A DNA stretch of 43,082 nt from Chlorobiota bacterium (GTDB taxonomy: Bacteria; Bacteroidota; Bacteroidia; Bacteroidales; F082), in contig JAADID010000060.1 in the NCBI GenBank assembly GCA_013151505.1, positions 1-43,082 of the forward strand, read 5' to 3'. Below the pieces are notes generated by a model. It searched no databases and was not told where the DNA came from. It was given only the letters and a program-made list of their open reading frames with translations. Both the position numbers and the translations under genes were made by a program. Of this stretch, positions 1 to 43,082 are shown in pieces (within the stretch, counting starts at the first letter, position 1; the number at the start of each line of letters is the position of its first letter).

Positions 1-621
1 AGATGGACCTGAAAAACCTGATGGACGGCTTTGAATACCTCCAGCGGGAATTCCCGCTACCGGAATACCGTGTTAGCGTTTTGCATGGCAGAATGAAAAC
101 CGAAGACAAAGAATATGAGATGAAACGGTTCGTGGAAGGTAAAACCCATATCATGGTTTCCACAACGGTCATCGAGGTTGGTGTGGATGTGCCCAACGCC
201 TCGGTAATGATCATCGAAAATGCCGAACGTTTCGGACTTTCACAGTTGCACCAGTTGCGGGGACGCGTGGGTCGCGGCGCCGAACAATCGTACTGTATTC
301 TGATGGCAGGTGAAAAAGTTTCCAACGAAGGAAGGAAACGGTTAGAAACCATGGTGCGCACCAACGACGGTTTCGAGATCGCCGAAGCCGAACCTGCAAC
401 TCCGTGGGCCCGGTGATATTGAAGGCACACGTCAGTCGGGATTGCTTAACTTCAAAATTGCAAACCTGGCCCGCGACAACGAACTGATCGTCCAAACCCG
501 TAAACTGGCAGAAAAAATACTGGAAAAAGATCCGAAACTGGAATTGCCGGTCAACCGGTTGCTCAATGCCGAACTCCAGAAATTACGCCGCGAAAAGCAC
601 CAGTGGGCGAGAATATCCTAA
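1..621 (+). pseudogene. recG: ATP-dependent DNA helicase RecG, C-terminal part, frameshifted (5' end outside window)
   Basis: RecG is a superfamily 2 helicase that remodels stalled forks and branched DNA. The visible part holds the end of the helicase C domain: [20 protein letters not shown], then the motif VI-like QLRGRVGRG, then the [10 protein letters not shown] segment that leads into the RecG C-terminal wedge. The open frame 3..416 ends early in a non-RecG tail (EPATPWAR). If one base is removed from the gaac at 390-393, the reading continues as [17 protein letters not shown] and runs to a TAA at 619-621, giving the expected family ending. The frame is therefore broken by a single inserted A. 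This is either a true mutation or an assembly/sequencing error in a single-copy repair gene. The 5' part lies upstream of the window. The family call is very secure; the biological reality of the frameshift is not. Confidence 0.9.
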
Positions 622-672
622 AGCAAAAGGCATAAGGCAGTAGCCCTGCTCTATTCAAAAGTAAAAACCATC

Positions 673-840
673 ATGAATGTTGAGGAGACCCGCCTGAATC
701 ATATTGAATTTCTGCAAACAGTGGTGAAAGATTTCAATTATTATGAATTATGACACTTTCCGGAAGTGAATCTTGTTTATAAGGAAGCAGATGTTGAGGA
801 TACTGTCTTTAAAGACTTTAAGCGGGACACCCGCCTGAAT
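673..840 (+). other. Possible decayed short coding remnant between recG and pheT
   Basis: A 26-codon frame starts with ATG at 673 and stops at 751-753. The same frame stays open after that stop for about 35 more codons with a coding-like composition (HFPEVNLVYKEADVEDTV and on). The string ACCCGCCTGAAT occurs twice (about 688 and 829), so part of it may be an internal repeat. No family was recognised. It could be a gene remnant or chance. The rest of this 580-base gap is described under the palindrome cluster and the pheT promoter. Confidence 0.25.
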
Positions 841-940
841 GACAAAGTCGGGCAGGCTTAAAGCAGGGGTTTACTAAAAATCTATCTGTGACACATATTT
901 TATAACACATTTTATTATAATGGTGTATGTTTTTATCAAT

Positions 941-1073
941 GGCTAAAGCCGAATTTTTCTGACATTTAAAGATCCCTGCCTTAAAAGACAGGGCAAAACC
1001 GTTTTCCTGTGAAAGATTTTTGCACGGTGCTTTAGCGCCGTGACAGAATGTTCAATCCAAACCGGCTTTAGCC
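941..1073. repeat. REP-like palindrome cluster
   Basis: The gap holds nested palindromes. GGCTAAAGCC at 941-950 is matched by its reverse complement GGCTTTAGCC at 1064-1073. Between them are a near-perfect hairpin CACGGTGC-TTTA-GCGCCGTG (1023-1042, one G-U pair) and a weaker CCCTG...CAGGG stem (974-993). Elements built around (C)GGC(T)TTAGCC and CACGGCGC-type stems are common extragenic palindromes in Bacteroidota genomes, often dispersed by RAYT-type transposases. No transposase is present here, so mobility is inference. Confidence 0.5.
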
Positions 1074-1168
1074 GTTAATCCCGTTTACACATTCAAAATA
1101 AAATTTAGCATTGACCCGGCACTGCTCAATTAGTCGTTTGTCATCAGTAAATCAAACCTATATTTCTT

Positions 1169-1176
1169 TACTTTTG
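1169..1176 (+). promoter_or_regulatory. Bacteroidota -7 box upstream of pheT
   Basis: TACTTTTG matches the TAnnTTTG -7 consensus of the Bacteroidota primary sigma factor. It lies 28 bases before the pheT ATG, which suits a 5' UTR of about 25 bases. No convincing -33 TTTG at standard spacing. Confidence 0.6.
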
Positions 1177-1204
1177 CACTTCGCAAATTCTTAAAAGATT
1201 CATA

Positions 1205-3664
1205 ATGAAATTGTCATATAACTGGTTGAAACAATACGTGGACATTGATGTGGACCCGCTTGAATTGTCTGACATTCTGACAAACATCGGACTGGAAGTG
1301 GAAGGAATGGAAAAGTTTCAATCGGTAAAAGGAGGGCTGGAAGGTGTGGTCATCGGAAAGGTCATTACCTGTGAAAAACACCCCAATGCCGACAAATTAA
1401 GTGTGACGACCGTGGATGTCGGCGGAGGAAAAATACTTCCCATCGTGTGCGGTGCACCCAATGTGGAAGCCGGACAAACCGTCCCGGTAGCCACTGTCGG
1501 TACGGTGTTGTATTCGGAAGATGAATCGTTTACGATCAAAAAAACCAAAATCCGCGGTGAAGTGTCGGAAGGGATGATCTGTGCCGAAGATGAACTGGGA
1601 CTTGGAACATCACACGAAGGCATCATGGTATTGCCTGATGAGCTACAGCCCGGAACACCGGCCAGCGAGTACTTCAATATCGAAGAAGATTATGTTTATG
1701 AGATCGGCCTGACCCCCAATCGTGCCGATGCCGCTTCACATATCGGCTCGGCAAGGGATGTGGCAGCAGGACTGAACCGGATAAAAAATACCCGTAAATA
1801 CAAGCTTCTCTTACCGTCAGTGGAGGACTTTAAAGTGGATGACCGGTCACTGGATATTGACGTGGTGGTGGAAGACACAAGGGCCTGTCCGCGATATTCG
1901 GGAGTCACCATATCCGGCGTAAAGGTCGAGGAATCCCCTGACTGGCTGAAAAACAAACTCAACGCTATCGGTCTTCGGCCTATCAATAACATCGTGGATA
2001 TCACCAACTATATTCTGCATGAAACCGGCCAGCCCTTACACCCGTTCGATGCCGACAAGATCAAAGGCAATAAGGTAGTCGTAAAAAAAATGCCGGAAGG
2101 AACTCCTTTTGTTACCCTGGACGGAGTTGAAAGAAAACTTGCCGATGATGACCTGATGATCTGCAACGCCGAAGAGGGCATGTGTATCGGAGGTGTTTTC
2201 GGTGGGCGGGATTCCGGTGTGACCGAACAAACCACCAACATTTTCCTGGAAAGCGCTTATTTTGACCCGGCCCACATTCGTAAAACCTCCAAACTTCACG
2301 GATTACAGACAGATGCTTCTTTCCGCTTCGAACGGGGCGCCGACCCCGAAATGACCCTTTACGCCCTGAAACGGGCGACCATGCTGTTCAGGGAAATTGC
2401 GGGCGGGAAAATATCTTCTGAAATCAAAGATGTCTATCCCGAAAAAATTGAAAAATGGACGGTGGACATCACTTATAAAAATGTTGACCGCCTGATCGGC
2501 AAAGTCATTGACAGGAACATCATTAAAGATATTCTCACCGATCTTGAGATTGAAGTGCTGGAAGAAAACGGCGGGGGAATGAAGCTGTTGATTCCCACAT
2601 TCAAAGTTGACGTAAAACGCGAAGCCGATGTTATAGAGGAAATACTCCGGGTTTACGGTTACAACAATGTGGAATTTGAAGACAAGATAGATGCTTCGGT
2701 GAGCTATCGCCAGAAGCCGGATGCCGAAAAAGTTCAGAACCTCATTTCCGACCAGTTAACGGCACAGGGATTTGTGGAAATAATCAATAATTCGCTGACC
2801 CGCTCCGAATACTACATTGAAAATGAAGATTTTGACGGAGACAAGAGTGTGCCCCTTCTTAATCCTTTAAGCAAAGATTTGGATGTTTTACGCCAGTCCC
2901 TGTTGTTTGGAGGTCTTGAAGTGATCAGTTACAACATCAACCGGAAAATGGCCGACCAGAAACTTTATGAATTCGGGAAAATTTACAGCAAAGACCCGTC
3001 AAAAGACATGAGCTCGGGATTGAAAAAATATCACGAGGAAAAGCATCTTTCGCTTCTTGCCACCGGAGCGGTTTTCCCCGAAAACTGGAACAACGACAAT
3101 CGTAAAGTTGATTTTTATTTCCTGAAAGGGATCGTTGAAGGTATTTTCCTGAAACTGGGGATCAACAGGTCTTTGATGGAGGTTCGCGAGATCAGTTCAA
3201 ACAATTATGCCTACGGGATTGTATTTCAAAAAGACGGCAAGACAATTGCCGAAATTACCGGGTTGAGCAAAAAACTACTGCGTCGTTTTGATATTGAGCA
3301 GGAAGTGTTCATGGCAGATCTGAATTGGGAAAAGGTAATGCGCTTGCACGCCAGGAATGAAACGGTTTACGCTCCGGTTTCCAAATATCCTTCTGTCCGT
3401 CGCGACCTTGCCCTGCTTGTGGATAAATCCGTACGTTTTGAGGAAATGGAAAAACTGGCCTTTGAAACCGAACGGAAAATTTTGAAGAAAACCGGCCTGT
3501 TCGATGTTTACGAAGGAGAAAAAATACCGGAGGGAAAAAAATCTTATGCCTTATCATTTATCTTGCAGGATGAAGGCAAGACCCTTACCGATAAAGTGAT
3601 AGACAAAACCATGAAACGCATCAGGCAGGCATTTGAACAAAAACTGAATGCTGAGTTGCGTTAA
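1205..3664 (+). CDS. pheT: Phenylalanine--tRNA ligase beta subunit
   Basis: This is the beta chain of the alpha2-beta2 phenylalanyl-tRNA synthetase, which charges tRNA-Phe in the cytoplasm; the beta chain binds tRNA and edits mischarged tyrosine. The 819 residues match the usual length. Domains in order: the N-terminal MKLSYNWLKQYVDID signature; an EMAP-II/OB-fold tRNA-binding domain about 40-150 (HPNADKLSVTTVDVG, IVCGAPNV); the B3/B4 editing domain about 215-390; B5 about 405-475; the catalytic-like core to about 700; and a C-terminal ferredoxin-fold anticodon-binding domain from about 725 (YPSVRRDLALLV). The gene stands alone with its own -7 box; pheS is not in the window. The start is fixed by the conserved N-terminus. 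Confidence 0.97.
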   Translation: MKLSYNWLKQYVDIDVDPLELSDILTNIGLEVEGMEKFQSVKGGLEGVVIGKVITCEKHPNADKLSVTTVDVGGGKILPIVCGAPNVEAGQTVPVATVGTVLYSEDESFTIKKTKIRGEVSEGMICAEDELGLGTSHEGIMVLPDELQPGTPASEYFNIEEDYVYEIGLTPNRADAASHIGSARDVAAGLNRIKNTRKYKLLLPSVEDFKVDDRSLDIDVVVEDTRACPRYSGVTISGVKVEESPDWLKNKLNAIGLRPINNIVDITNYILHETGQPLHPFDADKIKGNKVVVKKMPEGTPFVTLDGVERKLADDDLMICNAEEGMCIGGVFGGRDSGVTEQTTNIFLESAYFDPAHIRKTSKLHGLQTDASFRFERGADPEMTLYALKRATMLFREIAGGKISSEIKDVYPEKIEKWTVDITYKNVDRLIGKVIDRNIIKDILTDLEIEVLEENGGGMKLLIPTFKVDVKREADVIEEILRVYGYNNVEFEDKIDASVSYRQKPDAEKVQNLISDQLTAQGFVEIINNSLTRSEYYIENEDFDGDKSVPLLNPLSKDLDVLRQSLLFGGLEVISYNINRKMADQKLYEFGKIYSKDPSKDMSSGLKKYHEEKHLSLLATGAVFPENWNNDNRKVDFYFLKGIVEGIFLKLGINRSLMEVREISSNNYAYGIVFQKDGKTIAEITGLSKKLLRRFDIEQEVFMADLNWEKVMRLHARNETVYAPVSKYPSVRRDLALLVDKSVRFEEMEKLAFETERKILKKTGLFDVYEGEKIPEGKKSYALSFILQDEGKTLTDKVIDKTMKRIRQAFEQKLNAELR

Positions 3665-3717
3665 TTTTTTAGTTTTATGATAATTACTAATTTTAAAATC
3701 TGTTTTACGACTTATAT

Positions 3718-4941
3718 ATGGAACTTCAAACAATAAAGCAACGATTCGGGATCATTGGAAATTCACCCATGCTGAACAGGGCCCTTGAAGTCGCCGTCCA
3801 GGTGGCAGCAACAGACCTCACCGTACTCATATCAGGCGAAAGCGGTGTGGGAAAAGAAGTTTTTCCGAAAATTATCCACCAAATGAGTTCCAGGAAACAC
3901 AGCAATTACATCGCTGTTAATTGCGGTGCCATTCCCGAAGGAACAATTGATTCGGAACTTTTCGGGCATGAGAAAGGCTCTTTCACCGGAGCGCACGAAG
4001 CAAGAAAAGGATATTTTGAAGTGGCCGACGGGGGGACAATTTTCCTCGATGAGGTGGCAGAATTGCCGCTTTCAACACAGGTCAGGCTTTTGAGAGTACT
4101 CGAATCGGGAGAGTTTATGAAAGTGGGATCTTCCAAAGTGATCAAAACGGATGTACGGGTGGTTGCGGCTACCAATGTGCATATACCCGACGCTATTGAA
4201 AAAGGAAGTTTCCGGCAGGATTTGTTTTACCGGCTGAATACGGTGCCTATTTTTATTCCGCCTCTCCGCCAGCGAAAAGAAGATATTCATCTTTTGTTCA
4301 GGAAATTTGCCGCCGATTTTGCCGAGAAATACCGTATGCCTCCCATACGTCTTTCCCCCGATGCAATCAAAATGATTGAGAATTATTACTGGCCGGGAAA
4401 TATCCGTCAACTCAAAAATGTTACCGAGCAAATCTCAATCATTGAGAAAACCAAAGAAATTGATGTGGCTACGCTAAAACAATACCTGCCCGGCAATGAA
4501 AATCCCGGTCTTCCCGTTCTATATCAAAAGAAAGAGGAGCAACATATTTCGGAACGGGAATTGCTTTATAAGGTGCTGTTCGAAATGAAAAAAGACATGA
4601 CGGAACTAAAAAAAATAGTGGCATCCCTCATGGAACAAGGCGAGCACAAACCTACTGCCGAGCAAACGAAAGCGCTGCTTGTAAAGGACTATCCGGATAC
4701 CATTTTGAAAGAAGAACCGGAATATCCCGAAATCAAAATCACTCACCCGGGCCATGATGGAGAAGATGCTTTTCATCCGACCGAAGTTGTGGAAGAATCA
4801 CTCTCTCTCCAGGAAAAAGAAAACGAACTCATTAAAAAAGCGCTGGAAAAACATCATGGGAAAAGAAAAAGCGCTGCTAAAGAACTGGGCATATCAGAAC
4901 GTACACTTTACAGGAAAATTAAAGAATACAATATCAAGTGA
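3718..4941 (+). CDS. Sigma-54-interacting (NtrC-type) transcriptional activator without receiver domain
   Basis: Members of this AAA+ family hydrolyse ATP to open sigma-54 RNA polymerase promoters. Visible parts of the 407-aa protein: Walker A GESGVGKE at 40-47; the sigma-54 contact loop GSFTGA (variant of GAFTGA) near 86-91; Walker B TIFLDEVAELP; the arginine region FRQDLFYRLN; and a C-terminal Fis-type helix-turn-helix ending GISERTLYRKIKEYNIK. The protein begins almost directly with the AAA+ module (RFGIIGNSP), so there is no N-terminal receiver or sensor domain. Activity may instead depend on a partner, a ligand or expression level. A charged linker (about 260-340) separates AAA+ from the HTH. 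The stop overlaps the lptE ATG by one base, suggesting translational coupling. The target genes are unknown. Confidence 0.92.
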   Translation: MELQTIKQRFGIIGNSPMLNRALEVAVQVAATDLTVLISGESGVGKEVFPKIIHQMSSRKHSNYIAVNCGAIPEGTIDSELFGHEKGSFTGAHEARKGYFEVADGGTIFLDEVAELPLSTQVRLLRVLESGEFMKVGSSKVIKTDVRVVAATNVHIPDAIEKGSFRQDLFYRLNTVPIFIPPLRQRKEDIHLLFRKFAADFAEKYRMPPIRLSPDAIKMIENYYWPGNIRQLKNVTEQISIIEKTKEIDVATLKQYLPGNENPGLPVLYQKKEEQHISERELLYKVLFEMKKDMTELKKIVASLMEQGEHKPTAEQTKALLVKDYPDTILKEEPEYPEIKITHPGHDGEDAFHPTEVVEESLSLQEKENELIKKALEKHHGKRKSAAKELGISERTLYRKIKEYNIK

Positions 4942-5471
4942 TGACCCTGAACAATCCACGGCATACTGAAAGGAATCTTTTACCGGCATTGGTCATTTTT
5001 CTGGTGTTTCTGTGCGAAGGTTGCGGAGTGTATTCATTTACGGGAGCTTCCGTCCCTCCGGAAGCTAAAACCATTTCAGTAGCCTATTTCCAGGACAGGT
5101 CCCCTTTGGTCCAGCCTCTGTTAAGCCCGACTTTTACCAACATGCTGAGAGATAAATTCGTCAATGAAGCCAACCTCGATATGGTGGAAAGCAATGGAGA
5201 CCTTTCCCTTGACGGTGAGATTATTGACTACAAAACCACTCCCGTTGCTATTCAGGGAAATCAAACCGCTGCGCTTAATCGTCTGACAATTACCGTAAAT
5301 GTCAGGTATTTTAATAAATTCGAACCCGATAAAAATTTTGAACAGAAATTTACCGAATTTCTCGACTATCCCTCGGATGCAGATTTGAACAGCATAGCCG
5401 GCGATTTGATTAAAAGGATCAGCGAAATTCTGGTTACCGACATTTTTAACAAAGCCGTAGTCAACTGGTAA
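4941..5471 (+). CDS. lptE: LPS assembly lipoprotein LptE (Bacteroidota type)
   Basis: LptE plugs the LptD barrel in the outer membrane and helps place lipopolysaccharide in the outer leaflet. The N-terminus has a hydrophobic signal segment (LLPALVIFLVFLCEGC) followed by GCGVYSFTGASVP, the hallmark of Bacteroidota LptE. The mature part has the FQDRSPLVQPLLSPTFTN segment and a length of about 176 residues, as expected. The ORF track begins at a GTG three bases upstream, but the ATG at 4941 overlaps the TGA of the preceding regulator (TGATG) and is the likelier start. It is part of a tight run 3718-6810. The lipobox is slightly unusual (LCEGC), so the exact acylated Cys is inferred. Confidence 0.88.
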   Translation: MTLNNPRHTERNLLPALVIFLVFLCEGCGVYSFTGASVPPEAKTISVAYFQDRSPLVQPLLSPTFTNMLRDKFVNEANLDMVESNGDLSLDGEIIDYKTTPVAIQGNQTAALNRLTITVNVRYFNKFEPDKNFEQKFTEFLDYPSDADLNSIAGDLIKRISEILVTDIFNKAVVNW

Positions 5472-5484
5472 ATAAGGCTTGCCG

Positions 5485-6423
5485 ATGAATAAAGAAGCGT
5501 TTTCAATATATGTTCTTGACCCGGGACTGTTAAACGACAGATCATTACCTGAATTTACGGAACTGGTAAAAGAATTTCCTTATTGTCAGACAGCACGAAT
5601 TCTGCTCACGTTGAATCTTTTCAAAGAAAAACATGTTCTGTATGACACGCAACTGAAACTAACTGCCGTTCAGGCAGGAAACCGGCGTGTACTGAAAAAA
5701 CACATTGATGCGCTTTCAAAAACAGCCGAAAAAGTAGTATTGCCCGATGAAGATATTGAAGGGGAAACCGCTGTTGAAGAGAAAGAAATCGCAGGCCCCG
5801 GAACTGAAACAAAAGAACAGGTTCCGGTTGAAGAAGAAAAACCTGAAGTCGCTGTAGAAGAAGCATTGACAGAAGAAAAAGATATTTCAGAGGAAATCAC
5901 CGAACCTGCGGTTGATAGTGAACAAGGAGCAGAAAAAATCACGGAATCTCCACCGCCGCAAAAAGAGCCTTTACCGGAAAAAACACAAAAACCGGAGGAT
6001 TTTCTGCAACCGACTGAAAGAGGCACATCACATGCTGATCTGATGCGTATTGTTGCCGAACGTCTCCGGTATCTTGAAAAAGAAAAAAGAACAACATTCC
6101 CCCCGACTGCCCGGGAAGAAGAAAAATCTAAAAAAGTAATCCAGCCTGTACGACCGCAAAGTGAGCTCATTGACGAATTCATCAAAAACGAACCCCGTAT
6201 TGCACGTCCCCAGCATCCATTCTTCAATCCTGAAGATGCAGCAAAAGAAAGTGTCGTTGACGATGAAAACATTGTAAGCGAGACGCTTGCAAGAATATAC
6301 TTCGACCAGAAACGTTTTGAAAAGGCCATCAGCATTTATAAAAAATTAAGTTTGAAATTTCCGGAAAAAAGTAGTTACTTTGCAGCCCTTATTCAAAAAG
6401 CAGAGGAAGAACTTAAAAATTAG
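5485..6423 (+). CDS. Hypothetical acidic-linker protein with C-terminal TPR-like motif
   Basis: No named function is recognised. The N-terminal about 75 residues (FSIYVLDPGLLNDRSLPEFT) form a helical module that recurs in Bacteroidota proteins between lptE and secG. Residues about 95-185 are very rich in Glu, Pro and Lys and are probably disordered. The C-terminus (ETLARIYFDQKRFEKAISIYKKL) is a single clear tetratricopeptide-like unit, so a protein-binding role is likely. No signal peptide is seen. The track starts at a TTG (5479); the ATG two codons later is preferred. It sits 13 bases after lptE and 9 bases before secG, so it is probably co-transcribed with envelope-assembly genes. Confidence 0.75.
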   Translation: MNKEAFSIYVLDPGLLNDRSLPEFTELVKEFPYCQTARILLTLNLFKEKHVLYDTQLKLTAVQAGNRRVLKKHIDALSKTAEKVVLPDEDIEGETAVEEKEIAGPGTETKEQVPVEEEKPEVAVEEALTEEKDISEEITEPAVDSEQGAEKITESPPPQKEPLPEKTQKPEDFLQPTERGTSHADLMRIVAERLRYLEKEKRTTFPPTAREEEKSKKVIQPVRPQSELIDEFIKNEPRIARPQHPFFNPEDAAKESVVDDENIVSETLARIYFDQKRFEKAISIYKKLSLKFPEKSSYFAALIQKAEEELKN

Positions 6424-6432
6424 ATTAGAACG

Positions 6433-6810
6433 ATGTATCTTTTTGTTTCCATTTTAATTTTGATCGTATGCGTGTTGCTCGGGCTCATTGTTTTGGTTCA
6501 GAATCCCAAAGGCGGTGGCTTGGCAGCCAATTTTACCGGAGCAGGTTCACAGTTCATGGGCGTAAGGCAAACGGCCGATTTTCTTGAAAAAGCCACATGG
6601 ACCCTGTCAGTAGCTTTGTTGGTGCTTGCACTTACGGCAACAATGGTCATTCCGCGTGGTGTGGTTGACACTTCCCAGCAGGATACCCAGATGAAAAAAC
6701 AAATTGAAGATTTTCAAAAGAATGCTCCGGCGCCGGTTGATTTTCAACCCCCTCCGCAGCAGGGACAACCCGGACAAGGGCAACCCGGACAGCAGGGAGG
6801 TGGCAAATAA
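6433..6810 (+). CDS. secG: Preprotein translocase subunit SecG
   Basis: SecG is the small accessory subunit of the SecYEG channel in the inner membrane. The 125-aa protein has a first membrane segment (LFVSILILIVCVLLGLIVLV), the conserved cytoplasmic loop QNPKGGGLAANF with FMGVRQTADFLEKATW, a second membrane segment (LSVALLVLALTATMVI), and a Pro/Gln/Gly-rich tail (GQPGQGQPGQQGGG) typical of Bacteroidota SecG. It is the last gene before a strong intrinsic terminator, which closes the transcription unit beginning at or before 3718. Confidence 0.93.
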   Translation: MYLFVSILILIVCVLLGLIVLVQNPKGGGLAANFTGAGSQFMGVRQTADFLEKATWTLSVALLVLALTATMVIPRGVVDTSQQDTQMKKQIEDFQKNAPAPVDFQPPPQQGQPGQGQPGQQGGGK

Positions 6811-6833
6811 GTAAGAAATTATTTACCCGGAAT

Positions 6834-6872
6834 AAAATGTCAGAATGTCATAACGTTCTGACATTTTTTTTT
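6834..6872 (+). terminator. Intrinsic terminator after secG
   Basis: A stem of about 11 bp (AAATGTCAGAA with TTCTGACATTT) around a short loop is followed by an uninterrupted T-run. It ends the regulator-lptE-secG unit and separates it from groESL. Confidence 0.85.
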
Positions 6873-6941
6873 ATTCACCGGTTTGGCACAAAATGTGAAA
6901 AACCCCAAGTCCATGAACAATAACCAAAAAAACTGTTTGAT

Positions 6942-7214
6942 ATGATAAACATAAAACCACTTGGCGAAAGGGTTGTCGTTGAACCCGCTCCAGCCGAAGA
7001 AAAAACTGCCGGCGGGATCATCATCCCTGATACGGCAAAAGAAAAACCCCAACAGGGAACCGTAGTGGCCGTACCTGAAAAAACCGAGGACAATCCGGTT
7101 ACCGTTAAAGTAGGTGACAGGGTGTTGTACGGTAAATATGCAGGGACTGAAATTACCATTGATGACAAAGACTATCTGATCATGAACCAGTCGGATATTC
7201 TCGCTGTCATTTAA
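6942..7214 (+). CDS. groES: Co-chaperonin GroES
   Basis: GroES forms the heptameric lid of the GroEL folding chamber in the cytoplasm. The 90-aa sequence has the N-terminal [12 protein letters not shown] signature, the mobile loop ([19 protein letters not shown]), the roof segment and the C-terminal [13 protein letters not shown]. It is directly followed by groEL with a 45-base gap, the usual operon. No CIRCE-type inverted repeat was seen upstream, so heat-shock control by HrcA is not supported by this sequence. Confidence 0.97.
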
Positions 7215-7247
7215 ATTATTTATGAATTAAAATTAATCATCTAATAA

Positions 7248-8897
<1,650 letters not shown>

Positions 8898-8918
8898 TAA
8901 TCAATTCCTTTAAAACTT

Positions 8919-8953
8919 AAAAACCCGTTTCGTTTGTGAAGCGGGTTTTTTTT
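8919..8953 (+). terminator. Intrinsic terminator after groEL
   Basis: An AAACCCGTTTC / GAAGCGGGTTT stem (11 bp with one G-U) and 6-base loop run into eight T residues. It lies about 20 bases after the groEL stop. Confidence 0.85.
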
Positions 8954-8999
8954 GTTCTTGTTGATTTACAAAAGATATGATCATAAGTATAATTTCTAT

Positions 9000-9007
9000 T
9001 AACTTTG
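9000..9007 (+). promoter_or_regulatory. Bacteroidota -7 box upstream of DUF4468 gene
   Basis: TAACTTTG matches TAnnTTTG and lies 24 bases before the ATG at 9032. It overlaps the TTG where the ORF track begins, which argues against that TTG being the real start. Confidence 0.6.
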
Positions 9008-9031
9008 CTTGTGCAAACAAAAGTTTCGGAC

Positions 9032-9586
9032 ATGAAAACTTTTTTGGCTTTGATTTTTCTTTTGAGCGGTATGCAGATTTATGCCCAGCACTTAAAAAAA
9101 GAAATAAAACTGTATCCCATTCCCGTTGATTCGGCCACACGCGTAATCCGGTTCCGCAATGTTGTTGACGTGGAGGGAACCAAAGATGAATTGTATAAAC
9201 GGTGTGTTTACTGGCTGAATGATTTTTATAAAGACCCGACCCGCGTCACCACGTTGCGTGACCCCAAATCAGGAAAGATAGCAGGCCGGCACCAGTTTCG
9301 TATTTATTATTATGATAAAGACAGCATTAAATATGACGCCGGCATGATCCGCTATTTCTTCACCATTGAGTTTAAAGACAACCGGTATCGCTATACGATT
9401 GATAAAATCGTGCTGAAATCCAACACTTATATGCCTGTTGAACGATGGCTCAACAAAAATGACCCGGCTTATGATCCCCGGTGGGATGATTACCTGCAAC
9501 AAATAGCCCGTTATGTGGATAAATGGAGTACCAGCCTCGAAAAAAAAATGGAGCCTCCCGAAAAGGAAAAACCTGACATTTGGTAA
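9032..9586 (+). CDS. DUF4468 domain-containing secreted protein
   Basis: The protein has a clear Sec signal peptide (MKTFLALIFLLSGMQIYAQ) and a mature domain of about 165 residues. The core pattern, an early strand, a LYKRCVYWLNDFYKDP helix, then alternating strands (RYRYTIDKIVLKSN), fits the DUF4468/TBP-like-fold family that is common in Bacteroidota. Its biochemical role is unknown. The track start (TTG at 9005) overlaps the promoter box, so ATG 9032 is chosen. The gene stands alone between the groEL terminator and the HMG-CoA reductase gene. Confidence 0.8.
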   Translation: MKTFLALIFLLSGMQIYAQHLKKEIKLYPIPVDSATRVIRFRNVVDVEGTKDELYKRCVYWLNDFYKDPTRVTTLRDPKSGKIAGRHQFRIYYYDKDSIKYDAGMIRYFFTIEFKDNRYRYTIDKIVLKSNTYMPVERWLNKNDPAYDPRWDDYLQQIARYVDKWSTSLEKKMEPPEKEKPDIW

Positions 9587-9647
9587 TTTTTTATATCTTT
9601 AAATTTAAAATCGTATTGTTTCTTTGAATCTCTGAAAATCAACCGGA

Positions 9648-10985
9648 ATGCCGAGAAGAAGAAAACGTGATCTGATCATTAAGGGGTTCTCAAAACTCCT
9701 GAAAGAAGACAAGCTTAAGATCGTTGCCCAACTGATGGACAAACAGGTGGAGAGTATTGAGCTTATGAAAAGTTTCTGGCATACCGATCATAAAGTTCAG
9801 AAAATATTTGATGAATTCAGCGAAAACACCATTTCCAATTTTTATATTCCCTACGGTGTAGCCCCCAATGTGGTGATAAACGGAAAAGCCCATCTCGTAC
9901 CGCTGGTTATTGAGGAAAGTTCGGTTGTGGCCGCCGCTTCTTCCAGCGCCAAATTCTGGTCGGAACACGGAGGGTTTCACTCCGAGGTTGTGGATGTGGT
10001 CAAAATAGGGCAGGTTCATTTTATCTGGAAGGGCGACAAGGAAAAATTGTTATCGGTATTTGACGAATTGACCGCTGCTTTCCGGAGGGCTACGGCCCAC
10101 ATTACCGAAAATATGGAAAAACGCGGCGGGGGCATTCTGGACTTTGAATTGGTTGATATGACCGACAAAATCGAAGATTATTACCAGATCAAAGTTTCAT
10201 TCAATACGGTGGACTCCATGGGAGCCAATTTTATCAATTCATGTCTTGAAGAATTTGCCGGTGAATTAAAGTCCTTCTTCAGGAATCATCATGTTTTTAA
10301 AGGCAAAGAGAAAGACTGTCTTGTTGTTATGTCCATCTTATCGAACTATACTCCGGATTGCGTGGTGAGGACATGGGTTGAGTGTAGCGTTGAAGAATTG
10401 AACGGAATTGACAACGATCTTTCGGGAGAAGAGTTTGCCGAAAAATTCCGCATGGCTGTAAAAATTGCAGAAGTGGATGAATACCGGGCAACGACACACA
10501 ACAAAGGAATTTTCAACGGTATTGATGCCGTAGCCATTGCTACGGGAAATGATTTCAGGGCCATCGAAGCGGCAGGGCACACCTACGCCTCCCGAACGGG
10601 AAAATACAAAAGCCTTTCAACCGCGGAAATTCATGACGGGCGATTCAAATTTTCGTTGGAACTGCCTCTCGCTATCGGAACTGTCGGCGGCCTGACCAAC
10701 CTGCATCCGCTGGCAAAAAAATCCCTTGAAATGCTGGGCAATCCCTCGGCCAAAAAATTGATGATGATTGCCTCCGCTGTCGGCCTGGCCAACAATTTTG
10801 CAGCAGTAAAATCACTGGTAACAAAGGGGATACAAATAGGTCACATGAAAATGCACCTGTTCAATATCCTGAATCACCTTCAGGCCAGCGATGAAGAAAA
10901 GAAAAGAGCAGAAGAATATTTTCTGGGGCACAAAATTTCTTTTGCCAATGTGAACGATTACATTTCCAAACTCCGAAAACCTTGA
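9648..10985 (+). CDS. mvaA: Hydroxymethylglutaryl-CoA reductase, class II (degradative-type family)
   Basis: This enzyme interconverts HMG-CoA and mevalonate with NAD(P)H. The 445-aa protein has the class II marks: IPYGVAPNVVINGKAHLVPL followed by EESSVVAAASSSAKFW with the catalytic Glu; ATGNDFRAIEAAGHTYASRTG; and the GTVGGLTNLHPLAKKSLEML nucleotide region. In bacteria the class II enzyme often runs in the synthetic direction for isoprenoids despite the historical name. The next gene is a GHMP kinase overlapping by 4 bases, so the pair points to mevalonate-based isoprenoid synthesis in this organism. Other pathway genes (HMG-CoA synthase, decarboxylase, IPP isomerase) are not in the window. 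Confidence 0.93.
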   Translation: MPRRRKRDLIIKGFSKLLKEDKLKIVAQLMDKQVESIELMKSFWHTDHKVQKIFDEFSENTISNFYIPYGVAPNVVINGKAHLVPLVIEESSVVAAASSSAKFWSEHGGFHSEVVDVVKIGQVHFIWKGDKEKLLSVFDELTAAFRRATAHITENMEKRGGGILDFELVDMTDKIEDYYQIKVSFNTVDSMGANFINSCLEEFAGELKSFFRNHHVFKGKEKDCLVVMSILSNYTPDCVVRTWVECSVEELNGIDNDLSGEEFAEKFRMAVKIAEVDEYRATTHNKGIFNGIDAVAIATGNDFRAIEAAGHTYASRTGKYKSLSTAEIHDGRFKFSLELPLAIGTVGGLTNLHPLAKKSLEMLGNPSAKKLMMIASAVGLANNFAAVKSLVTKGIQIGHMKMHLFNILNHLQASDEEKKRAEEYFLGHKISFANVNDYISKLRKP

Positions 10986-11905
10986 CGACACGAAAAAGTT
11001 GGTATTCATCAGGAAAACTCCTTATCACAGGAGAGTATCTTGTCCTCGCCGGGGCAAAAGCGCTGGCATTTCCGCTTAAAACCGGACAACATCTGACCAT
11101 TTCGGAAAACCGGGAAAAAAAACTCCACTGGCGTGCCATTGAGCCTGACGGTTTATGGTTTCAGTGTATCTTCAATCTGCCTGATCTGGAAATAATCTAT
11201 TCTCCCGACCGGGAACTTTGCGAAAAGCTGAAAAACATTTTATCGGCAGCCCGTGCACTGAATCCCGATTTTTTGGAAAACGGGGAAAACGGTTTTGAAG
11301 TGGACACCATTTTGGAATTCAATCCTGAATACGGTCTCGGTTCCAGTTCTACGTTGCTTAACAACCTGGCGGGATGGGCCGGCATTGACCCTTTCAAACT
11401 CCAGAAGCTGACTTTCGAAGGATCGGGATATGATATCGCCTGCGCCTCTGCCAAAAAACCATTGATCTATCAACTGGTAAACCAGCGTCCTGTTGTCACC
11501 GAGGTAAATTTTTCTCCTCCTTTTAAAGACAATTTATACTTTGTGTATTCGGGACGCAAACAACGGACTTCCGAAAGTCTTCTGGAATTCAAAAAAGCCT
11601 CATTTGATAAAACCGATATAACTATCATCAGTGAAATAACCGAAAAGGTGCTTGAAACAAAAAGCTTCGATGAATTCGAATATCTGCTGATCGAACATGA
11701 AAATCTGATGTCAAAAATCCTGAACCTTCCCAAAGCCAAAGATCGCCTGTTTCCCGATCATCGCGGTACGGTAAAATCCCTCGGAGCGTGGGGTGGTGAC
11801 TTTATGCTGATGACCTTTCGCGATGAGCCGGGTGAAGTGAAAAGATACCTGAACCGTAAAGGATTCGATGTTTTTTACAGGTATGAGGAAATTGTACTAA
11901 TATAA
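10982..11905 (+). CDS. GYDIA-type GHMP kinase (mevalonate-kinase-like)
   Basis: GHMP kinases phosphorylate small alcohols or acids such as mevalonate. This 307-aa protein shows the N-terminal SSGKLLITGEYLVLAG, the ATP-binding glycine/serine loop GLGSSSTLLNNLAGW, the motif GYDIACASA that names the GYDIA subgroup, and a C-terminal GAWGGDFMLMTF. The start is a TTG inside the stop of the HMG-CoA reductase gene (TTGA, 4-base overlap). No ATG lies near the conserved N-terminus, so TTG is most likely real and translation coupled. The context suggests mevalonate or phosphomevalonate as substrate; this is inferred, not seen. Confidence 0.85.
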   Translation: MTTRKSWYSSGKLLITGEYLVLAGAKALAFPLKTGQHLTISENREKKLHWRAIEPDGLWFQCIFNLPDLEIIYSPDRELCEKLKNILSAARALNPDFLENGENGFEVDTILEFNPEYGLGSSSTLLNNLAGWAGIDPFKLQKLTFEGSGYDIACASAKKPLIYQLVNQRPVVTEVNFSPPFKDNLYFVYSGRKQRTSESLLEFKKASFDKTDITIISEITEKVLETKSFDEFEYLLIEHENLMSKILNLPKAKDRLFPDHRGTVKSLGAWGGDFMLMTFRDEPGEVKRYLNRKGFDVFYRYEEIVLI

Positions 11906-11946
11906 CCGGAAAAAGGATCGCAGTACCGGGGTTAACCTTTATGGAT

Positions 11947-12261
11947 TTATTGTTTTGGATAAGGTTCTTTGGACTCTCTTATCATTTCAATTTTTCGAAA
12001 TACTTCATATTTTTTCCTTTTCTCTTCTTCAATATCATAGTCATTCTGCAGACCCAACCAGAATTTCACTGAATTCCCAAAATAAGCACTTAACCGCAAT
12101 GCCGTATCAGCAGTTATCCTCCTTTTCCCCTGAATGATACGTGATATTCTTGTTTGCGGAATCCCGGTATCTTTTGAAAGCCGGTAAGCCGTAATATGTA
12201 AGGGCTTTAAAAACTCTTCGAGCAAAACTTCACCGGGATGAATATTTTTTATTTTTTCCAT
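11947..12261 (-). CDS. higA: HigA-type antitoxin (XRE-family HTH)
   Basis: HigA neutralises the HigB toxin and represses the operon. From the ATG at 12261 the protein starts MEKIKNIHPGEVLLEEFLKP, the family signature, and continues with an XRE helix-turn-helix (AYRLSKDTGIPQTRISRIIQ) and the typical ALRLSAYFGNSVKFWLGLQ segment. The track begins seven codons earlier inside the toxin end; the internal ATG is preferred because it falls one base after the toxin stop. The C-terminal tail is short and charged. The toxin-first order is the classical hig arrangement. Confidence 0.93.
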   Translation of the reverse strand: MEKIKNIHPGEVLLEEFLKPLHITAYRLSKDTGIPQTRISRIIQGKRRITADTALRLSAYFGNSVKFWLGLQNDYDIEEEKRKKYEVFRKIEMIRESKEPYPKQ

Positions 12262-12262
12262 T

Positions 12263-12547
12263 TTATTTATGATAATCTGCAATAGTTACCTCATACGAAT
12301 TGTTATTTTCCCAGATAAACAAAATTCGCCATTGATTATTTATTCTGATACTATGATAATTCTTCAATTTACCACTTAGCTTCTCTAATCTGTTTGATGG
12401 AGGAATTTTTAAATCCATTAAATTTTGTGAGTTGTTTAACATTCTTAATTTTCTTCTTCCGATTCTCTGAATGTCAATCGGTATCTTCGTTACTCTTTCC
12501 CCGCTCCATACTTTCTCCGTTTCTTTAGTTCCAAATGAAAGAATCAT
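12263..12547 (-). CDS. higB: HigB-type toxin (RelE-fold mRNA interferase)
   Basis: HigB toxins cleave mRNA on the ribosome. The start at 12547 gives MILSFGTKETEKVWSGERV and the strongly conserved block ARRKLRMLNNA-like (here GRRKLRMLNNSQNLMDLKIP), then NRLEKLSGKL, YHSIRINNQWRILFIW and VTIADYHK. These cover the RelE fold with its basic catalytic surface. At 94 aa it is full length, so the toxin looks intact. It precedes higA on the same strand. A -7 box at 12572-12579 on the minus strand fits a promoter for both. The pair is inserted, antisense to its neighbours, between isoprenoid and purine genes. Confidence 0.93.
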   Translation of the reverse strand: MILSFGTKETEKVWSGERVTKIPIDIQRIGRRKLRMLNNSQNLMDLKIPPSNRLEKLSGKLKNYHSIRINNQWRILFIWENNNSYEVTIADYHK

Positions 12548-12571
12548 AGTATCATAAAACGTTACTAACGC

Positions 12572-12579
12572 CAAAGGTA
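12572..12579 (-). promoter_or_regulatory. Bacteroidota -7 box for higBA
   Basis: On the minus strand the sequence reads TACCTTTG, matching TAnnTTTG, 25 bases before the higB ATG. It would drive higB and higA together. Confidence 0.6.
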
Positions 12580-12652
12580 ACTATATTTTGCTTTTGAAAA
12601 AGATTTTCCGAAAATTCTGTTGCGTGAAGACAAGACAACGCTCTTTTATCTT

Positions 12653-12660
12653 TATTTTTG
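12653..12660 (+). promoter_or_regulatory. Bacteroidota -7 box upstream of adenine deaminase
   Basis: TATTTTTG matches TAnnTTTG, 23 bases before the ATG at 12683. It lies within the TTG-initiated extension given in the ORF track, which argues that the extension is not translated. Confidence 0.6.
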
Positions 12661-12682
12661 GCATAACTCTAATTTAATTAAA

Positions 12683-14326
12683 ATGAAATCCGAAAATTCA
12701 TTCTCCCTGTCAGGAAATATTGTTGACCTGCATACCGAAACCGTTTTTAAAGGAACCGTCCACATCGAAAACGGCTTTATCAAATCCATTGTCAGAGACG
12801 AGTCGGTGGAAAAAGACCACTTTATACTTCCCGGATTAATTGATTCGCACATTCACATTGAAAGTTCCATGCTGGTTCCTCCGGAATTTGCCCGTCTCGC
12901 TGTAGTTCACGGAACGGTAGCCACCGTCTCCGACCCGCATGAGATTGCCAATGTGCTGGGCATTCCCGGGGTAGAGTTTATGATCGAAAACGGCAAAAAA
13001 GTACCTTTTAAGTTTTACTTCGGCGCTTCGGCCTGCGTACCTGCAACACCTTTTGAAACTGCCGGAAGCAGACTGGGACCGAAAGAACTGGAGGATCTGC
13101 TCAGCAGGGATGAAATCAAATATTTATCGGAAATGATGAACTATCCCGGCGTTATCCGCCGTGATGAATCCGAAATGCAAAAGATCGCCATTGCACGAAA
13201 ATACGGCAAGCCTGCTGACGGGCATGCCCCCGGGGTAAAAGGTGAAGATGCCAGGAAATATGCCGAAGCCGGAATTACCACCGATCACGAATGTTACACG
13301 ATGGAAGAAGCACTGGACAAACTGAAATACGGCATGAATATCCAGATACGCGAAGGCAGCGCCGCCAAAAATTTTGAAGCCCTGATCGGGCTGATGGAAA
13401 ACTACCCCGACCGTGTTCTGTTCTGTTCAGATGACAAGCACCCCGACGATCTGGCGGATGGCCACATCAACCAACTTGTTAAGCGGGCTATTGACAAAGG
13501 ATATGATCCCGTGAAAGTATTGAAAAGTGCGATCCTGAATCCGGTAAAGCATTATAAACTCGATGTGGGTACACTGCAAACAGGCGACCCGGCGGATATG
13601 ATCGTTGTTGACAACCTGCATGATTTCAACATACTTCAAACGTATGTTAACGGCATCAAAGTCGCCGAAAACGGAAAAACACTCATTCAACCGGTCAACA
13701 CAACGCATCCCAATGCCTTTCATGCCCAACCGATAACTGTTGATCAGGTCAGGCTTGCAGCCGAAGGGAAAAAAATAAAAGTGATTGTGGCTTATGACGG
13801 GGAACTCATCACAGGCATCAAATATGTCACACCCAAAGTCATTGACGGCAATGTGATAAGTGACACTGAAAATGATATTCTGAAAATTGTAGTACTCAAC
13901 AGGTACCGGAAGGCCGAACCCGCTGTGGCCTTCATCCATAATTTCGGGCTGAAAACCGGAGCCATTGCCTCCAGTGTGGCACACGACAGTCATAACATTG
14001 TGGCGGTAGGGGCCGAAGATGAACAGATTGTGAAAGCCATTAATCTTGTTATCGCCCAAAAAGGAGGCATCTCGGTTGTCAGGGGCGAGGAGCAAAAAGG
14101 TTTACCCCTGCCCGTAGCCGGTTTAATGTCGGATGCAGATGGCTACCGGATCGCTGCTCAATATCATGAACTGGATAAAGAAGCTCATCAAATGGGATCA
14201 ACTTTACGTGCCCCGTATATGACACTTTCGTTTATGGCCCTGTTGGTCATCCCTGAACTGAAATTGAGTGATAAAGGCTTGTTTGACGGCAATACCTTTT
14301 CTTTTACTTCCATATTCAGGAACTGA
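12683..14326 (+). CDS. ade: Adenine deaminase
   Basis: Adenine deaminase converts adenine to hypoxanthine and ammonia in purine salvage. From ATG 12683 the protein has 547 residues, normal for the Ade family of the amidohydrolase superfamily. Seen: the metal-binding GLIDSHIHIESSM, SDPHEIANVLGIPG, the DGHAPG and TDHEC active-site segments, CSDDKHPDDL, and the late GLKTGAIASSVAHDSHNIVAVG block. The C-terminal domain (EEQKGLPLPVAGLMS) is complete. The gene appears to be monocistronic, with its own -7 box, divergent from higBA. Confidence 0.95.
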   Translation: MKSENSFSLSGNIVDLHTETVFKGTVHIENGFIKSIVRDESVEKDHFILPGLIDSHIHIESSMLVPPEFARLAVVHGTVATVSDPHEIANVLGIPGVEFMIENGKKVPFKFYFGASACVPATPFETAGSRLGPKELEDLLSRDEIKYLSEMMNYPGVIRRDESEMQKIAIARKYGKPADGHAPGVKGEDARKYAEAGITTDHECYTMEEALDKLKYGMNIQIREGSAAKNFEALIGLMENYPDRVLFCSDDKHPDDLADGHINQLVKRAIDKGYDPVKVLKSAILNPVKHYKLDVGTLQTGDPADMIVVDNLHDFNILQTYVNGIKVAENGKTLIQPVNTTHPNAFHAQPITVDQVRLAAEGKKIKVIVAYDGELITGIKYVTPKVIDGNVISDTENDILKIVVLNRYRKAEPAVAFIHNFGLKTGAIASSVAHDSHNIVAVGAEDEQIVKAINLVIAQKGGISVVRGEEQKGLPLPVAGLMSDADGYRIAAQYHELDKEAHQMGSTLRAPYMTLSFMALLVIPELKLSDKGLFDGNTFSFTSIFRN

Positions 14327-14406
14327 AATTATTTAGAACAAGTATAAAATAGTTATAAACAGTAATATATGTAAATATATTATTGTGTTGCATGCTTGTA
14401 TATTTT

Positions 14407-14414
14407 TACTTTTG
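14407..14414 (+). promoter_or_regulatory. Bacteroidota -7 box upstream of ArsR-type regulator
   Basis: TACTTTTG, 20 bases before the ATG at 14434. A TTG about 21 bases further upstream (14383-14385) could serve as the -33 element. Confidence 0.6.
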
Positions 14415-14433
14415 CCGCAAACTGATATCAGAT

Positions 14434-14730
14434 ATGGAACATATGGTTATTAATCTTAACAAATTGGAATCGGCCGCCGGTAAGTTGAGAGTGATCTCAC
14501 ATCCCATGCGGATTGCCATTATTGAACTGCTTTCATTAAATGAGAGGATGAGTGTTACCCAGATTTATGAAGAATTGGATATTGAACAGGCAACAGCCTC
14601 ACATCATCTGAATATTTTAAAAAACAAAGGCATTCTGCTGTCGCACAGGGAAGGGAAAAAGATTTTTTATAGTTTAAAAAACCGTGTTTTAACCGATATC
14701 GTTGAATGCATTAACCGCTGTAACGATTAG
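14434..14730 (+). CDS. ArsR-family winged-helix transcriptional regulator
   Basis: This 98-aa protein is a compact winged HTH. Residues about 15-85 carry the ArsR pattern: LRVISHPMRIAIIELL, then MSVTQIYEELDIEQATASHHLNILKNKGIL with the recognition helix, then the wing SHREGKKIFYSLKN. A CIECINRCND-like tail (VECINRCND) contains one Cys, but no complete metal site of the ArsR/SmtB type (no CxC) is visible in the recognition helix, so the inducer cannot be named. The upstream TTG-start extension in the ORF track overlaps the -7 box and is rejected. It converges with the lipoprotein gene on the minus strand, only 6 bases away. Confidence 0.85.
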   Translation: MEHMVINLNKLESAAGKLRVISHPMRIAIIELLSLNERMSVTQIYEELDIEQATASHHLNILKNKGILLSHREGKKIFYSLKNRVLTDIVECINRCND

Positions 14731-14736
14731 CCCGAC

Positions 14737-16515
14737 TTAGTGTAACTTCCATTCTTCCTGAACTTCCCAATTGGCTCTTATGGTTACTTTTTTATCATAA
14801 AAATCCACCCATTCGGGTTCAATCTTATAAATAAAATTCCCGCTGTCCCATTTCCTGTTGCCATTGGCATCATAGATTACTTTCAGAATTATATCACCCG
14901 GTGCCAGGTAATTAAAGGTAAACGTTGTATCCGATGAAAAATAAACCTCACGTTTGACTTTCTCTTTGTCAGTCATCAGTTGTAAAATGTAGTTCATCGG
15001 ATAGGCCGGTACCACCTCAATGACAAATATTCCGTAATCACGCAATGATTTGGTTGAAAATCCCATGCTTTTCTCCTTATTATGCAGGCCGTTCCAGTCA
15101 ATAACAGCAGAATCAGGGATAACAAGCGTATAGCGGGTTTCTTCTTTGAGTTTAACCGGGAAAACCATTTTGCGGTGAAGCGAATCATCAAAATAAAATT
15201 CAGGATTATAGGTGGAATCTTTTCCCGAGACAAGTAATATCGAATCACTGATCACCCGCACTACAGGATAGTCAAAAATTAGTTCCGGATCTTTATCAAG
15301 ACGCAGGGTGTTGCCTTTAATATTACTTTTGAATTCCAGGTATCCCTTTTTCTTCTGCTGATTCTTTTTTCTGTTCCTGATCCGGATTTCTATCGGACTC
15401 AACCGTTGTAAAAATTTATCGAGCGTATCGGTACCGTGCATAATAAGCAAATCAAGTGTATCCACAGGGAGATTTTTGATAAACCATGTAACTGTATCCT
15501 TTCCGGGAGACATTTCCACCAGATGCCACGTTGTATCGGCTGAAAAGTTCAGCGCTTTGATGGTAACATCTTCGGCAGGCCAGGTAAATGCAAATTGCAC
15601 GACATTTTTCCGCAACAATTTTGTACCCAGTACTTTTTGCGCACTGTCTTTTTCGTCAAACAAGAACAACTCATAATTTATCTGTTGTGATTCGTATTGC
15701 TTTAAAGAATCCTGCCGAAGTGAATCGGCCAGTGATTGCGGATTCTCCAACAATACAGTGTCGGGAACAAAAACAGAACTATCGGAAATTGCCGTATCGT
15801 TTTTCATCGGCTCGATATATTGCGGCCGGATCAGAGAATCAAGAAAGGCGATCTCCTCCCCCGGCTGGTCATAAATATAGTTGGCATTCAGGTCCTTCAA
15901 GGCAAAGATCATATAGGGAATATCAGCCAGACCGGTTAAAACAAAATGTCCGTTTTTGTCGGTTTTGCTCAAATAATAAGGTTGTCTTTTAAAAGGCATC
16001 GAATCGAGGGGTATCGTATCCTTTTCAACTTTATACAACATCACCGATACATCCTCCACGGGTTTCAGGTCGAAAGCATTGTAAACATCCCCGGCAATGC
16101 TCATGGAATCCACTTTGTCGCCGGTCGAAAAAATATAGGTGTAGTTAAGCAAAGCGTTTTTTTCGGTGATGTCAGTGATGGCGTCGGCAAAATTGATTGA
16201 ATATGTGGTATTGGGTTTCAGATCTTCCATAAATTTAACCTGCAACGACTTTCCTCTTACTCTGAACTCCGGCAATTCTTTCATGGGAGGTGAAATGAGT
16301 ACTTTCTGGGTGATGTTTTCCAGTTGGATAAATTCATCGAAAGTGATGGTGAATTTTTTTGAGGCAAACCGGGCGCTTCTGTTTTGGGGCTCTGTTTCAA
16401 TCACTACCGGTGGCATAGTGTCTTTTTTACCCCCGCTGGGCATTACCGGATGTGCACACCGGTAAATGATAAAAATCATTAAAACATAAAAAACAATTTT
16501 GACGGATTTCCGCAT
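14737..16515 (-). CDS. Ig-like (Big_5/SbsA-type) domain lipoprotein
   Basis: The 592-aa protein has a short hydrophobic leader (VFYVLMIFIIYRC) whose Cys at about 20 is a plausible lipobox, so it is probably anchored to a membrane. Next comes MPSGGKKDTMPPVVIETEPQ and an Ig-like domain of the SbsA/Big_5 type (ITFDEFIQLENITQKVLISPP and TTYSINFADAITD). Residues about 130-210 (SIAGDVYNAFDLKPVEDVSV and YDQPGEEIAFLDSL) resemble a carboxypeptidase-regulatory-like fold. The remainder is beta-rich. Proteins of this architecture are widespread in Bacteroidota, with no proven role. A structural envelope function is only a guess. Confidence 0.8.
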   Translation of the reverse strand: MRKSVKIVFYVLMIFIIYRCAHPVMPSGGKKDTMPPVVIETEPQNRSARFASKKFTITFDEFIQLENITQKVLISPPMKELPEFRVRGKSLQVKFMEDLKPNTTYSINFADAITDITEKNALLNYTYIFSTGDKVDSMSIAGDVYNAFDLKPVEDVSVMLYKVEKDTIPLDSMPFKRQPYYLSKTDKNGHFVLTGLADIPYMIFALKDLNANYIYDQPGEEIAFLDSLIRPQYIEPMKNDTAISDSSVFVPDTVLLENPQSLADSLRQDSLKQYESQQINYELFLFDEKDSAQKVLGTKLLRKNVVQFAFTWPAEDVTIKALNFSADTTWHLVEMSPGKDTVTWFIKNLPVDTLDLLIMHGTDTLDKFLQRLSPIEIRIRNRKKNQQKKKGYLEFKSNIKGNTLRLDKDPELIFDYPVVRVISDSILLVSGKDSTYNPEFYFDDSLHRKMVFPVKLKEETRYTLVIPDSAVIDWNGLHNKEKSMGFSTKSLRDYGIFVIEVVPAYPMNYILQLMTDKEKVKREVYFSSDTTFTFNYLAPGDIILKVIYDANGNRKWDSGNFIYKIEPEWVDFYDKKVTIRANWEVQEEWKLH

Positions 16516-16565
16516 GTTCTCCTGAGGTTTAATTTACAAATATGCGAAATAATGCGGTTTTTTCA

Positions 16566-17177
16566 TTACACATCAATCGCTTTAAAGCGATAACCCATCC
16601 CTGAAAAATGTTCAAGAAACCGGGGTAAAGCAAATAACATATTACCGGCGGCTTTTTCACTGTCATGAAAAACAATTATTGAACCGGGTTTACCCGATTT
16701 CACTGCATTATCATAACATTTCTGTGGGGTTGTCTCCGGGTGAAAGTCATAAGTCAGAACCGACCACATGATAATCCTGTAATTTATTTTCAGGTAACCG
16801 ATTTGTAAATAAGTGATTCTCCCATAGGGTGGCCTGAACAGGTGTGAGCCAACCAGACCGGCGCAACGGTCTATATCGTCCAGGTATTTCCGGTTAGCTG
16901 TCTTCCAGCCGTTGAGGTGGTGAAAACCATGATTTCCTGTCCTGTGTCCTTTTTTCAGGATTTGATTATATGTTTCGGGATACTTCTGTACATTTTCTCC
17001 AACACAAAAAAAAGTGGCTTTCGCCTGATAATTATCCAGAATTTCAAGTACTTGGTTGGTAATATCAGGATGAGGTCCGTCATCAAAAGTGAGGAACATC
17101 TCTTTATCCGATGTTTCAATTTCCCAGATCAACTGCGGAAACAATAATTTTACAATACCCGGCCTGATAAATTTCAT
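16566..17177 (-). CDS. Polysaccharide deacetylase (NodB homology, CE4)
   Basis: CE4 enzymes remove N- or O-acetyl groups from polysaccharides such as peptidoglycan or chitin. The 203-aa protein shows all motifs: TFDDGPH (motif 1, base and metal Asp), GNHGFHH (motif 2, metal His pair), RPPYGR (motif 3), YDFHPE region (motif 4) and IIVFHDS (motif 5). There is no obvious cleavable signal peptide, only an amphipathic start (FIRPGIVKLLFPQLIWEI), so localisation is uncertain. It follows the same strand as the Ig-like lipoprotein and is separated from it by 50 bases; the two may share a transcript. Confidence 0.9.
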   Translation of the reverse strand: MKFIRPGIVKLLFPQLIWEIETSDKEMFLTFDDGPHPDITNQVLEILDNYQAKATFFCVGENVQKYPETYNQILKKGHRTGNHGFHHLNGWKTANRKYLDDIDRCAGLVGSHLFRPPYGRITYLQIGYLKINYRIIMWSVLTYDFHPETTPQKCYDNAVKSGKPGSIIVFHDSEKAAGNMLFALPRFLEHFSGMGYRFKAIDV

Positions 17178-17182
17178 GTGAA

Positions 17183-17190
17183 CAAAAATA
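17183..17190 (-). promoter_or_regulatory. Bacteroidota -7 box immediately before deacetylase start
   Basis: On the minus strand TATTTTTG ends only 5 bases before the ATG at 17177. If used, the transcript would have almost no leader. Confidence 0.4.
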
Positions 17191-17387
17191 ATATAGTCTC
17201 CTGTTATTTCAGCCTATGGGTGAAAAAAAGGTGAAACAAAAGATTACAACGGAATAACCTGTTTAAATCGGCGTTCATACGGGTAACCAACAGCAGGCCT
17301 TCTTTCTTACCGCACAACACGTCTTATACTGCAATTTTATGAAAACTTTTACTGTTTTTCTTTAATGCGGATTAGTTACCTTTTTCT

Positions 17388-17395
17388 TACTTTTG
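17388..17395 (+). promoter_or_regulatory. Bacteroidota -7 box upstream of gpmA
   Basis: TACTTTTG, 18 bases before the ATG at 17414, matching TAnnTTTG. It overlaps the start of the track ORF at 17393, supporting the downstream ATG. Confidence 0.6.
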
Positions 17396-17413
17396 CGAAA
17401 AAACCGTAACGTC

Positions 17414-18160
17414 ATGAAACGACTCGTTCTTTTACGCCACGGGCAAAGCCAGTGGAATAAGGAAAACCGCTTTACGGGATGGACAGATGTTCCCCTGTCG
17501 AAAGAAGGTGTTGAAGAAGCCGTCCGTGCAGGACAGACACTGAAAAAAGAAGGATTTAAGTTTACGATTGCTTATACCTCCTATTTGAAAAGAGCCATCA
17601 AAACTTTATGGATTGTCCTCGAAGAAATGGACCTGATGTGGCTGCCGGTGAAAAAAAGCTGGCGTCTCAACGAAAAACATTACGGTATGCTGCAAGGGCT
17701 GAACAAAGCTGAAACCGCCGAAAAATACGGTGCTGAAAAAGTTCAGTTATGGCGAAGAAGTTTTGACGTGCCGCCTCAACCGCTTGACCCTGATGATGAA
17801 CGGAATCCCGGGTTCGATCCCCGTTATGCCGAGCTAACGCCCGAAGAAATTCCTCTTACCGAATCGCTGAAAGAAGTCATTGAACGGTTTGTACCGTACT
17901 GGGAAAACGAAATCGAGCCAACCCTCAAAGAACAAAATGATGTTTTGATCTCGGCACACGGGAACAGTTTGAGAGCGCTGGTGATGCACCTGAAAAACAT
18001 GAGCAAGGAAGACATTGTCAAATTCAACATCCCCACAGGCATCCCTTACGTCTTTATTTTTGACGATAACATGAACTTTCAAAAGGATTACTTTATCGGT
18101 GATCCGGAAGAGATCAAAAAGTTAATGGATCAGGTGGCTAATCAGATTAAAAAGAAATAA
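17414..18160 (+). CDS. gpmA: 2,3-bisphosphoglycerate-dependent phosphoglycerate mutase
   Basis: GpmA interconverts 3- and 2-phosphoglycerate in glycolysis and gluconeogenesis, using a phosphohistidine intermediate. From ATG 17414 the protein has 248 residues, as usual. Motifs: [11 protein letters not shown] with the catalytic His; [56 protein letters not shown]; and [14 protein letters not shown] with the second His. The C-terminal lid ([18 protein letters not shown]) is present. Its TAA overlaps the ATG of the next gene by one base, suggesting that the phosphatase downstream is translated from the same message. Confidence 0.96.
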
Positions 18161-18912
18161 TGAATAAAATTTGGGTAATCCCTGACATTCATGGTTGTGT
18201 TGTAACCCTGAAAACACTGATCGAGAATCAGATCGAACCGGATAAAAAAGATAAACTCATTTTTTTGGGCGACTATATTGACCGTGGCCCCGACAGCAAA
18301 GGTGTGCTGGATTATATCATGAACCTGGAAGCTGAAGGATACGATGTCACAGGCCTGATAGGCAATCACGAAGATTATTGCATTACCGCATGGGAAGACG
18401 ACCAGGATGCAAAGAGTTTTCTCGGGATCAGGCCAAAGACCAAAACCCAAAAAGAATGGGAAACTTACGGGGGTAAAGAAGCGCTTGAAAGTTTCGGCGT
18501 TGAGCGCCCGCGGGATATTCCGCAGTTTTACATTGACTGGATGAAGAAACTGGAGTATTATCTTGAAATTAAAGACTTTGTCATTGTGCATGCCGGCTTT
18601 AACTTTGATCTTGATGACCCGTTTGAAGATCGTTTTTCTATGATCTGGATCAGGGAATACGTCCCTGACCTGAAAAAAATTAACAACAAAACAATTATCC
18701 ACGGCCACGTGCCCGTCAACCTGGAATATATTGACATGTCTATCAAAGCCGAAGGCCCCCGCGTTATTGATATTGACAACGGCATTTATTTCAAAAATAT
18801 GCCGGGTTACGGAAACCTTGTGGCCCTTGAACTTACCAAAATGGAATATGCCGTTCAATCGGTAATGGATGAAGTAGCATTCGGCAGCCGGAATACATGG
18901 AGACGCGTTTAG
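18160..18912 (+). CDS. Metallophosphoesterase, PPP-type serine/threonine phosphatase-like
   Basis: The 250-aa protein has the PPP/calcineurin-like metal-binding motifs in order: PDIHGC (motif 1), GDYIDRGPDS (motif 2), GNHEDY (motif 3), a later HAGF (motif 4) and IHGHVP (motif 5). It therefore binds two metal ions and hydrolyses phosphoesters. The substrate could be phosphoproteins or small molecules such as dinucleoside polyphosphates; the sequence does not decide. No signal peptide, so it is cytoplasmic. It is coupled to gpmA by a 1-base stop-start overlap. Confidence 0.88.
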   Translation: MNKIWVIPDIHGCVVTLKTLIENQIEPDKKDKLIFLGDYIDRGPDSKGVLDYIMNLEAEGYDVTGLIGNHEDYCITAWEDDQDAKSFLGIRPKTKTQKEWETYGGKEALESFGVERPRDIPQFYIDWMKKLEYYLEIKDFVIVHAGFNFDLDDPFEDRFSMIWIREYVPDLKKINNKTIIHGHVPVNLEYIDMSIKAEGPRVIDIDNGIYFKNMPGYGNLVALELTKMEYAVQSVMDEVAFGSRNTWRRV

Positions 18913-19071
18913 GGGCCGGAAATATTTCCTGATCGGTCTTTTTTCAAATTATCGAGCCTCATTTAAAGGCAGCCTCTACCCTGTTTTACAAGTTAAAATC
19001 CTTGTCATTCCTGAAAACTTTGACGAAAACAGGATTTTTGAATTGTCGCTTTCAAAGCTTACTTTAATTGC

Positions 19072-19079
19072 TAAATTTG
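19072..19079 (+). promoter_or_regulatory. Bacteroidota -7 box close to first CLC start
   Basis: TAAATTTG matches TAnnTTTG and ends 7 bases before the ATG at 19087, predicting a leader of only about 4 bases. Confidence 0.5.
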
Positions 19080-19086
19080 CGCCGCA

Positions 19087-20865
19087 ATGACAACAAGGCG
19101 CAGAAAGATCATATTCAAAATATTACGCTGGATACACAAACTCCCATCCAGGCAACTGATGATCGGTTTAAGTGTGATTGTCGGTTTCCTTGCGGGAATT
19201 GTTGCCATGATCATCAGGGGCCTGGTAAAAGAACTGGAACACCTTCTGACTGCCGGCTTTTCAGTTGACTACTACAATTACATGTATGTAATTTATCCCG
19301 CAATCGGTATTTTATTGACCCTGCTTTTTATTAAATACCTGTTGCGTCAGCCGGTCCGCGATGGAGTACCGAGTGTTTTGTATGCCATTTCAAAGCAGCA
19401 CGGCCTGATTAAACCTCACAATAATTATTCCTCCATAATCACCAGTACCCTCACGGTTGCTTTTGGTGGTTCGGTAGGTCTTGAAGGGCCAACAGTCATT
19501 ACCGGTTCGGCCATCGGCTCCAATATCGGAAGGCTGTTGGGACTGAATTACAAACAAACCGTCGCACTTTTGGGTATGGCCAGTGCAGCAGCCATGTCCG
19601 CCATTTTTAAAGCGCCCATTGCCGCCATCGTGTTTGCGCTTGAAATCATTCTTTTTGATATGACCATGACGGCGCTTGTCCCTTTGCTGATTGCTTCTAT
19701 CGTTGCCGTTCTTACAACATATTTTTTTCAGGGGCTTGATGTGCTTTATCCGATGAAAGGCATCAGTGTTTTTCAACTTTATGAAACACCTTATTACATC
19801 GGGCTGGGCATTTTCACGGCCCTGATTTCCGCTTACTTCATCAAATTTTACGTTTGGGCCGGAAGATTGTTTGACAAGCTGAAAGGATGGTTCCTGAAAT
19901 TTTTGCTCGGCTCTTCGGCGCTGGGACTGATCATTTTTCTGCTGCCTTCATTATACGGTGAAGGATACGGCGCCATCAACAAGGCAATGGAAGGTGATTT
20001 GAGTTTTATTTTCGATAACAGCCTTTTTTATTTTTATCACGGCAAAATGGGAATTACACTGCTGTTGTTGTTTTCAATCATTTTATTTAAAGTTGTGGCT
20101 ACCACATTAACATTCAGGAGTGGCGGTATTGGCGGAGTGTTTGCTCCGACCCTGTTTATCGGTACAATGTCCGGCTTGTTTTTTGTCACTGTGGCCAATC
20201 ATTACGGGATGACCGACCTGCCTGTCAGTAATTTTGCTATGGTAGGCATGGCGGGAATGCTTGCCGGCGTGATCCATGCGCCACTGACTTCCATTTTCCT
20301 CATTGCAGAAGTCACGGGAGGTTATGAATTGTTTCTGCCCATCATGCTTGTGGCCACAACTTCCTATTCATTAACACGTTTCTTGTCACCGCGCTCGATT
20401 TACACTATACAGTTGAAAAAACGGGGAGATGTATTAACCCACCACAAAGACAAATCATTGCTTTCGCTGATGAATGTGAAAGAACATATAGAAACGGATT
20501 TTTCAAAAGTTCATATTGATGCTTCCCTGGGGGACCTGGTCAAGATCATTGCCGATTCGCACCGCAACATTTTTCCCGTGGTTGATGACGAGGATAATTT
20601 TTACGGTTTTATTATTCTTGATCAGATCAGGCACATCATGTTTCAACCTGAGTTTTACGATACTGTAAAAGTTAAAAACCTGATGATGAAACCCTCCAGT
20701 ATCGTGTACATTGATGACGATATGGAAACCGTAGCGCAGAAATTCCAGCATTCCGGAAAATACAATCTGGTCGTGCTCGATGGAGATAAATACGTTGGTT
20801 TTGTTTCGCGTGCCAATGTTTTTTCGCATTATCGTGATCTGTTGAAAGACTTCTCGGAGGAGTAA
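19087..20865 (+). CDS. CLC-type chloride channel/transporter with C-terminal CBS pair (copy 1)
   Basis: CLC proteins move chloride, often in exchange for protons, across the inner membrane. The 592-aa protein has a short basic N-terminus, about ten hydrophobic segments (from IGLSVIVGFLAGIVAMII), the selectivity-filter helices DGVPSVLYAISK and GSVGLEGPTVITGSAIGSNIGR with the gating Glu in GLEGP, then IFKAPIAAIVFALE and the MVGMAGMLAGVIHAPLTSIFL region. Residues about 455-590 are two CBS domains (NIFPVVDDEDNFYGFIILD and LVVLDGDKYVGFVSRANV), which usually bind adenylates and regulate gating. A homologous gene follows directly, so this is one half of a tandem duplication. Confidence 0.93.
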   Translation: MTTRRRKIIFKILRWIHKLPSRQLMIGLSVIVGFLAGIVAMIIRGLVKELEHLLTAGFSVDYYNYMYVIYPAIGILLTLLFIKYLLRQPVRDGVPSVLYAISKQHGLIKPHNNYSSIITSTLTVAFGGSVGLEGPTVITGSAIGSNIGRLLGLNYKQTVALLGMASAAAMSAIFKAPIAAIVFALEIILFDMTMTALVPLLIASIVAVLTTYFFQGLDVLYPMKGISVFQLYETPYYIGLGIFTALISAYFIKFYVWAGRLFDKLKGWFLKFLLGSSALGLIIFLLPSLYGEGYGAINKAMEGDLSFIFDNSLFYFYHGKMGITLLLLFSIILFKVVATTLTFRSGGIGGVFAPTLFIGTMSGLFFVTVANHYGMTDLPVSNFAMVGMAGMLAGVIHAPLTSIFLIAEVTGGYELFLPIMLVATTSYSLTRFLSPRSIYTIQLKKRGDVLTHHKDKSLLSLMNVKEHIETDFSKVHIDASLGDLVKIIADSHRNIFPVVDDEDNFYGFIILDQIRHIMFQPEFYDTVKVKNLMMKPSSIVYIDDDMETVAQKFQHSGKYNLVVLDGDKYVGFVSRANVFSHYRDLLKDFSEE

Positions 20866-21012
20866 AAAAGGGGGGTAACTGCCCGATGGTTCAATTGTGT
20901 CGGTTGTAATGGGGGCAAGGAAGAGTCCAAACGCACGAACCGAAATCCTTTTTTTACACTGAAACTCTGAACTCCTTTCTTTTTAACACCTGACACAATA
21001 TCCATTTTATTC

Positions 21013-21020
21013 TAATTTTG
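21013..21020 (+). promoter_or_regulatory. Bacteroidota -7 box upstream of second CLC gene
   Basis: TAATTTTG matches TAnnTTTG, 76 bases before the ATG at 21096, giving the longest leader of the series. This indicates that the second CLC gene has its own promoter. Confidence 0.5.
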
Positions 21021-21095
21021 CCGCAACTTTTTATCCCGGCAGGATAATTGCAATGCGGAAAGCGGCGGGACAACGACAAACAACAATTCACTGAA

Positions 21096-22868
21096 ATGCA
21101 CGGTATCAGGGATTTTTTACATCGAAGACTGGTTTTTAATTCTTCCCGGCAAAGAAGGTTTGTTCTTCTGCTTAGCCTTGCTATCGGCATTTTGAGCGGG
21201 TTGGCTGCCGTATTCTTAAAAAACCTGGTTCACCATGCTACCAACTTCATCATGCACGGTTTCGATTTTGCCGAAGGCAATTACCTTTATCTTGTTTTAC
21301 CTTTGATCGGCATCGGGCTGACAATTCTATTCACGCTGTATGCAATCAAAGATGATATCAGTCATGGGGTGGCACGCATTCTTTATGCCATCTCAAAAAA
21401 GAACGGTAAAATAGAACGGCACAATATGTACTCCTCAATGATAGGCAGTACGCTGACCATTGGCTTTGGCGGCTCTATGGGGCTTGAGGCACCCATCGTG
21501 CTTACCGGAAGCGCTCTCGGTTCATTCCTTGGGCGAAGCTTTCACCTGAACCGTAAAACCGTGACCATCCTCGTTGGCGCCGGAGCCACCGGAGCGCTGG
21601 CCGGTATTTTTAAAGCGCCCATTGCAGCCGTTGTCTTTTCCCTTGAAGTACTGATGCTTGACCTGACTATGGTCACGCTGATACCTTTGCTGATATCCTC
21701 GGCAACTGCTGCTACCATTGCCTTTTTCTTTATGGGTTCGAATGTGATGTTTTCATTTGAACTGATTAATCCCTTTTATTTAAAACACCTGCACTGGTAT
21801 ATTTTTCTCGGCATATTTACCGGACTCATATCCGTTTATTTTACGCGCACCACACTTTTTATCGAATCGGGCATGAACCGGATAAAACACAAGTGGCAAA
21901 AGTGGCTTATTGGCGGAATACTTCTCGGCGTTATGATCTACATTTTCCCCGCATTATACGGGGAAGGTTATCAGTTTATGTACGACCTTGTCAACCAGAA
22001 AACCACCGGTCTTATTAACGAAACGCTGTTTGGCGGTGTAAGCGGTGTCTGGTATTTCATCTTTCTGCTGGGGATGATCATGGTGTTCAAAGTAGTAGCC
22101 ATGGCCATTACCGGCGGCAGCGGCGGAGTAGGAGGCATTTTTGCCCCTTCGCTTTTCGTGGGGAGTGTCAGCGGTGTTTTTTTCAGTAAAATGATCAACC
22201 AATTGTGGCCACTGGCAGAGGTGCCGGAGAAAAACATGGCCCTCGTGGGTATGGCCGGAGTGATGGCAGGTGTGATGCAGGCCCCGCTGACCGGCATCTT
22301 CCTGATCGCTGAAAGTACGGGTGGGTACGAATTGTTTACACCGTTGATGTTTACGGCTGTCATATCGTACCTGACGATGAGATTATTTGAGCCGCGCAGC
22401 ATTTATACCAAACGGCTCGCCGAACGGGGCGAACTGATGACCCACGACAAAGACCGGAATGTTCTGCAAATGATGAAAGTTTCGCAACTTATCGAAACAA
22501 ATTTCCGAAAAGTGGACGTCAATGGCACCATGCACGATTTTATCAAAGAAGTTTCCAAATCGCAACGAAATGTATTTCCGGTGGTGGACCAGGAGGGTAT
22601 TTTTTATGGAGTTATTTTCATCAACGACATCCGCCACATGATCTTCAATACCGAACTCTGGGATACCACACTGGTGAAAGACCTTATGTTTATGCCGGAT
22701 ACCATTGTTGACCCTGACGAATCCATGGAATCGGTAGCTGCAAAATTCCAGAATACCGAGCATTTCAACCTTCCGGTAATCAAAGACGGAAAATACCTCG
22801 GTTTTGTTTCCAGGGCAAAAGTTTTTTCAACCTACCGGAAATTGCTTCGTGAGTTCTCGGATGAATAG
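21096..22868 (+). CDS. CLC-type chloride channel/transporter with C-terminal CBS pair (copy 2)
   Basis: This is a paralogue of the preceding gene with the same plan and length (590 aa from ATG 21096; the track's TTG at 21048 adds a polar, unlikely extension). Filter regions: ISHGVARILYAISKK, GSMGLEAPIVLTGSALGSFLGRSF and IFKAPIAAVVFSLE. The gating segment reads GLEAP instead of the GLEGP of copy 1, keeping the Glu but changing the next Gly to Ala. MVGMAGVMAGVMQAPLTGIFLI and two CBS domains (NVFPVVDQEGIFYGVIFIND and NLPVIKDGKYLGFVSRAKV) close the protein. The two copies may differ in transport mode or nucleotide response. Confidence 0.93.
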   Translation: MHGIRDFLHRRLVFNSSRQRRFVLLLSLAIGILSGLAAVFLKNLVHHATNFIMHGFDFAEGNYLYLVLPLIGIGLTILFTLYAIKDDISHGVARILYAISKKNGKIERHNMYSSMIGSTLTIGFGGSMGLEAPIVLTGSALGSFLGRSFHLNRKTVTILVGAGATGALAGIFKAPIAAVVFSLEVLMLDLTMVTLIPLLISSATAATIAFFFMGSNVMFSFELINPFYLKHLHWYIFLGIFTGLISVYFTRTTLFIESGMNRIKHKWQKWLIGGILLGVMIYIFPALYGEGYQFMYDLVNQKTTGLINETLFGGVSGVWYFIFLLGMIMVFKVVAMAITGGSGGVGGIFAPSLFVGSVSGVFFSKMINQLWPLAEVPEKNMALVGMAGVMAGVMQAPLTGIFLIAESTGGYELFTPLMFTAVISYLTMRLFEPRSIYTKRLAERGELMTHDKDRNVLQMMKVSQLIETNFRKVDVNGTMHDFIKEVSKSQRNVFPVVDQEGIFYGVIFINDIRHMIFNTELWDTTLVKDLMFMPDTIVDPDESMESVAAKFQNTEHFNLPVIKDGKYLGFVSRAKVFSTYRKLLREFSDE

Positions 22869-22968
22869 AGTGTGCGAGGGAAGATTTGCCTATGAGGGGA
22901 TAATATTTGTTTAACAAATTTTAGAATAGCCGCATTAGCAGATGACTATTGTTTATCAATATTATCCG

Positions 22969-22976
22969 TACTTTTG
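22969..22976 (+). promoter_or_regulatory. Bacteroidota -7 box upstream of PTPS gene
   Basis: TACTTTTG lies 21 bases before the ATG at 22997. It lies inside the track's TTG-started extension, which is therefore rejected. Confidence 0.6.
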
Positions 22977-22996
22977 CCCCTCAAATTTTTAGTTCA

Positions 22997-23419
22997 ATGA
23001 TCCATATCACACGGCGCGAACGGTTCAATGCTGCACACCGGCTGTTCAGGGAAGATTTTTCGGACCAACAAAACCTTGAAGTGTTCGGAAAATGTTCAAA
23101 CCCCAAATGGCACGGACACAATTATGAACTGTTTGTTACCGTTAAAGGAGATATAGATGAAAAAACCGGTTTCCTTGTCAACCTTAAAAAGTTGAGTAAA
23201 ATAATCCGGGATCATGTTATTGAAAAGCTTGACCATAAAAACATAAATCTTGAAGTGGAGTTCATGCAGGACAAACTGGCTTCAACGGAAAATCTGGCAG
23301 TAGGTATCTGGAATGAGCTTGAACCGCACATTAAGGGATTAGATGCTGAACTGCACTGTGTTAAAGTGGTTGAATCGGAAAACAATTTTGTGGAATATTA
23401 CGGAGACCGGAATGAATAA
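22997..23419 (+). CDS. queD: 6-pyruvoyl-tetrahydropterin synthase / 6-carboxytetrahydropterin synthase family
   Basis: Family members convert dihydroneopterin triphosphate to a 6-substituted tetrahydropterin, for queuosine precursors (QueD) or biopterin-like cofactors. The 140-aa protein has the zinc ligands in FNAAHRLF and WHGHNYEL, the catalytic Cys region FGKCSNPKWHGHN, and LDHKNINLEVEF. The next gene is GTP cyclohydrolase I, which makes its substrate, so the two act in sequence. No queC, queE or queF is in the window; thus the QueD assignment versus a biopterin-type PTPS is not settled. The symbol is tentative. Confidence 0.85.
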   Translation: MIHITRRERFNAAHRLFREDFSDQQNLEVFGKCSNPKWHGHNYELFVTVKGDIDEKTGFLVNLKKLSKIIRDHVIEKLDHKNINLEVEFMQDKLASTENLAVGIWNELEPHIKGLDAELHCVKVVESENNFVEYYGDRNE

Positions 23420-23486
23420 ATTATTTTGAATGCCGGTCTGACTCTGGCACTCTATTTGAGAATAAGGCTTTTATATTCAAAAAATA

Positions 23487-24104
23487 ATGGATAAACCAAA
23501 AGAATTATTAGGATACGAAAAGATAGAAAAGTTTGCTCCCGAAAAGCTGAAGCAACTGGAATATCATTACCGGGAAATACTTAAGCTGATCGAAGAAAAC
23601 CCGGAACGGGAAGGACTGCAGGAAACTCCTTTCCGCGTAGCAAAATCTATACAGTTCCTTACACAGGGTTATTATCATGACCCTGAAGAAATCCTGCGTT
23701 CTGCCAAATTCAAAGAAGATTACAGGGAAATGGTCATCGTGAAAGACATTGATATTTTTTCGATGTGTGAACACCACATGATCCCGTTTATCGGGAAAGC
23801 GCACGTGGCATACATCCCCAACGGATACATAACGGGGCTGAGCAAAATTGCGCGTGTGGTGGAAGCTTATTCTCGAAGGCTCCAGGTTCAGGAACGGCTG
23901 ACAACGCAGATCAAGGAAACTATTCAAAAGGTATTGAATCCGCTGGGTGTTGCTGTTGTCATTGAAGCCAGGCACCTGTGTATGGCCATGCGCGGAATTC
24001 AGAAGCAAAACTCGGTGACAACCACATCGGACTTTACCGGAGCTTTTGAACGTTCCGAGACCAGAGCAGAATTCATCAGTCTGATATCATCAAAACTTTC
24101 ATAA
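23487..24104 (+). CDS. folE: GTP cyclohydrolase I
   Basis: FolE opens GTP to 7,8-dihydroneopterin triphosphate, the first step to folate, queuosine and pterins. The 205-aa protein has [18 protein letters not shown], the zinc-binding [20 protein letters not shown], the [20 protein letters not shown] helix and [17 protein letters not shown] with the third zinc ligand. The length and all motifs are normal for the bacterial type IA enzyme. It lies 67 bases after the PTPS gene, same strand, and probably in the same operon. Confidence 0.96.
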
Positions 24105-24129
24105 TCTGAAAATTTAAAAAATTAATAAT

Positions 24130-24858
24130 ATGGAAAATCTGAATAAACCTATCGGTTATGCTCCTGATCGGCAACTGTCGGCTACCGTTGCCCGGACTTA
24201 CCTTTCAGGAGTTTTCATGTGGATGTTTATCGCACTGGGCATCACTGCCGCAACAGCCTGGTTGTTTGCGACAACACCGGAACTGATCAGTGTGCTTCAC
24301 AATCCGGAAACTGGTGGAATGTCAATTACCGGCTGGATCGTCATGCTGGCTCCACTTGGAATTGTCATCTGGATGTCTGCCGGTTACCGCAAATTATCGG
24401 CTTCGTCAATGCTGATGATTTTCGTGCTGTTTTCCATTTTAATGGGAGCCAGTCTGAGTTTTATCTTCCTGACATTTACAGGAGCATCCATTGCCAAAAC
24501 ATTTGTCATCACGGCAGCCATGTTCGGGTTTATGGCGGTACTGGGATATACGACCAAAACCGATCTGACCAAATTCGGAAGCATCATGTACATGGGTTTG
24601 ATCGGTCTTATCATTGCCAGCCTGGTGAATATGTTCACGCAAAGCAGCACCATGGATTACATTATCAGTTTTATCGGCGTGCTGGTCTTTACCGGACTAA
24701 CGGCTTATGACGTGCAGAAGCTGAAGAGAATCGGCGCCCAGTTAACGGAAGAAGGAGAGAATACCCGTAAAATGACCATCATGGGATCTTTAACTTTATA
24801 TCTCGATTTTATCAATTTGTTTTTATTTTTGCTGCGATTTCTCGGTAATCGCCGTTAA
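24130..24858 (+). CDS. Bax inhibitor-1/YccA family membrane protein
   Basis: The protein has seven hydrophobic segments typical of the TMBIM/BI-1 family, which form pH-sensitive calcium leak channels or interact with FtsH proteases in bacteria. Seen: RTYLSGVFMWMFIALGITAATAWL, then LGYTTKTDLTKFGSIMYMGLIGLIIASL, and the last helices with GLTAYDVQKLK, including the conserved Asp, before LTLYLDFINLFLFLLRFLG. The 242-aa length is typical. It is 25 bases after folE; the functional link is not obvious. Confidence 0.92.
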   Translation: MENLNKPIGYAPDRQLSATVARTYLSGVFMWMFIALGITAATAWLFATTPELISVLHNPETGGMSITGWIVMLAPLGIVIWMSAGYRKLSASSMLMIFVLFSILMGASLSFIFLTFTGASIAKTFVITAAMFGFMAVLGYTTKTDLTKFGSIMYMGLIGLIIASLVNMFTQSSTMDYIISFIGVLVFTGLTAYDVQKLKRIGAQLTEEGENTRKMTIMGSLTLYLDFINLFLFLLRFLGNRR

Positions 24859-24863
24859 ATTTG
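24856..24863 (+). promoter_or_regulatory. Bacteroidota -7 box upstream of fabD
   Basis: TAAATTTG overlaps the stop of the preceding gene and is 26 bases before the fabD ATG. Confidence 0.5.
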
Positions 24864-24888
24864 TTCATTAGCCAAAAAAGCCTGATTT

Positions 24889-25770
24889 ATGAATGCATAC
24901 GTTTTTCCCGGTCAGGGAGCCCAGTTTGTCGGAATGGGTAAAGACCTGTACGATTTTTCTTCCAAAGCAAGAGACATGTTCCACAAGGCCAACAGCCTCC
25001 TGAAGTTTAAAATTACGGACCTGATGTTTGAAGGCACGGAAGAAGACCTGAAACAGACCAACGTTACCCAGCCTGCCATCTTTCTTCACTCGGTTATCCT
25101 GGCCAGGGTTATGGAAGACTTCAAACCCGATATGGTTGCGGGACATTCGCTGGGAGAGTTCTCGGCGCTGGTTGCCAACAAAACATTGACATTTGAGGAC
25201 GGACTAAAACTTGTAGCCAAGCGTGCCCATGCTATGCAAAAGGCATGCGAACAGGAACCTTCCACCATGGCAGCCATTATCGGATTGGAAGATGCAGTTG
25301 TAGAACAGGTTTGTGCCGGCATCAAAGAAACCGTTGTTCCTGCAAATTACAACAGTCCGGGACAGGTTGTTATTTCCGGATCGGTAAAAGGTGTTGAAAA
25401 AGCTGTCAGGAAACTGGATGAAGCCGGAGCCAAAAGAACGTTAATCCTGAAGGTTGGCGGCGCCTTTCACTCACCCCTGATGGAGCCTGCCCGGGTAGAA
25501 CTGGCCGAGGCCATCAACAAAACGAAATTCAACAAGGGCGTCTGCCCTATTTATCAAAATGTTACGGGGCAGTCCGTGACGGATCCCGAAATCATAAAAA
25601 CCAACCTTGTCGCCCAGTTAACTTCACCTGTTTGGTGGACGCGCATCATGCAGAATATGATCGCCGACGGCGCCAATAACATCATTGAAGTCGGCCCGGG
25701 AAAAGTACTCCAGGGCTTGTTTAAAAAAATAGACCGCAGGATCAAAACACAGAGTGCGGAAATTTCCTGA
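24889..25770 (+). CDS. fabD: [Acyl-carrier-protein] S-malonyltransferase
   Basis: FabD moves malonyl from CoA to acyl carrier protein for fatty acid synthesis. The 293-aa protein shows the N-terminal VFPGQGAQFVGMGKDLY, the nucleophile motif GHSLGEFSAL with the active Ser, the conserved Arg in AKRAHAMQKACE, SGSVKGVEKAV, and GGAFHSPLMEPA with the catalytic His. The C-terminal EVGPGKVLQGLFKK is present. It is followed by a terminator hairpin, so it appears to be the end of a unit. Confidence 0.96.
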   Translation: MNAYVFPGQGAQFVGMGKDLYDFSSKARDMFHKANSLLKFKITDLMFEGTEEDLKQTNVTQPAIFLHSVILARVMEDFKPDMVAGHSLGEFSALVANKTLTFEDGLKLVAKRAHAMQKACEQEPSTMAAIIGLEDAVVEQVCAGIKETVVPANYNSPGQVVISGSVKGVEKAVRKLDEAGAKRTLILKVGGAFHSPLMEPARVELAEAINKTKFNKGVCPIYQNVTGQSVTDPEIIKTNLVAQLTSPVWWTRIMQNMIADGANNIIEVGPGKVLQGLFKKIDRRIKTQSAEIS

Positions 25771-25787
25771 ATTTTCACAGCTCCAAC

Positions 25788-25821
25788 CCTGTTGTTTTTA
25801 AAAACGAACAGGTAAATTTTT
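25788..25821 (+). terminator. Probable terminator after fabD
   Basis: CCTGTT-G-TTTTT pairs with AAAAAC-G-AACAGG (stem with a bulge), followed by TAAATTTTT. The TTG start of the next ORF (25820) lies on its 3' edge, so that ORF has no clear independent promoter. Confidence 0.55.
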
Positions 25822-26185
25822 GTCGGAGTTGACTTTGAATAACTTCAATTACAAATACTTTGAGATACTGAATGTGGTTATCCAGAAAGAGCCGGTTGAG
25901 GCCAAGGATTTCTGGTCCATCGTTATGTATGATCCGCAGACAAGGGGGATGCTTCTGACAGATCAGAAATATCCAGCTTTAAACAACAAGCGCAGCAATT
26001 TGACAGTCAATCCCGACGGCTCGGTTGACCTCTACTTCAGCCCCAAAGCGCCCGAAGGCAAAGAAAACAACTGGATACAAACCGTACCCGGCAAAGGATG
26101 GTTCGTCTTGTTCCGTCTCTACGGGCCTCTGGAACCCTGGTTTGATAAGACCTGGAGACTGAATGATTTTGAGTTGGTTAAATAA
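25820..26185 (+). pseudogene. DUF1214-domain remnant (C-terminal part of a DUF1254/DUF1214 protein)
   Basis: The 121-aa frame starts at a TTG. Its first about 25 residues (YKYFEILNVVIQKEPVEAKD) match the middle section of DUF1254/DUF1214 proteins. The text then jumps to FWSIVMYDPQTRGMLLTDQ, SVDLYFSPKAPEGKENNWIQ and PGKGWFVLFRLYGPLEPWFD, the end of the DUF1214 domain. Full-length relatives have far more sequence before and between these blocks, so both an N-terminal truncation and an internal deletion are inferred. The N-terminal DUF1254 domain is found downstream (26.4-27.1 kb), out of order. It is probably non-functional. Confidence 0.8.
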
Positions 26186-26242
26186 AGTTATATCATAAAA
26201 TATCCTTGATTGATTTAAAACACACAAGGGGAATGATTACAA

Positions 26243-26335
26243 ACCCTGAAGGGGTGTTAAATTATTAGCTCCGGGTTTTAACCCGGGGTGAAAAAATAAA
26301 GCAATAAACCGTTTTGGCGGTCCCGAGGATTCGGG
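26243..26335. repeat. Extragenic palindromes
   Basis: ACCCTGAAGGGGT (26243-26255), the perfect CCGGGTT-TT-AACCCGG hairpin (26271-26286) and a CCCGAGGATTCGGG stem (about 26321-26335) stand in a row. ACCCTGAAGGGGT-type and CCGGG..CCCGG stems recur as extragenic repeats in Bacteroidota. They sit exactly between two fragments of rearranged DUF1254/1214 genes. Confidence 0.5.
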
Positions 26336-26413
26336 ATTCGATGGCAAAGCCGAAAATCATGACAAAATACAAAGAGGTGTTAATCAGTATTTTACAAAAT
26401 TATAAACAAATAA

Positions 26414-27118
26414 AAAAAGGCATATTCATTAATTCTGGTTATTACACTGTACAGTTGTCAGCAAAAACAGGAAATATAATCCGGTGCAAAGACAGGTTCC
26501 GACATCCAATATGAGTCGAACGGATATCTGGCCAAATCATCCGTAGTCAAAATGAAAAAGGACTACAAACTGATGAAAGCCGTTTCGGCTTACGAATACG
26601 GTCTGCCCACACTCGGTATCTACACCTGGTACAAGGGCCTGACAGAAACCAATGAGTTAGGCGACTGGATCATTCTGAACAGCAGGGAAGCCAAACTCCC
26701 ATTGATGACAGGCAATAACACCATTCTGGCCTGGTCAAAACCGGCCGGGCCAAATGCAGAATTACTAACTGCTAATAATGTAACACCTTATATCCTCGCT
26801 ATGACGGACCTGCGAAACGGCCCGGTGGTGATTGAAGTACTGGCAGCTACCAAAAAAGCCGTGTTATACGGACAAATCGTTGACCACTGGAAATGGGCCA
26901 TTGCCGATGTGGGGCCCATTGGCCTCGACAAGGGCAAAGGCGGAAAATACCTGTTGCTGCCGCCCGATTACAAAGGTAAGGTGCCGAAAGGATATCTGGT
27001 ATTGAACAGCCCGAACTACCGTGTGTACCTTACATTCCGCTCAATCAAAAGCCCTGATGTTGGGATTAACATACGAAACCAACAGCCATATCAAAGGTTC
27101 CGACGTAAAGCCCGGTGA
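26414..27118 (+). pseudogene. Decayed DUF1254-domain lipoprotein gene
   Basis: In the frame of ORF 26552..27118 the sequence can be read further upstream. After a TAA at 26411 come KKAYSLILVITLYSCQQKQ, a lipoprotein signal peptide with lipobox LYSC but no start codon. Then there is an in-frame TAA at 26477-26479, then SGAKTGSDIQYESNGYLAKS and the DUF1254 domain (AYEYGLPTLGIY, NLRD-like DLRNGPVVIEV, YGQIVDHWKWAIADVGPIG, KGKGGKYLLLPPDYKGKVP, PNYRVYLTFRSI). After about residue 165 of the ORF the family match stops, because the DNA passes into a different gene (27.05 kb) in another frame. The gene has thus lost its start, gained a stop and lost its C-terminus. Confidence 0.8.
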
Positions 27119-27422
27119 CAGGCTTACTTTCGAGTGGGGGATCAGCCAGTATTTTACCGATCGTTTCGAAATCGGGATTCAGGGTGGAAACAACTGGCAG
27201 ATAAGTGACGACAGAGGTAGCGAAGTTTGGTGGGATCCTTCGGTGCACGACCGGAAAAGCACACTGGCTTTCTCGGCTAATTACTGGGTAGTAGCCGAAA
27301 AACTCTATCTTGCATTGAAATACGCATTTGATTTCGGCATCCGCCAACGGTTCAAAACCAACATGATGATGCTGAACGTAATTTATACCCCGGGAATTCT
27401 GGACGGGAAAAAAGAAAAGTAA
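27021..27422 (+). pseudogene. C-terminal remnant of an outer-membrane transporter-like protein
   Basis: From about 27055 the frame reads LGLTYETNSHIKGSDVKPGD, then LTFEWGISQYFTDRFEIGIQ, and ends with beta-strand-rich text (LAFSANYWVVAEKLYLALKY). It resembles the C-terminal half of the phenol-degradation/MetA-type transporter family of outer-membrane barrels. The GTG at 27021 and first about 12 codons belong to the DUF1254 sequence read out of frame, so the frame spans a deletion junction. The N-terminal half and signal peptide are absent. The family call is moderate; the truncation is clear from the missing start. Confidence 0.65.
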
Positions 27423-27429
27423 TCCTGAC

Positions 27430-27461
27430 AAAAACCGTTGCAAATCTGTAACGGTTTTTTT
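27430..27461 (+). terminator. Intrinsic terminator after transporter remnant
   Basis: AAAAACCGTT pairs perfectly with AACGGTTTTT around a 10-base loop and runs into T residues, 8 bases after the stop at 27422. Confidence 0.8.
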
Positions 27462-27580
27462 AACAGTCTGTTCATATTTAACCTGAGTTCGGTATCAAAA
27501 CGAGATTGTTTTGATTTAAATTTCAACACAAAGTCGTGTACTTCTTATTAATGTAAATTAAACATCTGAGTTAATTAGTC

Positions 27581-27669
27581 GAAAAATCAGTAAATAAATA
27601 TCTTTCTAATTACCCACCCCTTAATCCCCTCCCGAGAGGGGAATATCGGAATTTATTTGCTGATTTTTC
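27581..27669 (-). repeat. 89-bp palindromic element, divergent copy, inverted orientation
   Basis: Arms GAAAAATCAGTAAATAAAT and ATTTATTTGCTGATTTTTC pair at 18 of 19 positions. The core carries ACCCACCCC and CCCCTCC..GAGGGG in opposite orientation to the two other copies. Length matches them, but the arm sequence differs. Confidence 0.7.
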
Positions 27670-27686
27670 TTTATTCCAAGTGGCAA

Positions 27687-27774
27687 AAAAATTCAAAAAT
27701 GATTACCTCTTATCCCCTCCATTGGAGGGGTGTAGGGGTGGGTTATTAAAAAATCCAATCATTTTTGAATTTTT
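27687..27774 (+). repeat. 88-bp palindromic element, copy A
   Basis: Perfect 18-bp arms (AAAAATTCAAAAATGATT and its complement) surround a 52-base core with CCCCTCC-ATT-GGAGGGG and AGGGGTGGGT. Copy B at 29373 has identical arms and a nearly identical core in the same direction. Confidence 0.8.
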
Positions 27775-27975
27775 CTTTTGTCAAAACATTTAAAATGAAT
27801 AAGATACATCCCGAACTCACGTTAATTATATCCGGATAAGCATCAAACCATTTTTTGAAAATTACAATGGTTAATGCCGATAAATAATCAAAGCGATTGA
27901 AAGAGGGAAACGTATTAAACACGCTTCCGGGAATTCGGGATTAATTGATATTCGGTAGTATAACGATAATTTATT

Positions 27976-27983
27976 TATCTTTG
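27976..27983 (+). promoter_or_regulatory. Bacteroidota -7 box before membrane-protein pair
   Basis: TATCTTTG matches TAnnTTTG, 50 bases before the ATG at 28033. Confidence 0.5.
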
Positions 27984-28032
27984 ACAGGTTGGCAAACCAC
28001 CGCAAATTGTTTGCTTCTTTTAAAAAAACCGG

Positions 28033-28506
28033 ATGCCCGAAACCGATTTTGCTTTTTCCGAATGGTACCACTTCGCACTGTTGCTGCTGTGGTTGGCTGT
28101 TTTATTTGGCGGACTGTTTTTCTTCAATAAAATTGAAAAGCTTTTCAGGTTAAAGGATGATTTTAGCGATGGGAGCAAAATCGCCGTCGGCTTATTGCTT
28201 ACTTCCTTTATTTTTGGATTTGTCGTTTTTCTGGTTTTGACTTTTTCCGCCGAAACGGCGCATTCAAAAACCGCGATCATCCTTTTTTACGGGCTTGCCT
28301 TTTTGCTGCTGTTACTGAATGCTTTCACCTGTTTCAGGAACTACCTGTTACAAAGCGCGATTATCCGTTTCCTGTTGTTGTCGGCCTTAATGCTTGTTTA
28401 CTTTTATTCCGGCCTGCTTGGCGGCTTGCTGGTGATTGCTCTTTTTGCCCTGGCTGTCATTGTCTTTGCATTGTTGAAAACCAAAAAAATACTGACCATC
28501 AAATGA
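28033..28506 (+). CDS. Hypothetical integral membrane protein (four to five TM segments)
   Basis: No family is recognised. The 157-aa protein is almost entirely hydrophobic with segments FALLLLWLAVLFGGLFFF, KIAVGLLLTSFIFGFVVFLVL, AIILFYGLAFLLLLLNAF, IIRFLLLSALMLVYFYSGLL and GGLLVIALFALAVIVFALL. A short charged loop (NKIEKLFRLKDDFSDGSK) lies between the first two. No signal peptide or catalytic motif is visible. The stop overlaps the next start (ATGA, 4 bases), so the two proteins are probably made together and may form a complex. The pair is flanked by two direct copies of an 88-89 bp palindromic repeat. Confidence 0.7.
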   Translation: MPETDFAFSEWYHFALLLLWLAVLFGGLFFFNKIEKLFRLKDDFSDGSKIAVGLLLTSFIFGFVVFLVLTFSAETAHSKTAIILFYGLAFLLLLLNAFTCFRNYLLQSAIIRFLLLSALMLVYFYSGLLGGLLVIALFALAVIVFALLKTKKILTIK

Positions 28507-29336
28507 TAAATTTTTTCCTTTCCATTTTGTTCGGTGTCGTTTCCGGCTTTCTGTTGGCCGTTTCCATCCGCTACGGACTCAGAGGCGCTTCCAGACTGGA
28601 CGACTTTTTTTCAGACAAACGCAATTCCAATTACTCCGGTTTTGAATGGTACTACCGTATCCCGTTTTCTTTTGGCGTTGTTCCCGAGTATTTTTTCGCC
28701 CTTGTTCTGTCTTACGACAATTATTTCAAGCGAAACTGGTGGGCCCTGAAAACGGCCTCTTTTATTTCGGTTTTGCTGTTTATCGCATTCCTGAAAAGCC
28801 GTTCGGCTGTAACGGCTTATTTTTCCCTGGATTTTCTTAAAGAAGGTGGTATTGGCGCCCTGTTTACTTCCGGCAGTTTTGTGATGTTCATGAATATTAT
28901 TGTTTTGCTTTACGCGGCCTTGTTTGTTTTGATTTGTGTTGAAAGCGTCCGCATGCATGGAGTTTATGCCCCCGTCAGGATTGTCGTTTACAGCCTTTTG
29001 AGTTGGATGATGGCCAGCCTGACGCTCATCACACTTTCCGCCATCGTTTTCATTGCCGTGGTTTATGTCGTCATCAAGGTCATTGTCTTCCTGTTCTTTT
29101 CTTCCCGCCGGAGGCGGAAAAGAGCGGAGGAAGAAGAGGAAGAAGAATCCGCCGGTTTTGTGTTGGGAAAAGGTTTTCGGGCGTTCAAAACAGAACTTTA
29201 CCAATGGGAGCGGGAAGAAAAAAACAGGACTGGAACCAAAAACAGGACTGAAAGAACATCAAAAAGAATAAAGCGGAAAAGGCCGAAAATCAAACGCTCA
29301 TACGGTGGTGACATTCCGCGCCTTCATCCCGACTAA
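28503..29336 (+). CDS. Hypothetical membrane protein with basic/acidic cytoplasmic tail
   Basis: No family is recognised. The 277-aa protein has about four to five hydrophobic segments (FFLSILFGVVSGFLLAVSI, TASFISVLLFIAFL, FVMFMNIIVLLYAALFVLIC, LSWMMASLTLITLSAIVFIA, VVYVVIKVIVFLFF). An Arg/Lys cluster SSRRRRKRAEEEEEEE follows and then a highly basic C-terminal tail (KRIKRKRPKIKRSY). The tail should be cytoplasmic by the positive-inside rule and could contact nucleic acid or anionic lipid, which is inference. It overlaps the preceding membrane gene by 4 bases. Confidence 0.65.
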   Translation: MINFFLSILFGVVSGFLLAVSIRYGLRGASRLDDFFSDKRNSNYSGFEWYYRIPFSFGVVPEYFFALVLSYDNYFKRNWWALKTASFISVLLFIAFLKSRSAVTAYFSLDFLKEGGIGALFTSGSFVMFMNIIVLLYAALFVLICVESVRMHGVYAPVRIVVYSLLSWMMASLTLITLSAIVFIAVVYVVIKVIVFLFFSSRRRRKRAEEEEEEESAGFVLGKGFRAFKTELYQWEREEKNRTGTKNRTERTSKRIKRKRPKIKRSYGGDIPRLHPD

Positions 29337-29372
29337 ATGAAACGCCAATGAGTACATTGAAAACAAGAAGAA

Positions 29373-29461
29373 AAAAATTCAAAAATGATTACCGCTAATC
29401 CCCTCCGGCGGAGGGGCGAAGGGGTGGGTCAATAAAATAATCCAATCATTTTTGAATTTTT
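29373..29461 (+). repeat. 89-bp palindromic element, copy B
   Basis: The same 18-bp arms as copy A, perfect in both halves, with core CCCCTCC-GGC-GGAGGGG and AGGGGTGGGT. With copy A it brackets the two membrane-protein genes in direct orientation. Confidence 0.8.
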
Positions 29462-29497
29462 CTACGATAGAATTCGATTATTATATTTTCAATATCA

Positions 29498-30580
29498 ATG
29501 ACAAAACCGGCATCAATCAGCATCAACGAAATCATCGGGAAACTCTCCGATGCCCTTGACAAAGAATACTTGAAAGGCTACTTCGGCATCCCTGATTCAA
29601 CTGAAAAAATTGAACTTTTTGAAACGGCCTTTGGTGTAAAACTTCCCGTTTCGTTTAAAACTTTCCTTCGTCATTTTGACGGTGGATTTATTCCTGACGG
29701 GAAAGCCGCCGGGCTGATTGCTTCCGGTGAATTTGAAGAAGCCGAATGGAACAGCTTCCGGTTCTTAAGCATTGACAAAATTATCAACGATTACGAAAGA
29801 CTTTACCTGGACGACTGGAAGCTTGCAGATGGTTTCAAAGGGTTTTACCCGTACATCCCTTTCGGAATGACTGCCGACGGGGAAAAGCTGGTGTTTGTGG
29901 ACAACAGCCTGCAGGAAACAGAGTCGAAGGTCTTCCTGGCGCTACACGACAGCCCTGCCTCCGGATGGTTTGTGGTAGCGGATAATTTCACGGAACTGCT
30001 GATCAACTTCTACAACACCGGCGGAGACCCCGGCCTGCTGGACTGTGATACAAAGGCAACGGCAGAAAACGCTTTGAAATTACTCGGCAGCAGGGAAGAA
30101 GAAAAAGAGGATCCCCGGGAAATCATCAAACGCACTACGGCTTACCTGGAACTTTTTCCCGACAATCCGGTCAAATACACGATCCGGGGAGATGCATACG
30201 GCGAGCTGAAACAGTACAAAAATGCCCAGGCCGATTTCAACAAAAGCCTCGACCTTGACCCAAAAATGGCGTTGGCTTACTATTGCCGCGGTTCCCTCCT
30301 GCTGTCGCTGAACCGCGCCCGGCAGGCGCTCATTGACCTCGATTCGGCACACCAGTTGGAGCCCGGTGACGCTTATTATCTGAATGGCAGGGCCGAAGCT
30401 TTTTTTGCATTAAAAAAGATGAAAAAAGCCCTGGCCGATTGTAACCGTGCCATTGAAATTGACAACCGTTACTTCAGCGCTTACTATCTTCGGCGGAAAA
30501 TATATACGACCCTGGGCGAAACTGAAAAAGCGGAAGCCGATGCGAGGGTGATTGAAGAATTGCTTGGGGAGGATGAGTAA
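29498..30580 (+). CDS. SUKH (SMI1/KNR4) domain protein with C-terminal TPR repeats
   Basis: SUKH-fold proteins are frequent immunity proteins in polymorphic toxin systems and also regulatory binders. Here residues about 35-170 have the SMI1/KNR4 pattern: KIELFETAFGVKLPVSFKTFLRHFDGG, a later WNSFRFLSIDKIINDYERL and PYIPFGMTADGEKLVFV. Residues about 200-355 hold at least three TPR units (VKYTIRGDAYGELKQYKNAQ, LAYYCRGSLLLSLNRARQAL and AYYLNGRAEAFFALKKMKKA). It is cytoplasmic, with no signal peptide. No cognate toxin is seen. It lies 134 bases upstream of a giant STAND-like NTPase on the same strand and may act with it. Confidence 0.85.
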   Translation: MTKPASISINEIIGKLSDALDKEYLKGYFGIPDSTEKIELFETAFGVKLPVSFKTFLRHFDGGFIPDGKAAGLIASGEFEEAEWNSFRFLSIDKIINDYERLYLDDWKLADGFKGFYPYIPFGMTADGEKLVFVDNSLQETESKVFLALHDSPASGWFVVADNFTELLINFYNTGGDPGLLDCDTKATAENALKLLGSREEEKEDPREIIKRTTAYLELFPDNPVKYTIRGDAYGELKQYKNAQADFNKSLDLDPKMALAYYCRGSLLLSLNRARQALIDLDSAHQLEPGDAYYLNGRAEAFFALKKMKKALADCNRAIEIDNRYFSAYYLRRKIYTTLGETEKAEADARVIEELLGEDE

Positions 30581-30714
30581 ATTAATAATGCTTATTTATA
30601 TCGCTTCAATATAAAGAGTATGGATAACAATTTATCTCAGATAATTCTCATTATAGCTTACATTAGCTATGTCTATTCAAACCATGAACAGCTCTAACCC
30701 AAAACCCATAGTTT

Positions 30715-33700
30715 ATGTTTAACCGGTTCCTGGCAGATTATCAGCCTGAAGACTTGGAGATGTATGAGGTACTCCTCGAGGATGCCTATGAAACTTACCC
30801 GTATTCAATTGTTTCGGTCCTGCAGGATTATGAAGAAAATGTAGTTGAAGAAGAATATGCCAAGGCATTCAAGCGATTTATTGATTTTTTTGAAATTACG
30901 GTGCAGTATTGTTCGAGTCTGCTTCTGAGCCTTGTTAAATACCGGAAAGTTGAGTTTAATGAAACTTTACAGCAGGTTGCCACCAAGATAGTTTCCAAGC
31001 CGTTGTCAACCGGCGACTGGATAAACGATATTTTCATTGTGCTGGTAAAGGAAGCCCATACACTGATCCCTGACGAACCCATTGTTTTGAGTCTGTACGA
31101 GCTTGTTACGGAACCAAAGGGAAACATTCTTCAGGGATGGGGTTCACGAAAAGGTGAAGAGTTCAAGGGTTTGGCATTTTTCCGCAATACATACCTCGGG
31201 CACGACACTTCGCTTGCCGACGAGATATACGCCGAAGGGCTTAAACTGATAGAACCGAGAATGTTCAGGATGCTGGAAGCGCTGGCACCGCTTGAGGATA
31301 TTACCACTTTCACGGTTGACAAAGTGCTGGACAACGAAAATATCCCCGGCAAGTTCACGGTAATTCCGTTAAAAAGCGCCGACATCAACAGGGCTGTACG
31401 TATTACATCCGACACTATTCTTGAAAAGGACAAATACTACCTCATCCACAGGAAAATCAAAAAGTTCGACCATTTTAAGGATGATGAAATAATCGGCATC
31501 ACTCCATTCATAATCTACCTCCCTCTGTCGGAAGACCACGAAGGAGAACGTACTACTTTCATTTTCCAGTCGGTACACAACAAAAACTTGCGAAGGATGA
31601 TTTACGTTTCGCCAAACCTGAAAGCCAAAAGGCGGGAAACAGAACTGTTCAAAGACTTGTTTGTTTCCTTTCTGCAGGATGTTCTGAGCAAGATAAATAT
31701 CGGCAAAAACTATAAGCTTGAAATTGCTTCAGGAAAAACATGGGAGGAATACACGGAACGGCTTTCGTCGCAAACTTCCCGTTTCCTGGGCCAGATGAAA
31801 GTTGAGAAATATGACCCGGCGCTTTACGTTGACAGGAAAGAGATAAGCGGGGCATGGGAGCATTTCAACACCCTCGATGACAAAAGGGCGTTTGTTTTGC
31901 TTGGAAATGCGGGCTCGGGCAAAACCAACCTCATCTGCAATTTTGCGGAAAGGCTGATGGAAAAAGGCGATCCTGTAATCACTTTCAACAGCAAGATATT
32001 TTCTCAGATCAGCATTGAAAAAAAACTCGGGCAGGTATTCGAAGACAAGAATGCGCCGGTTGCCGAATCGCTGAAAAAACTCAACGAAATGGCCCGGAAG
32101 AACAATAAAAAAGTTGTTTTCTTTTTCGATGCCCTTAACGAGTGTCTTACTTACAACAAAGACCCGCAAAGCAACGGGCCTGTGGAACTGTTGCACGCCA
32201 TTGACAACCTGCTGGTGAAAGATGAGTACGATTCCTTCAGGCTGATGTTTACCTGCCGCACATACACATGGGAAGAAGCGTTACGTTCGGAAGAAGACAC
32301 GCTGAACCTGCCCTTGTATTTTACTTCGGACGACATACCCGACAGTGAGCAAAGGGAGAATATTGCCCTGAAAGGTTTTTCAGATGAAGAATTTCTGCTT
32401 GCATATCCCAGATACATGCAGAAATACGGGCTTACCACTACCCCCGAAGCAATTATGGAGCCGCAGTATGCATTTACAAATTCGAGGTTGCATGACCCGA
32501 TGGTGCTGAAACTGGCAAGCCAGATATACGCCGGTGGTGCGCTGCCCGAAAGCGTTCAGCAATTTGATTCGGTAAAGTTGTTTGACGCAAGACTGGGCAA
32601 ACTGAACAGTGTAAAGGGCGGACAACAGCAGATAATGATACTGGAGGATTTTGCCGCGGAACTCCGTAACAGGAAAACCGATGCGTTGCCGATGCAATTG
32701 CTTTATGCAGCCTTCGACGATGCTGAACATGAGTTACACGGACTTGCCTCACAACTGTTCAGAGGCGAAACAATGGAATGGAAAAAAGCACCCATGGGGC
32801 TGTTTGACGAGGGCTTTCTGAGGGTGGAGAAAACCACGCTTAAAGAAGAATTGCGATTTACTTATGAACGGTTTCACGAGTATATGTATGCACGGATATT
32901 TGTGCAGGAAGAAACGGAGTTGTTAAGTTCGGAAAGCCTGCCGATACCCGTCGAATCTTTTGAGTCGGAATTGCGCGACATGAAAGGTTATGCCGTTATC
33001 AACGATGCTTTGCGGCATGCACTGGCGCTGGATTACAACCGTACCGGCGGCGATCCGTTCACCATTATCGGACTGGCAAACAGCGCAGTTTACGGTGCGG
33101 CACAACTTGTAATGAACACCTTGTCATCTCTTATTTCCGATAATTATGAAGCCGTATGCTCCATCATCGGGCAGTTGCTTGAATACCGGCTTGAGGAAAC
33201 AAAACCGCTTGCCGGAGAGTTTGAAAAGAAAGAGTTGCTGCTGGCACAGGGTAACAAGGGAAAAAAGAAGTTAACCAAAGATGAGATAAAAACGCTGAAC
33301 AAGGAGATTGAAGAACTACAGGAAAAACTTAAACCGGTTATCCAGGTCAGGAAAATAGCGATGCAGACCGTTTACGAAATATTCAAATCGCCGGTCTATG
33401 ATAAGAACCTTTACAGCGGCAGTAACTCCCCTTTCGAATTGTTGTTGAAAGCCATGTCGGACCCCATGGCTAAAGTGAGGGATAATGTTTCGCTGTATAT
33501 CTATTATATTTCCAAGTATGATGTGAATATCGGGATAACCATCCTCGACCACCTTTCGGGAAATATCCTTGACACATCGTTGCTGTCGCTGGTAAAAGGT
33601 TCAAAACGGAAAGAGTTCCAGCAGTCGTTTTTGGAGCCGGCAGGACGTATCAGCCTGCTGATGGTAATCGAGGCACTAATTGAAAGGAACGATTACGAAA

Positions 33701-34935
33701 TGAGCGACAGAATAAAAAGCACGTGGACGGCCATCATGAAAAAGCTGACGCTGAACCATGCGCTGGTAAAGATCGTCATGCCGTTCCTGAAGTTTTTCAT
33801 GAGGCGACAGGCAACCGTTCAGGTAGCTTATGTGAACAACGGCATCGAATATCTGAATTTCTGGGAAGCCATTCCCGAAGACGGCGCTGAAAACGACTGG
33901 CACCGTCGTAGCTTCACCAACATTATTCCATTTCTTAATCCTGATGAAGCCGGACTGGAACAACATTACGAAGCCATTAAAAAGGGTATTGACACCGGCG
34001 ATGCTTTCAGCTATTTCCTCATCGAAAGGGTGCTGGTGGCACAGGGTTGGGCCGGATGGGAAAGGATAAAGCCTATAATAGAGGAGGTTGTAAACAAGCC
34101 GCCTGACCAGCCGTGGCTTGATTACATGCAGATGTCGATGCTGTATGTTTTGTTCCATTCCATCGAGAAATCGGACGAGCCCAATGATGAGGCTTTCGAC
34201 ATTTTCGCCCGGCTTACCGAAGAATGGTCGGAGCGGTGCAAGGGATTGTTCTTTGCCCACAAAAACGACCAGGCAAACAAAGGGCTTCCTTACAAGCAAT
34301 ATCCGTTGAACTGGTACGGAGCGGCATACTGCAAACATTACGGCGACGGCGGGACACGCCCCGGCGACCCCTATCCGCTGCCGGTTTTCAGAAACCTGAT
34401 AGATAAGGCATTTGAGAAGAAAGACCGGGAACTACTGTATTATTGCATTGAGAACATTGCAACCATGGTAACGGATTTCGGCAAACCAAAAAGCGCCATT
34501 CAACTCTTCGATTACGTGATAAGTCTTTTTAAGCATGAAAGTGAGATACACGCATTCGATATACAAAAGACCGGCCGTGAGGAATACGAGCAGGACATCA
34601 GGTCATTCCTCCGGAATATGATAGGAACCATCAAAAGCTATTATCCGCGCGAGGTTGCTTATTTTATTCACCATAAACTTGCCCATTCCGATTTCCCCGG
34701 CATGGACAGTTTCAGGGAAGACCTGATGTCGTACAACCAGTCGCACGAAAGCATCGGTGACCTGCTTACACATAAGTTCGGGAACTTTATCATCTGGGGG
34801 CTGTTGCACGACAAGGCGGTGGGCAGGTTTTTCATGGACGGCTTCAGGATTGGCGGTGAAGTGAAAGACTATTACAGTTGGTTCGACGGCATTGTAAGGA
34901 TTGCGTTCAACCGGTTGTTTGGAATTAAAGTTTGA
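30715..34935 (+). CDS. Large STAND/NACHT-like NTPase with candidate HEPN-like N-terminal motif
   Basis: The 1406-aa protein has three zones. Residues 1-390: a helical part ending in FFRNTYLGHDTS, whose R157-N158-x4-H163 matches the R(x4-6)H motif of HEPN ribonucleases, followed by a beta-rich stretch. Residues about 390-640: a P-loop NTPase with Walker A GNAGSGKT (397-404), Walker B VFFFDALNE (D472) and a sensor-like MFTCRTYTW near 512; the DALNE box and TCR are typical of NACHT/STAND switches. Residues about 640-1406: long helical, repeat-like region with one coiled-coil stretch (IKTLNKEIEELQEKLKPVI). This effector-switch-sensor plan is shared with Avs-like antiviral STANDs, but no known sensor or effector was matched. 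The HEPN reading rests on one motif. The protein is full length without frameshift. Confidence 0.75.
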   Translation: MFNRFLADYQPEDLEMYEVLLEDAYETYPYSIVSVLQDYEENVVEEEYAKAFKRFIDFFEITVQYCSSLLLSLVKYRKVEFNETLQQVATKIVSKPLSTGDWINDIFIVLVKEAHTLIPDEPIVLSLYELVTEPKGNILQGWGSRKGEEFKGLAFFRNTYLGHDTSLADEIYAEGLKLIEPRMFRMLEALAPLEDITTFTVDKVLDNENIPGKFTVIPLKSADINRAVRITSDTILEKDKYYLIHRKIKKFDHFKDDEIIGITPFIIYLPLSEDHEGERTTFIFQSVHNKNLRRMIYVSPNLKAKRRETELFKDLFVSFLQDVLSKINIGKNYKLEIASGKTWEEYTERLSSQTSRFLGQMKVEKYDPALYVDRKEISGAWEHFNTLDDKRAFVLLGNAGSGKTNLICNFAERLMEKGDPVITFNSKIFSQISIEKKLGQVFEDKNAPVAESLKKLNEMARKNNKKVVFFFDALNECLTYNKDPQSNGPVELLHAIDNLLVKDEYDSFRLMFTCRTYTWEEALRSEEDTLNLPLYFTSDDIPDSEQRENIALKGFSDEEFLLAYPRYMQKYGLTTTPEAIMEPQYAFTNSRLHDPMVLKLASQIYAGGALPESVQQFDSVKLFDARLGKLNSVKGGQQQIMILEDFAAELRNRKTDALPMQLLYAAFDDAEHELHGLASQLFRGETMEWKKAPMGLFDEGFLRVEKTTLKEELRFTYERFHEYMYARIFVQEETELLSSESLPIPVESFESELRDMKGYAVINDALRHALALDYNRTGGDPFTIIGLANSAVYGAAQLVMNTLSSLISDNYEAVCSIIGQLLEYRLEETKPLAGEFEKKELLLAQGNKGKKKLTKDEIKTLNKEIEELQEKLKPVIQVRKIAMQTVYEIFKSPVYDKNLYSGSNSPFELLLKAMSDPMAKVRDNVSLYIYYISKYDVNIGITILDHLSGNILDTSLLSLVKGSKRKEFQQSFLEPAGRISLLMVIEALIERNDYEMSDRIKSTWTAIMKKLTLNHALVKIVMPFLKFFMRRQATVQVAYVNNGIEYLNFWEAIPEDGAENDWHRRSFTNIIPFLNPDEAGLEQHYEAIKKGIDTGDAFSYFLIERVLVAQGWAGWERIKPIIEEVVNKPPDQPWLDYMQMSMLYVLFHSIEKSDEPNDEAFDIFARLTEEWSERCKGLFFAHKNDQANKGLPYKQYPLNWYGAAYCKHYGDGGTRPGDPYPLPVFRNLIDKAFEKKDRELLYYCIENIATMVTDFGKPKSAIQLFDYVISLFKHESEIHAFDIQKTGREEYEQDIRSFLRNMIGTIKSYYPREVAYFIHHKLAHSDFPGMDSFREDLMSYNQSHESIGDLLTHKFGNFIIWGLLHDKAVGRFFMDGFRIGGEVKDYYSWFDGIVRIAFNRLFGIKV

Positions 34936-35022
34936 TTTGATAAAATAAACGAAAATTCACGACTTGGATTCGTGCATTTGCACCTAAAAACAACAGGATT
35001 TGAAAGCGACAAGAAAGATTTA

Positions 35023-35880
35023 ATGATGAAGAAAGTCATGTGGGTAATTTTACTATTGTTTCTTACTATCCTTATATTAGGATTGGTTTTTATTCCTTTA
35101 AATTTTATATCGAATAGTAATGAAAATATCAATAATTCTGGCCATTTACAAATTATTGCCCACAGGGGGGCTTCCGGTGTGGCTCCGGAAAATACTTTTC
35201 CGGCGTTTGATTCAGCGATAGCTGAAAACGCGGATTTTATTGAACTCGATATTCATCTCAGTAAAGACAATAAGGTGATTGTGATGCATGATTATACCGT
35301 TGACAGGACGACTAACGGTACCGGAAGTATTTCAGAATTAACTTCGGGCTATATAAAATCATTGGATGCCGGAAAATGGTTTAGTGATGATTTCACCGGC
35401 ACGCGGGTTCCGTTTCTTGATGAGGTTATTAAACAGGTGGACGGGCAAACAAAACTGCTGATTGAGATAAAAGAAAAAAGAGAAGCCAATACCGGAATTG
35501 AGAAAGAGGTGGTTAAACTGATTGAAAAATACGGAGCCGAAAGCTGGTGTGTCATACAATCATTCAATGATGAAAGCCTGAAAAAAATTCACGAAACCAA
35601 TCCGAAAATTGAGCTGCATAAACTGTTTTTCGTAAAGTTTAGACTGCTGCCTTATGTTTTTGATGGAAAATTCACTTATTTCGATTTTAAAAAGTATGAA
35701 TACATCAGTGCTTTTAATATTCATCGTCTGTTTGCGGAAGATGAATTCCTCGAAAAAATTCATGCCAATGGAAAAAAGGTGAATGCCTGGGGATGTGGTA
35801 GCCGGGGTTCGTGTAAACAGGAAAAAATGAAGCTCTGGAATGGGGTTATCACTAATTTTCCGGGAGATTATTCGAAATAA
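35023..35880 (+). CDS. Membrane-anchored glycerophosphodiester phosphodiesterase
   Basis: GDPDs hydrolyse glycerophosphodiesters to glycerol-3-phosphate and an alcohol. After an N-terminal membrane segment (VMWVILLLFLTILILGLVFI) the catalytic domain starts with IIAHRGASGVAPENTFPAF (His, Arg and Glu-Asn), then DFIELDIHLSKD (metal Glu/Asp) and VIVMHDYTVDRTTNG (second His). A late CGSRGSCKQEK is unusual for the family; the usual C-terminal WTVN-like strand is VNAWGCG here. The catalytic part probably faces the periplasm. The track starts at a TTG; ATG 35023 is preferred because it is directly before the TM segment. It follows the NTPase gene by 87 bases. Confidence 0.88.
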   Translation: MMKKVMWVILLLFLTILILGLVFIPLNFISNSNENINNSGHLQIIAHRGASGVAPENTFPAFDSAIAENADFIELDIHLSKDNKVIVMHDYTVDRTTNGTGSISELTSGYIKSLDAGKWFSDDFTGTRVPFLDEVIKQVDGQTKLLIEIKEKREANTGIEKEVVKLIEKYGAESWCVIQSFNDESLKKIHETNPKIELHKLFFVKFRLLPYVFDGKFTYFDFKKYEYISAFNIHRLFAEDEFLEKIHANGKKVNAWGCGSRGSCKQEKMKLWNGVITNFPGDYSK

Positions 35881-36235
35881 TAATTTCCATAATAAATAGA
35901 TTTTCCGTTGTTCCAGGCTGCATATTGGATACTCTTTCCAAATTCGGGATGCGGTGGGATGTAAGATAATCAGCTTTTACAAAACCTCTTTTTCCTGTTA
36001 TAATCAAACGGTATCCACTCGATCTGGATATAATTCGCCGGGAAAATGGTGTCGCCTTTTTGTACTTTTCCCAACACTGCCGAGTGTGCGTTCGGACCTT
36101 CCCTTACATTCAGTGTGGCACTTTTAACCGTATAAATTAAAGTTGTGTCGCTGCATCTGCTGAAAAAGCTGCATGAGCTACTAATTTTATCATCAATAAA
36201 AATAAGGGTAAAACCAGGTAAGTTCGCTTTATCAT
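35868..36235 (-). pseudogene. Frameshifted SH3b-domain secreted protein gene
   Basis: The gap downstream of the GDPD gene holds minus-strand coding text split over two frames. From ATG 36235: MIKRTYLVLPLFLLMIKLVA (signal peptide). After a frame change comes TTLIYTVKSATLNVREGPNA, then AVLGKVQKGDTIFPANYI, a bacterial SH3 domain. A second shift near CAGGAAAAAGAGG gives GKRGFVKADYLTS, the usual domain end. A third shift back gives EFGKSIQYAAWNNGKSIYYG up to a TAA at 35868-35870, inside the 3' end of the GDPD gene. SH3b domains commonly bind peptidoglycan. Three shifts in about 360 bases argue for a pseudogene rather than errors. Confidence 0.7.
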
Positions 36236-36261
36236 AATTTTTTTTGTCCCTGTTTCGATTA

Positions 36262-38982
36262 TCAACCCCCGTATTTAAATCCCAGTCCTGAAGTTTGTTT
36301 TAACTTGCCAACTTTAAACTCTTCCACATCTTCCAACAGCAAAGTGCCAATGGCTGCCGGGGTTCTTTTTTCTTTGGGCAAAGCAGCCATGCGCAATTCC
36401 TGGTTGCGGTGGGCCTTTTCCACCATCTTCCTGACCGAGCGGGCGTTGCCGAAAAACTTGTCGCGGTTGGCGTACAAGGCCGACAAATAGGTTTTGATGT
36501 ATGCTTCGGCCTTTGCATCGGGTTTCAGCGAGCGCTCGGCAAACATGTTTAAGGCGATGGTATAAAGTTCGTCTTCCGAAAAATCTTCAAATTGAAAGTG
36601 ATGGTCAAAACGGGATTTCAGTCCGGGATTGGATTCGAGGAAGGCTTCCATATTTTTCGGGTAACCGGCTACGATCAGCCCGAACTCCTTTCGCTTGTCT
36701 TCCATTTGTTTGATGAGGGTAGCCACGGCCTTTTTTCCGAAGCCGTCGTTCCGGCCTTCCGTCAGGGCATAAGCTTCGTCAATAAATAAAATTCCTCCCT
36801 GTGCTTCCCGGATCAGTTCCGTGGTTTTAATAGCCGTTTGCCCCAAGTATCCGGCAATAAGGTCACTGCCGTCGGCATCAATCAGATGACCTCTTTCAAG
36901 CAAACCGAGGGCTTTGTAAAACTTGCCCAAAATCCGGGCAACGGTTGTTTTCCCCGTGCCGGGGTTGCCTGTAAATACGCTGTGCATCGAAAAAATCTTC
37001 AGCAGGTCGCGACCCATTTCATGATAATACTTTGCGAGTCTGACCAGTTCGTTCATTTCCATTTTAATGCTTTCAAGTCCTGTCAGTTTATCCAGCTCAG
37101 TTTGCGCCTCTTTCAGCAGTTCGTGGTCAATGGGCAGCTTAAGTGTTTTTTTATTTTTTAAAACAGTTACCTCTTCAATATCGTCTTTGGTGATTTCCGA
37201 CAGTTGCCGCTTTGTCAGGTTGTCGGGATCGCCGTTTTTCATCAGCCGGATTCCCAGGTTCATTTTGGCCTCACCAACAAGGGCGTTGGCAAACCGGGCA
37301 TTGCCGAAAGTCCTGTCCCGTTTCCGGTAAGCATCCGTAAGCAGTTTCTCGATCTCCTTTTTGGCTTTGGCCGAAAAATAAACGTCCCGCTTTTCTGCGG
37401 AGTATTCGGCAATCTGAAGCAGCTCTTCCGGGGTGTAATCGTCAAAGTGAAAATAATTTCTGAAGCGGGATTTCAATCCGGGATTGGAATTCAAAAAAGC
37501 TTCCATTTCTTTCGGATATCCGGCAACCATGATGGCAATGTCACCTTCACCGTCACTCATTTCGGTAAGCAGGGCGGCCACGGCTTCAGGGCCGAAATCG
37601 TTTCCGCCGTCCGCTTTGAAAAGCATGTAAGCTTCATCTATGAACAAGATGCCGCCCCGGGCTTTTTCGATGGCTTTTTTGGTTTCGTCGCCTGTTTGAC
37701 GGACAAATCCGGAAATCAGGTCGTTGGCTTCAACAGCGTGGACGTGGCCTTTTGACAACAAGCCGATGGCGTGGTAAATTTTTCCCAGCATTTTGACGAC
37801 GGTTGTCTTCCCTGTTCCGGGATTTCCGGTAAAAACAGCGTGCAGCGAAAGTTCATCTTCTTCTTCAAAACCTTTTTCCTCGCGTAATTGCAGAAAGCTC
37901 AAATAATCAACGTATTCCCTGATCTTCGATTTAACGTTTTCAAGGCCGATCAGTTGATCCAGTTCCGAAAGTATTTCCGTCAGCGGGCGGTCGTCAATTT
38001 CTATTTCAGGAGCTTGCTCCTCATCCTTTTTTGATTCCGTTTCAGCTTCTTCAGATTTCTTTTCACTGCTTTCTTCGGGTTTTTCCGAAACTGCATCCGT
38101 CAGTCCGGGCTGGAATTGCGAAAGCACATCCTCGTTCAACAAGGCTTCATAATCACTAAGTCGTTCCACGAATCCTTTGCCGATGCTGAACGGAACAACC
38201 CCTACAACCACATCCATAAAAATCACTTCCATGGTATAGTTGTCTTCAATCCAGGAACCCGGATTTTTTCCGCCCCATCCTGCGCTAATCGTGAAGGTTT
38301 CGCCATAGTCGTTTTCGGGAGTAACCAGCGTTAAACTATCGCTGGAACCAATCAACACGCCGGTGTCGTCGTAAATGTTGAAAAAAAGTTCACAAAGCCA
38401 TTCTTCCTCCAGTTTGTTGTCAAACCGCAGTTCACCCATGATGCAGCGGGTTTGGGCCACATCGAATTTTTTATAATAAACCCGTTCACCAATTTCCAAA
38501 TCACCTTGCGGAGCTTCGTATGTCCGAAGCGCTATAGCAGTAAAATACGGATTTTCGGTAGCCGTCACCAGGCCGTGGTCTTCGACATAAAATTCGGCCG
38601 TGCCTTCCAGCTTGCCATCAATATAAGCTTCCCAAACGTAATGGCCCCTGGTCCAGAATTTTCCTTTTGTATCGTTCCCGTATCCGTAATCAAAGACGAT
38701 GATGTTTTCGCCCGAAGAAACATCTATCATCTTTTTTTCCATGCAGAGCTCGGTGGTCTTTTTTTCATCCTCTATCCTGAAAGCCTTTACGCAAACCTCT
38801 GCCGTCCAGTCTTTTTCATCGAAAAATTTATTGTAAAAGGCGAGTTCAACACTCAGGTAGTTAATCTCGGAACGGTCGAAAACCGTTCTGAATTTTTTCA
38901 CATTTCCAACAACCCTGTCCCACAAATAAGGCCGAAGACTTTTGAACTTGTAGTGTTTTTCACTCTTGCTTTTTCCGAACAT
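36262..38982 (-). CDS. Tandem CbxX/CfqX (SpoVK-like) AAA+ ATPase with beta-rich N-terminal domains
   Basis: The 906-aa protein has three parts. Residues 1-290: two beta-rich segments with repeated W/Y/F text (NYLSVELAFYNKFFDEKDWT; then GELRFDNKLEEEWLCELFFN), reminiscent of tandem Ig-like folds. Residues about 295-340: a Glu/Lys-rich linker. The rest: two CbbX/CfqX AAA+ modules, each with FTGNPGTGKTT (about 380-388 and 668-676), GGILFIDEAY (about 440 and 730), a sensor segment IMVAGYPKEMEAFL / LIVAGYPKNMEAFL, and an FGNAR arginine segment. Both modules keep Walker A and B. The family includes CbbX (Rubisco activase), EccA and SpoVK, hexameric remodellers. No Rubisco, type VII secretion or sporulation gene is nearby, so the client is unknown. 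It is transcribed away from the dehydrogenase. Confidence 0.85.
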   Translation of the reverse strand: MFGKSKSEKHYKFKSLRPYLWDRVVGNVKKFRTVFDRSEINYLSVELAFYNKFFDEKDWTAEVCVKAFRIEDEKKTTELCMEKKMIDVSSGENIIVFDYGYGNDTKGKFWTRGHYVWEAYIDGKLEGTAEFYVEDHGLVTATENPYFTAIALRTYEAPQGDLEIGERVYYKKFDVAQTRCIMGELRFDNKLEEEWLCELFFNIYDDTGVLIGSSDSLTLVTPENDYGETFTISAGWGGKNPGSWIEDNYTMEVIFMDVVVGVVPFSIGKGFVERLSDYEALLNEDVLSQFQPGLTDAVSEKPEESSEKKSEEAETESKKDEEQAPEIEIDDRPLTEILSELDQLIGLENVKSKIREYVDYLSFLQLREEKGFEEEDELSLHAVFTGNPGTGKTTVVKMLGKIYHAIGLLSKGHVHAVEANDLISGFVRQTGDETKKAIEKARGGILFIDEAYMLFKADGGNDFGPEAVAALLTEMSDGEGDIAIMVAGYPKEMEAFLNSNPGLKSRFRNYFHFDDYTPEELLQIAEYSAEKRDVYFSAKAKKEIEKLLTDAYRKRDRTFGNARFANALVGEAKMNLGIRLMKNGDPDNLTKRQLSEITKDDIEEVTVLKNKKTLKLPIDHELLKEAQTELDKLTGLESIKMEMNELVRLAKYYHEMGRDLLKIFSMHSVFTGNPGTGKTTVARILGKFYKALGLLERGHLIDADGSDLIAGYLGQTAIKTTELIREAQGGILFIDEAYALTEGRNDGFGKKAVATLIKQMEDKRKEFGLIVAGYPKNMEAFLESNPGLKSRFDHHFQFEDFSEDELYTIALNMFAERSLKPDAKAEAYIKTYLSALYANRDKFFGNARSVRKMVEKAHRNQELRMAALPKEKRTPAAIGTLLLEDVEEFKVGKLKQTSGLGFKYGG

Positions 38983-39013
38983 TAACCTGGTTTTTTAAGA
39001 TTTAAAGCCTAAA

Positions 39014-39021
39014 CAAATGTA
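39014..39021 (-). promoter_or_regulatory. Bacteroidota -7 box for tandem AAA+ gene
   Basis: On the minus strand TACATTTG, 31 bases before the ATG at 38982, matches TAnnTTTG. Confidence 0.55.
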
Positions 39022-39165
39022 ATGATTGATTGTCAACATTCGTAAAACGGGCGGCTATTTTTAGACAATCTAAATGTCGCAGCCTGCAAAAGAAATTGAA
39101 ATCTGCACATCAAAATAAGGAATGATGTCAGAAATATTGTGTTTTCATCTTTGCCCGATGGTTAT

Positions 39166-39173
39166 TATATTTG
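39166..39173 (+). promoter_or_regulatory. Bacteroidota -7 box for alcohol dehydrogenase
   Basis: TATATTTG, 46 bases before the ATG at 39220, matches TAnnTTTG. It forms a divergent promoter region with the AAA+ gene. Confidence 0.55.
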
Positions 39174-39219
39174 CTGACAATCCAATCCGATTTTTTTGAT
39201 TAAAAAAACCAAAAACACG

Positions 39220-40224
39220 ATGAAAGCATACCGATTATTTGAATGGAAACAACCGGCACGGTTGGTTGATATTCCTGTGCCTGAACCGGGTCCCGGTCAG
39301 GTAAGAATAAAAGTAGCCGGAAACGGCATCTGCGCCTCCGATCTGCACCTGATGCATGAGTGGGAATCCAGTCCGCCGCATCTTCATATCGAACTTCCCA
39401 TGACCATTGGTCATGAAGTAGGCGGATACCTTGATAAACCCGGCCCCGGTGTAACCGGGCTGGAACCCGGTCAGGCGGTTGTGGTAACCCTGTCCGGTTG
39501 CGGTCATTGTTATTATTGTGCAAGGGGGTGGAATAACTATTGCCTGAACAAAGGCGCCCAGGTGGGTATGGGCCTGGATGGAGGACTTGCTGAATACGCC
39601 GTTGCTCCGGTTGGGGCACTTGTACCTGTCCCTTCGATGGATCCGGCCGAAGCAGCTCCCTTTACGGATGCCGGATTAAGCTCATTTCATGCCGTGAAAA
39701 GAATAGCTCCTTTTCTAACAGGAGGAAGTACCGTAGCTGTGATCGGTGTTGGCGGACTCGGACATCTTGCTGTTCAGGAACTGAAAGCAATAACTCCGGC
39801 AAAAGTTATCGCTTATGACCTGAATGAAGCATCACTTGAACTGGCCAAAGAAGTTGGTGCCGATGAAGCATTGAAATCGGAAGAAACCAACATGGAGAAG
39901 ATGAGTATGGATGCCGTGCTTGATTTTGTTGGTGCCGGGGCTACCATTGCCCAGGCAGCTAAAATGATACGACCTGTGGGACATATCGTGGTGATAGGAC
40001 GAGGAGCCGGAGTTTTTGAATTCAAGCACAATGCCATGCCTTATGGGGCCATGCTAAGCACTACTTTTGGCGGAACAAAAGCTGAATTGATGGAGTTGAT
40101 CGGCCTGGCCGAATCAGGATACATCAAACCGCACATCACCAAATTCAAACTGGATGAAGTGGAAAAAGCATACGAAATGCTGGAAAGAGGTGAGATACAG
40201 GGACGGGGCGTTATCATTCCTTAA
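39220..40224 (+). CDS. Zinc-dependent alcohol dehydrogenase (MDR family)
   Basis: The enzyme oxidises alcohols or reduces aldehydes/ketones with NAD(P). From ATG 39220 the 334-aa protein has the catalytic zinc site GICASDLHLMHE (Cys) and MTIGHEVGG (His-Glu), then the structural zinc lobe with Cys spacing x2, x2, x7 (SGCGHCYYCARGWNNYC), the Rossmann glycine motif VIGVGGLGHLAVQELKA, and DAVLDFVGAGATI. Substrate cannot be predicted from the sequence. The track TTG extension lies over the leader and is rejected. The phosphatase-like gene follows on the same strand with a 70-base gap. Confidence 0.93.
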   Translation: MKAYRLFEWKQPARLVDIPVPEPGPGQVRIKVAGNGICASDLHLMHEWESSPPHLHIELPMTIGHEVGGYLDKPGPGVTGLEPGQAVVVTLSGCGHCYYCARGWNNYCLNKGAQVGMGLDGGLAEYAVAPVGALVPVPSMDPAEAAPFTDAGLSSFHAVKRIAPFLTGGSTVAVIGVGGLGHLAVQELKAITPAKVIAYDLNEASLELAKEVGADEALKSEETNMEKMSMDAVLDFVGAGATIAQAAKMIRPVGHIVVIGRGAGVFEFKHNAMPYGAMLSTTFGGTKAELMELIGLAESGYIKPHITKFKLDEVEKAYEMLERGEIQGRGVIIP

Positions 40225-40282
40225 ACTTTAACAGTAAAATGCTTCTGTGACAGAAACGTTGATCATCATTTTTAAACTTAAT

Positions 40283-40287
40283 GGAGG
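40283..40287 (+). promoter_or_regulatory. Strong Shine-Dalgarno deciding the start of the phosphatase gene
   Basis: GGAGG lies 7 bases before the ATG at 40295. Strong SD sites are uncommon in Bacteroidota, so this supports 40295 over the GTG at 40247 used in the ORF track. Confidence 0.6.
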
Positions 40288-40294
40288 TATTATC

Positions 40295-40834
40295 ATGAAA
40301 AACACAATGAGAATAATGATTTCATTTCTGATGATCATGATGTTTACATTCTCGCTGACAGCGCAGGAAGATTCGGTAGTTAAAATCACCGGTTTTAAGA
40401 ACCTTTACAGGTATCAGAACTTTTTCATTGCAGGCCAGCCGCCCGTTGAAGAATTGGAATGGCTGAAATCACAGGGAGTCCGGCACATCATCAACCTGCG
40501 TACGGAAGAAGAAAACCGGGAGGTCAAAGCAACAGCCTATGATGAGCAGGCATGGTGTGATAAATTGGGTTTCAGTTATGACGTCATACCCGTGAACGGC
40601 CTGGAAGGTTATACGCCGGAAAACCTGGAAAAGTTCATTGCGGCAATCAATAAAAATGAGAAAACTTTGATACATTGCAGAAGCGGCAGAAGAGCCAACG
40701 ACTTTTTTATGGCATACCTTATTGAGCATGACGGTTATTCTGTTGAAGAGGCCACTGCCATTGGAAGACAGATCAGGTTTGTTATTCCTTTGGAAAAAAT
40801 ACTGGATATGCAATTTTTTCTTGGCAAACCCTGA
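40295..40834 (+). CDS. Secreted DUF442-like / cysteine-phosphatase-fold protein
   Basis: From the ATG at 40295 the protein (179 aa) begins with a Sec signal peptide (MKNTMRIMISFLMIMMFTFS, cut near LTAQ). The mature domain has the early FFIAGQPPVEELEWLKSQGV and INLRTEEENREV, the pattern of DUF442/BLH phosphatases, and the P-loop HCRSGRRAN, matching HCxSGxR with the catalytic Cys and Arg. It is therefore probably an active tyrosine-phosphatase-like enzyme located in the periplasm. The substrate is unknown. Confidence 0.85.
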   Translation: MKNTMRIMISFLMIMMFTFSLTAQEDSVVKITGFKNLYRYQNFFIAGQPPVEELEWLKSQGVRHIINLRTEEENREVKATAYDEQAWCDKLGFSYDVIPVNGLEGYTPENLEKFIAAINKNEKTLIHCRSGRRANDFFMAYLIEHDGYSVEEATAIGRQIRFVIPLEKILDMQFFLGKP

Positions 40835-40909
40835 TCATTCGCCCACAGGGAAAACGACAGGGGTGTTTTTAATTTGTTTTGGAACGATAACCGTTTTTTG
40901 TCCGTATCA

Positions 40910-40974
40910 GGGGCTGTCTAAAAAGATACGAGAGGGAGACACGGAGAGACGCAAAGGACTCTTTAGACCGCCCC
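40910..40974. mobile_element. 65-bp inverted-repeat element (MITE-like or IS-end remnant)
   Basis: GGGGCTGTCTAAAAAG at the left pairs with CTCTTTAGACCGCCCC at the right (14 of 16). Ends starting GGGGCTGTCT are known from several IS families. Only 33 bases lie between. No clear target duplication is visible. The rest of the 40835-41158 gap shows nothing else recognisable. Confidence 0.55.
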
Positions 40975-41158
40975 GTTATCTTTTCACCGAAACTTCACTA
41001 ATTTTCTGACACGCTGATCTTATTTGTTTAATGTTGCATTATGCCCATTATCTATCCCCCTCTTAAAACCGGAAAAATACAAAGACAAATATTCTTTCCC
41101 GGATTTTTCCGAAATTTGACCGTAGTTTAAACTGTAAACTAATTAAAATGAACATAAA

Positions 41159-42046
41159 ATGAAAAAGTTGGTCCCCATAATATTATTTTCAATCCTTTTT
41201 GTTGCAGGGCGCCAAACCCTTTATGCATTTGGGGCACAGGATGGTACTGCTACACCCGATACAACTTTGACAAAAAAGGAGATCAAAAAGGCCAAAAGGA
41301 AAGAGGAACGAAAAAACCTGAAACCCCATTTCCGCCTGAGTTTGAATACTACCTATGCCTTCCTTGAAACCCAGGTGCGATTCATCACACCGGGAGGGCT
41401 GGTCAGTTTCCAGGTTGGACTTGAAAAAAATCTTCAAATGCCTGACCAACAGATAATCGTTTCATCCAGCATGATTTACCGCATAACACCGCGAAGCGGG
41501 TTATATGCTATGTATTACGGACTGAAGCGGAATTCAAAACACGTTTTAAACCGCGATATTTACCTTCCGGGCGATACGATTTTTGCAGGAGCGTATGTGA
41601 ACACCTTTTTTAATACCGATGTGTACAGCTTTGGGTATTTGTTCTCCATCCTCACCCGCGAGAAGTCATTCCTCGGTGTTTTTTTTAACCTGTATTTAAT
41701 GAATATACGGACAGGCATTGAATCCGATATTATTCAGAAAAGAAGCTTTAACTATCAGTTTCTTGCGCCTTTACCGAACATCGGTTTGATCATGGATTTT
41801 GAGCTCACAAAATGGTTTCATCTCAATAGCGGTGTCGGCACTTTTTTTGTGAACAATATTGAAGGGGTTGGGGGCACCATCCAGGATATCCATTTCTTAA
41901 CGGCCTTTTATCCTGCCAAATGGCTTGCTTTAAGTATTGGATTTCATATTTTTAACGTATTTGTAACCAGTCGTGAGCAAGATTATTTGCTGAACGTATC
42001 TTACAGTTTCAAGGGGCCTTCCTTTAGCTTGCGATTCAGATTTTAA
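41159..42046 (+). CDS. Hypothetical outer-membrane beta-barrel protein
   Basis: The 295-aa protein has a signal peptide (MKKLVPIILFSILFVAGRQT), a very basic segment (LTKKEIKKAKRKEERKNLK) and then a series of amphipathic strands (FRLSLNTTYAFLETQVRFIT, IIVSSSMIYRITPRSGLYAM, FSFGYLFS-like VYSFGYLFSILT). It ends with a C-terminal Phe (FSLRFRF), the BAM recognition signature of outer-membrane barrels. No specific family is recognised. The basic N-terminal stretch in the periplasm is unusual and might bind peptidoglycan or lipid, which is inference. It converges with the mannosidase gene. Confidence 0.75.
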   Translation: MKKLVPIILFSILFVAGRQTLYAFGAQDGTATPDTTLTKKEIKKAKRKEERKNLKPHFRLSLNTTYAFLETQVRFITPGGLVSFQVGLEKNLQMPDQQIIVSSSMIYRITPRSGLYAMYYGLKRNSKHVLNRDIYLPGDTIFAGAYVNTFFNTDVYSFGYLFSILTREKSFLGVFFNLYLMNIRTGIESDIIQKRSFNYQFLAPLPNIGLIMDFELTKWFHLNSGVGTFFVNNIEGVGGTIQDIHFLTAFYPAKWLALSIGFHIFNVFVTSREQDYLLNVSYSFKGPSFSLRFRF

Positions 42047-42091
42047 CCAAATGCTCATATTTTCTGTATCTATCCCTGAAAGAATTTGAAA

Positions 42092-43082
42092 TCAATACGC
42101 ATCCACCAATGAGTACACTTTTATCGTTTTTTTCACATCGGGAATGTCTTTATCAATGAGGAACACTGTTTTGACGGGCTGTCCCGGGATGAGGTCAAAG
42201 AAATTATTGGTGAAAAATCCTTTTCCGTCATCGGTGGATAAAAAGACTTCTTTGGCAAAGACATCACTCGTAAAGGTCAGTTCATAACCCTTTTCCAATT
42301 TTCTGGTTGTGAAATTGATCTTGTTTTTCTGTAGTTTCAGGTCTTTCGGATAGACAAAAAAGAAGTGGTTTTCAGCCAGTTGTTCTTTATCTCTTGTGAC
42401 CTTCGCAACAAGAACCAGATCGTTTTTACTGTGCCCTCCAATGAATTGATTTACACTTTCCGAATAATAAACCTTACCGGAATTGGGCATTATCTCAATC
42501 TGTTTCTTTTTTTCTTTCAGTAACTTACCGGTGAAATCATAAAGTGCCAGATCAAGCATGGCCGTTACGGGCTTCAGCGCATCAGACACACCGTAAACAT
42601 TCAGCAATCCTTTTTCAATTTCCGGCGACACAAGTATCTCCTTGTAAATATCCCTCACCCTGTAATGCAGCGCTTTCCATTTGCCGTAATAATCCACGCT
42701 TGACCATGATGCTACCGGATAACAGTCGTTCAGTTGCCAGTATAGTGTTCCCATACACTCCGGCATCGCACGCCGGTGAGCTTCAATCGCCATATCCATG
42801 CCAAACGACTGCATTACCTGGCTGACATACAGGTAGGCCTCAAAGTCTTTCGGGAACCGGTAATACCACTTCATGTACTTGTCAATGACGGGGTACCCGA
42901 TGCGGTGTTTCTGGTGGGTGAGCATCACTTTGGAGTGGATATCCCGGTCTTCCGGAAAGGTGAACTTTTTGATCGAGCTCATTTCGGGGAGACTCTGAAA
43001 ACCGTATTCGCTCATGAAACGACCGATCTTCGCGGGTTTTTTGAATTCCTCAAACGGTTCCTCTCCGTGCCATACGCCCAAG
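42092..43082 (-). CDS. Glycoside hydrolase family 2 beta-mannosidase, C-terminal part (N-terminus outside window)
   Basis: GH2 beta-mannosidases remove terminal beta-mannose from oligosaccharides. The 329 visible residues begin at GVWHGEEPFEEFKKPAKIGR, then the nucleophile motif FMSEYGFQSLPE with the catalytic Glu, then CMGTLYWQLNDCYPVASWSSVDYYGKWKA, the conserved TIM-barrel end. Behind this follow two beta-sandwich domains (ALYDFTGKLLKEKKKQ and VFAKEVFLSTDDGKGFF), as is typical. The gene is cut by the right window border, so the N-terminal sugar-binding domain and signal peptide cannot be seen. It is probably periplasmic. Confidence 0.9.
   Translation of the reverse strand, partial: LGVWHGEEPFEEFKKPAKIGRFMSEYGFQSLPEMSSIKKFTFPEDRDIHSKVMLTHQKHRIGYPVIDKYMKWYYRFPKDFEAYLYVSQVMQSFGMDMAIEAHRRAMPECMGTLYWQLNDCYPVASWSSVDYYGKWKALHYRVRDIYKEILVSPEIEKGLLNVYGVSDALKPVTAMLDLALYDFTGKLLKEKKKQIEIMPNSGKVYYSESVNQFIGGHSKNDLVLVAKVTRDKEQLAENHFFFVYPKDLKLQKNKINFTTRKLEKGYELTFTSDVFAKEVFLSTDDGKGFFTNNFFDLIPGQPVKTVFLIDKDIPDVKKTIKVYSLVDAY

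Follow-up and report, generated by a model that had tools for sequence, protein, structure and literature searches.

The window analysed here is a stretch of 43,082 nucleotides, contig C14 of a Bacteroidota genome (G000) that comprises 3.56 Mb in 348 contigs. Three palindromic elements of 88-89 bp lie in it, at positions that an earlier, sequence-only reading of this DNA had given correctly (Table 1). Each consists of two complementary arms around a core, which is composed of a short tag (ACCCACCCC) and a CCCCTC..GAGGGG hairpin. There is one such hairpin per element, i.e. three in the window compared with 0.03 expected from shuffles, and the exact tag (ACCCACCCC or, on the other strand, GGGGTGGGT) is present in all three elements and at no other position of the window. 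When folded as single-stranded DNA, all six strands yield z-scores of -4.7 to -6.9, and none of the shuffled sequences folds equally well. Elements 2 and 3 have perfect 18-nt arms that are identical between both copies, while the arms of element 1 are 19 nt each with 18 positions paired. The sequence-only reading was thus right to distinguish two copies with identical perfect arms from a third that differs, but it misplaced the labels, the divergent copy being the first in the window and the identical pair elements 2 and 3. The tag of element 1 is reversed relative to elements 2 and 3, as had been noticed for the core of the divergent copy. The spacing of 17 nt between two oppositely oriented copies is also correct; here the letters had been muddled and the pair consists of elements 1 and 2.

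Table 1. Coordinates of the palindromic elements and of the MITE layer in the window (contig C14).
Feature	Position	Strand	Details
Target duplication, left copy	27476..27478	.	ATT
MITE, 346 bp	27479..27824	.	TIRs TAACCTGAGTTCGG (27479-27492) and CCGAACTCACGTTA (27811-27824); carries elements 1 and 2
Element 1, armed palindrome	27581..27669	+	arms 27581-27599 and 27651-27669, GAAAAATCAGTAAATAAAT type
Element 1 core	27612..27641	+	tag ACCCACCCC 27612-27620; hairpin CCCCTCCCGAGAGGGG 27626-27641
Linker between head-to-head elements 1 and 2	27670..27686	.	17 nt
Element 2, armed palindrome	27687..27774	-	arms 27687-27704 and 27757-27774, AAAAATTCAAAAATGATT type
Element 2 core	27714..27743	-	hairpin 27714-27730; tag (complement of ACCCACCCC) 27735-27743
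Target duplication, right copy	27825..27827	.	ATT
Element 3, armed palindrome, solo	29373..29461	-	arms 29373-29390 and 29444-29461, same as element 2 arms
Element 3 core	29400..29429	-	hairpin 29400-29416; tag 29421-29429

The carrier of elements 1 and 2 has the TIRs and target duplications of a MITE, which the solo copy 3 lacks. Paralogs of this MITE were aligned at four further sites of the genome (C309, C93, C115 and C128), where the flanks are unrelated; the duplications read ATT/ATT at C115 and TTT/TTT at C128 and are imperfect at C309. Most of element 1 has disappeared from C115 and C128 through a common deletion. The same head-to-head pair is found in genome G001 (contig C38) without the window MITE ends, and the loci examined contained no full IS with these ends.

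The solo copy is not surrounded by any outer terminal repeat that exceeds the permuted range. Among the solo copies compared with it, one in G001 (C351) has clear outer TIRs and the resemblance of another (C104) stays within the permuted range. The presence of element 3 is lineage-specific: the same pair of flanking genes is separated in the congener G004 by a 51-bp gap with no element and in G001 by a different insert, a comparison made at 69-71 % DNA identity, a distance at which exact insertion junctions are unreadable. Either the solo copy was gained in the G000 lineage or it was lost elsewhere since the split from the congeners. Positions 29498-30577 and 30715-34932 of the window encode a SUKH-1 (SMI1/KNR4) plus TPR protein and, after it, a NACHT/STAND NTPase of 1406 aa, possibly an immunity or defence-type pair.

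The elements belong to a family-specific palindromic repeat that is spread through the genomes of one Bacteroidota family. The existence of a repeat family had been claimed from the window, and a genome search bears this out: a covariance model detects 34 copies in G000 and has matches in 22 of 80 genomes of the family (G000 and 21 of the 79 others), with 1 to 48 copies per matching genome and a patchy distribution within genera. The pattern ACCCACCCCN(3-25)CCCCTC matches G000 18 times, compared with 0 for the reversed control pattern. The copies in G000 represent few arm types around one shared core, and their geometry is fixed (arm, 12-15 nt, core, about 9-10 nt, arm). None of the 30 copies that could be assessed lies within a gene; all are intergenic. 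In the aligned elements the tag reads ACCCACCCC or a variant thereof, and both tag and hairpin are kept across genera, including a compensated CCCCTTC/GAAGGGG form. No recurrent gene family was found beside armed elements among 212 neighbouring ORFs. An exact match to the 18-mer arm is present in 31 viral stretches, in none of which is the core nearby.

The arms keep their complementarity while their sequence changes. In 20 aligned armed elements 98 % of the arm cells are paired, and in 88 elements of other genera 94 %, compared with 71 % (maximum 76 %) when the 3' arms are permuted; both alignments were gathered partly by pairing, so that these percentages are partly so by construction, while the variety of paired arms is independent of it. 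Among the 88 elements there are 20 distinct perfect arm sequences. Of the 19 arm pairs of the first alignment, 13 have changed on both sides, and double-change cells amount to 62 compared with 17.8±3.6 in shuffles, a value reached by none of 500. A separate permutation test of arm pairing gave 93.6 % versus 69.5 % permuted. Moreover, in a test blind to the arms, 19 of the 34 dispersed cores have arms that score above every shuffle, at the fixed distance. In genomes G303 and G290, core and arms drift in step. The covariation seen in the window thus extends to further copies, and the tests back the sequence-only suggestion that a hairpin is kept by selection or by a copying process.

At least two MITE families, and probably three, carry the armed palindrome, and their ends are unrelated. 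In other genera, armed elements reside in MITEs of about 175 bp with GAAGTTGTTTAAAGTT-type ends in G303, G290, G291, G292, G342 and G296, and a third end type (CACTGATTAGTTAC-like) recurs in G289, G024 and G301. The MITEs with GAAGTTGTTTAAAGTT-type (GAAGTTG-type) ends show exact 3-bp duplications at 15 of 22 scored copies, compared with a permuted mean of 3.4 and a maximum of 9 in 5000 trials. Given these 3-bp duplications and the MITE carriage in several genomes, MITE transposition accounts for a large part of the amplification in some genomes at least.

The core itself is of a kind associated with DUF559 genes. In G000, two direct repeats of 129 bp that share 96 % identity and consist of head-to-head core copies lie on either side of a DUF559 gene (C343:2265-2582); the closest named relatives of the gene product come from Bacteroidetes/Bacteroidales MAGs. 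At 73 of 76 loci encoding relatives of this protein, the tag or the hairpin is present within 300 bp. According to the record titles, these loci derive from Bacteroidota, Ignavibacteriota, Neomarinimicrobiota, Planctomycetota and one cyanobacterial MAG. Motif matches number 397 in 44.0 kb near DUF559 versus 6 in 43.1 kb of sequence at a distance of 1 kb, and the same repeat stands on both sides of the gene at 51 of 64 loci versus 1 of 64 with shifted flanks. The core of the armed elements (ACCCACCCC plus CCCCTCC/GGAGGGG) reproduces the DUF559-flanking core almost letter for letter. Plasmid-borne DUF559 genes lie beside C/G-rich hairpins in Sinorhizobium, where the gene is bracketed by CCCTCTCCCC/GGGGAGAGGG hairpins, and in Sphingomonas, Azospirillum, Picosynechococcus, Pseudanabaena and Deinococcus. 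The case of a Photobacterium plasmid is ambiguous, hairpins being common across the whole locus, and a Geobacillus plasmid gene has no adjoining C/G-rich hairpin. None of the open-access papers searched links DUF559 to repeats. On a plasmid of Sphingomonas parapaucimobilis (1480-1890 of locus L459), a DUF559 gene with its hairpin immediately upstream separates sufB from sufC, which looks like an insertion into the operon.

Among 248 genomes of the Bacteroidota phylum, 102 have a strong DUF559 match, a number that rises to 31 of 36 for genomes with at least two cores and to 18 of 19 for those with at least four (strict core pattern; Fisher p=3e-9 and 5e-7, respectively, statistics that ignore kinship). 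Within the family, 10 of the 14 genomes with at least five armed copies have DUF559. It was not detected in G303, which has 48 armed copies, nor in G024, G312 and G342; these are incomplete MAGs, and the absence is therefore soft. The tag is degenerate in G303 and kept in G342. None of 105 DUF559-proximal cores carries arms, and armed and DUF559-linked copies therefore differ. Co-divergence of DUF559 protein and hairpin is weak (Mantel r 0.17, with 72 of 2000 permutations as high), and the pattern used retrieved no dispersed copies of the repeat beside a DUF559 paralog at C101. Since arms are absent near DUF559, DUF559 is undetected in some rich MAGs and co-divergence is weak, our claim is limited to the kind of core and does not extend to DUF559 moving the three copies in the window. 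A genome of the same class (G230) contains eight differently built cores, e.g. ACCCACCCCGCCCCGTTGGGGCACCCCTC, with no DUF559 match and possibly another partner gene.

A further DUF559 paralog in G000 (C50) adjoins a different repeat (ACCCCTCTGCCCTTCGGGCACCTCCCC), which we take to resemble rhizobial RIME1. A second dispersed palindrome, CCCCTCTGCCTTCGGCATCTCCCCC, at C119, C137, C160, C162 and C246, is like the repeat beside this paralog and presumably also resembles RIME1. No published RIME1 sequence for comparison was found in the open-access papers searched; RIME1 differs from the armed elements in having no arms.

Fold and conserved residues identify DUF559 as a predicted small PD-(D/E)XK nuclease of the EDxHD/Vsr-like type. 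The C343 protein matches PF04480 and is a sequence relative of 3hrl. The predicted structure of a close relative (pLDDT 91.9) has its best matches in 3hrl and in the homing endonuclease I-Bth0305I (prob 1.0, E 2.7e-4), with Vsr a weak match. Gln47, Asp56, Glu67, Asp69 and His73 do not vary among 25 sequences; an exact assignment of catalytic residues is putative. Caulobacter cells that lack the methylase ScmA show an SOS response for which a DUF559 protein, VsrA, is needed (PMC12907096); this agrees with a nuclease whose target is cellular DNA.

How do these elements compare with known systems? They resemble REP/BIME elements and their RAYT (TnpA-REP) partners in several respects: dispersed extragenic palindromes, single or in inverted pairs, are marked by a short conserved tag, the repeat brackets a nuclease gene, and copy numbers are lineage-specific. 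However, the linked enzyme is a PD-(D/E)XK DUF559 protein rather than a Y1 transposase, no cognate Y1 gene flanked by the repeat was found, the tag is ACCCACCCC or a variant rather than a GTAG-type tag at the foot of the hairpin, and the elements, at 88-89 bp, have a second, covarying outer stem and lie inside MITEs. Palindromic bacterial MITEs such as ERIC and Correia/NEMIS are short, non-autonomous, bounded by TIRs or wholly palindromic, and intergenic, with target duplications, features common to the window elements. Here, by contrast, the same palindrome occurs in several MITE families and its core is common to a nuclease-associated repeat. The window elements are a new form of palindromic MITE/REP-like repeats. 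The DUF559 fold and the embedding of the gene in its putative target repeat recall Vsr/EDxHD homing endonucleases of the I-Bth0305I type; unlike these, DUF559 is not borne by an intron or intein, and its target and activity are putative. attC-like sites were dismissed, because conserved ends and a variable centre, as found there, are the reverse of what these elements display.

The explanation towards which we lean slightly is that of layered, non-autonomous, MITE-borne repeats, the core of which is likely a substrate of the DUF559 nuclease, in a RAYT/REP-like logic with an unrelated enzyme. The G-rich core (tag ACCCACCCC with its CCCCTCC/GGAGGGG hairpin) would be, or descend from, the recognition structure of this nuclease, which may nick or cut DNA so that the repeat spreads by homing-like repair. 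The A+T-rich arms, 18-28 bp long and at fixed distances from the core, stay complementary as their sequence drifts, presumably either because only folding copies propagate or because fold-back of the strand lets one arm serve as template for the other. Single copies and pairs ride in several unrelated MITEs, the insertion of which creates 3-bp duplications, their ends presumably being moved by a DDE transposase in trans; elements 1 and 2 of the window travel as such MITE cargo, and element 3 is a solo copy. A broader version, in which DUF559 proteins are homing-endonuclease-like mobilisers of G-rich palindromic repeats across phyla (a PD-(D/E)XK partnership similar to that of REPs and RAYTs) and the window palindromes a derived, doubly nested, MITE-borne branch with arms paired by fold-back copying, is tentative and falls somewhat short of an even chance. 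RAYTs account for some REPs, not for these G-rich extragenic palindromes. A functional DUF559 partnership would be an analogue of REP/RAYT with an unrelated enzyme. Since DUF559 adjoins the repeat at most of the loci encoding its relatives and on plasmids in further phyla, this uncharacterised nuclease family provides a concrete, testable candidate enzyme for the spread of such repeats.

Several other readings deserve consideration. The elements could be ordinary palindromic MITEs, in which the arms are the present or former TIRs of a small DDE-transposon derivative, nested in others, the core is incidental and DUF559 is irrelevant to these copies. The large share of MITE transposition with 3-bp duplications in the amplification agrees with this, as does the lack of DUF559 in some genomes rich in armed copies, and covariation of TIRs is common to all transposon families, since both ends must follow the same transposase. 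However, on inspection the solo copies lack a clear duplication where their arms end, and an incidental core would hardly keep its tag and hairpin across genera, compensated form included, or match the DUF559-flanking core so closely; we regard this reading as unlikely. A somewhat better, albeit still doubtful, prospect is that fold-back copying, by template switching or by gene conversion from one arm to the other, rather than selection for hairpin function keeps the arms paired, an idea compatible with the layered-repeat explanation that we prefer. In G303, compensated and single changes have similar frequencies (7 versus 8 cells) and the core of two copies is inverted with respect to the flanks; in G321, where arms reach 28 bp, most long-arm copies are perfect over this length and differ from one another by double changes. 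These double changes and flipped cores point modestly to fold-back copying over selection. Nevertheless, uncorrected single changes are common, with imperfect arms in 49 of the 88 elements from other genera, and double changes can also be explained by common ancestry of sub-families. The arms of the family form natural series of paired changes on which hairpin maintenance by selection and by fold-back copying can be set against each other.

The A-rich and T-rich arms around a strong hairpin, together with the intergenic location of all assessed copies, might suggest bidirectional terminators or RNA processing hairpins that are incidentally repeated. Yet the 30 assessable sites comprise 19 tandem, 8 divergent and only 3 convergent gene pairs, i.e. 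no enrichment where terminators are needed, for which reason termination was rejected as the main role; in addition, no Rfam family matches at gathering score, and copies are carried in MITEs and absent between the same genes in congeners. This reading is very improbable. Scarcely any credence is left for REP/BIME elements moved by a RAYT (Y1) transposase, a link that the sequence-only reading had proposed to check. The style is the same, with extragenic palindromes as singles and inverted pairs, and G000 has 10 Y1 genes; however, core, arms and model matches are absent from all Y1 loci, taken up to about 1.5 kb on each side, and the two RAYTs that were checked are flanked by their own unrelated repeats. 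A RAYT/Y1 partnership was therefore rejected.

The MITE layer contains further palindromic material. A second, degenerate MITE-like palindromic repeat adjoins the first in the window at 27839-27963 (TACAATGGTTAATGCCGATA ... ATTCGGTAGTATAA); G002 and G005 contain better copies of it. The window MITE ends or close variants enclose other contents at C259:17089-17288 of G000 (L254) and in G026 (L250 and L257), the last with a C/G-rich hairpin. Finally, at C309 and C128 of G000 (L196 and L198), hairpins with a GTAGCC motif (GCCTGCC...GGCAGGC), similar to GTAG-type REPs, are lodged inside the MITE cores as palindromes within palindromes.
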